Origin: Clostridia bacterium
GTDB lineage: Bacteria > Bacillota > Clostridia > Lachnospirales > Lachnospiraceae
Direction: 5' to 3'
NCBI GenBank assembly: GCA_009929525.1
Contig: SAAH01000008.1
Coordinates: 1 to 64,000 of the forward strand
DNA length: 64,000 nucleotides
Shown: positions 1-64,000 of the stretch, piece by piece
How the letters are laid out: every line of letters starts with the position of its first letter
How positions within the stretch are numbered: position 1 is the first letter of the stretch
Notes under the pieces: model-generated
The model's input: only the letters and a program-made list of their open reading frames with translations
Databases searched by the model: none
What the model was told of the DNA's origin: nothing
Translations under genes and position numbers: made by a program

Positions 1-104
1 CAGATTCCTTATATTTGGGGCATTTTTTGAAAGTTGTTTATAAAGACATGGTTTAATTCAGGTCTATGTGGATAAAACTGCGGAAACTCAAGAATGATTT
101 TTAG

Positions 105-133
105 TTGTGTCTCCTGCCTTTTTGTGATATAAT
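105..133 (+). promoter_or_regulatory. Putative sigma-A promoter of uppP (TTGTGT-17-TATAAT, extended TGA-TATAAT)
   Basis: TTGTGT at 105-110, 17-nt spacer, TATAAT at 128-133 preceded by TG. Confidence 0.55.
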
Positions 134-177
134 GTTATTTCGTAAAAAAATGTAAATTTAAGTAAATGAGGTTACAT

Positions 178-1059
178 ATGAGCTTTTTTGAAGCAATCTT
201 AATGGGACTGGTCCAGGGGATAACAGAATTTCTTCCGGTCAGCAGTTCGGGACATCTGGCAATACTAAGCAATCTTTTGCATATTGAAACAGATACAGGT
301 ATTTTGTTTGAAGTCATGCTCCATATGGGAACACTAAGTGCGATCATATTTGCGTTCAGGACGGATATACATCATATGGTCTGGGAAGCTTTGCGTATTT
401 TTGCAGATTTGTTTTATAATTTGAGAACATATATTTATAATCGATTTCATGAAACTGATGAGAGGCGTTATAAAAAAATATTACATAATAATTACCGTAG
501 GTTTGTAACGATGCTTCTTGTATCAACAATTCCTACGGCTATCATTGGTTATACTATGAGGGGCGTGGTGGAGATCATGACCAAATCCCTTATGACCGTA
601 GGGCTTGGACTTTTGATCACAGCAGTGCTATTGATGGTGATCGATTACTGGAACTTCGGAAATAAGATTCCAAAGGATATTACAGTCAGGCAGGCACTTC
701 TTATAGGTATCTGTCAGGGGATAGGAACATTTCCAGGGATATCAAGGTCAGGCATTACGATAACGGCAGGATTGTTATGTGGTTTCAAAAGAAATTTTGC
801 AGTCCGTTATTCTTTTTTAATGTCTGTGCCGGCGATCATCGGTGCGATGATATTAGAACTCAGCGAATTTTCGGCACCGTCTATGAGTTGGGGGCTGGGG
901 GGATCCTATGCAGCGGGTATGATCGTGGCTGCAATATCCGGATATTTGTGTATTCGGGCGATGCTTGTATTGATCCAAAAGAAAAGATTTAGAATATTTG
1001 CAGTCTATTGTCTGATCGTGGGGATAGCGGCGATAGTGTGTAACTTTGTTTTGGTCTGA
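178..1059 (+). CDS. uppP: Undecaprenyl-diphosphatase (UppP/BacA)
   Basis: MSFFEAILMGLVQGITEFLPVSSSGHLAI and GISRSGITI motifs typical of UppP; start taken at second Met of ORF. Confidence 0.95.
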   Translation: MSFFEAILMGLVQGITEFLPVSSSGHLAILSNLLHIETDTGILFEVMLHMGTLSAIIFAFRTDIHHMVWEALRIFADLFYNLRTYIYNRFHETDERRYKKILHNNYRRFVTMLLVSTIPTAIIGYTMRGVVEIMTKSLMTVGLGLLITAVLLMVIDYWNFGNKIPKDITVRQALLIGICQGIGTFPGISRSGITITAGLLCGFKRNFAVRYSFLMSVPAIIGAMILELSEFSAPSMSWGLGGSYAAGMIVAAISGYLCIRAMLVLIQKKRFRIFAVYCLIVGIAAIVCNFVLV

Positions 1060-1121
1060 GATATATTACGTCAGCATAGCTGATGGACTGCTGGCAGCAA
1101 GTACACTAAGGCGTACTTGAA
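1058..1121 (+). repeat. Dispersed 64-bp three-palindrome repeat, copy 1
   Basis: Ungapped alignment by eye to the reverse complement of 20795-20858, 51/64 identical; contains TCAGC-ATA-GCTGA and AGTAC...GCGTACT. Confidence 0.7.
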
Positions 1122-1141
1122 AAGTAGGGGAGGAATAGGAT

Positions 1142-3781
1142 ATGCCGTCAACAACTACGAGAAAAAATACAGGCTCGTCTAATAAAGGCAAGGGAAGGTC
1201 TGCTGCTTCAAGAGGCAAGACATCATCTGCTTCAAAGAAAGCATCTGTTGGAAGAAAAACATCTGCAGCAAAAGGGACAACAACAGCAAGGAAAAGATCA
1301 ACAGCTCCAAAACAGCAAAGTAATGGTTTGGGACTGGAGATTCTTATATTGTCTATGTTGGCTATATCGATCCTTTTGCTGATAAGCAATTTTGAACTGG
1401 GCGGATCGGTCGGAACTGTGGTAAGCAGGTTTTTCTTTGGCATCATGGGATGGATCGCCTATGTATTTCCTATTATATTATTCATGGGCACAGCTTTCTG
1501 GGCGGTAAACAGACATAATCAACTGATAGGAAAAAAAATGGCAGGAATGATATTATGCTTCTGGTGCTTGAGCGGTCTTATACATCTTCTTACCGTGGGG
1601 TACGCAAAAGGTGATTCTATTACTGGCTATTATCAGTATTGTGCACAGCAAAAGACAGGCGGCGGAATCATCGGAGGCGGTCTGATAGAACTGCTGAGTA
1701 TTGCTTTTGGAACCATCGGGGCGTATGTTGTGGTTATTATTGGACTGGTGATCTCGATCATCATCATGACACAGCATCCCGTGCTGGCACCACTTAAAAA
1801 GACAGGACAAAGGGTATATCAGGAAGCTTATGCAAATAGAGTGAGGCGGAAAGAGGAGCGGGGTACATTTGCTTTTGAACAGCTGAAACTTAAGGTGGAG
1901 GATCCAGCGAAGGAAGAGGCAGATAAAAAGACTGATAAGCCTGAAAAGGAAAAAATTTCATTGGCAGACAGACGAAAACAGTCCAAAAAGGAAAAAGAAG
2001 AAAAAAGAACGAAAAAAGAAATGCCGGAAGAAATCATGCTGGCAGATGAGCTGGAAGTAAAAGACACTCCTGAATTTCCTGAATTAAAGATTCAAAGACC
2101 TGATCCTGAAGAACTTTTTGCAGTAAATGAACCAGATTCTGCGGACACTTTTGATATGCAGGAGATTTCAGCAGAGGAAGATATCATTGAGGAAGAGATT
2201 CCATCAGCTGAGCTAAAAGAAAGTAAAAAAAATCCTAAGTCTTCAAAAAAAGAGATTGAAGATGGGATTAAAAATATACAAGAAGAGATAACAAAAAAAG
2301 AAGAAGAGCCCAAACAATATGTTTTCCCGCCGATTGATCTGTTGACCAGAGGCAAAAGAAATGCTACAGGGGATTCGGATCAGCATCTTCGTGAGACGGC
2401 TGTCAAATTACAGACTACACTGCATAATTTTGGTGTAAACGTAACGGTGACAAATGTCAGCTGTGGTCCTACTGTCACAAGGTATGAGCTTCAGCCAGAG
2501 CAAGGTGTGAAGGTAAGTAAAATCGTAGGCCTGACAGATGATATCAAATTAAACCTTGCTGCTGCAGATATTCGTATTGAAGCACCTATTCCTGGAAAGG
2601 CAGCAGTGGGGATCGAGGTCCCGAATGCTACTAACAGTGCAGTTATGCTGAGAGATCTTCTGGAATCCAAAGAATTTAGAGAATTTCCATCAGAGCTTGC
2701 ATTTGCAGTGGGAAAAGATATCGGCGGAAAGACGGTGGTGGCAGATATCGGAAGAATGCCCCATCTTCTGATCGCAGGGGCAACGGGATCTGGTAAATCA
2801 GTATGTATCAATACCCTGATCATGAGTATCATCTATAAAGCATCGCCGGAGGAAGTAAAACTTATCATGATCGATCCCAAAGTTGTAGAACTTAGTGTTT
2901 ATAATGGAATCCCTCATCTTTTCATTCCGGTAGTTACTGATCCAAAGAAGGCGTCAGGAGCATTAAACTGGGCAGTCGCAGAGATGACGGAGAGATATAA
3001 TAAGTTCGCAGAGTACAACGTAAGGGATCTGAAAGGATATAATGATAAGGTTGCTCAATTAGATGATATTGAAGATGAGAATAAACCTCAGCGCATGCCA
3101 AAGATCGTGATCATCGTAGATGAGCTTGCGGATCTCATGATGGTCGCACCGGGCGAGGTTGAGGATGCGATCTGTCGTCTGGCTCAGCTGGCAAGGGCGG
3201 CCGGTATACATTTGATCATAGCGACACAAAGACCTTCGGTAAATGTCATTACAGGTTTAATTAAGGCGAATATGCCTTCGCGTGTGGCATTTTCCGTTTC
3301 ATCCGGTGTGGATTCAAGAACGATTCTTGATATGAATGGAGCAGAGAAACTTCTGGGCAAAGGTGATATGCTGTATTATCCTCAGGGATATCAGAAACCG
3401 GCGCGACTTCAGGGGTCATTTGTCTCAGATGGGGAGGTCGGGAAGGTTGTCGATTTCCTCACACAGAATCATCAAACCGATACTTCTTATGACCAGAAGA
3501 TAACAGATATGATGAATTCAAACACATCCTCTGCAGCCTCGGGAAGCGGCGGATCGGATGTAGATAATTATTTTGTGGATGCAGGAAAGTTCATTATCGA
3601 TAAGGATAAGGCATCCATTGGAATGCTTCAGAGAGTGTTCAAGATAGGCTTTAACAGAGCAGCAAGGATTATGGATCAATTGAGCGAAGCTGGTGTTGTT
3701 GGCCCTGAGGAGGGTACAAAACCACGGAAAGTCCTCATGTCCATGGAAGAATTTGAGAATTATATTGAAGAATCTTTGTAG
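1142..3781 (+). CDS. ftsK: FtsK/SpoIIIE family DNA translocase
   Basis: N-terminal TM segments, Walker A GATGSGKSV, C-terminal gamma winged helix (SIGMLQRVFKIGFNRAARIMDQL). Confidence 0.95.
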   Translation: MPSTTTRKNTGSSNKGKGRSAASRGKTSSASKKASVGRKTSAAKGTTTARKRSTAPKQQSNGLGLEILILSMLAISILLLISNFELGGSVGTVVSRFFFGIMGWIAYVFPIILFMGTAFWAVNRHNQLIGKKMAGMILCFWCLSGLIHLLTVGYAKGDSITGYYQYCAQQKTGGGIIGGGLIELLSIAFGTIGAYVVVIIGLVISIIIMTQHPVLAPLKKTGQRVYQEAYANRVRRKEERGTFAFEQLKLKVEDPAKEEADKKTDKPEKEKISLADRRKQSKKEKEEKRTKKEMPEEIMLADELEVKDTPEFPELKIQRPDPEELFAVNEPDSADTFDMQEISAEEDIIEEEIPSAELKESKKNPKSSKKEIEDGIKNIQEEITKKEEEPKQYVFPPIDLLTRGKRNATGDSDQHLRETAVKLQTTLHNFGVNVTVTNVSCGPTVTRYELQPEQGVKVSKIVGLTDDIKLNLAAADIRIEAPIPGKAAVGIEVPNATNSAVMLRDLLESKEFREFPSELAFAVGKDIGGKTVVADIGRMPHLLIAGATGSGKSVCINTLIMSIIYKASPEEVKLIMIDPKVVELSVYNGIPHLFIPVVTDPKKASGALNWAVAEMTERYNKFAEYNVRDLKGYNDKVAQLDDIEDENKPQRMPKIVIIVDELADLMMVAPGEVEDAICRLAQLARAAGIHLIIATQRPSVNVITGLIKANMPSRVAFSVSSGVDSRTILDMNGAEKLLGKGDMLYYPQGYQKPARLQGSFVSDGEVGKVVDFLTQNHQTDTSYDQKITDMMNSNTSSAASGSGGSDVDNYFVDAGKFIIDKDKASIGMLQRVFKIGFNRAARIMDQLSEAGVVGPEEGTKPRKVLMSMEEFENYIEESL

Positions 3782-3826
3782 TTGCATTATGATAGAGATG
3801 TATTGAATAAAGAGGAGAATAAAAAA

Positions 3827-4969
3827 ATGAAGTGTTCGAATTGTGGAGAGCCGATAGAAGAGGGACGACTTTTCTGTTTGAATTGCGGTCAGGAAGTTCG
3901 TTGGGTGCCGGATTACGACTCCCTGGGGAGTTATATAGAACAGGAAAAACAAAAGAAGGAACAGGCGGAAGCTGAGGCTGCAAGAAAAAGAGCAGCAGCG
4001 GCAGCTGAACTTCGCAGAAAAAAGAAAAAACGTAAAAAGATCACTATGATCGTTTCTTTAGCTGTATTGGTTGTTGTTGTGGCTGCAGCAGTGGGAATAA
4101 AAGTCCAGATGGACAATAAAAATTATAATGATTTTGATTATCAGATGCGTATGGCAGACACGGCATTTTCTAATCGAAAATATGATGACAGTTATGAATT
4201 CGTTCAGCGAGCTGTCACTTTGGATGGAGAAGATGAGGATGCTAAGCTTTTAAAGGCTCAGATTCTGGTAAAACTGGACAAACAGGAGGAGGCGATTGAT
4301 ACACTCCTTGACCTGATCGGAACGAATCCTGATAATATGACTGCTTATGGTCAGTTGATAAAAATATATTTTGCAGATGGTAAGACAGCGGAGATAAAAA
4401 CCCTTCTGGATGGCTGTGAAAATGATGAGATCAAGACTAAATATGCCGGATATATCAGCCGTGTGCCGGTATTCAGTCTCCCATCAGGCGATTATACGGA
4501 AGAGAAAACTCTTCAGTTATATGCAAAAGAGGACAGCAGCCAGATCTATTACACGACAGATGGAAAAGATCCAACCCAGGACAGCACGCTTTATGTGGAA
4601 AGTATTCCTCTGGAAGAGGGAACAACGACTGTAAAAGCAATAGCTGTCAACGAAAAAGGAATTGTAAGCGATATCGTTACAAATGAATATACGATAAGCT
4701 TTGAAGCACCGGATCCGCCGAAGATTTCTCCTTCATCAGGTGAGTTTACCACAGACATGGATACTAAGATTTATATCATAGTTCCTTCAGGATGTACTGC
4801 ATATTATGCATTTGATGAAAAACCTACGATCGCCAGCGATAAGTATGAAGAAGATCAGCCGATCGATATGCCGGAAGGAACGCATACGATCTATGCGATA
4901 CTTATTGATGAGCATGGAAAGATGAGCAGCCCTGGAAGTGCAAGGTATACCTTGTCCGAGCCGGAGTAG
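3827..4969 (+). CDS. Zinc-ribbon / TM / TPR / chitobiase-like C-terminal repeat membrane protein
   Basis: MKCSNCGEPIEEGRLFCLNCGQE zinc ribbon, one TM, TPR-like region, YYTTDGKDPT CHB_HEX-like motif. Confidence 0.7.
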   Translation: MKCSNCGEPIEEGRLFCLNCGQEVRWVPDYDSLGSYIEQEKQKKEQAEAEAARKRAAAAAELRRKKKKRKKITMIVSLAVLVVVVAAAVGIKVQMDNKNYNDFDYQMRMADTAFSNRKYDDSYEFVQRAVTLDGEDEDAKLLKAQILVKLDKQEEAIDTLLDLIGTNPDNMTAYGQLIKIYFADGKTAEIKTLLDGCENDEIKTKYAGYISRVPVFSLPSGDYTEEKTLQLYAKEDSSQIYYTTDGKDPTQDSTLYVESIPLEEGTTTVKAIAVNEKGIVSDIVTNEYTISFEAPDPPKISPSSGEFTTDMDTKIYIIVPSGCTAYYAFDEKPTIASDKYEEDQPIDMPEGTHTIYAILIDEHGKMSSPGSARYTLSEPE

Positions 4970-5092
4970 TTTTTGTGGAAAATAAAAGGAACTATTGCAT
5001 TTTACAGATTTTTATGTCAAAATATAACGAGGTTATAACACGTTACCAAAGTAAATTCAGCGTGTTAAAATAAAAATAACTAGGAGGATGTT

Positions 5093-5980
5093 ATGTACAA
5101 AATAATCAAAGCGGAAAAACTTAATGAGATTGTATATCTCATGGTTGTAGAAGCACCAATGGTTGCTAAGCATTGCGAACCTGGGCAGTTTGTAATTGTA
5201 AAACAGGACGATGCAGGAGAGCGTATCCCGCTGACAATCTGCGACTATGACAGAGAAGCAGGGACAGTTACAATCGTATTCCAGCCTATTGGAGCATCTA
5301 CAGAAAAATTTGCAAAACTGCAGGCAGGGGATGCATTTGAAGATTTTGTAGGGCCTCTGGGATGTCCGTCTGAATTTGTAAACGAAGATCTGGAAGCACT
5401 GAAGAAAGAAAAGATTTTATTTGTTGCCGGTGGTGTAGGTACTGCTCCGGTTTATCCACAGGTAAAATGGCTGCATGAGAATGGTATCGATGCAGATGTT
5501 ATCGTTGGTGCAAAAACAAAAGATTTAATTATTCTTGAAAAAGAGATGGAAGCTGTAGCCGGTAATCTGTATATTACTACAGATGATGGTTCTTATGGAC
5601 GCAGCGGTATGGTAACAAAGGTTATCGATGATCTGATGGCAGATGGAAAAACATATACAAAATGCGTATCTATCGGACCTATGATCATGATGAAGTTCTG
5701 CTGCCTGACTACAAAAAAATATGAGATTCCTACTATTGTTTCTATGAACCCAATCATGGTTGATGGTACAGGTATGTGCGGAGCATGTCGTGTTATCGTT
5801 GGCGGTGAAGTAAAATTCGCATGTGTAGACGGACCTGAATTTGACGGACATCTGATCGACTGGAATCTTGCTATGCAGAGACAGCAGATGTACAAAACAG
5901 AAGAAGGAAGAGCATTATTGAAACTGCGTGAGGGAGATACTCACCACGGTGGATGCGGACAGTGCGGAGGTGACAAATAA
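5093..5980 (+). CDS. Sulfide/dihydroorotate dehydrogenase-like FAD/NAD-binding protein (NfnA-like)
   Basis: FAD/NAD-binding reductase fold, C-terminal CGACRVIVGG...CGQCGG cysteine cluster; coupled to the GltA-like gene. Confidence 0.88.
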   Translation: MYKIIKAEKLNEIVYLMVVEAPMVAKHCEPGQFVIVKQDDAGERIPLTICDYDREAGTVTIVFQPIGASTEKFAKLQAGDAFEDFVGPLGCPSEFVNEDLEALKKEKILFVAGGVGTAPVYPQVKWLHENGIDADVIVGAKTKDLIILEKEMEAVAGNLYITTDDGSYGRSGMVTKVIDDLMADGKTYTKCVSIGPMIMMKFCCLTTKKYEIPTIVSMNPIMVDGTGMCGACRVIVGGEVKFACVDGPEFDGHLIDWNLAMQRQQMYKTEEGRALLKLREGDTHHGGCGQCGGDK

Positions 5981-7374
5981 TGGGTGACATTTTGAAAAAA
6001 GTTCCTGTAAGAGAACAGGATCCAAAGGTAAGAGCAACAAACTTTGAAGAAGTATGTCTTGGTTACAATCAGGATGAGGCTGTAGAAGAAGCAGCACGCT
6101 GCCTGACTTGTAAAAATGCAAAATGTATTCAGGGATGTCCTGTAAGTATTGATATCCCAGGATTTATCAAAGAAGTGAAAGAAGGCAATTTTGCTGAAGC
6201 ATATAAAGTAATCGGAAAGTCCAGTGCACTTCCAGCCGTATGTGGTCGTGTATGTCCTCAGGAGAGCCAGTGTGAAGGAAAATGTATCCGTGGAATCAAA
6301 GGCGAAGCAGTTTCTATCGGTAAACTTGAGCGTTTCGTAGCTGACTGGGCAAAAGAAAACGGCATCAAACCGGAAGCACCAGAAGTAAAGAACGGTCATA
6401 AAGTAGCCGTTATCGGTTCTGGCCCGTCCGGACTTACATGTGCTGGAGATCTGGCAAAGATGGGTTACGATGTAACGATCTTTGAAGCACTTCATCAGCC
6501 AGGTGGAGTTCTTGTATATGGTATCCCTGAATTCCGTCTTCCAAAAGATAAAGTAGTTAAAGAAGAAGTTGAGAATGTAAAAGCTCTGGGCGTTAAAGTT
6601 GAGACTAATGTAATCATTGGAAAATCAACAACTATCGATGAGCTGTTGACAAATGAAGGATTTGAAGCCGTATTTATCGGTTCCGGAGCAGGACTTCCTA
6701 TGTTCATGGGTATCCCGGGAGAAGTATCTAACGGTGTATTCTCTGCAAATGAATACCTGACAAGAAGTAACCTGATGAAAGCTTTCCGTGAGGATCACGA
6801 TACACCTATCGTAACTGGAAAGAAAGTTGTTGTCGTAGGCGGCGGTAACGTTGCTATGGATGCTGCAAGAACAGCTCTTCGTCTTGGCGCAGAAGTTCAT
6901 GTAGTATACAGAAGAAGTGAAGAAGAACTTCCAGCAAGAAAAGAAGAAGTTCATCATGCAAAAGAAGAAGGAATCATCTTTGATCTTCTTACGAACCCAA
7001 CAGAGATCGTTGCTGACGAAAAAGGCTGGGTAAAAGGAATCAAATGTGTTCGCATGGAACTGGGTGAGCCAGACGCTTCAGGAAGAAGACGTCCTGTAGT
7101 TGTAGAAGGTTCTGAGTTTGAGATGGACGTAGATACAGTTATCATGTCTCTTGGTACTTCTCCAAACCCACTGATCTCATCCACAACAATCGGTCTTGAT
7201 GTAAACAAGAGAAAATGTATCGTTGCTGATGAAGAGAATGGTGCGACATCTAAAGACGGTGTATATGCCGGCGGAGATGCTGTTACTGGTGCAGCTACAG
7301 TAATCCTTGCTATGGGAGCTGGAAAAGCAGCAGCAAAAGGTATTGATGAATTTATCAAGAATAAAACAAAATAA
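5980..7374 (+). CDS. gltA: NADPH-dependent glutamate synthase small-subunit-like / NfnB
   Basis: CLTCKNAKCIQGCPV, GRVCPQESQCEGKC Fe-S motifs, GSGPSGLTCAGDLA, GGGNVAMDAART. Confidence 0.88.
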   Translation: MGDILKKVPVREQDPKVRATNFEEVCLGYNQDEAVEEAARCLTCKNAKCIQGCPVSIDIPGFIKEVKEGNFAEAYKVIGKSSALPAVCGRVCPQESQCEGKCIRGIKGEAVSIGKLERFVADWAKENGIKPEAPEVKNGHKVAVIGSGPSGLTCAGDLAKMGYDVTIFEALHQPGGVLVYGIPEFRLPKDKVVKEEVENVKALGVKVETNVIIGKSTTIDELLTNEGFEAVFIGSGAGLPMFMGIPGEVSNGVFSANEYLTRSNLMKAFREDHDTPIVTGKKVVVVGGGNVAMDAARTALRLGAEVHVVYRRSEEELPARKEEVHHAKEEGIIFDLLTNPTEIVADEKGWVKGIKCVRMELGEPDASGRRRPVVVEGSEFEMDVDTVIMSLGTSPNPLISSTTIGLDVNKRKCIVADEENGATSKDGVYAGGDAVTGAATVILAMGAGKAAAKGIDEFIKNKTK

Positions 7375-7397
7375 TTTTATGCATACATAAATGTTGA

Positions 7398-7431
7398 AGA
7401 AACTGTCGCTGATGTGGCAGTTTCTTTTTTT
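7398..7431 (+). terminator. Rho-independent terminator after gltA-like gene
   Basis: AGAAACTG ... CAGTTTCT followed by T tract. Confidence 0.8.
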
Positions 7432-7518
7432 GACTAGGTATTTGATATAAAATATGCTACAATATGAACGTTAGTAGGCCAGAACAGTAAATGATGTATA
7501 GATACGAGGAAGATAGAT

Positions 7519-8220
7519 ATGATCGATGAATTAAGAAAAGAACTTATAGATGCAGCAGATCCAAAGTATAGAGAGTTTCACCAGTCATTGGTACCAGGTC
7601 TTTCAACGATGCTGGGAGTACGAATGCCAAAACTAAGAGAAATCGCCAAACGAACAGCAAAAGGAGAGTGGCAATCCATATGGGACAAATTATCGGTGGA
7701 TCAATATGAAGAATTGATGCTCAAAGGGCTTCTTATTGGTTATGGGAAGCTATCCAGAGAGGAACAGGTTACATATCTGGATGAATTTATTCCTAAGATC
7801 ACTAATTGGGCAATTTGTGACTGCTGCTGCAGTACATGGAAATTTGTGTTAAAGGATATGGAGTTTTGGTTTGAATATCTAAGCCAATATCTGACAAGTG
7901 AACGGGAATATGAGGTGAGAGCAGCGGTGGTATCTTTTTTGGATTTTTATGTGAAAGAGCCATATCTTGAAAAGCTTTTTGAGATATTTGATTCTATAGA
8001 AAATAATGCATACTATGTGCAGATGGCAGTTGCCTGGGCAGTTTCTGTTTGCTGTGTGAAGTATCCGGAACAGACGCGGGATTATCTGCAGCATGACAAA
8101 CTGGATGATTTTACACATAACAAGTCGATACAAAAGGCTCGGGAATCCTATCGGATATCGAAAGAAGAGAAAGAACAATTGCTGATGTTGAAACGTGTGG
8201 CAGAAAAGAAAAAGGATTGA
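7519..8220 (+). CDS. DNA alkylation repair protein (AlkD-like HEAT repeat)
   Basis: MLGVRMPKLREIAK, NWAICDCCCS, AWAVSVCCVKYPE typical of AlkD family. Confidence 0.88.
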   Translation: MIDELRKELIDAADPKYREFHQSLVPGLSTMLGVRMPKLREIAKRTAKGEWQSIWDKLSVDQYEELMLKGLLIGYGKLSREEQVTYLDEFIPKITNWAICDCCCSTWKFVLKDMEFWFEYLSQYLTSEREYEVRAAVVSFLDFYVKEPYLEKLFEIFDSIENNAYYVQMAVAWAVSVCCVKYPEQTRDYLQHDKLDDFTHNKSIQKARESYRISKEEKEQLLMLKRVAEKKKD

Positions 8221-8227
8221 TCAATAG

Positions 8228-8707
8228 ATGAAGATAACAGTAGTTACAGTGGGAAAAATCAAAGAAAAATATCTGAGAGATGCGATTGCTGAGTACGTAA
8301 AACGATTGAGTAAATATTGTAAGCTGGAGATTATCGAGGTGGCTGATGAAAAAACACCGGACAATGCCAGCGAAGTCGTGGAAGATAATATCCGCCAGAA
8401 AGAAGGCGAACGTATCTTAAAATATGTCCGGGAGGATGCGTATGTGGTCACGCTTGAGATTGGCGGCAGGATGCTGGATTCCGTGGAATTTGCTGATAAG
8501 ATCAATCAGCTGGGGATTCAGGGAAAAAGCCATATTTGTTTTATCATAGGAGGTTCTATCGGACTAGGGAAAGATGTATTAAAAAGGTCAGACTATGCTC
8601 TTAGCTTTTCCAGGATGACATTTCCTCATCAACTTATGCGGGTGATCCTTTTAGAACAGGTATATCGCGGGTATCGGATATTGATGAATGAGCCATATCA
8701 CAAATAA
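8228..8707 (+). CDS. rlmH: 23S rRNA (pseudouridine1915-N3)-methyltransferase RlmH
   Basis: MKITVVTVGKIKEKYLRDAIAEY...FIIGGSIGLG...SRMTFPHQLMRVILLEQVYRGYRI. Confidence 0.97.
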   Translation: MKITVVTVGKIKEKYLRDAIAEYVKRLSKYCKLEIIEVADEKTPDNASEVVEDNIRQKEGERILKYVREDAYVVTLEIGGRMLDSVEFADKINQLGIQGKSHICFIIGGSIGLGKDVLKRSDYALSFSRMTFPHQLMRVILLEQVYRGYRILMNEPYHK

Positions 8708-8724
8708 AATCAGGAGATAAAACA

Positions 8725-9864
8725 TTGGATAATAAAATAGAGAAAAAAGGAAAAATGACAGATAACGAAAATAAAAATCATGAAATAAATCGTAAAGCGG
8801 CCAGTGATGAAAATCCAGGTGGAGATACTGCCGTGCATAAGAGGAGAGTTCGTTACAAAGGAACGCATCCAAGAAACTACAATGAAAAATATAAGGAACT
8901 GCATCCGGAAAAGTACGCGGATACGATAGAGAAAGTTATCAGTAAGGGCAGCACCCCCGCAGGAATGCATATTTCTATCTGTGTAAAAGAGATTCTTGAT
9001 TTTTTGCAGATCCAGCCGGGACAAAAAGGTCTTGATGCTACGCTAGGATACGGCGGACATACATCGAAGATGCTGGAATGCCTGAAGGGACAGGGGCATA
9101 TGTATGCGTTGGATGTGGATCCTATAGAGATGGCAAAGACGAAGGTAAGGCTGGAAGAAAAAGGATTTGGTTCGGATATACTTACGATCAAACAACTTAA
9201 TTTCGCTGATATCGATCAGTTAGTACCGGAATCAGGAACTTTTGATTTTGTATTGGCAGATCTGGGCGTGTCATCCATGCAGATCGATAACCCGGAAAGG
9301 GGATTTTCTTACAAGACAGAGGGTCCCTTAGATCTTCGCCTTAATCCTGAAAAGGGAATTTCGGCTGCCGAGAGATTAAAAACAATTTCCCAGCCTGAAC
9401 TGGAGGGAATGCTTTTGGAAAATTCTGACGAACCATATGCCAGTGAGATTTCCAAAGTGATTATCCAGGAACGAAAAAGAGGAAATGCGATCACTACGAC
9501 TACTCAGTTGTATCAGGCGATAGAAAAGGCTCTGGTCCTTGTTCCGGCAGCAGAGAAAAAGGATGCAGTCAAAAAGTCATGTGCAAGGACATTCCAGGCT
9601 CTGAGAATCGATGTGAACAGCGAATTTGAGGTGCTGGAGGCATTTTTGGAGAAGCTGCCACAGGTCCTTTCAAAAGGAGGCCGGGTTGCGATCCTGACCT
9701 TCCATTCGGGGGAGGACAGACTTGTGAAAAAGTCATTTAAAAGCCTGTATAAAGAGGGTGTTTATGAAGATATAGCAAAAGATGTGATCCGTCCATCTGC
9801 TGAAGAATGCCGTATGAACAGCAGAGCCCGTTCTACAAAGATGCGATGGGCCATCAAAGCGTAG
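8725..9864 (+). CDS. RsmH-family 16S rRNA (cytosine1402-N4)-methyltransferase, N-terminally extended
   Basis: DATLGYGGHTSKML, ADLGVSSMQIDNPERGFSY, GPLDLRLNP, ILTFHSGEDRLVKKSF; starts at TTG; basic/charged N-terminal extension. Confidence 0.88.
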   Translation: MDNKIEKKGKMTDNENKNHEINRKAASDENPGGDTAVHKRRVRYKGTHPRNYNEKYKELHPEKYADTIEKVISKGSTPAGMHISICVKEILDFLQIQPGQKGLDATLGYGGHTSKMLECLKGQGHMYALDVDPIEMAKTKVRLEEKGFGSDILTIKQLNFADIDQLVPESGTFDFVLADLGVSSMQIDNPERGFSYKTEGPLDLRLNPEKGISAAERLKTISQPELEGMLLENSDEPYASEISKVIIQERKRGNAITTTTQLYQAIEKALVLVPAAEKKDAVKKSCARTFQALRIDVNSEFEVLEAFLEKLPQVLSKGGRVAILTFHSGEDRLVKKSFKSLYKEGVYEDIAKDVIRPSAEECRMNSRARSTKMRWAIKA

Positions 9865-9922
9865 ATGGCTAGATGACAAGTATACAATATAGTGTGAAGA
9901 ATAGGACGGGAGAGAAAGAGTA

Positions 9923-10654
9923 ATGATCAAAGCGGTATTGTGGGATGTGGACGGAACTCTTTTGAATTTTGAAAAATCAGAAAAATATGCATTGAATAAG
10001 TGCTTTTCCATTTTTCATCTTGGAGAATGTACAGATGAGATGATAGTCAGGTATTCTGAAATCAACAGGAGTTACTGGCAGGCACTAGAAGCCGGAAAAA
10101 TCACAAAAAAAGAAGTTCTTATAAACCGGTTTCGCGATTTCTTTGAAAAAGAGCATATTAAATTTGAACAGGTGAGTGAATTTAATGAGGAATACCAGAT
10201 CCGCCTGGGAGATAAATACTTTTTTAATGACAATGCATATGAGCTTATGAAGAAACTGCAGGGAAAAGTGAAACAATATGCAGTGACGAATGGAACTCAT
10301 ATGGCACAGAAAAGAAAACTGGAGAACTCAGGACTTGATAAACTCTTTGACGATATATTTATATCGGATGATGTGGGAATTGATAAACCAAATATAGAGT
10401 ATTTTGACCATGTGGAAAGACAAATAGGAGGTTATGATAAACAGGAAATGATGATCGTAGGTGATTCATTGACCAGTGATATACAGGGTGGAAATAATGC
10501 AGGAATCCTATGTTGTTGGTATAATCCTTCGGGAAAGAAAACAGACAAAAAATTAAGGATTGATTATGAAATCAGCGACCTGCATCAGGTTGAAGCAATA
10601 ATCTCCGGTACATGCTCAAAAATATATAGGAAAACCATGTCCTTGGAAGCCTGA
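9923..10654 (+). CDS. HAD-IA family hydrolase (YjjG-like)
   Basis: DVDGTLLNFEKSE, VTNGTHMAQKRKLENSGL, GDSLTSDIQGGNNAGI. Confidence 0.88.
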   Translation: MIKAVLWDVDGTLLNFEKSEKYALNKCFSIFHLGECTDEMIVRYSEINRSYWQALEAGKITKKEVLINRFRDFFEKEHIKFEQVSEFNEEYQIRLGDKYFFNDNAYELMKKLQGKVKQYAVTNGTHMAQKRKLENSGLDKLFDDIFISDDVGIDKPNIEYFDHVERQIGGYDKQEMMIVGDSLTSDIQGGNNAGILCCWYNPSGKKTDKKLRIDYEISDLHQVEAIISGTCSKIYRKTMSLEA

Positions 10655-10695
10655 GATATTTTTGGTGTCATGGATGGCGAAAGATAGGGGAAGAG

Positions 10696-11937
10696 ATGGA
10701 GCAGGATAAGAAAATGAAAAAGAAAAGAAAAAGAAAACATTTGGTCCAAATGACGTTACTATGTTTCGTTTGTCTTTTTCTTTGTGCATGCACAACGATA
10801 GACGGTGATGTTCCCGGAAAAAAAGAAGTATCCAAATATGTAAAAGAATCGGTATCGGAAAAATATGAACTGGAATCAGTGGAAAAGATACAAGAGCACC
10901 CTGACAAGGTAGAATATACATATTCTTCAAAAAAACGTGATTTAATATTTCATGCATACAGTTATCTGGCAAATATTACTATTGACGCATGTTCAACCTC
11001 ATTCTACTCAAGAGAGATTTCCTGTGATTATGTCAGTATAATGCAAGAACTGTATTATGATGATGCAGAAAAGATCCTGAAAAATGCAGAATGTTATGAT
11101 AAAGAAGATGAAGTCTTTATGATTCATGACTTTGATGATGTGGCAGACATTGCTAAAACCATAATACAGGCAGACCGGATATATTCAAAAGAACTGGAAT
11201 ACAATGATAAAGCGTTTCTCAAAGAGAACCCGTTGATGGATCTTGTTATCTGGCGCACGGATCCTCTCGATGAAGAATCCTGGATATATGTGGGCAGGGA
11301 AAATCTTACAGGAACCAGAGAATATAGTGAGGTATATGGCAGCATCACAAAGAAATATGCTCAGCTGTGCTGCGACAACCACATAACGGATAAGAAAATT
11401 CCGGAAAAATACACCAGGGATCTTCATGTAAGCACTCTGAACACGATCATGCTGAATGGTAAAGAGATGCTGTATGATATCAACGATACTCCTTACAGTA
11501 CATATGGACTTACTACAGATAGTGTTCGAAAATCCTGGTATAATAAACAATTTGACAGTTATATGCTGGTATGCGATATCGGGCTGATGCCGGAGAACGG
11601 CAGCGGGTTCATGGTGATAAATGAATATGTAACTGCACTGGGCGGGACCTATCATCTGGATACAGAAAAAATGATCACAAAATGGAAGATCGGAACTGAC
11701 AGATATGAAATGCGTGCAAAGTACTCAAAGAAGGATGATGAAGATTCAGTGATTTCTTTGGATATAAAAAAGAATGGAGAAAAACTGGATATTCGATACC
11801 TGACCTATAAGGAAGACAGAGAGGTAGGGATTTCTTTTGGTGTAGGTATTCCGGTAGAAGATTTTGTGAAACTATTTGATCTTGATTATAAAATAGATGA
11901 GGAAAATGAAACACTCATATTTGAAAGCAAAGAGTAG
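10696..11937 (+). CDS. Lipoprotein of unknown function
   Basis: N-terminal basic/hydrophobic segment with lipobox-like LCACT; no family recognised. Confidence 0.6.
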   Translation: MEQDKKMKKKRKRKHLVQMTLLCFVCLFLCACTTIDGDVPGKKEVSKYVKESVSEKYELESVEKIQEHPDKVEYTYSSKKRDLIFHAYSYLANITIDACSTSFYSREISCDYVSIMQELYYDDAEKILKNAECYDKEDEVFMIHDFDDVADIAKTIIQADRIYSKELEYNDKAFLKENPLMDLVIWRTDPLDEESWIYVGRENLTGTREYSEVYGSITKKYAQLCCDNHITDKKIPEKYTRDLHVSTLNTIMLNGKEMLYDINDTPYSTYGLTTDSVRKSWYNKQFDSYMLVCDIGLMPENGSGFMVINEYVTALGGTYHLDTEKMITKWKIGTDRYEMRAKYSKKDDEDSVISLDIKKNGEKLDIRYLTYKEDREVGISFGVGIPVEDFVKLFDLDYKIDEENETLIFESKE

Positions 11938-11979
11938 CTGTTTTAAAAGGGACATCACAAGGAGAGGTTGGCATAAGAC

Positions 11980-12942
11980 ATGATTCAGCGGATAAAGTTA
12001 AAAGCTATATTCTTCGTATTGCTATTGCTTAGTCTGGCAGGATGCAGCTTCAGCAACGAGAAAGATACGACAAAAGTCAAAGAGGACAGCTTTGTGATCG
12101 GTGTGGTCACAAAGTCCAGTGGAAGTGAATACTGGATGTCTGTATATGCAGGGCTTAATAATGCGGCCAAAGACCATAATGTGAAGGTTGTCATTCTTTC
12201 GCCTGAATCAGAAGAAGATAAAAAAATCCAGAAAAAAATGATACTGGATCTTTTATTGAGAAAAGTGGATGCACTGGCCGTATCACCTGTGGATTCTTAT
12301 GACAATGAGGACTATATTTCCATGGCCAAAGAGATGGAGATACCGGTATACGCCTATGATACATCCATAGAAGACTGTGAGGTGCCATACATAGGGATAG
12401 ATAATGAGAAAGCAGGATATGAGCTGGCAAAGTGCATGGCCCAAAAGTTGGATGAAAAAGGTGATATTGCTGTGATCGCAGGAAGTTTGATCCAATCTTC
12501 CCATGCACTGCGCCTTCAGGGGTTTGAGCGTGGAATCAAAGAGTATCCGGATATGGACATTCAAGTGATCAAAAGCGGTTACAGTAATGAGCAGATCACC
12601 CAGCAGGATCTGGATCAGCTATTGATTGATCATCCTAAGGTAAAGGGGATCATGACTACAAGTGCGGTGACAGCACTGGGAATTACAGAGGCAACAAAAG
12701 GGACAGGAATCGAAATTGTTTCTGTGGATGCACAGGAAGATGCGCTTCTTGCAGTGGAGGATGGCCGTATCCTGGCATTGGCGGCACAGCCGGGATATGA
12801 TATCGGGTATGATACGATCAGCTATATTGTGGAAGCAAGAGACTCAAAAAAGCAGGAGAAAGATAGAATCCTTAATGTGGAAATATTGACGAAGGAAAAT
12901 GTTTCCCAGTATAGAGATGAAAATTCACAGATTCAAAAATAA
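11980..12942 (+). CDS. Sugar-binding lipoprotein (ribose-type periplasmic binding protein)
   Basis: Lipobox LAGC; FVIGVVTKSSGSEYWMSVYAGLNNAAKDHNV, AVSPVDSYDN, PVYAYDTS, GIDNEKAGYELAK typical of type I SBPs. Confidence 0.88.
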   Translation: MIQRIKLKAIFFVLLLLSLAGCSFSNEKDTTKVKEDSFVIGVVTKSSGSEYWMSVYAGLNNAAKDHNVKVVILSPESEEDKKIQKKMILDLLLRKVDALAVSPVDSYDNEDYISMAKEMEIPVYAYDTSIEDCEVPYIGIDNEKAGYELAKCMAQKLDEKGDIAVIAGSLIQSSHALRLQGFERGIKEYPDMDIQVIKSGYSNEQITQQDLDQLLIDHPKVKGIMTTSAVTALGITEATKGTGIEIVSVDAQEDALLAVEDGRILALAAQPGYDIGYDTISYIVEARDSKKQEKDRILNVEILTKENVSQYRDENSQIQK

Positions 12943-12982
12943 AACACAAAACCTAAAAATAAGAACCAATATTTTGTATGTA

Positions 12983-13019
12983 AAAGTTTGCCTTTTTTGT
13001 AAAAGGCAGCTTTTTTTTA
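12983..13019 (+). terminator. Rho-independent terminator after SBP gene
   Basis: TGCCTTTT-TTGT-AAAAGGCA followed by GC and T8. Confidence 0.8.
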
Positions 13020-13129
13020 TTACAGATAAAAAAATCCACGATTTTCCAAAAATCCTCACACTGGGAATTGAATAGAAAACAGGTAAAATAAGGATATAGA
13101 AAAGAAAGCACAACGAAAGGCAGGAATGT

Positions 13130-14524
13130 GTGATGGAAAAGAAAACTAACAGTATGATTACAGGAAAACCACTCAAATGGGGGACTAAGCTCTCTTACGC
13201 CGGCGGAGATGTGGCCTGTAATGTAATTTTTGGAATGATCGGAACTTTACTTACGTTATTTTACACAGATTATGTGGGAATAAGCCCGGCGATCGTAGGA
13301 CTTATCATGTTGTTGTCAAGGCTCTTTGATGGAGTATCCGATCTGATCATGGGAATCATCGTAGAAAAGACAAAATCAAGATGGGGAAAATCAAGACCCT
13401 GGATTTTGTGGATGAGTATCCCTTATGCAGTTTCAGCAGTTCTTCTGCTTACGGTCCCCCATACAACAGGCCTGCTGCAGTTTATTTATCTGTTCGTAAC
13501 CTATAACTTCTGTACGACGATCTGCTATACTGCGATCAATCTTCCTTACGGAAGTCTTTCAGCGATGATGACAAGAGCATCTCAGGAAAGAGATATGCTG
13601 AGTGTTGTACGTATGGGACTTTCACCACTGGGAAGAATCGTAGCTGTTACCTGTACCCTTCCTCTGGTAAAGCTGTTTGGAGATGATCAGGCAGCATGGG
13701 TGAAAACAATGAGTATCTGGGCAGTACTGGCATTAATACTTCTTTTGATCTGTTTCTTCAGATGTGAGGAGACTGTTCATATCGAGGCAAAAGAAAAGGC
13801 TGAAAAAATCAAATTGAAAGATGGTTTGAAAGCTTTATTTAAGAATCAATATTTTTGGGCAGTTATGATCCTATGGATGTTCCAGAGCGTATCATTTGGT
13901 ATATCAGGAACTATCCTGCCATATTACTGCAAGTACATTTTGGGAAATGATACATGGATGTACAGTGCACTTTTTTTGACAGAAACATTAGTTTTAGTAG
14001 TAGGAATCTTTGCATGTGCACCTCTTATCAAAAAGTTTGGAAAAAGAAATATTGCTTTAGCTGGTTCGTTGATAGCTTTTTCAGGTCAGTTGCTGTTCTT
14101 CCTGAACCCATACAGCTTTCCATGGGTAGTCATGAGTTGTGTGACAAGAGCAATCGGACTTGCACCGCTTAATGCAGTGGTATTTGGTATGATCGGTGAT
14201 GTAGTGGAATTTGGACAGTGGAAAACGCATATCCGTCAGGAAAGCCTTATATTTGCAGGCGGCTCTATAGGAACAAAGGTTGGTGCCGGAATAGCATCTG
14301 CTGCCATGACAGTACTTTTATCTGTAGCTGGATATGTCAGCTCCACGACAGGAAATGTAGTACAGCCGCAGCAGGCACTGGATACCATCGTATCCATCTA
14401 CAAATTTGGCCCGATCATGGTTGCGGTATGTGTGTTCATTACATTGCTGTTCTACAGATTGGATGAGAAGTATGATGGAATTATGATCGAACTGGGTGAG
14501 AGAGAAGCCCTTGGAGAACTATAA
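13130..14524 (+). CDS. MFS transporter, glycoside-pentoside-hexuronide (GPH):cation symporter family
   Basis: KLSYAGGDVACNVIFGMIGTLLTLFYTDYVGI, SRLFDGVSDLIMGIIVEKTKSRWGKSRPWILW hallmark. Confidence 0.93.
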   Translation: MMEKKTNSMITGKPLKWGTKLSYAGGDVACNVIFGMIGTLLTLFYTDYVGISPAIVGLIMLLSRLFDGVSDLIMGIIVEKTKSRWGKSRPWILWMSIPYAVSAVLLLTVPHTTGLLQFIYLFVTYNFCTTICYTAINLPYGSLSAMMTRASQERDMLSVVRMGLSPLGRIVAVTCTLPLVKLFGDDQAAWVKTMSIWAVLALILLLICFFRCEETVHIEAKEKAEKIKLKDGLKALFKNQYFWAVMILWMFQSVSFGISGTILPYYCKYILGNDTWMYSALFLTETLVLVVGIFACAPLIKKFGKRNIALAGSLIAFSGQLLFFLNPYSFPWVVMSCVTRAIGLAPLNAVVFGMIGDVVEFGQWKTHIRQESLIFAGGSIGTKVGAGIASAAMTVLLSVAGYVSSTTGNVVQPQQALDTIVSIYKFGPIMVAVCVFITLLFYRLDEKYDGIMIELGEREALGEL

Positions 14525-14560
14525 AATATGCAGACAAAGTGATAACGCTGCAATTTAGAG

Positions 14561-14596
14561 GAAATATTGGTGCATTTGTGCCAATATTTCTTTTAT
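14561..14596 (+). terminator. Rho-independent terminator after GPH transporter
   Basis: GAAATATTGG / CCAATATTTC perfect 10-bp stem followed by T-rich tract. Confidence 0.75.
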
Positions 14597-14603
14597 TGGT
14601 ATC

Positions 14604-14631
14604 GTGACAGTTTTATAAAGTATGGTATAAT
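14604..14631 (+). promoter_or_regulatory. Putative extended -10 promoter for the histidine kinase gene (GTGACA-16-TATAAT)
   Basis: GTGACA at 14604-14609, TATAAT at 14626-14631 preceded by TGG; -10 lies in a 14-bp-arm inverted repeat. Confidence 0.55.
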
Positions 14632-14723
14632 ACCGACAGGTATTATACCATATGCATCACGATGCATATGCTGTCGCGTGGGCGACCCATGGCCATTCGG
14701 CCGGTATAATAATTCATACGAAT
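14621..14723. repeat. Array of adjacent palindromes (promoter/leader of HK gene)
   Basis: 14621-14634/14639-14652 (14-bp perfect arms, GACA loop); 14649-14658/14661-14670 (10 bp); GTCGC-GTGG-GCGAC 14673-14686; GGCC-ATTC-GGCC 14691-14702; ATTC-ATAC-GAAT 14712-14723. Confidence 0.8.
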
Positions 14724-14739
14724 GTATAAAGGAGAAACT

Positions 14740-16458
14740 ATGCGGCACAGTATCAGAAGTAAATTGCTGATGGCAATTTTAGTAGTGACTGTTCTTACGG
14801 TCAGCACGATCACGATGGCATTTTACTTCAAGTCTGCTGACATGATAGAAGAAAATTATTCAGAGAGCCTTTACGGACGAGTGGAGCAGATGACGAAATT
14901 GTTAGATGATTCCATAAAAGAGATATATTATATTAATCTAAAAACAGCAAGTGATGAGCAGTTATATAAAGAAATCAAAACATATCAAGGAACGAAATCA
15001 AATGAAAGCATCGATGCGATAGCACAGATATTGAGAACAAGTCAGGAGCAGTACAAAGATTTAAGTTCTCTTTATCTGATTTTACCAGATGAGGGGACGG
15101 CAGTGACTTCAGATGAATATCCTGTCTGTAAAAGAGAACTTTCATTGGAAAGCATAGAAGAAATTGAAAATACGGCATCTCATGAACCACTTCCTATGAT
15201 GACAAGAGATGTAGTGCATGAAGATGGCATTCTCCTTTCTGGCGTACAGACGATCAATGATGAAAATGGGGAGATACTGGCATATCTGGCAGCTAATATC
15301 CAGGAAAGAACCTTATATTATCAATACCTGGAACCACTGTATGATGATATTATCTCGGAGGCGATAGTGCTTTCGGAGAACAATGATATCATTACGAGCA
15401 AAGATTATGGCAGAGTGGGAGAATCTTATGAGGAAATGGATAAAATCCCGAAACGCAATGGATTTTTTGAACAAGAGGGAGAAGATACCATATGTATCTT
15501 TGAAAGAGGATATTTTTCAGGATGTGGAATATATCTGACGGTGCCTAAAAATCAGGTTTTAGGGGATCTGGCCCAGATGAGGACTTTTCTTTTGGGGGTA
15601 GTGGCGGCAGTGATATTTGTGGCGGTTCTTCTCGCCGGATATATTACGAGAGCAATCTGTAGGCCGATAAAGAACATGACTGATACTGTGGAACTGGTAG
15701 GTCAGGGTGAGCTGAGCCTGCGATTGGAGACTGCGGCAAAGGATGAGATCGGTGTACTTTGTACAGAATTCAATTCGATGCTTGATTACATAGAAAATCT
15801 GATCGCACAGGTCATTCAGGAAGAAAAACAAAAAAAAGATGCAGAACTAGAGGCTCTGCAATATCAGATCACACCTCATTTTATGTACAACACACTTAAT
15901 TCTATAAAATATTCAGCCCTCATCAAGGGTGAAAAGGAGATTGGTGGACTGCTTGAAGATTTTGTAGAGCTTTTACAGGCAAGTATCAATAAAAAGGGGA
16001 CTTTTATCACGGTAGCGGATGAACTTCATATATTGATGAATTATGTCCATCTTCAGCAGTTTCGATATCAGGAGAGTTTTGAAGTGATCTATGAGGTGGA
16101 TTTGGAGGCAAGTGGGTGCTATATTCCACGTTTGATCCTGCAGCCTTTGGTGGAAAATGCGATTCTTCACGGGATCGATATGAAGAATAAAAAAGGGCAG
16201 ATCAAAATCCAGGGCAAAATAGAGAATGAAGATAGATTAACACTGACGGTTTCAGACAATGGACGTGGAATGAGTAAAGAACAAATAGACGAACTATTAA
16301 ACAACAAAACAAAAAAGACCAGTGGACTTAGTGCTGTCGGCATACCAAATATCAGAGAGCGTCTGGAACTTTATTATGGAGATAAGGGCGGTATCGGATA
16401 TGAAAGCACGCCGGAGGGCACTACGGCCTGTATTTATTTACCTGTAAATAGACAATAA
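14740..16458 (+). CDS. Sensor histidine kinase, YesM/LytS-type
   Basis: Extracellular sensor region between two TM segments, HAMP, QYQITPHFMYNTLNSIKYSAL (His_kinase), HATPase motif; SD AAGGAG before 14740. Confidence 0.93.
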   Translation: MRHSIRSKLLMAILVVTVLTVSTITMAFYFKSADMIEENYSESLYGRVEQMTKLLDDSIKEIYYINLKTASDEQLYKEIKTYQGTKSNESIDAIAQILRTSQEQYKDLSSLYLILPDEGTAVTSDEYPVCKRELSLESIEEIENTASHEPLPMMTRDVVHEDGILLSGVQTINDENGEILAYLAANIQERTLYYQYLEPLYDDIISEAIVLSENNDIITSKDYGRVGESYEEMDKIPKRNGFFEQEGEDTICIFERGYFSGCGIYLTVPKNQVLGDLAQMRTFLLGVVAAVIFVAVLLAGYITRAICRPIKNMTDTVELVGQGELSLRLETAAKDEIGVLCTEFNSMLDYIENLIAQVIQEEKQKKDAELEALQYQITPHFMYNTLNSIKYSALIKGEKEIGGLLEDFVELLQASINKKGTFITVADELHILMNYVHLQQFRYQESFEVIYEVDLEASGCYIPRLILQPLVENAILHGIDMKNKKGQIKIQGKIENEDRLTLTVSDNGRGMSKEQIDELLNNKTKKTSGLSAVGIPNIRERLELYYGDKGGIGYESTPEGTTACIYLPVNRQ

Positions 16459-16476
16459 TAAGAAAAGGGAAAATAT

Positions 16477-18054
16477 ATGTTTCGAACATTACTTGTAGAT
16501 GATGATTTTTTGGTCCGGAGTTACCTGAAATCACTGACCGCATGGACGCGGGCAGGTTATGAGGTGACTGCGGATGTGCAGGATGCAGAGGAAGCTCTCT
16601 GGACGTTGGAGCGAGAGGATATAGATGTTATGATCACAGATATCTCCATGCCGTTGATGGATGGGATTGAACTGATTCGCCAAATACGATGTGATAACAA
16701 CAAATTATATATTATCGTGCTGAGCTGCCATGACGATTTTGATTATGTGAAGGAAGCGATGCGTCAGGGAGCTGATGAATATGTACTTAAGAACTCATTG
16801 AATGAAGAAACTTTATATGATATCCTTATGAAAACTAAAAAACATATTGCGTTCAGAAAAGAAAAAAGCACGCAGCAAAAAGAAGTGGATAAACTGCTGG
16901 AGATAAGAAATCATGCCTTGAAATATCATTTTTTTAATGGTATATTATCGGGGACATTAAGTGGATCCAAGAGAGAAGAAAAACGTCTGGAAGCTTCTAT
17001 TTTAGGAAAATTTATGAACAGTGCGGTTATTACCATGACAGCTGAAAAGTGGGATGAGGTGAATCTGGATTGGTCACTTGTTGATTCAGAGCAGTATTCA
17101 CAGACGTTTCGTTTGGGATTGGCGGAACAGATGAAAGAGTTGCTGGATGAGGATGGCAGCAGTGAGATCATCTACATCGGTGCTGGCGTATTTTGCTGCT
17201 TCCTTGATCTGTCCTCCATGGTGAGAAGTTCTGTGATGCATCAGAGGCTTACCGATGCCGCTTCTGTATGTTTTAGGTGGTGTGAGCATCAAACATACGT
17301 CTATAGTATCAGTGTGAGTAATATCTGTATCGGAGAGGACGGAATACGCCAGGCTTATCAGCAGACACGAGAGATGGGAAAGATGGATTTCTATGTCAAA
17401 GGCAGTATCCTATACTATGATGGGACCAATATGGTCAGTGAAAATCTTTCACCTGCAGCAGAGGAACTGATCGACAAGATTGGTATGATCATAAATGGCA
17501 GAAAAAATAAACTGCTTGAAGAATATTGGGAGAAGATTCTGGCATACACTAAGGAAATGCATACAGATTCCAGAGTGCTGATCCATTGGCTCAAACGTCT
17601 GGATCGTGCAGCAGGTATTGAGAGGACAGCAGATTTTTATAAAACGATCAGGGACTTTGGACAATTTGCATTGATCGGCTCAAATTATGAGGAAGATGTA
17701 TTCTCAAAGAAAAAAATCGAAGTTCCTGAAGGTACATCAAAGACAGTAAAACTGGCGATCGAATTCGTGTACCATAATTACAAAAAGCAGATTGGACTGC
17801 AGGATGCGGCAGAGGCTGCGGGGGTAAATGCGGCATATCTCAGTTTTTTGTTTAAGCAGGAGATGAAAATCGGATTTTCAAATTATCTTCAGGAGTGCCG
17901 GATAGATTGTGCAAGACAGCTGCTGGTGGAATCGAATCTGAAGATCAAAGATGTGGCAGCCGAATCAGGGTTCAATGATTATCATTATTTTTCAAAAACT
18001 TTTAAGAAACTAAATGGCTGCAGTCCTGCAGAGTATCGCAGGAATGGAAGCTGA
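16477..18054 (+). CDS. Response regulator with AraC-type HTH (YesN-like)
   Basis: TLLVDDDFLVRSYLK receiver, MITDISMPLMDGIEL, C-terminal AraC HTH (DAAEAAGVNAAYLSFLFKQEM...GFNDYHYFSKTFKKLNGCSPAEYR). Confidence 0.95.
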   Translation: MFRTLLVDDDFLVRSYLKSLTAWTRAGYEVTADVQDAEEALWTLEREDIDVMITDISMPLMDGIELIRQIRCDNNKLYIIVLSCHDDFDYVKEAMRQGADEYVLKNSLNEETLYDILMKTKKHIAFRKEKSTQQKEVDKLLEIRNHALKYHFFNGILSGTLSGSKREEKRLEASILGKFMNSAVITMTAEKWDEVNLDWSLVDSEQYSQTFRLGLAEQMKELLDEDGSSEIIYIGAGVFCCFLDLSSMVRSSVMHQRLTDAASVCFRWCEHQTYVYSISVSNICIGEDGIRQAYQQTREMGKMDFYVKGSILYYDGTNMVSENLSPAAEELIDKIGMIINGRKNKLLEEYWEKILAYTKEMHTDSRVLIHWLKRLDRAAGIERTADFYKTIRDFGQFALIGSNYEEDVFSKKKIEVPEGTSKTVKLAIEFVYHNYKKQIGLQDAAEAAGVNAAYLSFLFKQEMKIGFSNYLQECRIDCARQLLVESNLKIKDVAAESGFNDYHYFSKTFKKLNGCSPAEYRRNGS

Positions 18055-18073
18055 CAAAGAAGAGGAGATTGTT

Positions 18074-19273
18074 ATGAAAACAGGAAGTACACGTATCAAA
18101 ACCAAATATCTGATCCTGATATTTGGAGCATTTGCTATCTTTTTTACGGGATATCCTCACATATGGTCTATTTATCAGCCATATGCGATGAAACTTACCG
18201 GATGGACACAGGGACAGGCATCCATGTGCTTTTATCTTAGCTTTGTAACCTTTGTTTTGGGTAATATTGTTGGTGGACGTATTCAGGACAAGTACAATCC
18301 AAAGATCGCTATCGTTATCGGAGGCGGTATTTTTACATTAAGTATCCTGTTAAGTGCGTTTGCACTTTTTCCGTCTCCGATCGTAATGTACTTGACCTAT
18401 GGTATTTTGCAGGGGTTTGGGCAGGGTATGATTTATACTACGATCATATCAACAGCGCAAAAGTGGTTTCCGGGAAGGACAGGATTTGCATCAGGCGTTA
18501 TCGTTACAGCAAATGGTCTGTTTGGATTCTTTATGGCACCTGTATCACGGTCACTTCTTGCTGGAAGAGGAATCAAGTTCACGTTTCTTTTCATAGGTAT
18601 TTTGATCGGGATATCATGGATCCTTGCAAGCATCTTTATACGTAATCCGCTGACGGATAACCAAGATGGAAAGAAGGTCATCTATGAGGGAAAACAGTAC
18701 ACATCTCTGGAGATGATAAAAACAAAGAAATTTTATTTTCTTGTGGCGACGATGTTGTTTGGACTGATTCCCTATCTGATCTTGTCACCGTTATCACAGA
18801 CTGTACAATTAGACCGGGGAATCCCTGAAGCAATAGCAGTGGGAGCAGTTATGGCGGGATCTATCTTCAATGCGGCAACGAGACTCTTGCTTCCAACGGC
18901 AGCAGATAAGGTGGGACGTATCATATGCCTTAAAGTGGTTCTCATTCTTGCAGCTGTTGCTATGATACTTCTTGCTGTGGCACCTTCTGTTATTACTACT
19001 GTATGTGTTGTACTGATGTATGCATGTTACGGTGGTGTCATGGGCAGCTTTCCATCTTTAGCCAGCACAACCTTTGGTATGGAGCACTCAGGAGAAAATT
19101 ATGGCTATGTAATGTTTGGAATGGCAGTGGCTACTCTTGGAGCACCGGCGATCACTAATACGGTTCTTGCAAATGGTCTTTCTATCAATGTGGTATTTGT
19201 GATCGGAGCAGTCAGTGCGGCATGTGCATTCATCTCTCTGATGATGTTGGAACGTGAAATGAGAAAAAAATAA
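18074..19273 (+). CDS. MFS transporter, OFA (oxalate/formate antiporter-like) family
   Basis: GYPHIWSIYQPYAMKLTGWTQGQASMCFYLSF, GRIQDKYNP, GFGQGMIYTTIISTAQKWFPGRTGFASG. Confidence 0.88.
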   Translation: MKTGSTRIKTKYLILIFGAFAIFFTGYPHIWSIYQPYAMKLTGWTQGQASMCFYLSFVTFVLGNIVGGRIQDKYNPKIAIVIGGGIFTLSILLSAFALFPSPIVMYLTYGILQGFGQGMIYTTIISTAQKWFPGRTGFASGVIVTANGLFGFFMAPVSRSLLAGRGIKFTFLFIGILIGISWILASIFIRNPLTDNQDGKKVIYEGKQYTSLEMIKTKKFYFLVATMLFGLIPYLILSPLSQTVQLDRGIPEAIAVGAVMAGSIFNAATRLLLPTAADKVGRIICLKVVLILAAVAMILLAVAPSVITTVCVVLMYACYGGVMGSFPSLASTTFGMEHSGENYGYVMFGMAVATLGAPAITNTVLANGLSINVVFVIGAVSAACAFISLMMLEREMRKK

Positions 19274-19331
19274 AATTTGGGATTGAAATTCTAATTAAAA
19301 TAATATATTATATTAAAAGAAGAGCAGATAC

Positions 19332-19377
19332 GAGGGCGTATTTATTGTTGAAAAAACGATAAATACGCCTTTTTTGC
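19332..19377 (+). terminator. Rho-independent terminator after OFA transporter
   Basis: GGCGTATTTAT ... ATAAATACGCC followed by TTTTTT. Confidence 0.8.
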
Positions 19378-19422
19378 ATTCTGCTAATAATAAAATAAAT
19401 ATATATTAAGGAGATCATTATT

Positions 19423-20781
19423 ATGGAGAACTTAAGAGAAGCATTGCCGGAGATTATCACAGATACTTTACCGGGACCAAAAGCAAAGGAGATGATAGAA
19501 AGAAGAAGTAAGGTCGTACCAAATGCGATCCGCTGCGGATATCCATGTGTTATGGAACGTGCTGCAGGTGCTATCATCGAAGATGTTGATGGAAACCGCT
19601 TCCTTGACTGGGTAGGCGGCGTTGGAGTTTTGAATGTAGGACATACACATCCGGAACTTGTAGAAGCGGTTAAAAAACAGTCTGAAAAATATTTCCATGG
19701 AATGTTCAATATAGTTACACATGAAGGTTATGTAGAGTTGGCTGAAAAGCTTGCAGCGCTCACACCTGTAAAAGGTGATGAGAAGAAAGTAATGTTTGCA
19801 AACAGCGGTGCTGAGGCAGATGAAAATGCGGTAAAGATCGCAAAGAGTTACACAAAGAGACCAAATATCATTGTATTTTCCGGTGCTTTCCACGGAAGGA
19901 CTATGCTGACTATGGCTATGACAGCTAAAAAAGCTTATGCAGTAGGTATGGGTCCATTCCCAGATGGCGTTTATCGTGCACAGTATCCTTATCTGTATCG
20001 TAAACCGGAAGGAATGACAGATGAAGCTTATCTTGATGAGTGCGTTGAGAGCGTTAAGATGGTATTTGAAAATGCTTCACCAGCAGAATATGTGGCAGCT
20101 ATCGTATTAGAGCCGCTTCAGGGTGAGGGTGGATTTATTCCAGCACCTATCGAATTTGTTAAAGCACTTAGAAAAATCTGTGATGAAAATGGAATCATGC
20201 TTGTTGCAGATGAAGTACAGTCAGGTTTCTGCAGAACTGGAAAATTATTTGCTTCAGAATATTGGAAAGAGGCAGGATGTGAACCAGATATCCTTGCAAC
20301 TGCAAAATCTATTGCAGGCGGTGTTCCACTTAGTGCAGTTATCGCAAGAACAGAGATCATGGATGGCGTAACACCAGGAACGATCGGCGGAACATATGGC
20401 GGAAATGCACTTGCATGTGCAGCCGGTATCAAAGTACTTGAAGTGATTGAAAAGGAACATCTGGTAGCACGTTCCAATGAGATGGGTGCAAAATGCTTCG
20501 AAAAATTCAATGAATGGAAAGAAAAATACGAAGTAGTTGGAGATGTAAGAGGCCTTGGAGCCATGATCGGTGTTGAATTCGTCAAAGACAAAGAGACAAA
20601 AGAGCCAAACGCTGCCTTAGTATCTGCAGTTGTAGCAGAGTGTGCACAGAATGGACTTCTGGTAGAAAATGCTGGTATCTTTGGAAATGTTATCCGTTTC
20701 CTCGCACCGCTTGTTATGACAGATGCACAGCTTGAAAAAGGATTTGAAATCTTCGAAAATGCCATCAAAAAATGCATGTAA
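19423..20781 (+). CDS. gabT: Class III PLP aminotransferase (4-aminobutyrate aminotransferase-like)
   Basis: FLDWVGGVGVLNVGHTHPELVEA, FANSGAEADENAVKIAKSYTKRPNIIVFSGAFHGRT, ADEVQSGFCRTGKLFASEYW, SIAGGVPLSAVIAR. Confidence 0.85.
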   Translation: MENLREALPEIITDTLPGPKAKEMIERRSKVVPNAIRCGYPCVMERAAGAIIEDVDGNRFLDWVGGVGVLNVGHTHPELVEAVKKQSEKYFHGMFNIVTHEGYVELAEKLAALTPVKGDEKKVMFANSGAEADENAVKIAKSYTKRPNIIVFSGAFHGRTMLTMAMTAKKAYAVGMGPFPDGVYRAQYPYLYRKPEGMTDEAYLDECVESVKMVFENASPAEYVAAIVLEPLQGEGGFIPAPIEFVKALRKICDENGIMLVADEVQSGFCRTGKLFASEYWKEAGCEPDILATAKSIAGGVPLSAVIARTEIMDGVTPGTIGGTYGGNALACAAGIKVLEVIEKEHLVARSNEMGAKCFEKFNEWKEKYEVVGDVRGLGAMIGVEFVKDKETKEPNAALVSAVVAECAQNGLLVENAGIFGNVIRFLAPLVMTDAQLEKGFEIFENAIKKCM

Positions 20782-20794
20782 TCATATATAACAA

Positions 20795-20858
20795 TTCAAG
20801 TACGCCTCGGCGTACTCGTTGCGAGCGGCTCGTCAGCTATGCTGACATAATACATCTG
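20795..20858 (-). repeat. Dispersed 64-bp three-palindrome repeat, copy 2 (inverted)
   Basis: Reverse complement aligns ungapped over 64 nt with 1058-1121; AGTACGCC-TC-GGCGTACT, CGAGC-G-GCTCG, GTCAGC-TAT-GCTGAC. Confidence 0.75.
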
Positions 20859-20882
20859 AGCCGCTCTGCAATCCGCGGGAGG

Positions 20883-20979
20883 CTTTATCTTGGAAGGAGA
20901 TTGGACTCCCGCCAAGACTAGTTTGTTGTTTGTTCACCACCTACTAGAGGTGGGAGTCTTATCTGCTTTCAAGATAAAG
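20883..20979. other. Long imperfect hairpin (structured RNA or decayed mobile-element end)
   Basis: 20883-20910 pairs with 20952-20979 without bulges (24 WC + 2 GU + 2 mismatches by hand); internal CCACCT-ACTAG-AGGTGG alternative hairpin. Confidence 0.65.
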
Positions 20980-20980
20980 T

Positions 20981-21033
20981 ATGAGAATCTGTCGGGAGAA
21001 AGAATAAATTATCCTGGCAGGTTCTCATTTTTA
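20981..21033 (+). terminator. Rho-independent terminator upstream of cysK
   Basis: 20982-20997 pairs with 21012-21027 without gaps (3 GU), followed by T tract. Confidence 0.75.
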
Positions 21034-21034
21034 G

Positions 21035-21063
21035 TTGTAATCTAAGACACGAACGTGTAGAAT
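21035..21063 (+). promoter_or_regulatory. Putative sigma-A promoter of cysK (TTGTAA-17-TAGAAT)
   Basis: TTGTAA 21035-21040, 17-nt spacer, TAGAAT 21058-21063. Confidence 0.45.
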
Positions 21064-21142
21064 AAATAAAGCGGAAATACATGAATGAGACGGGAAGGCA
21101 CTGCCATCCAGTATAAATATGATAATAAGATGGAGAACAAAG

Positions 21143-22069
21143 ATGATATATGAAAATGTTTTAGAAGCGATCGGTCATACTCCTATGATACAGCTGAACA
21201 GGATCACAGATCCGGAAGATGCACGTATTCTTGTCAAGTTCGAAGGACTTAATGTTGGAGGTTCTGTAAAGACCAGAACAGCATACAATATGATACGAAA
21301 GGCTGAGGAGAGCAATATTTTGAAGCCGGATTCTATCATTGTAGAGCCTACCAGCGGAAATCAGGGGATCGGGCTGGCTCTTGTGGGAGCAGTAAAAGGA
21401 TATGAGACCATTATCATCATGCCGGACTCTGTAAGCCGGGAGAGAAAACTTCTGGTGGAACATTATGGAGCAAAGGTGATATTGATCCATGATGCAGGCA
21501 ATATAGGTGAATGCATAGAGGAATGTCTTAGGACAGCAAAACGCATGGCAGAGGAGAATCCCCGCGTATTTGTTCCTCAGCAGTTTGAAAATATCGCCAA
21601 TCCAATGGTCCACAGATACCATACCGGTCTTGAGATCCTGGAACAGGTGGCTGGACCTATCCATGGTTTTTGTTCTGGTATCGGGACTGGAGGTACGATC
21701 ACGGGCATCGGAGAAACTCTAAAAGCTTTGAATCCTGACATGACGATCTGGGCAGTAGAACCGGAAAATGCTGCAATTTTGGCAGGAGGAACTGTGGGAA
21801 CCCATATCCAGATGGGAATCGGGGATGGTGTTGTTCCAGCAGTTTTAAATCAGGAGATTTATGATGATATTTATATCGTTACAGATGAAGAGGCTCTTAA
21901 AACAGCCAGGGATCTTGCAAGACTGGAAGGTCTTATGTGCGGGATATCCAGCGGTACAAATGTTGCCGCTGCTTTGAAACTTGCGAAAAAACTTGGAAAA
22001 GGAAAAACAGTGGTTACGATACTGCCAGATACTGCAGAGAGATATTTTTCCACACCATTGTTTGAATAA
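21143..22069 (+). CDS. cysK: Cysteine synthase / PLP-dependent O-acetylserine sulfhydrylase
   Basis: IGHTPMIQLNRI, GGSVKTRTAYNMI, EPTSGNQGIGLALV, GIGTGGTITGIGE. Confidence 0.9.
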   Translation: MIYENVLEAIGHTPMIQLNRITDPEDARILVKFEGLNVGGSVKTRTAYNMIRKAEESNILKPDSIIVEPTSGNQGIGLALVGAVKGYETIIIMPDSVSRERKLLVEHYGAKVILIHDAGNIGECIEECLRTAKRMAEENPRVFVPQQFENIANPMVHRYHTGLEILEQVAGPIHGFCSGIGTGGTITGIGETLKALNPDMTIWAVEPENAAILAGGTVGTHIQMGIGDGVVPAVLNQEIYDDIYIVTDEEALKTARDLARLEGLMCGISSGTNVAAALKLAKKLGKGKTVVTILPDTAERYFSTPLFE

Positions 22070-22088
22070 AAATTGAGAGGTACATATC

Positions 22089-22628
22089 ATGAACTTTAAA
22101 TCGATAGAAGAATATATTACTCAGTTTCCGATATATCAGTACGCTTTTATCAACACCAAGGACATAGAATTCAGCGATAAAGTAAGGACGATATGCAAAA
22201 GAGAGTGTCCAAGATATGGAAAGTCATGGTCATGCCCGCCGGCAGTAGGATCCGTGGACAAATGCCGTGAAAAATGCATGGAGTATCCTCAGGCCCTTCT
22301 TTTTTCGTCTGTAGCAGAAGTACCAGATTATTCCAATATGGATGCACTTTTGAAAACTAAAAGAGAGCATGAAGAGATTACCAGAAAAATTGTACAGCAT
22401 CTAAAAGAAGAGCCTTGGAAATGTTTTACTCTTTCGACAGATTCCTGTTCTATTTGTGAAAAATGTACGTATCCCAAAAAATCATGCGTCCACCCGGAAC
22501 TTATGAATCCCTGTATTGAAAGCCATGGGATACTCCTTACGAAGAATATAGATGATAATCAGATGGACTATTATATGGGAGAGCAGATGGTTTTGTGGTT
22601 TTCATTGATTTTCTTTAAGGAGGCATAA
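22089..22628 (+). CDS. DUF2284-like cysteine-rich metal-binding protein
   Basis: CKRECPRYGKSWSCPPAVGSVDKCREKC and CSICEKCTYPKKSCVHPELMNPCIES. Confidence 0.75.
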   Translation: MNFKSIEEYITQFPIYQYAFINTKDIEFSDKVRTICKRECPRYGKSWSCPPAVGSVDKCREKCMEYPQALLFSSVAEVPDYSNMDALLKTKREHEEITRKIVQHLKEEPWKCFTLSTDSCSICEKCTYPKKSCVHPELMNPCIESHGILLTKNIDDNQMDYYMGEQMVLWFSLIFFKEA

Positions 22629-22677
22629 TTAAGGCCATATTTCCATAGATTTAATAATAAAAGCCGGGGGCACTTAT

Positions 22678-22959
22678 GTGCAGAAAAATAAGATATCCTG
22701 CCATTTAGAACATATTGCGGAAAAAATTGGACTTCCCAGAGACCTGGCCTTTCATGATCCTATTCTCACACTGATGGGTGAAAATGAGATTCTTATAGAG
22801 AATTACAAAAAAATCCTTGAATATACGAGCCATCATCTTCTTATCCAGACAGCAAACTGCAAGATCAGAATCGAAGGAAGGCAGCTTGTGGTCGAATACT
22901 ATACTAGCGATGAAATGAAAGTGAAGGGGAAGTTTACATCCATTTTTTACGATCAATAG
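22678..22959 (+). CDS. yqfC: YabP/YqfC-family sporulation protein
   Basis: Small protein directly upstream of YqfD; LTLMGENEILIENYKKILEYTSHHLLIQT. Confidence 0.8.
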   Translation: MQKNKISCHLEHIAEKIGLPRDLAFHDPILTLMGENEILIENYKKILEYTSHHLLIQTANCKIRIEGRQLVVEYYTSDEMKVKGKFTSIFYDQ

Positions 22960-22983
22960 CTTGTATAGGGGGGATGGATTTTG

Positions 22984-24204
22984 ATGTTCAAGATGATTCA
23001 ATACATAAAAGGATATGTGAAGATACGCCTGGAAAGTTCGATGCCGGAACGTTTTTTGGGCTTATGTGTACATGATCAGATCACGGTTTGGAATCTTGAA
23101 AATAAAGAAGTATATTATGAAATGGAGATTTGTGCAAAAGACTATTTTAAGCTGAAACCATTTTGTAAAAAAACGCAGTCAAAGATCATAATAATTGAAA
23201 AACACGGAATGCCTTTCTTTTTTCATAAAAACAAAAAGAGAAAGGCTTTTTTTCTTGGGATTTTTTTGTTTGCAGCATCGATATATCTTTGCTCTTTGTT
23301 TATATGGGATATCAGGATCGATGGAAATCATTTTAATTCAGACGAAGTGATCCTTGATATGTTAAAACAGATCCAGATAAATGACGGTATAATGAAGAAA
23401 AATATAGACTGTCAGAATGTATCAGCAAGAATGAGGGAAGCATTTCCGAATGTCATATGGGTGTCCGCTCGAATTGAAGGGACCTGCCTAATGATAGATA
23501 TCAAAGAAAATGAAGATTCCTATCAGGAGGAAGATGAGGTAGGCGAAGATTTAGATGCCTGGAGTTTAGCAGCACCAAAAGATGGAAGAATCATAAGTAT
23601 CATAACCCGAAGTGGGATGCCCATGATGCATGAGGGAGAGGTATGCAAAAAAGGCGATATCCTTGTAAGTGGAAGAGTGGAGATACTGAATAATGAGTCG
23701 GAGATCATTCGGTATGAGCAGGTGAGAGCAGATGCGGATATTAGGATAAAAACGGAATATGCATATTATGATGAGTTTTCCCTACACTATACAAAAAAAG
23801 AATATATTGGAGAGAAAAAAGAATATCCTGTGATAGGTCTGTTTGGAAAAGAGTATTTTTATTGTCCGAAAAAATCTTTGCCTGCTGAAGTCTACAAATC
23901 AGTAAAGCCAGTATATCTCACCTCGAGCTTTTGTATCCCCCTTTCTTTCGGGAGGATTTCATGGATTCCTTATAAAGTCAACAATTGTGTGTACAATGAA
24001 AATGAAGCAAAGCAAAGGGCAGATGAAAAATTGCAGCAGTTTTTAGTGACATTGGTGGGGCAGGATATCCTTGTATGCGAGAAAAAAATCAATCTAAAGA
24101 TCACATCCCAAAAATGTATCGCAAAAGGAGTGGTAACAGTCATCGAGGAGGCAAAAAAGAAAGTCCCCATTGAGGATCCTAATGAAAAACTGATCGAAGA
24201 ATAG
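22984..24204 (+). CDS. yqfD: Sporulation protein YqfD
   Basis: GYVKIRLESSMPERFLGLCV..., single TM, WVSARIEGTCLMIDIKE, position between yqfC and phoH. Confidence 0.9.
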   Translation: MFKMIQYIKGYVKIRLESSMPERFLGLCVHDQITVWNLENKEVYYEMEICAKDYFKLKPFCKKTQSKIIIIEKHGMPFFFHKNKKRKAFFLGIFLFAASIYLCSLFIWDIRIDGNHFNSDEVILDMLKQIQINDGIMKKNIDCQNVSARMREAFPNVIWVSARIEGTCLMIDIKENEDSYQEEDEVGEDLDAWSLAAPKDGRIISIITRSGMPMMHEGEVCKKGDILVSGRVEILNNESEIIRYEQVRADADIRIKTEYAYYDEFSLHYTKKEYIGEKKEYPVIGLFGKEYFYCPKKSLPAEVYKSVKPVYLTSSFCIPLSFGRISWIPYKVNNCVYNENEAKQRADEKLQQFLVTLVGQDILVCEKKINLKITSQKCIAKGVVTVIEEAKKKVPIEDPNEKLIEE

Positions 24205-24305
24205 GGATTTTCTTCATTTTTTTGAATTTTTCATACAAAAGGGCTTTAAATCTTCGAAAAAAATGATAGAATAAAGTTTAGTGTAAAGAAAGGAATAGAA
24301 GATTC

Positions 24306-25331
24306 ATGGCAAACAGCATCATAGAACAGCTGATGGAGATTCCGGCAGAGCATGAAAGAAATATTTATGGTCAGTTTGATGAATACATCAAAAAAATAGA
24401 GAGAACACTGAGAGTTACTCTGATATCAAGAGACGGAGTACTAAAGATTGTTGGTCCTGAACCGAATGTGAGAAAGGCTGCTGGTATATTCAAGGAACTT
24501 CTGGGATTATCCCAAAGGGGCAATACCATCCAGAGCCAAAACGTAGACTATGCACTTTCCCTTACCATGGAAGAAAATGAGGCTTCCCTCGTGGAGATGG
24601 ATAAGGAGTGTATCTGTCATACGATCAATGGGCGTCCGGTCAAACCAAAAACCCTTGGACAAAAGCAGTATGTAGATAAGATCCGCGAGAATATGATCGT
24701 ATTCGGTGTAGGTCCGGCAGGAACAGGTAAAACGTATCTTGCGATGGCGATGGCGATCACAGCATTTAGAAATGATGAAGTCGGAAGGATCATATTGACC
24801 CGTCCAGCGATAGAGGCAGGCGAGAAGCTGGGATTTTTGCCGGGTGATCTGCAAAGTAAGGTGGATCCCTACTTGAGACCTCTGTACGATGCACTTTATC
24901 AGATCATGGGACCTGAAAGCTTTACGAAAAATATGGAAAAAGGATTGATCGAGGTTGCTCCTCTTGCCTATATGCGTGGGCGGACCCTCGACAATGCATT
25001 TATTATTCTGGATGAAGCACAGAACACAACTCCGGCACAGATGAAGATGTTTCTTACGAGAATCGGTTTTGGTTCGAAAGTGATCGTAACTGGTGACTCC
25101 ACCCAAAAAGATTTGCCAGCCGGTCAAAAGTCAGGCCTTGAAGTTGCCCTTCAGGTTCTTAAAAAGGTGGAAGGCATCGCAGTCTGCGAGCTTACCAGCA
25201 AGGATGTTGTCAGACATCCACTGGTACAAAAAATCGTACAGGCTTATGAGGCATTTGAAAAGAAACATCCGGAAAATAAAGCTGCGTCAGCGAGAACAAC
25301 ACGAAGGAGGGGTACTGGTTATGACAATTGA
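24306..25331 (+). CDS. PhoH family protein (PhoH-like ATPase)
   Basis: GPAGTGKTYLAMAMA, RPAIEAGEKLGFLPGDLQSKVDPYLRPLYD, ILDEAQNTTPAQMKMFLTRIGFGSK. Confidence 0.95.
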   Translation: MANSIIEQLMEIPAEHERNIYGQFDEYIKKIERTLRVTLISRDGVLKIVGPEPNVRKAAGIFKELLGLSQRGNTIQSQNVDYALSLTMEENEASLVEMDKECICHTINGRPVKPKTLGQKQYVDKIRENMIVFGVGPAGTGKTYLAMAMAITAFRNDEVGRIILTRPAIEAGEKLGFLPGDLQSKVDPYLRPLYDALYQIMGPESFTKNMEKGLIEVAPLAYMRGRTLDNAFIILDEAQNTTPAQMKMFLTRIGFGSKVIVTGDSTQKDLPAGQKSGLEVALQVLKKVEGIAVCELTSKDVVRHPLVQKIVQAYEAFEKKHPENKAASARTTRRRGTGYDN

Positions 25332-25818
25332 GTTTGAAGACGAGCAGTCCCAGTCTTTTGATTTTGACTTCCAGGATGTGGCAAAGCAGGTGATCGAGGC
25401 TGTACTCGATCAGGAAAAATGTCCTTATGAAGCAGATGTCAGTCTCGTACTCACGGATAATGAAGGAATTCAGCACACAAACCGGGAGTTTCGCGGGATA
25501 GATAAGGCGACGGATGTTCTTTCCTTTCCTATGGTAGATTTTCCAGCACCTGCGGATTATTCTATACTTGAAGAGGATGAGAGCTGCTTTCATCCGGACA
25601 GCGGTGAACTGATACTCGGTGATATTATGATATCGGTTCCCCGTGCGCTGGAACAGTCCATGGAATATGGACACAGTGTAAAGAGAGAATATGCTTTTTT
25701 GATCGCCCATAGTATGCTCCACCTGTTGGGGTATGACCATATGGAAGATGACGAAAGAAAAGTGATGGAAGAAAAACAAGAGCAGGTACTACGGTATCTG
25801 AAGATTGAGAGAAGATAA
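25321..25818 (+). CDS. ybeY: rRNA maturation RNase YbeY
   Basis: REFRGIDKATDVLSFPM, GDIMIS, HSMLHLLGYDHMEDDE. Confidence 0.95.
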   Translation: MTIEFEDEQSQSFDFDFQDVAKQVIEAVLDQEKCPYEADVSLVLTDNEGIQHTNREFRGIDKATDVLSFPMVDFPAPADYSILEEDESCFHPDSGELILGDIMISVPRALEQSMEYGHSVKREYAFLIAHSMLHLLGYDHMEDDERKVMEEKQEQVLRYLKIERR

Positions 25819-25829
25819 GGAGAAACAAA

Positions 25830-27041
25830 ATGAAAAAGTATGCAAAGCTCATATTGATGCTGGGACTTGCCGGCACTATGCTGACAGGATGCCAGAAAAA
25901 AGCTGCTGATACAGAGGCAACTGTAACAGCGACACCTACACCAACAGAGGAAGTGGTCGTTGAAGAAACGCCAACCCCAGAGGTTATGGCAGCGGAAGAA
26001 CCGACGCCAACAGAAGATCCGATTCCTGAAGGACAGGTAGTCAGCTATCTTACCGGTGAATATGTTCCAGAAGAGATCGGAAGAAGACGTCCGGTAGCAG
26101 TTATGCTTAACAACGTTAAAGCAGCATGCCCGCAGGCAGGTATCGCCAATGCAGGTGTTGTATATGAAGCACCGGTTGAAGGTGGAATCACTCGTCTTAT
26201 GGGTGTCTTTGAAGATTATGATAATCTTGAGAAGATTGGCTCTGTAAGAAGCTGTCGTGATTATTACATCTTCTACGCATCAGGCTTCAATGCGATCTAT
26301 ACTCATTATGGTCAGTCTGCATATGCACTTCCGATTCTTGATCTGCCGGAGGTTAACAACTTAAGTGGTCTTGCAGGATACGGAGATCAGGTATTTTACC
26401 GTACTACGGACAGAAAATCCCCTCATAATGCATATACAAGCTTTGAGGGAATCCAAAAAGGTATCGAGATCAATGGTTACAGTCAGGAATATGCAGAAGA
26501 TTTTGTACCTGGCTATGCATTTTGTGCAGTAGATGATGATATTGAGCTTCCGGGCACGGTAGATGCATCGGTAGTAAAACCTGGATATTTTCTGAATGAG
26601 CCATGGTTTGAGTATAATCCGGAAGACAAATTATATTATCGTTTCCAGTACGGAGAGCCACATATCGACCAGCTTACCGGTGAACAGATCGCATTTAAGA
26701 ATATCATTCTTCAGTATTCATCATGGAGAAATTATGATGAGCATGGATATCTGAATATCGACGTCGATGAACCAAACGTAGGAAAATACATTGTAAATGG
26801 AAAAGCTATTGATATCACATGGAAGAAACATACTCCATGGGGTGCTACTTATTACTATGATACAAATGGTAATCAGATAACACTTGATACAGGAAAGACT
26901 TTTGTATGTATCGTTCAGGATACTTATGCAGACAGGGTAGAGATACTGGGATCTGACAGTGCCGCAGATACGTCAACAGAGGGAACTTCTGAGGAACAGG
27001 CAGCAGCCGAAGAGGCAGCAGCGAGTGAAACAGAATATTAA
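25830..27041 (+). CDS. DUF3048 (YerB-like) lipoprotein
   Basis: Lipobox LTGC; RRPVAVMLNNVKAACPQAGIANAGVVYEAPVEGGITRLMGVFEDYDNLEKIGSVRSCRDYYI. Confidence 0.88.
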   Translation: MKKYAKLILMLGLAGTMLTGCQKKAADTEATVTATPTPTEEVVVEETPTPEVMAAEEPTPTEDPIPEGQVVSYLTGEYVPEEIGRRRPVAVMLNNVKAACPQAGIANAGVVYEAPVEGGITRLMGVFEDYDNLEKIGSVRSCRDYYIFYASGFNAIYTHYGQSAYALPILDLPEVNNLSGLAGYGDQVFYRTTDRKSPHNAYTSFEGIQKGIEINGYSQEYAEDFVPGYAFCAVDDDIELPGTVDASVVKPGYFLNEPWFEYNPEDKLYYRFQYGEPHIDQLTGEQIAFKNIILQYSSWRNYDEHGYLNIDVDEPNVGKYIVNGKAIDITWKKHTPWGATYYYDTNGNQITLDTGKTFVCIVQDTYADRVEILGSDSAADTSTEGTSEEQAAAEEAAASETEY

Positions 27042-27106
27042 AAAACCATAAGAATTGAATAAATACAAGAAAACAACCGATACTATAAGAAAAAAGGAGA
27101 AATCCC

Positions 27107-27433
27107 ATGCGAAAAATTTCTTATGGTATCGGTTTGTTTTCTGTAGTTTTCCTTATTATCTTTGGATTTTATTTTAGTTATCATTATACTGCGATGAAAG
27201 AATCGCAGGTACAGCCGGAATCCATGGAGGCAGAAAGCATCATCCGGACAGGATACCATCTGGGGGTAAGAGACGGTAAAATCATCGTACTTCTCGAAGA
27301 CGGCAGTGTGTATGAAACGACAGATATAGAAAAAAACACGTTGCCGGAATCAGTCCAAAAAAAGATAGAAGAAGGTTATGTACTGTATTCGGATCAGGAA
27401 CTCTACAGCTTTCTTGAAAATTATTCCAGTTAG
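27107..27433 (+). CDS. Small membrane protein with BofC C-terminal-like domain
   Basis: N-terminal TM; YHLGVRDGKIIVLLEDGSVYETTDIEKNTLPESVQKKIEEGYVLYSDQELYSFLENYSS. Confidence 0.6.
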   Translation: MRKISYGIGLFSVVFLIIFGFYFSYHYTAMKESQVQPESMEAESIIRTGYHLGVRDGKIIVLLEDGSVYETTDIEKNTLPESVQKKIEEGYVLYSDQELYSFLENYSS

Positions 27434-27561
27434 ATGCTGTCATTTACTTTTTTACTTTTTGAAAATAGGGCTGGCACTTTGAGCTATAGTGAGGTACAAT
27501 ATAAAACGATTGAAAATATTGAGGATAGGATACTCATACTTACATTAGGAGACACAGGAAA

Positions 27562-28422
27562 ATGAATGCCAACGTAAGAGAAAAATTAAAGGATAAAAAA
27601 AGAATTGTTATAAAAATAGGTTCTTCTTCCCTGACCCATCCGGAGACAGGATATCTTGATCTTATCAAGCTGGAGATTCTGGTAAGGGAAATCAGCGATC
27701 TGAGAAACCAGGGCAAGGAAGTGGTGCTGGTATCTTCTGGGGCGATCATGGTCGGAAGCAAAACCATGGGATATGACAGAAAGCCGGAACGGGTATCCCA
27801 AAAGCAGGCATGTGCAGCGATAGGACAGGCAAAACTCATGATGATATATCAGAAGCTATTTGCTGAATATAATCAGGTGGCCAGTCAGATACTTATGACG
27901 AAAAACACGATGCTCAATAATCTGAACCGGATGAATGCGAAGAATACATTCAATGAACTGCTGCATATGGGAGCAATACCGATCGTAAATGAAAATGATA
28001 CCATATCTACTTATGAGATAGAATTTGGTGATAATGATACTCTTTCAGCCGTTGTGTCAGCACTGATCGGAGCAGATCTTCTTATACTTTTATCTGATAT
28101 TGATGGGTTGTTTACTGATGATCCACATCAGAATCCGGATGCCAGATTTATAGAGGTTGTAGAGCAGCTGGATCAGAAACTTATGTCTATGGGAAAAGGT
28201 ACCACAGGAAGTAAGGTGGGTACCGGCGGAATGGCAACGAAACTTACGGCTGCCGAGATCTCAGGGGCAGCAGGAGCAGACATGGTGATCGCAAACGGAA
28301 AAGATTTCCATGTCATACATAAAATCATACAGGGTAAAAGTTATGGAACATTATTTTTAGCCAATCCAAAGGATGAGTTCTTCCTTTTGGATTATCTGGA
28401 AAAACAGAATAAGGAGTGGTAG
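27562..28422 (+). CDS. proB: Glutamate 5-kinase
   Basis: RIVIKIGSSSL, LVSSGAIMVGS, PIVNENDTIS, GTGGMATKLTAA; no C-terminal PUA domain. Confidence 0.95.
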   Translation: MNANVREKLKDKKRIVIKIGSSSLTHPETGYLDLIKLEILVREISDLRNQGKEVVLVSSGAIMVGSKTMGYDRKPERVSQKQACAAIGQAKLMMIYQKLFAEYNQVASQILMTKNTMLNNLNRMNAKNTFNELLHMGAIPIVNENDTISTYEIEFGDNDTLSAVVSALIGADLLILLSDIDGLFTDDPHQNPDARFIEVVEQLDQKLMSMGKGTTGSKVGTGGMATKLTAAEISGAAGADMVIANGKDFHVIHKIIQGKSYGTLFLANPKDEFFLLDYLEKQNKEW

Positions 28423-28423
28423 A

Positions 28424-28645
28424 ATGAATCAGGAAGGTATCAATCGTATTAATGAATTGGCAAAAAAATCAAAGACAGTAGGGCTTACACAAGATGAGAA
28501 AGCTGAGCAGGCAAAGCTTCGTCAGGAGTTTATAGCCAGTGTCCGTATGAACCTCAAGTCACAGTTGGATAATATCGATATGGAAGAGAAGGATGGAAGC
28601 ATCGTCAATCTGGGTGAAAAATATGGAAACAAAACAAAACATTAG
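28424..28645 (+). CDS. DUF896 (YnzC/UPF0291) family protein
   Basis: INRINELAKKSKTVGLTQDEKAEQAKLRQEFIASVRMNLKSQLDNIDM. Confidence 0.93.
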   Translation: MNQEGINRINELAKKSKTVGLTQDEKAEQAKLRQEFIASVRMNLKSQLDNIDMEEKDGSIVNLGEKYGNKTKH

Positions 28646-29174
28646 AAAAGAAATATTTAGAAGAAGAAAGCTGATCGAGCGCAGGCAGTTGGAAGACGAC
28701 AGCCGGAAAATATTTGAGAAGATAAGACGGATGCCGGAATTTGTGAAAGCAGGCTGCATCTATCTTTATATTGACTGCAAGAATGAAGTGATGACAGAGG
28801 ATATTGTCCGCGAAGCTTTGGCACTTGGAAAGAAGGTAGCAGCACCGAAGGTGATGGGTAAAGAAATGCTCTTCTTTGAGATCACATCTTATGATGATCT
28901 GGAGCCGGGAGGATTTGGGATCAGAGAACCGAAGGAAGGTTTGCCTTTAGCAGATGGTGAGGAAGGTTTCATGGTCATGCCGGGAGTTGCATTTGATCAG
29001 AAGAAGCATAGAGTCGGATATGGCGGCGGATTTTATGACCGTTATCTTATGTTACATACCAATCTTTATAAGGCGGCGATCGCTTTTGAACTGCAGATGA
29101 TGGATGAGGTTCCTTCAGAACCAACAGACATCTATCCGGACTGTATCATTACGGAAAAGAATATTTACAAATAA
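28623..29174 (+). CDS. 5-formyltetrahydrofolate cyclo-ligase
   Basis: KVMGKEMLFFEI, GFGIREPKEG, MPGVAFDQKKHRVGYGGGFYDRYL. Confidence 0.93.
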   Translation: METKQNIRKEIFRRRKLIERRQLEDDSRKIFEKIRRMPEFVKAGCIYLYIDCKNEVMTEDIVREALALGKKVAAPKVMGKEMLFFEITSYDDLEPGGFGIREPKEGLPLADGEEGFMVMPGVAFDQKKHRVGYGGGFYDRYLMLHTNLYKAAIAFELQMMDEVPSEPTDIYPDCIITEKNIYK

Positions 29175-29187
29175 ATCATAAGATACA

Positions 29188-29222
29188 AAGCATCGGGTTA
29201 AAGTACCGGTGCTTTTGTTATT
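29188..29222 (+). terminator. Possible Rho-independent terminator
   Basis: AAAGCATCGG ... CCGGTGCTTT followed by TGTTATTT. Confidence 0.6.
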
Positions 29223-29295
29223 TCCTCCCAGGTCTATTTTCCTATATATGGGCATATAGTAGGTACAAAAGGGAATTGAAGGAGGAACTAAAAAA

Positions 29296-30180
29296 ATGAT
29301 ACTGAATCAGGTATATTCCTGTGAAGAAATCCTGCAGGATATGAAAGAACTCTCGGAAACATATACAGACTTTATGACACTAAGGACTATGGGAGTGAGT
29401 CATGATGAACGTCCCATACCAATGATAAGGATTGGTCTTGGAATCGATTCACTTGTACTTACTGCAGGAATCCATGGAAGAGAGTCGGTCAATCCGGTTT
29501 TGATGGTAAAACTGGCGGAAGAATATGCCAAAGCTTATGCAAAGGATGACAATTTGAACGGATACCGGGTAAGAGAACTTTTGAACCGCTGCTCCGTATG
29601 TATCTTACCGCTGGTCAATCCGGATGGATATGAGGCGGCTACACAGGGATTTGATGCTCTTAGAAATCCAATATTGCGCCAATACTGCAAAATGAGGGGG
29701 ATTGAGTGGGAACACTGGAAATATAATGCAAGAGGTGTCGATATCAACAGGAATTTTCCATGTAAGTCCTATATCCAGCAGCAGCTGGGGGAATACCCTG
29801 CCAGTGAAAATGAGACACAGGCGCTCATGAAAGTATTTGAAGAATATGATACGGTCGGCTATATCGATTTTCATTCAAGAGGCAGGATCATCTATTATTA
29901 TCGTCAGGCGATGCCCTTTGCCTATAATCAGAAGAACCATAAACTGGCAAGATATATGCAGAAACTTTCAGATTACAATCTGGGAAAACGGGAAGAGGAA
30001 TATATGTCACGACTAAATGGCGGAAGTCCGGTAAATTATTACTCTGAACTTTTGAAAAAGCCTGCGATCACAGTAGAAACGATAGAGGAAAATGCCAGAT
30101 ATCCACTCGATCCGTCTTATCAGGAGAAGACATATCGGGAGATACAGGCACTTCCACTGGAAATTATTAATAAAACTTGA
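29296..30180 (+). CDS. M14 family zinc carboxypeptidase
   Basis: LTAGIHGRESVNP, LPLVNPDGYEAA, ARGVDINRNFPC, YIDFHSRG. Confidence 0.9.
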   Translation: MILNQVYSCEEILQDMKELSETYTDFMTLRTMGVSHDERPIPMIRIGLGIDSLVLTAGIHGRESVNPVLMVKLAEEYAKAYAKDDNLNGYRVRELLNRCSVCILPLVNPDGYEAATQGFDALRNPILRQYCKMRGIEWEHWKYNARGVDINRNFPCKSYIQQQLGEYPASENETQALMKVFEEYDTVGYIDFHSRGRIIYYYRQAMPFAYNQKNHKLARYMQKLSDYNLGKREEEYMSRLNGGSPVNYYSELLKKPAITVETIEENARYPLDPSYQEKTYREIQALPLEIINKT

Positions 30181-30205
30181 AACTGGAACACTGGATTGGT
30201 ATAAT
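30177..30205 (+). promoter_or_regulatory. Strong putative sigma-A promoter for miaB-mutS-mutL-miaA operon (TTGAAA-17-TATAAT, extended -10)
   Basis: TTGAAA 30177-30182 overlaps the preceding stop codon; 17-nt spacer; TGG-TATAAT 30200-30205. Confidence 0.7.
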
Positions 30206-30327
30206 GCAATATGGTGTACACTGGATGTTTTTATATCAGCAGCTAAATACAGGTACATCACAGGATATAGAGAAGGAAAAGTTCAAGATAAATCACAAGG
30301 AATCAATATACAGAAAAGAGGAGAATC

Positions 30328-31764
30328 ATGGAAGAATTTACATATATGCAGGAGCCGCCGTCACAGATGCCAGAATCTAAACGCCAGTACTTTTTTATGG
30401 AGCAGGCGAAAGATAAACTGGCAGAAAAAGAAAAAGAACTGGGAAGAAAACTTACTTTTTGCGTTGTGACATTTGGCTGTCAGATGAATGCCAGAGACTC
30501 AGAAAAACTGGAAGGAATCCTGGAAAAGATAGGATACCAGAAAACAGAAAAAGAAGAGGATGCAGATTTTGTGATCTATAATACATGTACGGTCAGGGAA
30601 AATGCAAACCAGAGAGTATACGGAAGACTGGGATATCTTGGAAGTATCAAGAAAAAGAAAAAACATATGATGATCGCTTTATGCGGATGTATGATGCAGG
30701 AACCTCATGTGGTAGAAAAACTGAAAAAGAGTTATCGTTTTGTTGATCTGATTTTCGGTACACACAACATATTCAAGTTTGGAGAACTTGTCTGCCAGGC
30801 TATGGATTCGGATCGAATGATCATCGACATTTGGGAAGATACCACGAAAATCGTTGAAAATCTGCCGATAGACCGAAAATATTCCTTCAAATCAGGAGTG
30901 AATATCATGTTCGGATGCAATAATTTCTGCAGCTACTGTATCGTACCATATGTAAGGGGAAGAGAAAGAAGCCGTAATCCGGAGGATATCATCGCAGAGA
31001 TCAAGAATCTTGTTCTTGATGGGGTTGTGGAAGTCATGCTTCTTGGACAAAATGTCAATTCTTATGGGAAGAATCTGGAAAATCCGATCACTTTTGCCAA
31101 ACTGCTGAGAAGAATAGAGGAAATTGAAGGATTAAAAAGAATCCGCTTTATGACCTCTCATCCGAAGGATCTTTCCGAGGAATTGATCGAAGTGATGGCC
31201 TCCAGCAAAAAAATCTGTAATCATCTTCATCTGCCGCTCCAGTCAGGAAGCAGCCGGATCTTAAAGGAAATGAACCGCAGATACACGAAAGAGGGTTATC
31301 TGGAACTGGTAGAGAGAATCCGCAAGGCCGTGCCTGACATTTCTCTTACGACAGATATCATTGTTGGATTCCCGGGAGAGACGGAAGAAGACTTTAAAGA
31401 GACATTGGACGTAATAAGCAAGGTCCGTTATGACAGTGCATTTACCTTTATCTATTCAAAAAGGACAGGAACACCGGCAGCCGTAAAGGAAGATCAGGTT
31501 CCCGAGGATGTTATCAAGGAACGCTTTGACCGGCTGCTTTTAGAGGTTCAGGATATCTCCAGAGAAATGTCAGGGAGATATGAGGGTACTGTGCAGGAAG
31601 TGCTTGTAGAAGGCATCAATGAGCAGGATGGAACACTGGTATCGGGACGAATGACGAATAACCTGTTGGTACATTTTCCAGGGGATGCTTCCATGATCGG
31701 AAGTTTATGTAAGGTTCATCTGGATGTATGCAAGGGATTTTATTATATGGGTACACGTATATAG
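30328..31764 (+). CDS. miaB: tRNA-2-methylthio-N6-dimethylallyladenosine synthase MiaB
   Basis: TFGCQMNARDSEKLEGIL, CNNFCSYCIVPYVRGRERSR radical-SAM, TRAM-like C terminus. Confidence 0.96.
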   Translation: MEEFTYMQEPPSQMPESKRQYFFMEQAKDKLAEKEKELGRKLTFCVVTFGCQMNARDSEKLEGILEKIGYQKTEKEEDADFVIYNTCTVRENANQRVYGRLGYLGSIKKKKKHMMIALCGCMMQEPHVVEKLKKSYRFVDLIFGTHNIFKFGELVCQAMDSDRMIIDIWEDTTKIVENLPIDRKYSFKSGVNIMFGCNNFCSYCIVPYVRGRERSRNPEDIIAEIKNLVLDGVVEVMLLGQNVNSYGKNLENPITFAKLLRRIEEIEGLKRIRFMTSHPKDLSEELIEVMASSKKICNHLHLPLQSGSSRILKEMNRRYTKEGYLELVERIRKAVPDISLTTDIIVGFPGETEEDFKETLDVISKVRYDSAFTFIYSKRTGTPAAVKEDQVPEDVIKERFDRLLLEVQDISREMSGRYEGTVQEVLVEGINEQDGTLVSGRMTNNLLVHFPGDASMIGSLCKVHLDVCKGFYYMGTRI

Positions 31765-31782
31765 GAGAGGAAGGAAAAAAAG

Positions 31783-34428
31783 TTGGGCAATTTATCACCA
31801 ATGATGCAGCATTATGTGAAGACAAAGGATGAATATAAGGATTGTATCCTGTTTTATCGTCTCGGAGATTTTTATGAGATGTTTTTTGATGATGCGATCA
31901 CTGTTTCAAGAGAACTGGAGATCACGCTTACAGGAAAAGACTGTGGGCTCGAAGAGCGGGCACCTATGTGCGGAGTCCCCTATCATGCAGTGGATACATA
32001 TATCAATCGGTTAATCGAAAAGGGCTATAAGGTAGCTATCTGTGAGCAGGTAGAGGATCCAAGACAGGCCAAGGGAATGGTAAAGCGGGAAGTTACCCGG
32101 GTGGTCACTCCGGGAACAAATCTCAATATGCAGGATCTGGATGAAGGAAAAAATAATTACCTCATGTCTATCGTATGCATGGAAGATCATTATGGCGTGT
32201 CAGTATCCGATGTCACAACCGGTGACTGCTTTGTCACAGAGGTGGACAAAGATAGAAAGCTTCTTGACGAGATCAACAAATTTGCACCGGCAGAGATCAT
32301 ATGCAATGATGCTTTTTTGGTGAGCGGTCTGGATATCGAAGATATGCGAAACAGACTGCATATCTCGGTTTCTGCTTTGGAACCATGGTACTTCGGAGAT
32401 GATATCTGTCATCAGACGCTGCTGGAGCATTTTAAGATATCTTCTCTGGATGGTTTGGGACTGGCTGATTATGACAGCGGGATCATAGCTGCCGGTGCAA
32501 TGTTTCGATATCTTCTGGAGACGCAGAAAACATCTCTGGATCATATGAACAAGATCATTCCCTATGTAACTGAAAAGTATATGGTGATAGACAGTTCAAG
32601 CCGGCGTAACCTTGAACTTGTGGAGACACTTCGGGAAAAGCAAAAAAGGGGCTCTCTTTTGTGGGTCCTCGACAAAACAAAAACTGCGATGGGTGCACGT
32701 ATGCTTCGAAGCTTTGTGGAGCAGCCACTGATTGATTCGGATGAGATCAATGAGAGGCTGGATGCACTGACAGAATTGAATCTTCAGGCGATGCTAAGGG
32801 AGGAAATACGCGAATACCTGAATCCGGTATATGATCTGGAACGCCTTGTAAGCCGTATCAGCTATCGCTCAGCAAATCCAAGAGATCTGATCGCATTTAA
32901 GACATCTCTTGAGATGCTTCCTCATATTAAGAATCTGCTAAAAGATTTTACCAGTCCTCTTCTTAAAAGAATCAATGAGCAGTTGGATGGCCTGGAAGAT
33001 CTGTATGCGATCATTGATCAGTCCATAGCAGATGATCCGCCTCTTGTCATAAGAGAGGGAAGTATCATCAAAGACGGATACAATGAACAGGTGGACCGCT
33101 ACCGTCATTCAAAAACGGAGGGAAAAACCTGGCTTGCTGAACTTGAGGCAGAAGAAAAAGAAAAAACAGGGATAAGAAATCTTAAGATAAAGTATAATAA
33201 AGTATTTGGCTATTACCTGGAAGTCACGAACAGCTTCAAGGAACTGGTGCCTGAATATTATACCAGAAAGCAGACGCTGACTAATGCAGAACGTTATATC
33301 ACTCCAAAGCTAAAAGAGCTGGAAGATATGATCCTGGGTGCGGAGGATAAGCTTTATGCTCTGGAATATGATCTTTTTTGTGATGTCAGAGATAAGATCG
33401 CACTGGAGATCCCGAGGATACAGGAGACTGCAAAGGCAATTGCGTTATTAGATGTATTTGCCTCTCTTTCTGTGGTTTCCCAGAGAAACAACTTTGTCCG
33501 TCCTACGGTAAACAACAAAGGAATCATTGATATAAAAAATGGTCGTCATCCTGTAGTGGAGAAGATGATCACAAATGATATGTTTATCGCAAATGATACG
33601 TACTTAGATAATGGAAGCAAACGGGTATCTATTATCACCGGTCCTAATATGGCAGGAAAATCCACCTATATGAGACAGGCTGCTCTGATCGTGCTCATGG
33701 CTCAGATCGGGTCTTTTGTACCAGCAGAAAAAGCTAAAATTGGTGTGGTAGACCGCATCTTTACCCGTGTAGGTGCCTCCGATGACCTGGCCAGCGGACA
33801 AAGTACTTTCATGGTGGAGATGACGGAGGTGGCAAATATATTGCGAAATGCCACATCAAAGAGTCTGCTGATCCTTGATGAGATAGGAAGAGGAACAAGT
33901 ACCTTTGATGGTCTGTCCATTGCATGGGCAGTGATAGAACATATCAGTAACACAAAACTTTTGGGGGCGAAGACATTATTTGCCACCCATTATCATGAAC
34001 TTACAGAGCTGGAAGATAAGATACCAGGTGTCAACAATTACTGTATCGCAGTAAAGGAAAATGGCGATGACATCGTTTTTCTTAGAAAGATCATTAAGGG
34101 CGGAGCAGATAAAAGTTATGGTATTCAGGTCGCAAAACTGGCAGGTGTGCCAGACAGCGTGATAGAGCGGGCAAAAGAACTGGTGGAAGAACTGGTAAAT
34201 GCAGATATCACGGGAGCTATCAAAGATATGGCTCAAAACATGAAAAAACCAAAGACAAAATCAGTGCATTATGACGAACTCGAACTGGAGCAGATCTCAT
34301 TATTTGATACGGTGCAGGATCAGGATATTTTAGAAGAATTAAAAACTATCGATGTATCGAATCTGACACCTATGGATGCACTGAATACGATATACCGGCT
34401 GCAAAACAAGCTGAAAAATCGTTGGTAG
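31783..34428 (+). CDS. mutS: DNA mismatch repair protein MutS
   Basis: LSPMMQHYVKTKDEYKDCILFYRLGDFYEMFFDDA, TGPNMAGKSTYMRQ, DEIGRGTSTFDGLSIAWA; start TTG 31783 or ATG 31801. Confidence 0.98.
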   Translation: MGNLSPMMQHYVKTKDEYKDCILFYRLGDFYEMFFDDAITVSRELEITLTGKDCGLEERAPMCGVPYHAVDTYINRLIEKGYKVAICEQVEDPRQAKGMVKREVTRVVTPGTNLNMQDLDEGKNNYLMSIVCMEDHYGVSVSDVTTGDCFVTEVDKDRKLLDEINKFAPAEIICNDAFLVSGLDIEDMRNRLHISVSALEPWYFGDDICHQTLLEHFKISSLDGLGLADYDSGIIAAGAMFRYLLETQKTSLDHMNKIIPYVTEKYMVIDSSSRRNLELVETLREKQKRGSLLWVLDKTKTAMGARMLRSFVEQPLIDSDEINERLDALTELNLQAMLREEIREYLNPVYDLERLVSRISYRSANPRDLIAFKTSLEMLPHIKNLLKDFTSPLLKRINEQLDGLEDLYAIIDQSIADDPPLVIREGSIIKDGYNEQVDRYRHSKTEGKTWLAELEAEEKEKTGIRNLKIKYNKVFGYYLEVTNSFKELVPEYYTRKQTLTNAERYITPKLKELEDMILGAEDKLYALEYDLFCDVRDKIALEIPRIQETAKAIALLDVFASLSVVSQRNNFVRPTVNNKGIIDIKNGRHPVVEKMITNDMFIANDTYLDNGSKRVSIITGPNMAGKSTYMRQAALIVLMAQIGSFVPAEKAKIGVVDRIFTRVGASDDLASGQSTFMVEMTEVANILRNATSKSLLILDEIGRGTSTFDGLSIAWAVIEHISNTKLLGAKTLFATHYHELTELEDKIPGVNNYCIAVKENGDDIVFLRKIIKGGADKSYGIQVAKLAGVPDSVIERAKELVEELVNADITGAIKDMAQNMKKPKTKSVHYDELELEQISLFDTVQDQDILEELKTIDVSNLTPMDALNTIYRLQNKLKNRW

Positions 34429-34446
34429 AAGACGACAGGAGGATGT

Positions 34447-36453
34447 ATGAAAAGACAAATTTGTGTTCTGGATCAAAATACAATTGATAAGATTGCTGCC
34501 GGTGAGGTGGTGGAACGTCCTGCGTCTGTTGTAAAAGAACTGGTGGAAAATGCGATCGATGCAGGGGCGGGGGCTGTCACAGTGGAGGTAAAGGAAGGTG
34601 GCATTTCTTTTATCAGGATCACAGACAATGGTTCTGGTATAGAAAAATCACAGGTTCCTTTGGCTTTTGTTCGCCATGCGACCAGTAAGATCCGGGAAGT
34701 GGATGACCTGCTAAAGATTTCCTCTCTGGGATTTCGTGGTGAGGCTCTTTCCAGCATTGCTGCTGTTTCACAGGTAGAACTTATCACTAAGCCTCATGAA
34801 CAGTTTATCGGTACCAGATATATGATAGAAGGCGGGATAGAAAAAAGTTTTGAAGAGATTGGTGCTCCGGATGGAACAACTTTTCTTATCAGAAATCTTT
34901 TTTATAACACTCCTGCCAGGGCAAAGTTTTTAAAAACCCCGACGACGGAGGCTGGATACATCAGCAGCTTTATGGAACAGCTGGCTCTTTCCCATCCCCA
35001 TATTTCTTTTAAGTATATGCAAAATGGACAGACCAAATTACATACTTCAGGGAATGATAATCTAAAAGAAGTCATCTATCAAATCTATGGACGGGAACTT
35101 ACACGGGAATTGGTTGAGATTGATGACAGCGATGAAGACGGAGATTTTCAAATAAAAGGATATATTGGGAAACCGACTATATCCCGTGGTAATAGAAATT
35201 TTGAGAATTACTATGTGAATGGCCGTTATGTGAAAAGTAAGGTGATCATGAAGGCTATCGAGGATGCTTATCATACTTTCATGATGCAGCATAAGTATCC
35301 ATTTACCTCTTTGTATCTGACGATACGGGGAGAGGATGTGGATATCAACGTACATCCAACCAAGATGGAGGTGCGTTTTTCCAATCAGGAACTCGTTTAT
35401 CGCCGGGTACATCAGGCGATCCTTACGGGACTTCAGAAAAAAGAATTGATTCCGGAAGTTACGATAGATGAGGAAAGAAGAACTCCAAAACCGCAGGAAA
35501 AAAGGACTCCGGTCAGTGCACCGGAACCATTTGAATATAAAAGGCGCGAACTTGAGCAAAGGAAAGAACAAAAACCTTCCTTTCATGTGGCTACCTCAGA
35601 GATGATCAGGGAATCTGCTGCATATACGCAAAAAGAACCGTTGGCATCAAAGGAACCGTCAACATCAAAGGAAACGTTAGCATCAAAGGAACCGTTGATG
35701 CAGAAGGGATCTTTCCATCAAAAGGAACTTCGGGAAACACCTTTACAGGATATTGCTCAGGATAAGCCGCTGGAAGAACCACAGGAAGAACCACAGGAAG
35801 AACCACAGGAAGAACCACAGGAAAAGCCAACACAGATGGAACTCTTCGATGGGAAACTGTTATCTGAAAAGGCGAAGGCTCATCATAAGATCATAGGACA
35901 GATTTTTGATACCTACTGGATGGTCCAGATGGAAGACAAGCTTTATATTATTGATCAGCATGCGGCCCATGAAAAAGTGTTGTATGAAAGAATTGTCAGG
36001 CAGATCAGGGAACGAAGCGTGACTTCTCAATTGATAAGCCCGCCGCTCATCATATCGCTTAATCTTGAAGAACAGGATATGATGAAAAAATATATGGAAG
36101 TATTTACTTCGATAGGATTCGAAATTGAATCTTTTGGAGGAAGGGATTACAGCATCCGGGCGGTACCGCAGAACTTGTTTGGACTTACCGGAAGAGAATT
36201 TTTTATAGAGATTTTGGATCATCTGGAGGATAACCCGGCATCAAAGACGCCGGAAGTACTCCTTGACCGGATGGCGACCATGGCATGCAAGGCAGCGGTA
36301 AAGAGGAATCAGCATCTTTCTTCGATGGAGGCACAGGCTTTGATCGATGAACTTTTAACACTGGATAACCCTTATAATTGCCCTCATGGCCGCCCGACGA
36401 TCATTTCTATGACAAAATATGAACTGGAAAAGAAATTTAAACGGATTGTGTAG
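34447..36453 (+). CDS. mutL: DNA mismatch repair protein MutL
   Basis: IDKIAAGEVVERPASVVKELVENAIDAGA, GFRGEALSSI, C-terminal DQHAAHEKVLYE, CPHGRPT. Confidence 0.98.
   Translation: MKRQICVLDQNTIDKIAAGEVVERPASVVKELVENAIDAGAGAVTVEVKEGGISFIRITDNGSGIEKSQVPLAFVRHATSKIREVDDLLKISSLGFRGEALSSIAAVSQVELITKPHEQFIGTRYMIEGGIEKSFEEIGAPDGTTFLIRNLFYNTPARAKFLKTPTTEAGYISSFMEQLALSHPHISFKYMQNGQTKLHTSGNDNLKEVIYQIYGRELTRELVEIDDSDEDGDFQIKGYIGKPTISRGNRNFENYYVNGRYVKSKVIMKAIEDAYHTFMMQHKYPFTSLYLTIRGEDVDINVHPTKMEVRFSNQELVYRRVHQAILTGLQKKELIPEVTIDEERRTPKPQEKRTPVSAPEPFEYKRRELEQRKEQKPSFHVATSEMIRESAAYTQKEPLASKEPSTSKETLASKEPLMQKGSFHQKELRETPLQDIAQDKPLEEPQEEPQEEPQEEPQEKPTQMELFDGKLLSEKAKAHHKIIGQIFDTYWMVQMEDKLYIIDQHAAHEKVLYERIVRQIRERSVTSQLISPPLIISLNLEEQDMMKKYMEVFTSIGFEIESFGGRDYSIRAVPQNLFGLTGREFFIEILDHLEDNPASKTPEVLLDRMATMACKAAVKRNQHLSSMEAQALIDELLTLDNPYNCPHGRPTIISMTKYELEKKFKRIV
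35773..35820 (+). repeat. In-frame 12-bp x4 tandem repeat in mutL linker
   Basis: GAAGAACCACAG repeated four times, encoding the EEPQ repeat. Confidence 0.95.
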
Positions 36454-37431
36454 GTGAAGATGTTGAAGAAACCATTGATCATACTGACTGGACCGACTGC
36501 TGTCGGTAAAACAAATCTTTCGATAAAGTTGGCGAAAGAGGTAGATGGAGAGATTATTTCCGCAGACTCCATGCAGGTTTATCGATATATGGATATTGGA
36601 TCGGCCAAGATCCATCCCGACGAGATGCAGGGTGTTCCCCATCATCTGGTTGACTGTCTGGATCCGGAGGAAGAATTCAATGTGGTCAGATTCCAGAAGA
36701 TGGCAAAGGAAGCGATGGAAGGCATCTATGAGCGGGGCAGGATTCCCATACTGGTAGGTGGTACAGGATTCTACATACAGGCAGTGACCGGTGATATCGA
36801 TTTTTCTGAGAATGGAGAGGATGATACCTATAGGAAAACATTGGAAAAACTGGCCGATGAAAAAGGTGCCGGATATCTTCACGATATGCTTGAGAAGATA
36901 GATCCTGCATCAGCTGAGGCTATCCATGCCAACAATATAAAAAGAGTGATTCGTGCTCTCGAGTATTATGAGCAGACAGGCAGCCCGATCTCCCGGCATA
37001 ATGAAGAACAGAGAAAGAAAGAGAGTCCTTATAACCTGGCTTATTTTGTTTTAAATGATGAGAGAGTCCGTTTGTATCAACGGATCGATCAACGGATCGA
37101 TGAGATGCTTACACAGGGACTTATCGAAGAAGTGAAACGTTTGATGGACAGAGGCTGTCACAAAGATATGGTATCTATGCAGGGACTGGGATATAAGGAA
37201 ATGCTTTCCTATCTGGATGGTACCTGGGATCTTGATGAGGCAGTTTATGTTTTGAAACGGGACACGAGACATTTTGCCAAAAGACAGATCACCTGGTTTA
37301 AACGGGAACGACAGGTGGAATGGTTTAATAAATCGGATTATGATTACGATGATGAGAAAATTCTGTCTGATATGATGAAGTCATTGGAAGAAAAAAATAT
37401 CATCATACCGCAGGAAGAAAGAAGGATATAG
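36454..37431 (+). CDS. miaA: tRNA dimethylallyltransferase MiaA
   Basis: LTGPTAVGKTNLSIKLA, ISADSMQVYRYMDIGSAK, PHHLVDCLDP, GGTGFYIQA; GTG at 36454 or ATG at 36460. Confidence 0.97.
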   Translation: MKMLKKPLIILTGPTAVGKTNLSIKLAKEVDGEIISADSMQVYRYMDIGSAKIHPDEMQGVPHHLVDCLDPEEEFNVVRFQKMAKEAMEGIYERGRIPILVGGTGFYIQAVTGDIDFSENGEDDTYRKTLEKLADEKGAGYLHDMLEKIDPASAEAIHANNIKRVIRALEYYEQTGSPISRHNEEQRKKESPYNLAYFVLNDERVRLYQRIDQRIDEMLTQGLIEEVKRLMDRGCHKDMVSMQGLGYKEMLSYLDGTWDLDEAVYVLKRDTRHFAKRQITWFKRERQVEWFNKSDYDYDDEKILSDMMKSLEEKNIIIPQEERRI

Positions 37432-37434
37432 AGA

Positions 37435-38727
37435 ATGGAAATAGCAATGACGCGTGAAATGTATAAAGAAATGGGTATAGACAGCGAGGTATTCGATTTT
37501 TGTCAGAAGATTGCATCTGGCCTTACAGAAAGATTTTCGAAGATCGATCAGATAGCAGAATATAATCAGCTGAAAGTAGTAAATGCAATGCAGCAGTGCA
37601 GAGCCAGTGAGGCTTGTTTGTATGCATCCAGTGGTTATGGATATAACGATGTGGGGAGAGATACGCTGGAGGATATTTATGCGGCTGTATTTCATACAGA
37701 GGCAGCACTGGTCCGTCCGCAGATCGCCTGTGGGACCCATGCATTGGCAGTAGCCCTTTCCGGCAATCTTCGTCCTGGTGACGAATTGCTTTCTCCAGTG
37801 GGAAAACCTTATGATACTCTTGAAGAAGTGATCGGAATCCGTCCTTCCAATGGTTCATTGGCAGAGTATGGTGTAAGTTATCGTCAGGTAGACCTTTTGG
37901 AAGACGGTGAATTTGATTATGAGAATATAAGAAAAGCAATCAACGAGAAAACAAAACTGGTCACGATCCAGCGTTCAAAGGGCTATCAGACCCGCCCGAC
38001 CTTGTCAGTTGCCAGAATAGGCGAACTGATTTCATTTGTTAAGGAAATCAAACCGGATGTGATCTGTATGGTCGATAACTGCTACGGTGAATTCGTGGAG
38101 ACGATGGAGCCTACCGACGTGGGAGCAGACCTGGTGGTTGGTTCTCTTATTAAGAATCCAGGCGGCGGTCTCGCACCGATCGGCGGATATATCGCAGGAA
38201 AGAAAGCGTATGTGGACAATGCTGCATATCGTCTCACATCCCCGGGACTGGGAAAAGAGGTTGGGGCAACGCTTGGAGTAAATCAGCCATTTTATCAGGG
38301 ATTTTTCCTTGCTCCGACCGTTACGGCAAATGCACTGAAGGGTGCTGTTTTTGCTGCTAATGTATACGAACGTCTTGGCTTTTCGGTTGTTCCTGACAGC
38401 AGGGAGAGCCGTCATGATATCATTCAGGCGGTAACTCTGGATTCTGCTGAGCGGGTGATCGCATTTTGTAAGGGAATCCAGGCAGCAGCACCGATAGACA
38501 GCTATGTGGATCCGGAACCGTGGGCGATGCCGGGATATGACAGTGATGTGATCATGGCGGCAGGTGCATTTGTCCAGGGCTCTTCTATTGAACTTAGTGC
38601 AGATGGACCGATCAAGCCGCCGTATGCGGTATATTTTCAGGGCGGACTTACATGGGAACATGCAAAGTTTGGTATCATGATGAGCCTACAAAAATTATAT
38701 GAAAAGGAGCTGGTACAGCTGCCATGA
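37435..38727 (+). CDS. Methionine gamma-lyase family PLP protein (YnbB-like)
   Basis: ASSGYGYNDVGRDTLEDIYA, RPQIACGTHALAVAL, DNCYGEFVE, GSLIKNPGGGLAPIGGYIAG. Confidence 0.88.
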   Translation: MEIAMTREMYKEMGIDSEVFDFCQKIASGLTERFSKIDQIAEYNQLKVVNAMQQCRASEACLYASSGYGYNDVGRDTLEDIYAAVFHTEAALVRPQIACGTHALAVALSGNLRPGDELLSPVGKPYDTLEEVIGIRPSNGSLAEYGVSYRQVDLLEDGEFDYENIRKAINEKTKLVTIQRSKGYQTRPTLSVARIGELISFVKEIKPDVICMVDNCYGEFVETMEPTDVGADLVVGSLIKNPGGGLAPIGGYIAGKKAYVDNAAYRLTSPGLGKEVGATLGVNQPFYQGFFLAPTVTANALKGAVFAANVYERLGFSVVPDSRESRHDIIQAVTLDSAERVIAFCKGIQAAAPIDSYVDPEPWAMPGYDSDVIMAAGAFVQGSSIELSADGPIKPPYAVYFQGGLTWEHAKFGIMMSLQKLYEKELVQLP

Positions 38728-39911
38728 TCAATATTATAGTAATAGGAGGAGGAGCCTCAGGCCTTATGGCGTCTATCCAGGCTGCACGAAATGGTGCACA
38801 GGTGACCATACTGGAACATAATGAGCGGGTTGGAAAGAAGATACTTGCTACGGGAAATGGCAGGTGTAATCTGACCAACGTATATCAGGAAGCCTCCTGT
38901 TACAGAGGCAGCAGTCCTGAATATGCATGGGAGATCATCAAAAAATTCCCTATGCCGGAGACAATCCGCTTCTTTTCCGAACTTGGAATCTATACAAAAA
39001 ACAGAAATGGATGGATGTATCCTTACAGTGACCAGGCTTCCAGTGTATTGGAAGTGCTGGAGATGGAAGCGAGACATCTTAAGGTGAAAATAAAAACGCT
39101 GGAAGAAGCTGTGGATATCATAAAGCAGGGTAACAGATATCAGGTAGTTACAAAGACCTGGAAATATGACTGTGACCGGGTAGTGATAAGCTGTGGGAGC
39201 AGTGCCTCTAATGTGGAGGGAAGCAGTGATTCGGGATATACACTTGCAAAAAGACTGGGACATTCGCTCGTTGAGCCGATGCCTGCACTTGCTGCACTAA
39301 AAGGCAAAGAAAACTATTTTGCAAAATGGGCAGGCACAAGGATGGATGGAATCGTAAAATTAGAGATAGAAGGATGCATCTTTAAAGAAGAACGTGGTGA
39401 AATCTTATTTACAGATTATGGGATATCAGGGATTGCTGTTTTCCAGATCAGCAGATATGCTGTCAGAGCAGTAGGAGAGGGATGTCATGTGAATTGTCAT
39501 TTGGATCTGATGCCTGATTTTTCCAAAGAAGATCTGATCAATCTGCTCAAAAAGAGATTATCTGATTGTCCTTATAAGACGATTCAGGAGATGATGGTCG
39601 GTCTGGTGCCAAAAAAAATGATTGCTGTTTTGGCACCGGCTAAGATTTCATTGGAGGACGTTGCGGAGAATATGAAGGATTGGGTCATTTCCGTAAAGGA
39701 TGCTTATTCTATGAAACAGGCACAGATTTGTTCCGGTGGTGTTTTGACAGAGGAACTGACAATGGATCTTGAATCAAAACTTCATCCGGGTATCTATTTT
39801 TCCGGCGAGGTTATCGATGTGGATGGCCCATGTGGTGGGTATAATCTTCAGTGGGCATGGTCGAGCGGAGCTGTAGCAGGAATATCCGCAGCAAATGGCA
39901 GTCAAATATAA
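38724..39911 (+). CDS. HI0933/YhiN-family FAD-dependent flavoprotein
   Basis: VIGGGASGLMASIQAARNGAQVTILEHNERVGKKILATGNGRCNLTN. Confidence 0.93.
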   Translation: MINIIVIGGGASGLMASIQAARNGAQVTILEHNERVGKKILATGNGRCNLTNVYQEASCYRGSSPEYAWEIIKKFPMPETIRFFSELGIYTKNRNGWMYPYSDQASSVLEVLEMEARHLKVKIKTLEEAVDIIKQGNRYQVVTKTWKYDCDRVVISCGSSASNVEGSSDSGYTLAKRLGHSLVEPMPALAALKGKENYFAKWAGTRMDGIVKLEIEGCIFKEERGEILFTDYGISGIAVFQISRYAVRAVGEGCHVNCHLDLMPDFSKEDLINLLKKRLSDCPYKTIQEMMVGLVPKKMIAVLAPAKISLEDVAENMKDWVISVKDAYSMKQAQICSGGVLTEELTMDLESKLHPGIYFSGEVIDVDGPCGGYNLQWAWSSGAVAGISAANGSQI

Positions 39912-39922
39912 GGAGGCAGCAG

Positions 39923-41578
39923 ATGATCAGAATTTCGCAGGTGAAACTTCCACTTCATCATGACACACTGATGTTGGAAGAGAAGATATGTCAGCTTTTA
40001 AAAATCAGAAAAGAAGATATTATCTCATGGAATATCGTTCGTCGTTCTGTAGATGCAAGGAAGAAACCGGAATTAAAATTTGTATACACGATTGATGTTT
40101 CTACTGGAAAGGAAGCAAAAATCAAAAACAAGATAAGTAAAGTTCACAATAATAATATTATGTTAACAAAACCAGTTAAATATCATCTTCCTGACATTGG
40201 AAATAAAAAACTGGAACATCGTCCGGTCATCATAGGAAGCGGACCGGCAGGACTCTTTTGTGCATGGCTTTTGGCAAAGCAGGGGTATGCTCCTGTAGTT
40301 TTGGAACGAGGTCAGAAGGCAGAAGAAAGAAAAAAACAGGTAGATGCTTTCTGGGCGGGAGGTCCGCTGGATAAAAAAAGCAATGTACAGTTTGGAGAGG
40401 GCGGCGCAGGTACCTTTTCGGATGGCAAATTAAATACATCGGTAAAAGATCCTGTCGGAAGAAATAAAAAGGTTCTGGAGCTTTTTGTAGAAGCCGGAGC
40501 ACCAGAGCAGATTCTTTATGATCAGAAACCTCATCTGGGAACGGATCTGCTGATCACGATCATCTCGAATCTTAGAAAACAGATCCAGAATCTGGGCGGA
40601 ACTTTTCATTTTGAAAGCCAGGTTACAGATTTTCTGATTGAAGAAGATAAAATCAAAAAGATACAGATCAATCATAAGGAATGGATGGATACAGAGGTAC
40701 TTGTCCCTGCCATCGGTCACAGTGCCAGGGATACTTTCCTGAAAATGAAAGAATGTGGAATCCACATGGAGGCAAAATCATTTGCAGTAGGTGTCCGGAT
40801 CGAACATCCGCAAAAAATGATCAACCTCAGCCAATATGGGGCAGAGAATGTAGACATTCTGGGGGCTGCTAATTACAAACTCACACATCAGCTGAGCAAT
40901 GGAAGAGGTATTTATTCCTTTTGTATGTGTCCCGGCGGTTATGTGGTGAATGCTTCTTCGGAAGAAAATCATCTTGCAGTCAATGGAATGAGCTATCACC
41001 TCAGAGACAGCCGAAATGCCAACAGTGCCATGATCGTTACAGTATCTCCAGAGGACTATGTTGGCCTGGCAAAACGGTATCTTGAGGCTGATAAAGATGA
41101 AAAAGCAATTATGATAGAGAAGGATCCCTTGGCAGGTATGTATTTTCAAAGAAGCCTTGAGCGTGCTGCTTACAAGGCAAACAATGGAAAAATCCCTGTC
41201 CAGACTTTTGGTGACTTTTGTCTGGGACAAGAAACCCGTGCATTCGGCGAGGTAGAGCCGTGTATGAAGGGTGCATACGAAATGAGTGATCTCCGTCAGA
41301 TTTTTCCGGAGTTTTTATCGGAAGCTCTGGTCGAAGGAATCAGTTCCTGTGGCAAAAAAATCAGAGGATTTGATCGAAAAGATGCACTCCTTTCAGGCGT
41401 GGAAAGCCGGACCTCCTCACCGGTAAAGATTCCAAGGAATGAAGAAGGGCTATGTAATATAAGTGGAATATATCCCTGCGGAGAGGGTGCCGGATATGCT
41501 GGTGGAATCACTTCGGCTGCGATGGATGGACTTCGCGTAGCAGAGGCTATCTGTGAAAAATATATGAATTTGCGTTGA
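39923..41578 (+). CDS. NAD(P)/FAD-dependent oxidoreductase (long flavoprotein family)
   Basis: PVIIGSGPAGLFCAWLLAKQGYAPVVLERG, NVQFGEGGAGTFSDGKLNT, YPCGEGAGYAGGITSAAMDGL. Confidence 0.9.
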   Translation: MIRISQVKLPLHHDTLMLEEKICQLLKIRKEDIISWNIVRRSVDARKKPELKFVYTIDVSTGKEAKIKNKISKVHNNNIMLTKPVKYHLPDIGNKKLEHRPVIIGSGPAGLFCAWLLAKQGYAPVVLERGQKAEERKKQVDAFWAGGPLDKKSNVQFGEGGAGTFSDGKLNTSVKDPVGRNKKVLELFVEAGAPEQILYDQKPHLGTDLLITIISNLRKQIQNLGGTFHFESQVTDFLIEEDKIKKIQINHKEWMDTEVLVPAIGHSARDTFLKMKECGIHMEAKSFAVGVRIEHPQKMINLSQYGAENVDILGAANYKLTHQLSNGRGIYSFCMCPGGYVVNASSEENHLAVNGMSYHLRDSRNANSAMIVTVSPEDYVGLAKRYLEADKDEKAIMIEKDPLAGMYFQRSLERAAYKANNGKIPVQTFGDFCLGQETRAFGEVEPCMKGAYEMSDLRQIFPEFLSEALVEGISSCGKKIRGFDRKDALLSGVESRTSSPVKIPRNEEGLCNISGIYPCGEGAGYAGGITSAAMDGLRVAEAICEKYMNLR

Positions 41579-41672
41579 TTCGGTATACTTTGTATGGAAT
41601 TTATGCTAAAATGATTAACGTATTTTGGAGAAATCCGCTCTCTGCCTGAAGAGAAGAGCAGGAGGTCAAAAT

Positions 41673-42371
41673 ATGTATGAGAACCGTAAAATCAATGAGA
41701 TGCCGATAGAGGAAAGACCTTATGAAAAATGTATTCTTCATGGACCAGGAGCACTGTCTGACAGTGAACTTCTTGCGGTGATCATCCGATCAGGAACCGC
41801 AGGACGTTCATCGGTAGAACTTGCAAAGGATGTTTTGGAAGGAACAAAATCTCAAGAGGGACTTTTGGGCATTCATCATATGTCGATGCAGGAACTGATG
41901 GATATCAAAGGGATCGGGCAGGTCAAGGCCATTCAGATCAAATGTATCGGAGAACTTTCTAAAAGAATCGCTCAGAATTCAGCAAAGAAACTGTTGGATT
42001 TTCAAGATCCGGATACGATTGCTGCTTATTATATGGAACAGCTTCGTCATGAAGAACAAGAGCAGATGATATGCATGATGTTAGATACCAAGAATCATTT
42101 TCTGGGAGATGAAGTAATCTCAAGGGGAACGGTGAACGCATCTTTAGTGTCACCTCGGAATCTGATTCTTGCGGCTATGAAATATCATGCCGTATATATC
42201 ATTCTGGTACATAACCATCCAAGTGGGAATCCAGAACCAAGCAAAGAAGATGTGCTTTTGACGAAGAGAGTGAGGGAGGCTTGCAGTTTGGTAGATATAC
42301 CGCTGCTGGATCATATCATCATCGGTGATCAGGAGTATATTAGCTTTCGGGAAGAGGGAATCCTATGTTGA
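41673..42371 (+). CDS. radC: RadC family JAB/MPN-domain protein
   Basis: RPYEKCILHGPGALSDSELLAVIIRSGT, LVHNHPSGNPEPSKEDVLLT. Confidence 0.95.
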   Translation: MYENRKINEMPIEERPYEKCILHGPGALSDSELLAVIIRSGTAGRSSVELAKDVLEGTKSQEGLLGIHHMSMQELMDIKGIGQVKAIQIKCIGELSKRIAQNSAKKLLDFQDPDTIAAYYMEQLRHEEQEQMICMMLDTKNHFLGDEVISRGTVNASLVSPRNLILAAMKYHAVYIILVHNHPSGNPEPSKEDVLLTKRVREACSLVDIPLLDHIIIGDQEYISFREEGILC

Positions 42372-42388
42372 TAAAGGGGTACAAATAG

Positions 42389-43402
42389 ATGTTTACAAAC
42401 CATGTATATGGAATAGATCTGGGAAGCAATATGATAAAAATATATTCCCAGAAAAACGATGTGATCGTTAAAGAACGTAATATGATCGCCATTCGCAATA
42501 AAGAAGACATCCTTGCAGTTGGTGATGAGGCATACGAAATGTTCGAGAAGAATCCGGATAATGTCGAAGTCACATCACCTATGTCCAATGGAATGATCGC
42601 AAATATCAGCTATCTGGAGATCGTGCTTCATATGCTGCTGGAAAAAACCGGCCGCAGGATCGGGCGGCGACCAGTTTTTTATTTTGCGGTACCGGTGGAT
42701 ACAACAGAGATTGAGAAAAGAGCATATTATTCGGTAGCACAAAGCGGCCGTTTTAGAAAAAGCCGTGTACTTCTTGTTGAGAAACCCATCGCAGATGCTT
42801 TAGCTTTGGGGATCCCGATCATAAAGACAAAAGGTTCTATGATAGTAAATATAGGAGCAGCTACCACAGAGATATCAGTTATTGCTGATTCAAGGGTTAT
42901 CATAAGCAAGATCGTTCCCATGGGCGGCGATCATTTTAATCAGGCGATCTTGAATAATATCCGCAGAAGAAATAATTTTTTCGTCAGTCTGCGTACAGCG
43001 GGACGATTAAAGATGTCCTTGGCTGATTTAAAACAGAAACAAAAGCTTGCAAGAAAAATCGTAGGTGTGGATTGCGTATCTGGACTGCCAAGAGAAAGAG
43101 TTGTCACATCCGGTACGATCAATGAATCCATGAACGATGCGATCAGCGAGATCGCATCACAGATACGCACTTTTCTGGAACGTACGCCGCCTCAGATCCA
43201 CAGGGTTATTCTGGCTGAAGGAATATATCTTACCGGCGGAAGTACTAAGATTCCCAATATAGACCGTATTTTGTCAGAACAGATAGGCTGTCCTATCATT
43301 CTGTCTCAATATTATGATTTGTGTACGGTATATGGACTGAAAGAAATCATCACCCATGATGCACTCCATCACTGGGCATTTACTCCCAAAAAACGGAAAT
43401 AG
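42389..43402 (+). CDS. mreB: Rod shape-determining protein MreB/Mbl
   Basis: YGIDLGSNMIKIYS, VEKPIADALALGIPI, IGAATTEISVI, LAEGIYLTGGSTKIPNIDR. Confidence 0.95.
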   Translation: MFTNHVYGIDLGSNMIKIYSQKNDVIVKERNMIAIRNKEDILAVGDEAYEMFEKNPDNVEVTSPMSNGMIANISYLEIVLHMLLEKTGRRIGRRPVFYFAVPVDTTEIEKRAYYSVAQSGRFRKSRVLLVEKPIADALALGIPIIKTKGSMIVNIGAATTEISVIADSRVIISKIVPMGGDHFNQAILNNIRRRNNFFVSLRTAGRLKMSLADLKQKQKLARKIVGVDCVSGLPRERVVTSGTINESMNDAISEIASQIRTFLERTPPQIHRVILAEGIYLTGGSTKIPNIDRILSEQIGCPIILSQYYDLCTVYGLKEIITHDALHHWAFTPKKRK

Positions 43403-43425
43403 TAAGGGTAATATAAGGAGCTGTT

Positions 43426-44289
43426 ATGAAAAAAAATCCCAAATATAAGATAAAAACAAAACATCTGGTTACGATGATGACGATATTATGTATCGGATTG
43501 ATCATTTTGTCGCTTTCTTCCCGGTTCTCATTTGCACCGGTCAGGAATACTCTCGGCTACGTTGTAGTGCCCTTTCAGAATGGTATCAATACAGTTGGCG
43601 ATTGGCTTACAGATCAAAAAAATGGTTTTCAGGACATGAAAAAACTGGCCCAGGAGAATGAAGCTTTAAAAGAACAGGTAGATGAACTTACGGCCAAGAA
43701 CAGTAATCTGATCCAGGACCAGGAAGAAGCAGAGAGACTTCGTACATTATATGATCTTGATCAGGAATATTCGGAATATGACAAGATAGGCGCTCAGGTG
43801 ATAGGAAAAGATACTGGAAACTGGTACAGCACCTTCATAATCAATCGAGGAAGTGATGACGGGATAGCAGTAGATATGAACGTGATCTCAAATGGCGGAC
43901 TTGTGGGTATTGTTACAGAAACTGGTGCTCATTGGGCCACCGTGCGTTCTATTATCGATGACAGCAGCAATGTAAGTGCTTCTGTGACTTCCATCTCTCA
44001 AAACTGTATGGTTACAGGTGATCTTGAGATGATGGATGAAGGAAAAATCAGATTCATCCAGCTTACAGACAAAGATGATCAGGTTCAAGAGGGAGATAAG
44101 GTGGTTACTTCATCTGTCAGCAATAAGTTTTTAAAAGGGATCCTGATCGGATATATTAGTGAGGCAGAGAACGATTCCAATAATCTTACAAAAAATGGCA
44201 CGATCATTCCTGTTGTGGATTTTGATGATATACAGGAAGTATTAGTGATCACTCAATTGAAACAGCAGACGGAGGAGGGCGGCGAATAA
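43426..44289 (+). CDS. mreC: Rod shape-determining protein MreC
   Basis: TM + coiled coil + NWYSTFIINRGSDDGI...GLVGIVTETG. Confidence 0.95.
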   Translation: MKKNPKYKIKTKHLVTMMTILCIGLIILSLSSRFSFAPVRNTLGYVVVPFQNGINTVGDWLTDQKNGFQDMKKLAQENEALKEQVDELTAKNSNLIQDQEEAERLRTLYDLDQEYSEYDKIGAQVIGKDTGNWYSTFIINRGSDDGIAVDMNVISNGGLVGIVTETGAHWATVRSIIDDSSNVSASVTSISQNCMVTGDLEMMDEGKIRFIQLTDKDDQVQEGDKVVTSSVSNKFLKGILIGYISEAENDSNNLTKNGTIIPVVDFDDIQEVLVITQLKQQTEEGGE

Positions 44290-44804
44290 TGAGACGAAAA
44301 ATAATTCTTGCGGTGCTCATATTGCTTACCTTTATCTTGCAGGGAACAGTTTTTCAAACATTGTCTATAGCTTCTATATCCCCAAATCTTCTGCTCATCC
44401 TGACGGTTTCTTTTGGATTTATGAGAGGAAAACGGGAGGGACTTTTCGTTGGATTTTTCTGTGGTCTGCTGATCGACATTTTCTATGGCAATATGATAGG
44501 GTTCTATGCCCTTTTATATATGTATATAGGATTCCTTAATGGATTTTTATATAAAGTATTCTATGATGAGGACATAAAAGTGCCAATGCTGCTGGTTGCG
44601 ATCAGCGATATAGCGTATGGCTTTTTTGTGTATGGGCTTCAGTTTATGCTCAGGGGACGACTGGATATATTCAGCTATCTGGGGCACATCATTGTGCCGG
44701 AGATGGTGTATACCGTATTGATTACCGTAATAGTGTATCGGCTTTTATATCGGCTGAATCACTGGCTTACGGAGAGTGAATGGGAGGGACCAAGATTACC
44801 TTGA
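44289..44804 (+). CDS. mreD: Rod shape-determining protein MreD
   Basis: Multi-TM protein, GLFVGFFCGLLIDIFYGNMIGFYALLYMYIGFLNG; position after mreC. Confidence 0.92.
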   Translation: MRRKIILAVLILLTFILQGTVFQTLSIASISPNLLLILTVSFGFMRGKREGLFVGFFCGLLIDIFYGNMIGFYALLYMYIGFLNGFLYKVFYDEDIKVPMLLVAISDIAYGFFVYGLQFMLRGRLDIFSYLGHIIVPEMVYTVLITVIVYRLLYRLNHWLTESEWEGPRLP

Positions 44805-47707
44805 TAAAGAGACTGAAAAAAAAATTAAGAAAATTCAAAATACAAAGGACAACTGTGCTGATCGCTGTATTTTTGATCTTGTCAGCAATCCTGGCGCAGA
44901 GATTATTTTCTCTGCAGATCATTAATGGACAGGAATATGCAGACAATTTCAGCATTCAGACGACCAGAACACGTACATTAAAAAGTACCCGAGGAAACAT
45001 CTATGACAGAAATGGAAATGTGCTTGCTTCTAATGAACTTTCCTATTCGGTCACGTTGGAAGACAACGGAAGTTATGACAGTACCAGAGAAAAAAATCTT
45101 TCACTGAATGGTGAGATATATAAGATCATTCAGATCATTGAATCCCATGGAGATACGATCAATCATGATTTTCATGTGGTCATGGATGATGCAGGTAATT
45201 ATTCTTATGATGTAGAAGGTGTGTCGCTTTCACGTTTTAAGGCGGATGTTTATGGTTATAGTACAATAGAAGAGTTAAAAACAGACGAGGCAAATGCTTC
45301 TGCTGATCAGATGATACAGGATATGATCGAACGTTTTATGATCGTCAATAAAAGTGATCCTTATTCAGAGAAGGAGCTGGCTTCGGTAGGTCTGCCAACT
45401 CAGCTTACCGATACCGAGGTCCTGAAGATCATTACTGTTCGCTATGCACTGTTTACTACAAGTTTTCAGAAGTATCTTCCGGTTACTATAGCGAGTGCGG
45501 TATCTGATGAGACAGTTGCCGCTATTTTGGAAAGCCAGAATCTGCTGCAGGGAGTGGATATTGCAGAAGATTCCATCCGTGTATATTCTGAAAGTGTATA
45601 TTTTGCGCCTCTTTTGGGATATACAGGAAAGATATCTTCTGATGAATTGGCGGAACTTAGAACAGATAATCCGGATGCAGATTATTCTACTACTTCTATC
45701 GTGGGCAAGTCCGGGCTTGAGAGGGTTATGGAAACATCACTCCAGGGAACGGATGGATCTGAAAAGGTATACGTAGATAACCTTGGAAAGGTACTGGAGA
45801 TAGACGATAATTCAAGACAGGAACCGACTCAGGGCAGTGATGTGTATCTGACAATTGATAAAGAACTGCAGATTGCATGCTACAAAGTGCTGGAGCAAAA
45901 GATCGCCGGTATTGTAGTGTCGAATATAAGAAATATCAAGGAATTCGAGGTAGATGAGGATACTGATGCATCGAATATACCGATTCCGATTTATGATGTT
46001 TATTTCGCTTTGGTCAATAATTCGATCGTTGATATAACTCAATTTGCTGATGAAGATGCGACGGCTACCGAGCAGGGTATCCAACAGGCTTTTGTTAGAA
46101 AACAGCAAGAGGTATTCCAGCAGATAAACGATGAACTTACAGGTACAGATCCTGTATCTTATGCAGAACTGAGTACGGAGATGCAGGGATATGTAAGTTA
46201 TATTGTCAATGAACTTCTCATGTCGAAGACAGGTGTTTTGTCAGAAACAGCAATTGACAGAAATGATGCTACTTATAAAGCATGGACAACAGAAGAAAGC
46301 ATCAGCCTGCAGGAATATCTGACTTATGCAGCAAGCCAGAATTGGATCGATATTTCTCAGATTTCAGATAAGACAACTTATTTGGACTCGGCGGAGGTTT
46401 ATCAGGATCTTTCCTCCTACATCGCATCCTATCTGGAAAGTGATACCGACTTCAGCAAGATGTTGTACAAGTATATGCTGCTTGAAGATGAGATATCAGG
46501 TGCAGATTTGTGCAGGGTCTTATATGAGCAGGGAGTGCTTTCGCAGGATGATGATTTTTATGACAGTTTCATGGGTGGAGATATGAGTGCCTATGATTTG
46601 ATGATAGCGACAATTTCAGATCTTGAGATCACACCGGCGCAGCTTGCATTGGATCCGTGTTCCGGTTCCATGGTAATTGTCGATCCAAATTCTGGTGAGA
46701 CGCTTGCATGTGTATCCTATCCTGGATATGATAATAACAGACTGGCAAATAATATGGATACTGCATATTATCGACAGTTGAGCAAAGATCTGTCAGAACC
46801 ATTTTATAATAAAGCGACACAGGAACGTACCGCACCAGGATCAACATTTAAACCGATCACTGCGGTGGCAGGTTTGTCCGAAGGCGTTATTGATGATTCC
46901 ACATATATTAACTGTAATGGATTATTCGATAAACTTCAGGGTGCACCTCTGGAGTGTTGGTTTGAGGCAGGACATGGTTCCTTATCTATTGTTGATGCAA
47001 TAAAGAACTCCTGTAACGTATTTTTCAGTGAAACAGCTTATAGAATGGGACAGGATGAAGAGGGTAACTTCTCAGACAGTGTTGCATTGCAGAAATTGAT
47101 CAGTTATGCCCAGTTATTTAATATGGATGAAAAGTCTGGCCTTGAGATACCGGAGGCATCTCCACAGGTTACAGATCAGCTCCCTATTCCGTCTGCAATC
47201 GGTCAGGGTACTCACAATTATACCACGTCCCAGCTTGCACGCTATGTGGCGACACTGGCAAACAGCGGAACGAGTTATAATATTTCACTCCTTGATAAAA
47301 CAACTGATTCAGCTGGTAATGTAATTGAAGATTTTACACCTGAGATATTAAGTCAGATAGAACTTTCACAGGGGATATGGGATGACTTGCATGCTGGTAT
47401 GGAAGGCGTTATTAAACTTGATTCCAACTGGGCGATATTCCAGGATCTGAATGTTTCTCTGGCCGGTAAGACAGGTACAGCCCAGCAGTCAAAAACAAGG
47501 GCAAACCATGGTTTGTTCATCGGATATGCGCCGGCGGATGAACCGCAGATCGCATTTGCTATCCGTATCGCAAATGGTTATTCTTCCTCAAATGCCGAAC
47601 TTGTTGCAGAAGATGTACTGAACTATTATTTTGATCTGAAAGATGAGACTGATATCTTAACGGGACAGGCAAATTCGGAAGGAGTATCAAATGCACATGC
47701 AGATTAA
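44780..47707 (+). CDS. Class B penicillin-binding protein 2 (MrdA-like) with large insertion
   Basis: RGNIYDRNGNVLASNELSYSV, APGSTFKPITAVAGL (SxxK), KNSCNVFFSETA (SxN), AGKTGTAQQSK (KTG). Confidence 0.95.
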   Translation: MGGTKITLIKRLKKKLRKFKIQRTTVLIAVFLILSAILAQRLFSLQIINGQEYADNFSIQTTRTRTLKSTRGNIYDRNGNVLASNELSYSVTLEDNGSYDSTREKNLSLNGEIYKIIQIIESHGDTINHDFHVVMDDAGNYSYDVEGVSLSRFKADVYGYSTIEELKTDEANASADQMIQDMIERFMIVNKSDPYSEKELASVGLPTQLTDTEVLKIITVRYALFTTSFQKYLPVTIASAVSDETVAAILESQNLLQGVDIAEDSIRVYSESVYFAPLLGYTGKISSDELAELRTDNPDADYSTTSIVGKSGLERVMETSLQGTDGSEKVYVDNLGKVLEIDDNSRQEPTQGSDVYLTIDKELQIACYKVLEQKIAGIVVSNIRNIKEFEVDEDTDASNIPIPIYDVYFALVNNSIVDITQFADEDATATEQGIQQAFVRKQQEVFQQINDELTGTDPVSYAELSTEMQGYVSYIVNELLMSKTGVLSETAIDRNDATYKAWTTEESISLQEYLTYAASQNWIDISQISDKTTYLDSAEVYQDLSSYIASYLESDTDFSKMLYKYMLLEDEISGADLCRVLYEQGVLSQDDDFYDSFMGGDMSAYDLMIATISDLEITPAQLALDPCSGSMVIVDPNSGETLACVSYPGYDNNRLANNMDTAYYRQLSKDLSEPFYNKATQERTAPGSTFKPITAVAGLSEGVIDDSTYINCNGLFDKLQGAPLECWFEAGHGSLSIVDAIKNSCNVFFSETAYRMGQDEEGNFSDSVALQKLISYAQLFNMDEKSGLEIPEASPQVTDQLPIPSAIGQGTHNYTTSQLARYVATLANSGTSYNISLLDKTTDSAGNVIEDFTPEILSQIELSQGIWDDLHAGMEGVIKLDSNWAIFQDLNVSLAGKTGTAQQSKTRANHGLFIGYAPADEPQIAFAIRIANGYSSSNAELVAEDVLNYYFDLKDETDILTGQANSEGVSNAHAD

Positions 47708-47762
47708 AGAAAATGAACGATACGCAGGATGACCGAATTTTGATGGATCAGGAGGATAGAAC

Positions 47763-48542
47763 ATGGGAGAAGTAATCGTAGTAACTTCAGGAAAGGGTGG
47801 AGTCGGTAAGACAACGACTGTGGCCAATATAGGCGCAGGACTGGCAAGCCTGGATAAAAAGGTGGTACTGGTAGACACGGATATAGGCCTTCGAAACCTG
47901 GATGTAGTTCTGGGGCTTGAAAATAGGATCATTTATAATCTTGTAGATGTGATCGAGGGGAACTGTCGAATGAAGCAGGCACTGATCAAAGATAAGCGTT
48001 ATCCCAACCTTTTTCTGCTGCCATCCGCACAGACACGAGATAAAACATCAGTCACGCCTGAACAAATGAAAAAATTATGTGATGAACTTAAAAATATGTT
48101 TGATTTTATCATACTGGACTGTCCGGCAGGCATCGAGCAGGGATTTAAAAATGCGATCGCAGGTGCAACAAAGGCCATTGTTGTTACAACACCTGAAGTA
48201 TCTGCGATCAGGGATGCAGACAGAATCATAGGGCTTTTAGAATCGGACGAGCTAAAAGATATCCACCTGATCATTAACAGGCTTCGTATGGATATGATCC
48301 GCCGGGGTGATATGATGTCCGTAGAAGATGTGGTGGACATTCTTGCAGTACCTCTTATCGGTACGATACCAGATGATGAAGCTGTTGTGGTAGCAACAAA
48401 CCAGGGTGAACCTTTATCAGGAAAGCCGGGCCTATGCGGACAGGCTTATGCGAATATATGCAGACGTCTCCTCAATGAAGAGGTTCCCTTCCTTAATCTT
48501 GAAAATAAAAAAGGATTGTTCGGAAGAATATTTCGAAAATAG
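47763..48542 (+). CDS. minD: Septum site-determining protein MinD
   Basis: VVTSGKGGVGKTTTVANIGAGLA deviant Walker A, C-terminal amphipathic GLFGRIFRK. Confidence 0.97.
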   Translation: MGEVIVVTSGKGGVGKTTTVANIGAGLASLDKKVVLVDTDIGLRNLDVVLGLENRIIYNLVDVIEGNCRMKQALIKDKRYPNLFLLPSAQTRDKTSVTPEQMKKLCDELKNMFDFIILDCPAGIEQGFKNAIAGATKAIVVTTPEVSAIRDADRIIGLLESDELKDIHLIINRLRMDMIRRGDMMSVEDVVDILAVPLIGTIPDDEAVVVATNQGEPLSGKPGLCGQAYANICRRLLNEEVPFLNLENKKGLFGRIFRK

Positions 48543-48553
48543 GAGGAAATCAT

Positions 48554-48802
48554 ATGGGAATCTTTAGCAAAGGCCGTAAGAACTCAAGCACGATTGCAAA
48601 AGACAGGCTGCAGCTCCTATTGATTTCGGATAGAGTGAGCTGTTCTCCACAAACCATGGTAATGTTAAAGAACGATATGATAAAAGCAGCGGGAAAATAC
48701 GTCCCGATAGACTCGCCAAATGTGACAATCTGTTTTCATCAGTCACCGCCGGTATTAACTGCAAGTATTCCGCTAAAATCCAGACTGAATACTATATGGT
48801 AA
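48554..48802 (+). CDS. minE: Cell division topological specificity factor MinE
   Basis: AKDRLQLLLISDRVSCSPQTMVMLKNDMIKAAGKYVPID. Confidence 0.93.
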   Translation: MGIFSKGRKNSSTIAKDRLQLLLISDRVSCSPQTMVMLKNDMIKAAGKYVPIDSPNVTICFHQSPPVLTASIPLKSRLNTIW

Positions 48803-48889
48803 ATATTTTGCAGATGAGATTCTACAGGATGTGTAACTGTGAAGATGTAAAAATGTCACACTTTATGACAAAGGATACAGGTATATAAA

Positions 48890-50038
48890 ATGTTTAAACT
48901 ATACAGATTAAAAAACTATAATTTCAGATTGATCCTGTGGCTTCTGGCTATCAGCTCACTGGGTATTTTGCTTGTGGGAAGTGCGATGGAGTCATTACAG
49001 TCTCGGCAGCTTCTGGGTGTTGTTCTCGGTGTTGTTGTCATGGTCATAGTATCACTTATGGATTATAGCTGGATATTAAATTTTCATTGGATCATATATG
49101 TGGGAAATATACTGATGCTGGCATTTGTCCGCTTTTTTGGTGAGAGCAGCGGTGGTGCCACCAGATGGCTGGATCTTGGTATCGTCAGGTTTCAGCCTAC
49201 GGAGTTATCAAAGATATTGATCATTATGTTCTTTGCCAGATATTTGATGGAGCATGAAGAAGAGCTGAATACATTGAAAACGATCATCAGCTCAATCATT
49301 CTTCTTGCCATCCCACTGGTTCTTATTAAAATCCAGCCGGACTTGAAAAATACTATCACAGTTGCTGTCGTATATTGTGTCCTTATGTATATTGCAGGAT
49401 TGAGTTATAAGATCATTGGTGGTATTCTGGCAGTAGTAGTTCCTTTATTGATCGTAGCTATCTTACTTATCACTCAGACAGATATAGAAATCATTGATTC
49501 CTATCAGAAGGATCGTATTATGGCATGGATGTATCCAGAGGATGAAGCATACAAAGATGACGTTGTCCAACAGACAAATTCCATCACTGCGATCGGCTCC
49601 GGCCAACTGACAGGAAAAGGCTATAATAATAACAAGGTTTCTTCTGCAAATAAAGGTAATTTTGTGTCTCAGATCCAGACAGACTTTATTTATGCAGTTG
49701 CAGGTGAAGAATTGGGTTTTGTGGGTTCTATAGGTATCATCGTACTGCTTTTTCTTATTGTGCTTGAATGTATACTGACAAGCAGAAGGGCGAAGGATTT
49801 GTCGGGTAAAATCATATGCTGCGGGGTTGCTTCCGTGGTGGGATTTCAAAGTTTTTTGAATATCTGTGTAGCCACGGGACTGCTGCCAAATACAGGAACA
49901 CCACTGCCATTTGTAAGTTATGGCTTAACGTCGATAGTAAGTCTGTATATCGGTATGGGATTAGTACTGAATGTGGGACTGCAAAATAGAAAATATCTGG
50001 GAGGAGAAGCAAATGAACATCGGATTTATCGCGCATGA
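48890..50038 (+). CDS. FtsW/RodA/SpoVE family SEDS protein
   Basis: GGATRWLDLGIVRFQPTELSKI, GVASVVGFQSFLNICVATGLLPNTGTPLPFVSYGLTSI. Confidence 0.95.
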   Translation: MFKLYRLKNYNFRLILWLLAISSLGILLVGSAMESLQSRQLLGVVLGVVVMVIVSLMDYSWILNFHWIIYVGNILMLAFVRFFGESSGGATRWLDLGIVRFQPTELSKILIIMFFARYLMEHEEELNTLKTIISSIILLAIPLVLIKIQPDLKNTITVAVVYCVLMYIAGLSYKIIGGILAVVVPLLIVAILLITQTDIEIIDSYQKDRIMAWMYPEDEAYKDDVVQQTNSITAIGSGQLTGKGYNNNKVSSANKGNFVSQIQTDFIYAVAGEELGFVGSIGIIVLLFLIVLECILTSRRAKDLSGKIICCGVASVVGFQSFLNICVATGLLPNTGTPLPFVSYGLTSIVSLYIGMGLVLNVGLQNRKYLGGEANEHRIYRA

Positions 50039-50408
50039 ATCAAAAAAGAAATTACTTCAGAACTTTTGTATCGCTTACAGAGGAATACTTTGTAAACATG
50101 ACTTGTATGCAACGGGAACATCAGGACGTCTGATCGAGGAGGCAACAAATCTGTCTATTCATAAGCTTCTTGCAGGTCATGTAGGCGGCGAACAGCAGAT
50201 GGCATCCATGATCGAACAAAATCAGCTTGATCTGGTCATATTTTTGCGAGGATCCATGCAGACGAAGAAGCACGAGCCGGACGCAAATAAGATTTTCAGA
50301 TTATGCGATACGCATATCATTCCCCTGGCTACAAATCTTGCTTCAGCTGAACTTTTAATTAAATCTCTGGATAGAGGAGAACTTGATTGGCGTGATGTTT
50401 ACAAATAA
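50013..50408 (+). CDS. mgsA: Methylglyoxal synthase
   Basis: FIAHESKKKLLQNF, LYATGTSGRLIEEATNLSIHKLLAGHVGGEQQMASMI. Confidence 0.96.
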   Translation: MNIGFIAHESKKKLLQNFCIAYRGILCKHDLYATGTSGRLIEEATNLSIHKLLAGHVGGEQQMASMIEQNQLDLVIFLRGSMQTKKHEPDANKIFRLCDTHIIPLATNLASAELLIKSLDRGELDWRDVYK

Positions 50409-51459
50409 GAAATCAATAAACAATAAAACAGTTAAAAAGAAGTCCATAAAGAAGAAGTCTGCCTCAAAAAAATGGAAGACTACGCTTATATTGGGTGGTA
50501 TCTTGATAGCTACTGCTGCGTTAGGCATTACAGCAATCATCTTTGTAAATAGATCCAGTCAGAAGGATATGTCAATGGCTTTTGATGCCACGGATGAATT
50601 ATATGGGATGTATGGCGACCAGATCCAGGTAGAAAAAGCGGATTCGTTCGCTTCTGGTCTGTGTGTCACATCACAAAATATCAGTCTGGAAGGTGTATCT
50701 GCTTCTAAGGATGCCAAGGAAGCACTTTTTGATTTGGATCATGAAAAGGTTCTATTTGCTCAGGGAATACACGAAAAAGCATATCCTGCCAGCATTACCA
50801 AAATCATGACTGCAATAGTAGCCCTTAAATATGGAAATATGGATGATGCGGTGACCATCACAGAGGGTTCGCTGAATCTTGAAGAAGGTTCTACTGAGAT
50901 CGGTTTTCAAGTAGGCGACCAGGTAACGATGGATGAGCTATTCCACGGTTTACTGATTTACTCAGGAAATGATGCTGCAATGGCGATTGCCGAACATGTT
51001 GGCGGAAGTGTAGACCAGTTTGTAGAGATGATGAACCAGGAAGCATTGGAACTTGGTGCGACAAATACTCATTTTGTCAACCCGTCCGGTCTCCATGATG
51101 AGAATCATTATACGACGGCTTATGATATCTACCTGATGCTCAAGGAAGCTTTGACATACGAACATTTTGTGGAAGTGACGCAGCTGAGTGTGTACAACCT
51201 TACTTATACCCGTGGGGAAGAAACGTTAGTCAGTCATTTGGATTCCACAGATCAATATCTTACCAGACAGGTGACTCCGCCTAAGAATGTCACTATCCTA
51301 GGAGGAAAGACTGGAACCACAAGTGATGCAGGATCATGTCTTGCACTTATTAGTCAGAATGCTTATGGAGAACCCTTTATATCGATCGTTTTACATGCCC
51401 CTACCAAGTCAGTACTTTATGATAATATGAACCAGCTTCTTGCAAGGATAAATTCGTAA
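50395..51459 (+). CDS. D-alanyl-D-alanine carboxypeptidase (S11)
   Basis: YPASITKIMTAIVAL (SxxK), YSGNDAAMAIAEHVGGS (SxN), LGGKTGTTSDAGSCL (KTG). Confidence 0.95.
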   Translation: MFTNKKSINNKTVKKKSIKKKSASKKWKTTLILGGILIATAALGITAIIFVNRSSQKDMSMAFDATDELYGMYGDQIQVEKADSFASGLCVTSQNISLEGVSASKDAKEALFDLDHEKVLFAQGIHEKAYPASITKIMTAIVALKYGNMDDAVTITEGSLNLEEGSTEIGFQVGDQVTMDELFHGLLIYSGNDAAMAIAEHVGGSVDQFVEMMNQEALELGATNTHFVNPSGLHDENHYTTAYDIYLMLKEALTYEHFVEVTQLSVYNLTYTRGEETLVSHLDSTDQYLTRQVTPPKNVTILGGKTGTTSDAGSCLALISQNAYGEPFISIVLHAPTKSVLYDNMNQLLARINS

Positions 51460-51486
51460 AATATTTAAAATATTTTCAATTAACCA

Positions 51487-51515
51487 TTGTAAATTTTATG
51501 CAAATATTCTATAAT
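51487..51515 (+). promoter_or_regulatory. Putative sigma-A promoter (TTGTAA-17-TATAAT)
   Basis: TTGTAA 51487-51492, 17-nt spacer, TATAAT 51510-51515. Confidence 0.6.
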
Positions 51516-51577
51516 TGCAATATGAACACAGAAGTTTTTGGTAAATACATACTATTAAATCTAAGGAGGAAACTGCT

Positions 51578-51997
51578 ATGGTTCAATTAATTGTAGGTAA
51601 AAAAGGGAAAGGAAAGACTAAGCAGCTTTTGGATAAAGTGAACGCAGCGATTAAGACAGCTGATGGAAATATCGTATATTTGGATAAGAGTTCTAAACAT
51701 ATGTTTGAATTGAACAACAAGATCCGCTTGATCGATGTGTCATCCTATCCCTTAAAGAATTCCGATGAATTCATTGGTTTTATCTGTGGAATCATTTCAC
51801 AAGACCATGATTTGGAGGCAATGTATCTGGACAGTTTCTTGAAGAATGCTCAGCTTGAAGGAAAAGATACGACCGAAGCTCTTACAGAACTTAAAAAGAT
51901 TTCAAAGGCATTTGACATTTCTTTTGTGATCAGTATGTCACTTGATAAGGAAGAGATTCCAGAAGCGTTCCAGGAAGACATTATCATTGCTTTATAA
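51578..51997 (+). CDS. Small P-loop protein of unknown function
   Basis: Walker A-like GKKGKGKTKQLL at N-terminus, good SD, own promoter. Confidence 0.75.
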   Translation: MVQLIVGKKGKGKTKQLLDKVNAAIKTADGNIVYLDKSSKHMFELNNKIRLIDVSSYPLKNSDEFIGFICGIISQDHDLEAMYLDSFLKNAQLEGKDTTEALTELKKISKAFDISFVISMSLDKEEIPEAFQEDIIIAL

Positions 51998-52027
51998 CTA
52001 CCAGAACTATGCAGTGGAACAGGACAT

Positions 52028-52057
52028 AAAAAATCTGCCAATTGGCAGATTTTTTTT
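52028..52057. terminator. Bidirectional terminator between convergent genes
   Basis: AAAAAATCTGCC-AATT-GGCAGATTTTTT perfect 12-bp stem. Confidence 0.9.
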
Positions 52058-52095
52058 GCAATAAATTAAAAATCTGATGTTTTCTCGAAAATCCA

Positions 52096-52302
52096 TCAGC
52101 CTGGTTCTGAAGTGCCGATTCTTCCAAATAAAGTACACAGATAAAGCCCAGCCAATCCAACGATCACATAGACGATCCGTGAAAGCCATGTGAGATTGCC
52201 GAATAAAAAAGCCACCAGATCAAATCGAAAAAGGCCTACCAGCCCCCAGTTCAGTGTACCTATGATTGCTATCACCAAAGCAGTATAGTCTAATCCTTTC
52301 AT
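52096..52302 (-). CDS. DUF378 (YuzA-like) membrane protein
   Basis: LDYTALVIAIIGTLNWGLVGLFRFDLVAFLFG...RIVYVIVGLAGLY. Confidence 0.93.
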   Translation of the reverse strand: MKGLDYTALVIAIIGTLNWGLVGLFRFDLVAFLFGNLTWLSRIVYVIVGLAGLYLCTLFGRIGTSEPG

Positions 52303-52505
52303 GTTTTCAATAACCTCCTGTTGTTTATTCCTTCCTAGTATTTCCGTTATCTTGAAAATAATGTATAAATATTTTGTAAATTAGTTGTAACTTTTTATTT
52401 ATAACTTGTGTAATAAGTCAGAGGATGGTAAAATGTTTAAATATGAGTATATTTATGAGCATCATAAAGTATGTAGCTATGAAGCAACTGAGTAGTTATA
52501 TTTAA

Positions 52506-52527
52506 ATATATTATGTCAGCAAAGCTG
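52506..52527 (+). repeat. Possible truncated copy of the dispersed repeat
   Basis: ATATATTATGTCAGCAAAGCTG matches 20/22 with the left end of copy 1 (1060s). Confidence 0.35.
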
Positions 52528-52551
52528 CAAGTCCAGAAGGGGAGTGTTTAA

Positions 52552-53943
52552 TTGGCAACAAGTAAAAAGCGAAAACCTTTTGTACGGGTTGGCCATATGT
52601 TCAAGTCGTTAAGGGGAAAGATTCCATTGAATATTGGTACATTCATATTCGGTGCGATTTTTGTATATATGATCATTTCCGTAGTACTGTATCTGACAGC
52701 GGATCATATTCAGTCTTACCAGGTGACGGCAGGACCGTTGGCAAGAAATCAGACTTATACAGCACTTGCACTTCGAGAAGAAAAAGTAGTAACAGCTACG
52801 GCATCAGGTTATATTACCTATTATGCAAGAGAAAATTCAAAAGTTGCAAAATCTGGAGTCGTCTATACTCTGGGAGATAATCAGACAGAAGCTGCGGTGG
52901 AGGAATTGACTGAGGAAGATTACGCAAAGATACGTTCTTCAATAGCAAGTTTTGCATCTACATATAGCGGAAGTGATTTTTATAATACGTATAATTACAA
53001 ATATGAATTAGAAGGAACGATTCTTCAATACAGTGGTCTTCAATCGCAAAGTGGTTCAGGTACGCCACAGACCGTGAATGGACAGACGGTATACACTTCT
53101 GCTCAAGATGGCGTTTTGCTTTATTCCTTGGATGATTATGAAGAAGTTTCACTGGATAATTTGAACAGGGATTTATTTAATCAAAAAGATTATAAGATTG
53201 AAAATCTCCAGACTATGCGTAAAGTAACGGCAGGAGATGAGGTATATAAACTTGTGACAAGTGAAGAATGGTCATTGATCATTCCGCTTACCAGAGAACA
53301 GACGGTACAGTTATCAGGCAGGAAGAGCATTCGTGTCAGATTTCTAAAAGATGATACGACTCAGACAGGTAGGTTTTCCATCCTTACAGATGCCGATGGA
53401 GAGTTCTACTGCCGGATTTCTTTTGACAGTGGCATGCTTAGATATTCTAATGATCGTTTTTTGGATATAGAACTGGTAACTAATACAAAGAGTGGATTAA
53501 AGATTCCACTGAGTTCTATTGTAAAAAAAGACTTTTATATCATCCCAAAAGAATTTGTGACTTACAATGAGGAAGATGGGAAAGCAGGTTTTAATAAAAA
53601 GATAAAACGAGGGAAAGGCGAAGATGATTCCTCGGAATTTGTACAGGTTACGATTTATGAGGAAGATGAAAAATATTATTATGTTGATATGTCATCATTT
53701 GAGAACAGTGATGTGATCATAAAGCCTGATTCACAGGCCACTTATACGGTGGAAGAGACAAAACCTCTGGAAGGCGTATTTTCTATCAATAAAGGATATG
53801 CAGTATTTCGAAAAATATCGATTATCGATCAAAATGATGAATACTGTCTTGTGGAACCGGGTATATCATATGGAATTGCTCAATTTGATCATATTGTAAG
53901 AGACGGTAATACTGTCAATGAGGATGATATCCTATATGATTAG
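52552..53943 (+). CDS. HlyD/biotinyl-lipoyl-like membrane fusion protein
   Basis: Single N-terminal TM followed by lipoyl-like REEKVVTATASGYITYYARENSKVAKSGVVYTLG; TTG start. Confidence 0.75.
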   Translation: MATSKKRKPFVRVGHMFKSLRGKIPLNIGTFIFGAIFVYMIISVVLYLTADHIQSYQVTAGPLARNQTYTALALREEKVVTATASGYITYYARENSKVAKSGVVYTLGDNQTEAAVEELTEEDYAKIRSSIASFASTYSGSDFYNTYNYKYELEGTILQYSGLQSQSGSGTPQTVNGQTVYTSAQDGVLLYSLDDYEEVSLDNLNRDLFNQKDYKIENLQTMRKVTAGDEVYKLVTSEEWSLIIPLTREQTVQLSGRKSIRVRFLKDDTTQTGRFSILTDADGEFYCRISFDSGMLRYSNDRFLDIELVTNTKSGLKIPLSSIVKKDFYIIPKEFVTYNEEDGKAGFNKKIKRGKGEDDSSEFVQVTIYEEDEKYYYVDMSSFENSDVIIKPDSQATYTVEETKPLEGVFSINKGYAVFRKISIIDQNDEYCLVEPGISYGIAQFDHIVRDGNTVNEDDILYD

Positions 53944-53994
53944 CGAGAATAAAGCGATTTCAGAATATTACTATACAAAGGAGTAGATTAACAT

Positions 53995-54693
53995 ATGATA
54001 GCAAAACAGCTTAGGGAAGTTCAGAACAACATTCTGGAAGCATGCAAAAAAAGTGGGCGAGATCCTCAGGAAGTAACTTTGATCGCCGTAAGTAAGACAA
54101 AGCCCATATCAATGATAGAGGAGGCAATATCTGCCGGGCAGTCTATATTTGGTGAAAATAAGGTTCAGGAACTTTGTATGAAGTATGATTCACTTCCTAA
54201 AAATCTTTCATGGCATCTGATAGGCCATCTTCAGCGTAATAAGGTAAAATATATTGCCGACAAGGCTGCACTGATCCATTCTGTTGACTCATTGAAGCTT
54301 GCACAGACGATAGACCAGGAAGGAAAGAAACATAATAGGATTGTTCCTGTACTGATAGAAGTAAATGTTGCAGGTGAGGAGTCGAAGTTTGGGGTGTCTG
54401 TTGAAGAGACGATCGGATTGATCGAAGAGGTTTCCAAACTTCCAAATGTTCAGATAAAAGGGTTGATGACAATTGCACCATTTGTTGAGAATCCAGAGGA
54501 AAATCGCACTATTTTCCGTAAATTGAAGCAATTAAGTGTTGACATCAAGGGTAAAAACATGAATAATGTGTATATGGATATTCTGAGCATGGGTATGACG
54601 AATGATTATCAGGTAGCTGTAGAAGAAGGCGCTACTATGGTCCGTGTGGGAACAGGTATCTTTGGCGAACGAGATTATTCCAAAACAATATAG
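53995..54693 (+). CDS. YggS-family PLP homeostasis protein
   Basis: VTLIAVSKTKPISMIEEAISAGQSIFGENKVQEL, WHLIGHLQRNKVKYI, LSMGMTNDYQVAVEEGATMVRVGTGIFGER. Confidence 0.95.
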   Translation: MIAKQLREVQNNILEACKKSGRDPQEVTLIAVSKTKPISMIEEAISAGQSIFGENKVQELCMKYDSLPKNLSWHLIGHLQRNKVKYIADKAALIHSVDSLKLAQTIDQEGKKHNRIVPVLIEVNVAGEESKFGVSVEETIGLIEEVSKLPNVQIKGLMTIAPFVENPEENRTIFRKLKQLSVDIKGKNMNNVYMDILSMGMTNDYQVAVEEGATMVRVGTGIFGERDYSKTI

Positions 54694-54715
54694 ATCACAG
54701 ATAGGAGATTATAAA

Positions 54716-55312
54716 ATGAGTGTTTTAGATAAGTTTTTAGATGCAATCCGGTTAAATGATGATTTCGATGACGATGATGAATTCTTTGATGATGATGAAT
54801 TGGAATCGTTGGATGAGGAAAAACCGAAACGCCGTTTCTTTAAAAAGTTGGAAGAAGATTTTGATGATGACGATGAAGATGAAGAAGAGTATGTAAAACC
54901 ATCTAAAAAGACAGTTTCAACATCAGCTAAGCCATCAAAAGCACCAAAGCAGTCGGCGAAGGCACCCGCATCTTCTTCGAAGATTACCCCTATGAGAAAT
55001 AGGAAAAATGGTACTCCCGGCAATATGGAAGTATGCGTGATAAAACCATCTTCTATGGAAGATACAAGGGATATTGCAGATACACTGATCGATAAATGTA
55101 CGGTGGTACTAAACCTGGAAGGAATCGATGTTGAAGTTGCACAGAGAATTATTGATTTTTGCTCTGGTGCATGTTATTCCATCGGCGGAAGCTTACAGAA
55201 GATTTCCAGTTACATTTTTATCCTTACTCCAGCAAATGTGGAAATCTCAGGTGATTTCCAGGAAATTTTAAGTGGAGCTTTTGATGTAGCATCTGTAAGA
55301 ACAAATTTCTAA
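54716..55312 (+). CDS. sepF: Cell division protein SepF
   Basis: VCVIKPSSMEDTRDIADTLIDKCTVVLNLEGIDVEVAQRIIDFCSGACYSIGGSLQKIS. Confidence 0.95.
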   Translation: MSVLDKFLDAIRLNDDFDDDDEFFDDDELESLDEEKPKRRFFKKLEEDFDDDDEDEEEYVKPSKKTVSTSAKPSKAPKQSAKAPASSSKITPMRNRKNGTPGNMEVCVIKPSSMEDTRDIADTLIDKCTVVLNLEGIDVEVAQRIIDFCSGACYSIGGSLQKISSYIFILTPANVEISGDFQEILSGAFDVASVRTNF

Positions 55313-55374
55313 TTATTCAAAGCAAACATAAAAATGATCATAATAAATTTATATCAAATAAAAATTCATATGGA

Positions 55375-55456
55375 GCATAGGAGGGTCTTTTTATAAAAAG
55401 AGATCATCCTATGTGTGAGCAGAGCGTCAGACAGCATCATTTACTCCTGATGCTCT
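55375..55456 (+). promoter_or_regulatory. Structured leader region upstream of aroB
   Basis: Hairpin 55376-55392/55397-55413 (one mismatch); two mutually exclusive hairpins sharing 55447-55456. Confidence 0.5.
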
Positions 55457-55482
55457 TTCTTATGAAAAGGAGGATAAAAACT

Positions 55483-56589
55483 ATGAGTAAACGATTAAGA
55501 GTTCATCGTGAGCATGAATTTGATTATTCTATTGTATGGGAGGAGGATTTTTCCAGACTGCCGAATGAAATTGATGACTTGAAATTGTCATTTGATAAGA
55601 TCTGTATCGTAACAGACGATATCGTTGCTGATTTATATGCACAGGAGGTTGCTGACGTTCTTGCACAGACAGGCAAGCAGGTAGATGTTTTCACTTTTCA
55701 GGCAGGAGAGGCATCAAAAAATCTTGATACAGTGCAATCTCTGTATGCATGGCTTATCGAACATCATTATACAAGAAAAGATATTCTGCTTGCCCTGGGA
55801 GGCGGTGTTACAGGGGATCTGACCGGGTATGCGGCAGCAACATATCTTAGGGGTATTGATTTTATCCAGGTGCCGACCACGCTTTTGGCACAGGTAGACA
55901 GCAGCATAGGTGGAAAGACAGGCGTGGACTTCGACCAGTATAAAAATATGGTTGGTGCATTTTTGCAGCCTCGTCTCGTGTATATGAACCTAAATACCTT
56001 GAAAACACTTCCCGAAGATCAATTTGCCAGTGGTATGGGCGAGGTTTTAAAATCCGGCTTAATAAGAGATGATCGTTTCTATGAATGGACGATCAATCAT
56101 ATGTCTGAGATAGAGGAGCGCATCTATCCCGTCATGGTTAAGTTGATTAAAAAATGTTGTGAGATCAAGTCAGCCGTTGTTGAGAATGATCCTAGAGAGA
56201 AAGGCGAAAGAGCGATTCTTAATCTGGGACATACAATCGGTCATGCAATTGAAAAATTGATGAATTTTCAGCTTCTTCATGGCCAGTGTGTAGCATTGGG
56301 AACGATTGCAGCCGCTCATATCTCGTATAAAAGAGGCATGTTGACTATGGAGGATCTGTATGAAATCAGAGATATGAATGTGGGTTTTGATCTTCCTATC
56401 TTTTTTGAAGGATTGGACGCACAGGATATCCTTGCGGCTACCAGATCTGATAAAAAAATGGTGAACGGACAGATTAAATTTATCCTGCTCAAACAGATTG
56501 GACAGGCATATATTGATACAACCGTATCCGATGAAGAAATGATAGAGGCAATTAATTTTATTAATGGAGATTTAATCGATGGAGAATAG
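55483..56589 (+). CDS. aroB: 3-dehydroquinate synthase
   Basis: ALGGGVTGDLTGYAAATYLRGIDFIQVPTTLLAQVDSSIGGKTGVD, NLGHTIGHAIE. Confidence 0.96.
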   Translation: MSKRLRVHREHEFDYSIVWEEDFSRLPNEIDDLKLSFDKICIVTDDIVADLYAQEVADVLAQTGKQVDVFTFQAGEASKNLDTVQSLYAWLIEHHYTRKDILLALGGGVTGDLTGYAAATYLRGIDFIQVPTTLLAQVDSSIGGKTGVDFDQYKNMVGAFLQPRLVYMNLNTLKTLPEDQFASGMGEVLKSGLIRDDRFYEWTINHMSEIEERIYPVMVKLIKKCCEIKSAVVENDPREKGERAILNLGHTIGHAIEKLMNFQLLHGQCVALGTIAAAHISYKRGMLTMEDLYEIRDMNVGFDLPIFFEGLDAQDILAATRSDKKMVNGQIKFILLKQIGQAYIDTTVSDEEMIEAINFINGDLIDGE

Positions 56590-57109
56590 AGGAAAAGCTG
56601 TCAGATACGGCATTATTGGTCTATTGGCTACCGCATTACTGACATTGCTCGATCAGTGGACGAAACATCTGGCGGTACTTCACCTTGCTGGAAAAAACGA
56701 CATAATCTTGATAAAAGGTGTATTTCAGCTTCAGTATCTGGAAAACAGAGGAGCAGCTTTTGGTATTTTTCAAAATCAGATATGGATATTTGTTATTTTG
56801 ACAGTGATATTTCTTTTGGCTGTTATTTGGATTTATTTTAAAATCCCGAGGGAAAAGAAATATCTCATACTTCATATCGTTGCGGTTGTTTTGACAGCAG
56901 GTGCAATGGGGAATTTTATTGACCGTATCCGTCTTGGATATGTGGTGGATTTTTTCTATTTTTCTTTGATAGATTTTCCTATATTTAATGTTGCAGATAT
57001 ATTTGTTGTTATATCATTTATCATTATTGCGATCTGTATCCTGTTTATCTATAAAGAAGAGGATTTTTCGTTTATTGACCGTAATCACAAGAAACAGGAG
57101 AATAATTAG
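56579..57109 (+). CDS. lspA: Lipoprotein signal peptidase (signal peptidase II)
   Basis: LLDQWTKHLAV, LENRGAAFGIFQN, GAMGNFIDRIRLGYVVDFF, FNVADIFV. Confidence 0.96.
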   Translation: MENRGKAVRYGIIGLLATALLTLLDQWTKHLAVLHLAGKNDIILIKGVFQLQYLENRGAAFGIFQNQIWIFVILTVIFLLAVIWIYFKIPREKKYLILHIVAVVLTAGAMGNFIDRIRLGYVVDFFYFSLIDFPIFNVADIFVVISFIIIAICILFIYKEEDFSFIDRNHKKQENN

Positions 57110-58023
57110 TGGAACAGCTTAATTTTAAAGTGACAGATGAAGAACAGGGTATCCGGATAGACAGATATCTTGCTGAGCGGATGAAGGAGCAGTCCCGATC
57201 CTATCTGCAGAAGTTGATCAAAGAAAATGGTGTTACTGTAAATGGTGAGACCGTCAAATCGAATTATAAAGTCCAGAAGGATGATTGTGTTATGATAGAT
57301 ATTCCGGTACTTGAAGAACCTGATATCATACCAGAAGACATTCCACTTGATATTCTTTTTGAAGATGATGATGTATTAGTTATCAACAAACCAAAGAATA
57401 CGGTAGTTCATCCCAGTGCTGGTCATTATTCGCATACGATCGTAAATGCGGTGATGTTCCACTGCAAAGGTAATTTGTCGGGAATAAATGGTGTTATGCG
57501 CCCGGGAATCGTTCATCGCATAGACATGGATACAACCGGTGCAATTGTAATATGCAAAAATGATCTGGCACATCAAAGTCTGGCTGAACAGTTGAAGGAA
57601 CATTCTATTACACGAAAGTACAGAGCAATCGTATGTGGAAATATAAAAGAAGATGAAGGTACGATCAGCGGTGCGATTGGACGTCATCCTGTAGATAGAA
57701 AAAAGATGGCCATAAATGAACGGACAGGTAAAGCTGCAGTTACGCATTATCGTGTATTGGAGAGATTTGGAAATTATACCTATGTAGAATGCCAACTGGA
57801 GACTGGCAGAACGCATCAGATAAGAGTTCATATGGCAAGTAAGGGTCATCCGCTACTTGGAGATACCATATATGGACCTTCCAAATGCCAATTTAATCTG
57901 CAGGGTCAATGTCTTCATGCCATGGTTTTGGGTTTTATACATCCCAAGTCTAACGAATATGTAGAATTCGAAGCACCATTACCAGATTATTTCACACATT
58001 TGTTACAAAATTTAAGAAAATAA
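57109..58023 (+). CDS. RluA/RluD-family pseudouridine synthase
   Basis: S4 domain, GIVHRIDMDTTGAIVICKN, LETGRTHQIRVHMASKGHPLLGD; GTG start. Confidence 0.95.
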   Translation: MEQLNFKVTDEEQGIRIDRYLAERMKEQSRSYLQKLIKENGVTVNGETVKSNYKVQKDDCVMIDIPVLEEPDIIPEDIPLDILFEDDDVLVINKPKNTVVHPSAGHYSHTIVNAVMFHCKGNLSGINGVMRPGIVHRIDMDTTGAIVICKNDLAHQSLAEQLKEHSITRKYRAIVCGNIKEDEGTISGAIGRHPVDRKKMAINERTGKAAVTHYRVLERFGNYTYVECQLETGRTHQIRVHMASKGHPLLGDTIYGPSKCQFNLQGQCLHAMVLGFIHPKSNEYVEFEAPLPDYFTHLLQNLRK

Positions 58024-58103
58024 TGACTATACATTTATAAGAAATTATTTTATAATAGTATAAATGATGATTTAAAAAATGATCTTAGATCGGAGGGGTT
58101 AGT

Positions 58104-58748
58104 ATGGAAACAAAAACCATTATTACTATCGGAAGACAATATGGAAGTGCTGGTCGCCAGATAGGTCGTGCCCTTGCAGAAGAATTGGGTATTCAGTGTT
58201 ATGATAAAGAACTTTTAGATCGTGCAGCTAAAGATAGTGGCTTATGCCAGGAGTTATTTGAAAATCATGACGAAAAACCTACAAACAGCTTTCTGTACTC
58301 TTTAGTTATGGACACTTATTCTTTTGGGTATACGTCGGCAGCATTTTCAGATATGCCGATAAATCAGAAAGTATTTCTGGCACAGTTTGAAACAATCAAG
58401 AAAATTGCTGCAGAAGGACCTTGTGTTATGATCGGTCGCTGCGCGGATTATGCCCTTGCTGAATTTGATAATTGTATGAGTATATTCTTTCATGCAGGTC
58501 TTCAGACAAGGATTCGCCGTATAGCCAAAATATATGATCTGACAGATGCTAAGGCAAAAGATAAGATTGTAAAGACTGATAAGAGAAGAGCAAGCTACTA
58601 TAACTACTATACCAGCAAACGTTGGGGAGATGCAGATTCTTATGATCTTTGCATTGATAGTGGAAAGATGGGAATTGATGGATCCGTAGAATTAGTATTG
58701 AATGCACTTCGTCTTAAGGAAAAAGGTTATAAAAAACCTATTTATTGA
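58104..58748 (+). CDS. Cytidylate kinase-like family protein
   Basis: IITIGRQYGSAGRQIGRALAEELGIQCYDKELLDRAAK. Confidence 0.9.
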   Translation: METKTIITIGRQYGSAGRQIGRALAEELGIQCYDKELLDRAAKDSGLCQELFENHDEKPTNSFLYSLVMDTYSFGYTSAAFSDMPINQKVFLAQFETIKKIAAEGPCVMIGRCADYALAEFDNCMSIFFHAGLQTRIRRIAKIYDLTDAKAKDKIVKTDKRRASYYNYYTSKRWGDADSYDLCIDSGKMGIDGSVELVLNALRLKEKGYKKPIY

Positions 58749-58785
58749 TTTTATGTAAGATAATAGAATAAGAAGATATGGAATC

Positions 58786-58843
58786 GAAAGAATAAAAAGA
58801 TGTTATGTCGGCTACCAATACATAACATCTTTTTTATTCTTTC
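58786..58843. terminator. Bidirectional terminator between convergent genes
   Basis: GAAAGAATAAAAAGATGTTATGT / ACATAACATCTTTTTTATTCTTTC (one bulge). Confidence 0.88.
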
Positions 58844-58848
58844 AATAT

Positions 58849-59580
58849 CTAGTTTTTTTCATGTTTCACTGGCCAGCCACTGATATTCCCATTCAAAATA
58901 GCAGCAAACATTCGGTCTTTGGCACCTGGATGTTCCAGATTAAGCTGTCTTACCAGATTTTTAGCATATTCACGCTTGGTATAGCCGTCGACTGGGCACG
59001 GACTTTTCTCGACAGGAAGGTTATATCTATTCATGAATCCTTTTACATCAGCCTCGCTGACATACATAAGCGGACGAATCAAGGTAAGATCCATACGATC
59101 GAGGTATGTTTTAGGTGAGAAGGAATGAAAACGTCCTTCAAAAATCAATGAGAGAAGCATGGTCTCAATAATATCATCTTTGTGATGTGCATAGGCAATC
59201 TTATTACAGCCAGATTTCTTGATTGCTTCATTAAGTGCACCTTTTCTCATCTTTGCACATAGGGAACAAGGATTGCTTTCTTTTCGTTCTTCAAATATAA
59301 TCTGGGCAATATCTGTCTTGACGATGGTATATGGGATGTCAAGATCTTTGCATAGCTGGCTGATACGAGACAGATCAAAACCAGGATGTCCGAGATCTAC
59401 AGTAATCGCTTCAAGCTCAAATGGATGGGGATAGAAGCGTTTTAGACCATGTAGGGCATATAATAGTGTAAGACTGTCTTTACCGCCGGAAATGCCAACC
59501 GCGATACGATCTCCATCCTGTATCATGTCATAATCATCAATAGCTCTTCGGGCAAAACTCATTAGTTGTTGTAATTTCAT
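58849..59580 (-). CDS. TtcA-family tRNA 2-thiolation (PP-loop ATPase) protein
   Basis: IAVGISGGKDSLTLLYALHGL, CSLCAKMRKGALNEA, AYAHHKDDIIETMLL, CPVDGYTKRE. Confidence 0.93.
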   Translation of the reverse strand: MKLQQLMSFARRAIDDYDMIQDGDRIAVGISGGKDSLTLLYALHGLKRFYPHPFELEAITVDLGHPGFDLSRISQLCKDLDIPYTIVKTDIAQIIFEERKESNPCSLCAKMRKGALNEAIKKSGCNKIAYAHHKDDIIETMLLSLIFEGRFHSFSPKTYLDRMDLTLIRPLMYVSEADVKGFMNRYNLPVEKSPCPVDGYTKREYAKNLVRQLNLEHPGAKDRMFAAILNGNISGWPVKHEKN

Positions 59581-59678
59581 AGCGATTCTCCTTTAATCTT
59601 TCCAGATAAATATTATAGCCTAATAAGCTAAAAAAAGGAAGAAAGATTTGAAAAAAGTAATGCAAAGTTTTTTTAGTA

Positions 59679-59687
59679 TGCTATAAT
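59679..59687 (+). promoter_or_regulatory. Extended -10 element (TGCTATAAT) upstream of AI-2E-type permease gene
   Basis: TG-C-TATAAT; no clear -35. Confidence 0.4.
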
Positions 59688-59729
59688 AAGTAACATGTCT
59701 ATATTTGATATTAATATATGGAGGCGATT

Positions 59730-61172
59730 ATGAAGTTTCGTTGGGAAAAGAAATATCTTCAGTGGGGTTTGACAGCTTTTTGTGTCATTTCAGCCAGTAT
59801 GTTGTTTTATTTTGGTATTTTTCATATGGATTCTCTGAAGCGGGGACTGGGGGTGGTTTACGCTATTTTAACGCCGATCATCTACGCAGGAGCAATTTCT
59901 TACATCTTATGGCCGATCATCCGTTTTTTAGAAAAGCGTGTAATCTATCGTATATGTGACAAACTTGAATGGAGACCAACAAAAAAAATCAAAAAAATAG
60001 TGAGAATGGTATGTGTAATAACCTCACTGCTTTTATTTTTCTTTATTATATATGGTTTACTTTCCATGTTGATACCTGAGATCATCAGCAGTATTACCAA
60101 TATTGTGGACAACTTCCCGAGATATATCAGTAATATTCAGGATTGGCTTTCGAATCTATTGAAGAATAATCCGGAGTTAGAGGAAAGCTCAAATATGTTT
60201 TTTGCAACATTTTCTACGAAGATTGAATCTTGGTTATCGGATGATTTTCTTCCGCAGATAAATAATATTGTTAAGAACTTTTCTACTGGATTTTTTGGGA
60301 TTTTGGTTTTCCTAAAGAATTTTCTTATAGGTGCGATGATATCTGTTTATCTGTTATATGGTAAAGAGACCTACGTTGCTCATGGAAAAAAAGCAATCTA
60401 CTGCATGTTTCGTCCAGAGATTACAAACAATATCATACGTGATCTTCAGTATGTAGACAAAACCTTTGGCGGATTTATCGTAGGGAAAATCTTGGATTCT
60501 ATCATTATTGGTATCTTGTGTTATATAGGAACAACACTTATGAATCTGCCATATGCACTTTTGGTAAGTGTTATCGTGGGAGTTACTAATGTGATTCCAT
60601 TCTTTGGTCCGTATATCGGAGCTGTTCCAAGTGCTTTTTTGATTCTGATGGTAAATCCTGTCCAGTGTATTTATTTTATAATTTTCATTCTCGTTTTACA
60701 GCAGTTTGATGGGAATTTCCTTGGTCCAAAGATTTTAGGTGGTTCAACTGGTTTATCAAGTTTTATGGTTATTGTTGCCATTCTTGTTGGCGGAGGATTA
60801 TTTGGGATTTTTGGTATGTTTGTAGGTGTACCTGTCTGTGCAGTTATATGTACTATTATAGGAAACATGATAAATAGAAGATTGGAAAAGAAAAATCTTC
60901 CTGTGAATGTGGAGGATTATCAAGATATTGATCATCTTGATGCGGAAACTTTTGAACCGGTCTATAATCCAGCAACCAGGACGAATACAAATAAAAATGC
61001 GTTCAGCAGCTACAGAAAGTCAAGAACAGTCATCCAGCACAGTTCAATGAATAAGGACGAAGACAACGACAATATCGTGCAGGTGGTTCATGAAGATAAA
61101 GCTTCAGAGGACAGTGACTTATCTGATACTGAATTAGTGAATACAGAAAATGAGGATGAAAAAGATATATGA
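59730..61172 (+). CDS. AI-2E family transporter
   Basis: Multi-[57 protein letters not shown]. Confidence 0.93.
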
Positions 61173-61621
61173 AATTAGTTATACAAAGAGTAACTTCTGC
61201 ACAGGTAGAAGTTGAAGAAAAGATTGTTGGCAGGATTGGTAAAGGTTTTCTTGTTTTTATAGGTGTTGGTGCAGAAGATTCCCAAACGACTGCTGACAAG
61301 TTTCTCAAGAAAATGTTAGGACTTCGCATCTTCGAAGATGAAAACGGAAAAACAAATTTGAGCTTAAAGGATGTAGAGGGACAGCTTCTGATGATCTCAC
61401 AGTTTACGTTATATGCAAACTGCAGAAAAGGGAACAGACCAAGCTTTATAGAAGCTGGAGATCCGAAGATGGCTGAGAAGTTGTATCAATATATGATAAC
61501 GGAATGCAAGAAACAAATTGCTGTTGTGGAGGAAGGGATCTTTGGAGCTGATATGAAGGTATCGCTTACAAATGATGGACCTTTTACCATTATATTGGAT
61601 GAGAGAGCGATTCCAGAATAA
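61169..61621 (+). CDS. dtd: D-aminoacyl-tRNA deacylase
   Basis: [68 protein letters not shown]. Confidence 0.97.
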
Positions 61622-61629
61622 AAAGGCTG

Positions 61630-61681
61630 ATGATATTCCAACAGGAGTATAATAAATAAAGTGATCCTGTTGGAATATCAT
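61630..61681. terminator. Perfect 17-bp inverted repeat between convergent dtd and recombinase genes (probable bidirectional terminator)
   Basis: ATGATATTCCAACAGGA ... TCCTGTTGGAATATCAT. Confidence 0.6.
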
Positions 61682-61686
61682 AACTT

Positions 61687-62742
61687 TTAACTTTCTCTTA
61701 ATTTGACAGCAGATGCAGCCTGTCGTCGGCGTCCGTCGTCTATAGCAGCATAATGTTTTCTTGTTGTGTTGACATCTTTATGTCCAAGAACATCGGCAAC
61801 TAGATATATGTCACCTGTTTCCTGATAAAGAGCTGTACCATATGTACTTCGCAGTTTATGCGGAGTTATTTTTTTTGTTGTAGTTATCTCACGGGCATAT
61901 TTTTTTACCAGATTTTCTACAGCCTGAATACCCATACGGCGGCGCTGAGTAGAATAGAAGAGTGCATGTTCATGACCTGCTATAGGCGTAATATTTTCCC
62001 TAACAACAAGATATTTTTTTAAAGCTTGTTCTACCTCTTCACCAAAATATACGAACATTTCATTTCCACCTTTTCGTGTTACCTTGATTGCATTGTTTTT
62101 AAAATCAACATCCTCAACATCGAGGCCTACACATTCAGAAACGCGAACACCCGTTCCTAGCAGAAGAGTAATGAGCGCAAGGTCGCGTTCTTTTGTCTTT
62201 TCATAATATGCTTTCTTTTGTCCTGTTAGTTTATCACCACAATGTTCAACATAATCCAGAAGCATAGCTACTTCATCGGTGTCTAAACGAATGATCGCTT
62301 TTTCATGTATCTTTGGCATGTCGATAAGAACCGTTGGATTCGTTTTGATCATTTCATGCCGGAAGAAATATGCATAAAAGCTCCTTAAAGCCGAAATTTT
62401 GCGTTTTAAGCCACGTTCACCATTTGTCACATAAGAATCCTCTTCATCGTGATAAAGCTTCAAATATTCCATATATTCCTCGATATCAAGAGCCTGTACC
62501 TTGTCAAGGATATCAACAGAGAAATCAGAGGTACTATGATCGTGAAAAGAAGGATTCGACTGAATCAAAAACTGAAAGAAAATACGAATATCATATGCAT
62601 ATGATATTCGTGTCTTAGCCGTTGTAGTGGAATCTATAGCACGAAAATAATCTTTAGCAAACGAAGGAAGCGTATTAAGAACTTCACGGAGCTTTAATAT
62701 ATTTTGTGTGTCTGTTTGTTCACGATAGGTAATTCGATCCAT
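61687..62742 (-). CDS. Tyrosine recombinase (XerC/XerD-like)
   Basis: N-terminal SAM-like domain; LLLGTGVRVSECVGLDVEDVDF, HKLRSTYGTALYQETGDIYLVADVLGHKDVNTTRKHYA catalytic motifs. Confidence 0.93.
   Translation of the reverse strand: MDRITYREQTDTQNILKLREVLNTLPSFAKDYFRAIDSTTTAKTRISYAYDIRIFFQFLIQSNPSFHDHSTSDFSVDILDKVQALDIEEYMEYLKLYHDEEDSYVTNGERGLKRKISALRSFYAYFFRHEMIKTNPTVLIDMPKIHEKAIIRLDTDEVAMLLDYVEHCGDKLTGQKKAYYEKTKERDLALITLLLGTGVRVSECVGLDVEDVDFKNNAIKVTRKGGNEMFVYFGEEVEQALKKYLVVRENITPIAGHEHALFYSTQRRRMGIQAVENLVKKYAREITTTKKITPHKLRSTYGTALYQETGDIYLVADVLGHKDVNTTRKHYAAIDDGRRRQAASAVKLRES
62584..62611. repeat. 28-bp perfect palindrome inside recombinase gene
   Basis: ACGAATATCATATGCATATGATATTCGT equals its reverse complement. 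Confidence 0.95.
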
Positions 62743-62784
62743 AATAAAAACCGCCTTTCAATATAGTATTTAACTGATAATGAT

Positions 62785-62814
62785 AATATAGCATAAAGCA
62801 GGTTTATAAGTCAA
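62785..62814 (-). promoter_or_regulatory. Putative promoter of recombinase gene (TTGACT-18-TATATT), overlapped by an inverted repeat
   Basis: Minus strand TTGACT (62814-62809), 18-nt spacer, TG-C-TATATT (62790-62785). Confidence 0.55.
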
Positions 62815-62958
62815 TCTATTTAATAAACTCGTGTTTGTCGTATAGATTGATCGCTCCTATATAGGATACTTCGCTGAGCTTATTTCATCATTTAACTTAT
62901 TTGATATTCTAGCCATTCTTATATAAACTGCTTAACTTGTTCTAAATATCCATAAGAA

Positions 62959-63011
62959 AATCAAACCAGCTATCTCACTTTTTATCTGAAAGTAAAATAA
63001 CTGGTTTGATT
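62959..63011 (-). terminator. Terminator-like hairpin after LysM gene
   Basis: AATCAAACCAGCTAT ... ATAACTGGTTTGATT, one mismatch/wobble; T-rich on minus strand. Confidence 0.55.
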
Positions 63012-63022
63012 ATTAAAAATAA

Positions 63023-63355
63023 CTATTTCAATTCATCTGAATAATAAGGTACACATATGGTAGTTCCGTATTGCAATTCGTCTGAATCCAAATGATTAAT
63101 GGATACCACTTCATCAATATAATCTCGGGCATCTGGATATTCTTCACTGATGTATTCTTTTGATATATCCCATAAAGTATCATCGCGATCTACGTATACG
63201 CTCGTATAATACTTATAACGTTCAGGTACATCTGCATGAGCATCCACTGGTGACACTTTCATGAAAATTATACTGATGATCACTGCAGAAAATAAAATAC
63301 TCATGATATAGTGCAATTTTAAATGTTTTTTTAATCGTCTTCTGTTCTTATTCAT
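63023..63355 (-). CDS. LysM-domain membrane protein, YneA-like (candidate SOS cell-division inhibitor)
   Basis: N-terminal TM; YYTSVYVDRDDTLWDISKEYISEEYPDARDYIDEVVSINHLDSDELQYGTTICVPY LysM; divergent from lexA; start could be 63373. Confidence 0.75.
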   Translation of the reverse strand: MNKNRRRLKKHLKLHYIMSILFSAVIISIIFMKVSPVDAHADVPERYKYYTSVYVDRDDTLWDISKEYISEEYPDARDYIDEVVSINHLDSDELQYGTTICVPYYSDELK

Positions 63356-63438
63356 TATTACCTGCCCCTCCATGTTTAAAAATAGAATTATTATATAGAA
63401 TTTCTTTTAATGTTACGACAAACAGAAAATTTGTTCGG

Positions 63439-63450
63439 GAACATGTGTTC
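63439..63450. promoter_or_regulatory. LexA box-like site 1 (GAACATGTGTTC)
   Basis: Matches Gram-positive GAACNNNNGTTY. Confidence 0.75.
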
Positions 63451-63477
63451 TTTGCTTATGAACTCATTATAAATCAC

Positions 63478-63489
63478 GAACACATGTTT
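63478..63489. promoter_or_regulatory. LexA box-like site 2 (GAACACATGTTT)
   Basis: Matches GAACNNNNGTTY; flanks C...G extend symmetry. Confidence 0.75.
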
Positions 63490-63514
63490 GTCAATGAAAA
63501 ATAACAAAATTTTC

Positions 63515-63526
63515 GAACAAACTTTC
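63515..63526. promoter_or_regulatory. LexA box-like site 3, degenerate (GAACAAACTTTC)
   Basis: One mismatch to GAACNNNNGTTY, symmetric CG flanks. Confidence 0.45.
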
Positions 63527-63537
63527 GGAATATTTGT

Positions 63538-63566
63538 TTGCATTTTTATGATGTCTATGATATGAT
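63538..63566 (+). promoter_or_regulatory. Putative lexA promoter (TTGCAT-17-TATGAT)
   Basis: Lies between LexA box-like sites 3 and 4. Confidence 0.45.
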
Positions 63567-63576
63567 ATTTCAAAGA

Positions 63577-63588
63577 GAACGCATGTTT
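63577..63588. promoter_or_regulatory. LexA box-like site 4 (GAACGCATGTTT)
   Basis: Matches GAACNNNNGTTY, just downstream of putative lexA -10. Confidence 0.75.
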
Positions 63589-63677
63589 TAGGATTTATAT
63601 GTTGCGTCAAGCACTGGAAATGCGAATCACAAAATAATAATTTAGAGTATAATAATTTGCCAGGGGAGGATTTGCAG

Positions 63678-64000
63678 ATGGCTTATGGAAAGATAAGTAA
63701 AAAACAACAGGAAATTTTGGATTATATTAAAAATGAGATTTTAAACAGAGGTTTTCCGCCGGCTGTACGCGAGATCTGTGAGGCTGTCAATCTGAAGTCA
63801 ACCTCTTCTGTCCATTCTCATCTTGAGACGCTGGAAAAGAATGGTTATATTCGCCGAGATCCAACGAAACCAAGAGCCATAGAGATAGTTGATGATAATT
63901 TTAATCTTGTTCGCAGGGAAATGGTCAATGTTCCGATTGTAGGGCGTGTTGCAGCTGGAGAACCTATACTTGCAATCGAGAATGTGGAGAACTACTTCCC
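63678..64000 (+). CDS. lexA: LexA repressor, partial (runs off window)
   Basis: [70 protein letters not shown]; translated by hand, absent from the ORF track because it is truncated. Confidence 0.96.

Follow-up and report, generated by a model that had tools for sequence, protein, structure and literature searches.

A structured, gene-free repeat family of Lachnospiraceae with a putative insertion guide that probably moves in the manner of IS200/IS605 ends

In insertion sequences of the IS200/IS605 family, insertion goes into the lagging-strand template, and IS608 recognises its target by pairing with a guide located 5' of the hairpin foot, so that an altered guide redirects insertion (PMC5934647, PMC6006769). 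Other repeats of bacterial genomes resemble the family described here in single traits. With REP/BIME repeats and their TnpA_REP (RAYT) proteins it has in common that it is gene-free, high-copy, intergenic hairpin DNA, probably moved in trans by a Y1-type enzyme. It is several times longer than these repeats, however, has several covarying stems, lacks the GT[AG]G foot and has no consistent RAYT partner. REP sequences are species-specific (PMC6006769), whereas the sequence of the element is conserved across genera. Like the BOX elements of streptococci, the element is modular (5' part, optional module, 3' part), strongly folded and present in about 40 or more copies. By the published description it is set apart from BOX by another sequence and other hosts, and no guide/target pairing is described for BOX (PMC3049150).

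The window, i.e., the whole stretch of 64,000 nt of a Lachnospiraceae genome (G000) that we analysed, contains two copies of a sequence which an earlier note had described as a dispersed 64-bp repeat of three palindromes. Recalculation of the ungapped alignment between the copy at uppP/ftsK and the reverse complement of positions 20795-20858 gave the same identity as the hand count (Table 1). The next best match of the 64-mer inside the window had 34 identical positions, and 20 shuffled windows reached 37 at most. The placement was also correct: the 64-mer starts in the stop codon of uppP/BacA (open reading frame 166-1059, PF02673) and stops 20 nt short of the ftsK start (1142). The palindrome GTCAGC-ATA-GCTGA and the terminal AAGTAC..GTACTT hairpin were real, while the middle one was no independent palindrome. 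In complete copies the middle segment GAGCCGCTC forms the 3' strand of the 9-bp stem P6. The 5' strand of P6, GAGCGGCTC, occupies 20858-20866, so that all but its first base falls outside the 64-mer; the copy at 1058 does not have this strand. Selection of the middle segment as a palindrome was ruled out, as it is one strand of P6. The selection on structure that had been read from its self-complementarity was thus the right outcome, borne out by covariation, with the wrong detail. Likewise, the repeat is dispersed, with many copies in this genome and in relatives, with conserved ends and covariation, but the unit is longer than 64 bp. The 64-mer is the 3' third of a modular element of 120-190 nt, and 1058-1121 is a 5'-truncated relic of it. 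The relic comprises part of the P6 internal loop, P7, a degenerate P6 3' strand, P8 and the TTGAA end, and the covariance model scored it far below the complete copy (Table 1).

Table 1. Positions of the element copies and their parts in the window
Feature	Positions	Strand	Evidence
5'-truncated relic between uppP and ftsK	1058-1121	+	36.6 bits; 51/64 identity to complete copy
Complete long-form element, 178 nt	20795-20972	-	144.8 bits; alignment to about 40 loci in this genome; fold z -6.8 (DNA), -7.8 (RNA)
Left flank TTTATC, putative insertion target	20973-20978	-	Conserved flank; equivalent TATATC pre-exists at one clean empty site of another copy
P1 5' strand TTGAAAGCAGAT	20961-20972	-	Pairing with 20884-20899 in predicted fold
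HP1 region, long forms only	20934-20957	-	Comparison with L112: like left-end hairpin of IS605-type IS of sister species G003
Internal copy of P1 5' strand GTCTTGGCGGGAG, alternative partner of P1 3' strand	20906-20918	-	Helices 1 and 2 covary (48 sequences)
P1 3' strand, ends in guide GATAAA (20884-20889) complementary to left flank	20884-20899	-	Guide/flank complementarity (122 copies); within-genome test
P5 hairpin GCCTCCCGCGGATTGC, most conserved block	20868-20883	-	48-sequence alignment
Stem P6 (internal loop AGATGTATTAT; inner hairpin P7, 20832-20846)	20823-20866	-	Helices 5 and 6 covary
Terminal hairpin P8 and 3' end TTGAA	20795-20818	-	Helix 7: 9/9 pairs changed on both sides; fixed 3' boundary

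Comparison of the copies revealed the same order of parts from 5' to 3'. The left flank, typically TTTATC, is followed by the P1 5' strand, HP1 in the long forms only, a partial internal copy of P1, a loop of CAAT(C), the 3' strand of P1 with GATAA(A) as its last bases, P5 (GCCTCCGGCGGATTGC), P6 with an 11-nt internal loop and P7, the terminal hairpin P8 and finally TTGAA. The element contains no gene. Among complete copies, long forms mostly measured 170-190 nt, and short forms, which lack HP1, about 120-130 nt. The copies in the window's genome were diverged and often truncated, and internally deleted copies were also present. A module of 57 nt can precede P8; it was ruled out as a part of the core, since it is optional and was also found alone elsewhere. 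This module (GTCTACGTTTCACTTCGGTCGTTGCTAAACAAGTGCCACTGGCACTTAGCAACGC) is a dispersed repeat in its own right in several Lachnospiraceae (L067, L106, L044, L059, L046), with at least 11 copies in genome G029. The sister species G004 and G002 (L046, L047) harbor a related element with another P1 (TTTACTTTACAGG/CCTGTAAAGTAAA), the CGCTCCGCGAGGATGCGCA block and the 57-nt module; this element, too, is located directly behind a terminator.

In the window's genome, 12 matches to the 64-mer were detected, and the longer copy had 43 matching places, corresponding to about 40 loci. The covariance model (E ≤ 1e-5) identified 91 carriers among 299 genomes of Lachnospiraceae, each from a different genus, and when 291 genomes were drawn from the whole class, only one carrier fell outside Lachnospiraceae. 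Hominisplanchenecus faecis, Hespellia stercorisuis, [Clostridium] citroniae and several MAGs are among the carriers. Viral contigs did not match two core patterns, and the open-access literature that we searched held no description of the element. The repeat is therefore far from being confined to the two copies of the earlier note, and we conclude that the family is real, widespread and apparently undescribed. In [Clostridium] citroniae, two tandem copies were observed about 460 bp apart, with the flank duplicated (L145:2691-3317). In the window's genome, a sequence of ~78 nt forms the end of more than 30 contigs; it is a high-copy repeat or IS at which the assembly breaks.

The complete copy folded far better than its shuffles, both as DNA and as RNA (Table 1). 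A covariance model was built from 13 sequences, and 48 sequences from many genera were aligned with it; this model-based alignment took the place of an earlier one across the subfamilies, in which P1 and P6 had been misregistered. It had 94.6% paired cells, 34 of its 39 pairs had changed on both sides, and the covariation score was 0.522 versus 0.155 for shuffled and ≤0.07 for slid partners, absolute numbers that lean towards the model to which the alignment was fitted. In an unfitted MAFFT alignment, 12 of 20 predicted pairs had changed on both sides. Covariation was thus massive, and the ends were conserved.

Such strong covariation, together with the conserved single-stranded and P5 sequences, would also be expected of a structured regulatory or housekeeping RNA that became multicopy by chance, and the copies were indeed mostly intergenic and often oriented with the neighboring genes. 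Nevertheless, we regard this explanation as very unlikely. No genomic context was conserved, as flanks were unrelated between copies and sites differed between species, and conserved orthologous copies across species were largely absent. Many copies were truncated or internally deleted, and one had inserted into a transposase gene. Rfam RNA families were rejected as candidates: on the window and 16 other element loci no curated covariance model matched, only chance miRNA hairpins appeared, and there was no signature of group I or group II introns.

The insertion into the transposase gene was informative at the level of single bases. In G029, a short-form element interrupts tnpA of an IS605-type element in two loci (L247, L248), and two copies of the same IS are uninterrupted (L113, L120). 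The empty copies read TTATATC|GAGACGC and the occupied ones TTATATC-element-(C)GAGAAGC, with one base (C) ambiguous. The insertion was thus exact, caused no target duplication, and the left flank TTATATC existed before it. This was the only clean empty site. A comparison of G003:C131 to G001:C101 was compatible with insertion (TTTTTAT in the empty site), and one of G000:C238 to G003:C49 was ambiguous, as the TTTATC stretch is absent from the relative. Between sister species, divergence of orthologous sites was too great for empty sites to be read at base level. The family also included near-identical copies with fixed ends in unrelated flanks, and these copies and the empty site in G029 support mobility. 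Some movement may have been recent, as suggested by near-identical copies in G003 and by copies with equal scores in G015 and in G308. A classical MITE moved by a DDE transposase was rejected: the ends TTGAAAG.. and ..CTTGAA give no terminal inverted repeat, and no duplication was seen at the empty site. The lack of both is a trait of IS200/IS605 ends (IS608, ISDra2) and their non-autonomous derivatives.

In most copies, the five bases to the left of the insertion point were complementary to the five bases directly 5' of P5. The flank/guide pairs were TTATC/GATAA (38 copies), ATATC/GATAT (12), TCAAC/GTTGA (11), CAATC/GATTG (9), TTAAC/GTTAA (8) and TCATC/GATGA (2). Among 122 copies the mean was 4.27 Watson-Crick pairs out of five versus 3.05 when flanks were shuffled among copies, a comparison that overstates significance because the copies are related. 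Guide and flank variants also agreed within one genome, SUG271 (8:0 versus 1:4, Fisher p 0.007). Upstream of about -8 the flanks carried little signal. As an alternative to target choice by pairing, the match could come from TTTATC travelling with the element.

We also determined the orientation of the copies relative to replication in the complete genome G211, with dnaA at position 337 and the terminus assumed opposite the origin. For 40 of 46 copies the element strand was the leading-strand sequence, i.e., the lagging-strand template (p 3e-7). The strand bias is confounded with gene orientation, which has the same direction. Three copies with both neighbor genes opposed still followed replication, too few to separate the two causes.

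The left-end guide arrangement is as in IS608, which leads us to propose that the element is non-autonomous and guide-targeted and that an HUH enzyme moves it in trans as a single strand. The family would most likely move as folded single-stranded DNA and work like the ends of IS200/IS605 elements, a reading that we consider probable. The guide (GATAA and variants), just 5' of P5, would base-pair with a target of 5-6 nt, and the element would be inserted 3' of the paired target, preferentially on the lagging-strand template. The cutting would be done by an HUH (Y1-type) enzyme acting in trans, and mutated guides would retarget new insertions. IS200/IS605 elements likewise insert 3' of a short fixed target, pair their left flank with a guide lying just 5' of the hairpin foot, are retargeted by guide changes and show a bias for the lagging-strand template, which in our case is confounded with gene orientation. 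Unlike them, the element lacks tnpA and tnpB, and a search for an autonomous element sharing its ends found none. Its left and right hairpins differ, whereas IS200/IS605 ends are alike. Its guide/target stem is longer, consists of Watson-Crick pairs only and continues into the element, and a conserved core of 126 nt extends over most of its length. Because the enzyme and matching autonomous ends are missing, membership in IS200/IS605 is not established.

The Y1_Tnp search came up empty for the window's genome and likewise for G015, G313 and G321. Y1 TnpA was present in G003, G014, G029, G030, G031 and others. In the window's genome, with its diverged and often truncated copies, the mobilising enzyme may be gone. 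The TnpB fragment of this genome (L038) had no element beside it. We found neither an autonomous element with the same two ends nor a locus in which a gene lies between the element halves. Next to TnpA genes of G003, G020, G029, G030, G031 and G034, the IS left ends were inspected, and right ends, where read (G030, G031), did not match the right end of the element. In G003, HP1 of the element copies (CTCCCACCTCTATAGGTGGTGAG) resembles the left-end hairpin of an IS605-type IS (CTCCCACCTCTAAGGTGGTGAG); this sequence likeness hints at a past link.

The TnpA-REP-like transposase that the earlier note had considered could not be linked to the element, as the Y1_Tnp search of the window's genome was empty and the hairpins have no GT[AG]G feet. 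RAYT-like proteins of 200-280 aa occur in G003, G014, G030, G002, G211 and G308. RAYTs act on single-stranded DNA hairpins with a guide at the foot (PMC6006769), and in G014 two to five element-like matches lie within 8 kb of the RAYT-like gene (L261:3279-4091). This would fit a REP/BIME-like repeat spread by such a domesticated transposase (TnpA_REP), which we nevertheless hold to be quite improbable: no RAYT-like protein was found in G000, G129, G204, G240 and G313, and the other RAYT genes examined had no adjacent elements. A REP/BIME assignment also failed by the foot, as the bases 5' of P5 were GATAAA, GATATA or GTTRA and those 5' of P8 mostly GCAG or GCGC, and by flanking of a RAYT gene with repeats, with no Y1 protein in G000 and elements next to RAYTs only in G014.

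The distribution of Y1 proteins bears on the nature of the enzyme as well. No canonical TnpA was detected in G211, which has 46 copies, nor any Y1 homologue in the window's genome and G313. On this basis, a gene-free mobile nucleic acid with a reprogrammable guide, moved by a non-Y1 enzyme or by a reaction at the RNA level, has a limited but appreciable probability. A rival explanation of low probability is spread by an enzyme that does not belong to the Y1 IS200/IS605 group, or by an RNA copy reverse-transcribed into T-rich sites behind terminators. It would agree with the many copies in genomes with no detectable Y1 protein (G000, G313, G015, G321) or with RAYT-like proteins only (G211, G308), with the stability of the structure as RNA and with the placement of copies, many of which start within a terminator T-run. 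Sites behind terminators are also where group IIC introns settle, and in these introns, as in IStrons and group I introns, the 5' flank pairs with an internal guide. In contrast to all of these, the element is too short, has no intron core and has no match in Rfam, and the missing intron signature argues against this explanation. Furthermore, multicopy transposases are easily lost from draft genomes and MAGs, and the guide position and strand bias fit a Y1 mechanism.

If guide-directed movement of single-stranded DNA is true, natural elements do what was engineered for IS608, with the target rewritten through a change in a short DNA guide. With a longer Watson-Crick stem that spans the insertion point and no fewer than five guide classes, they would then represent a natural data set for testing guide-directed single-strand insertion. 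The family would also account for a large, unannotated class of intergenic structures in gut bacteria, seen in about 30% of the genera sampled from Lachnospiraceae, copies of which could otherwise be mistaken for regulatory RNA.

Some IS605-type ISs of the carriers share flank sequences with the element. The left flank of several (L112, L121, L251, L252, L120) is TTTAAC, which is also a target of the element, and most have GTTA just inside. For an IS of G029 and G031 (L123, L244, L249) the left flank is CTTGAA or TTTGAA, like the right end of the element, and in L123 this IS sits directly behind a degenerate element.
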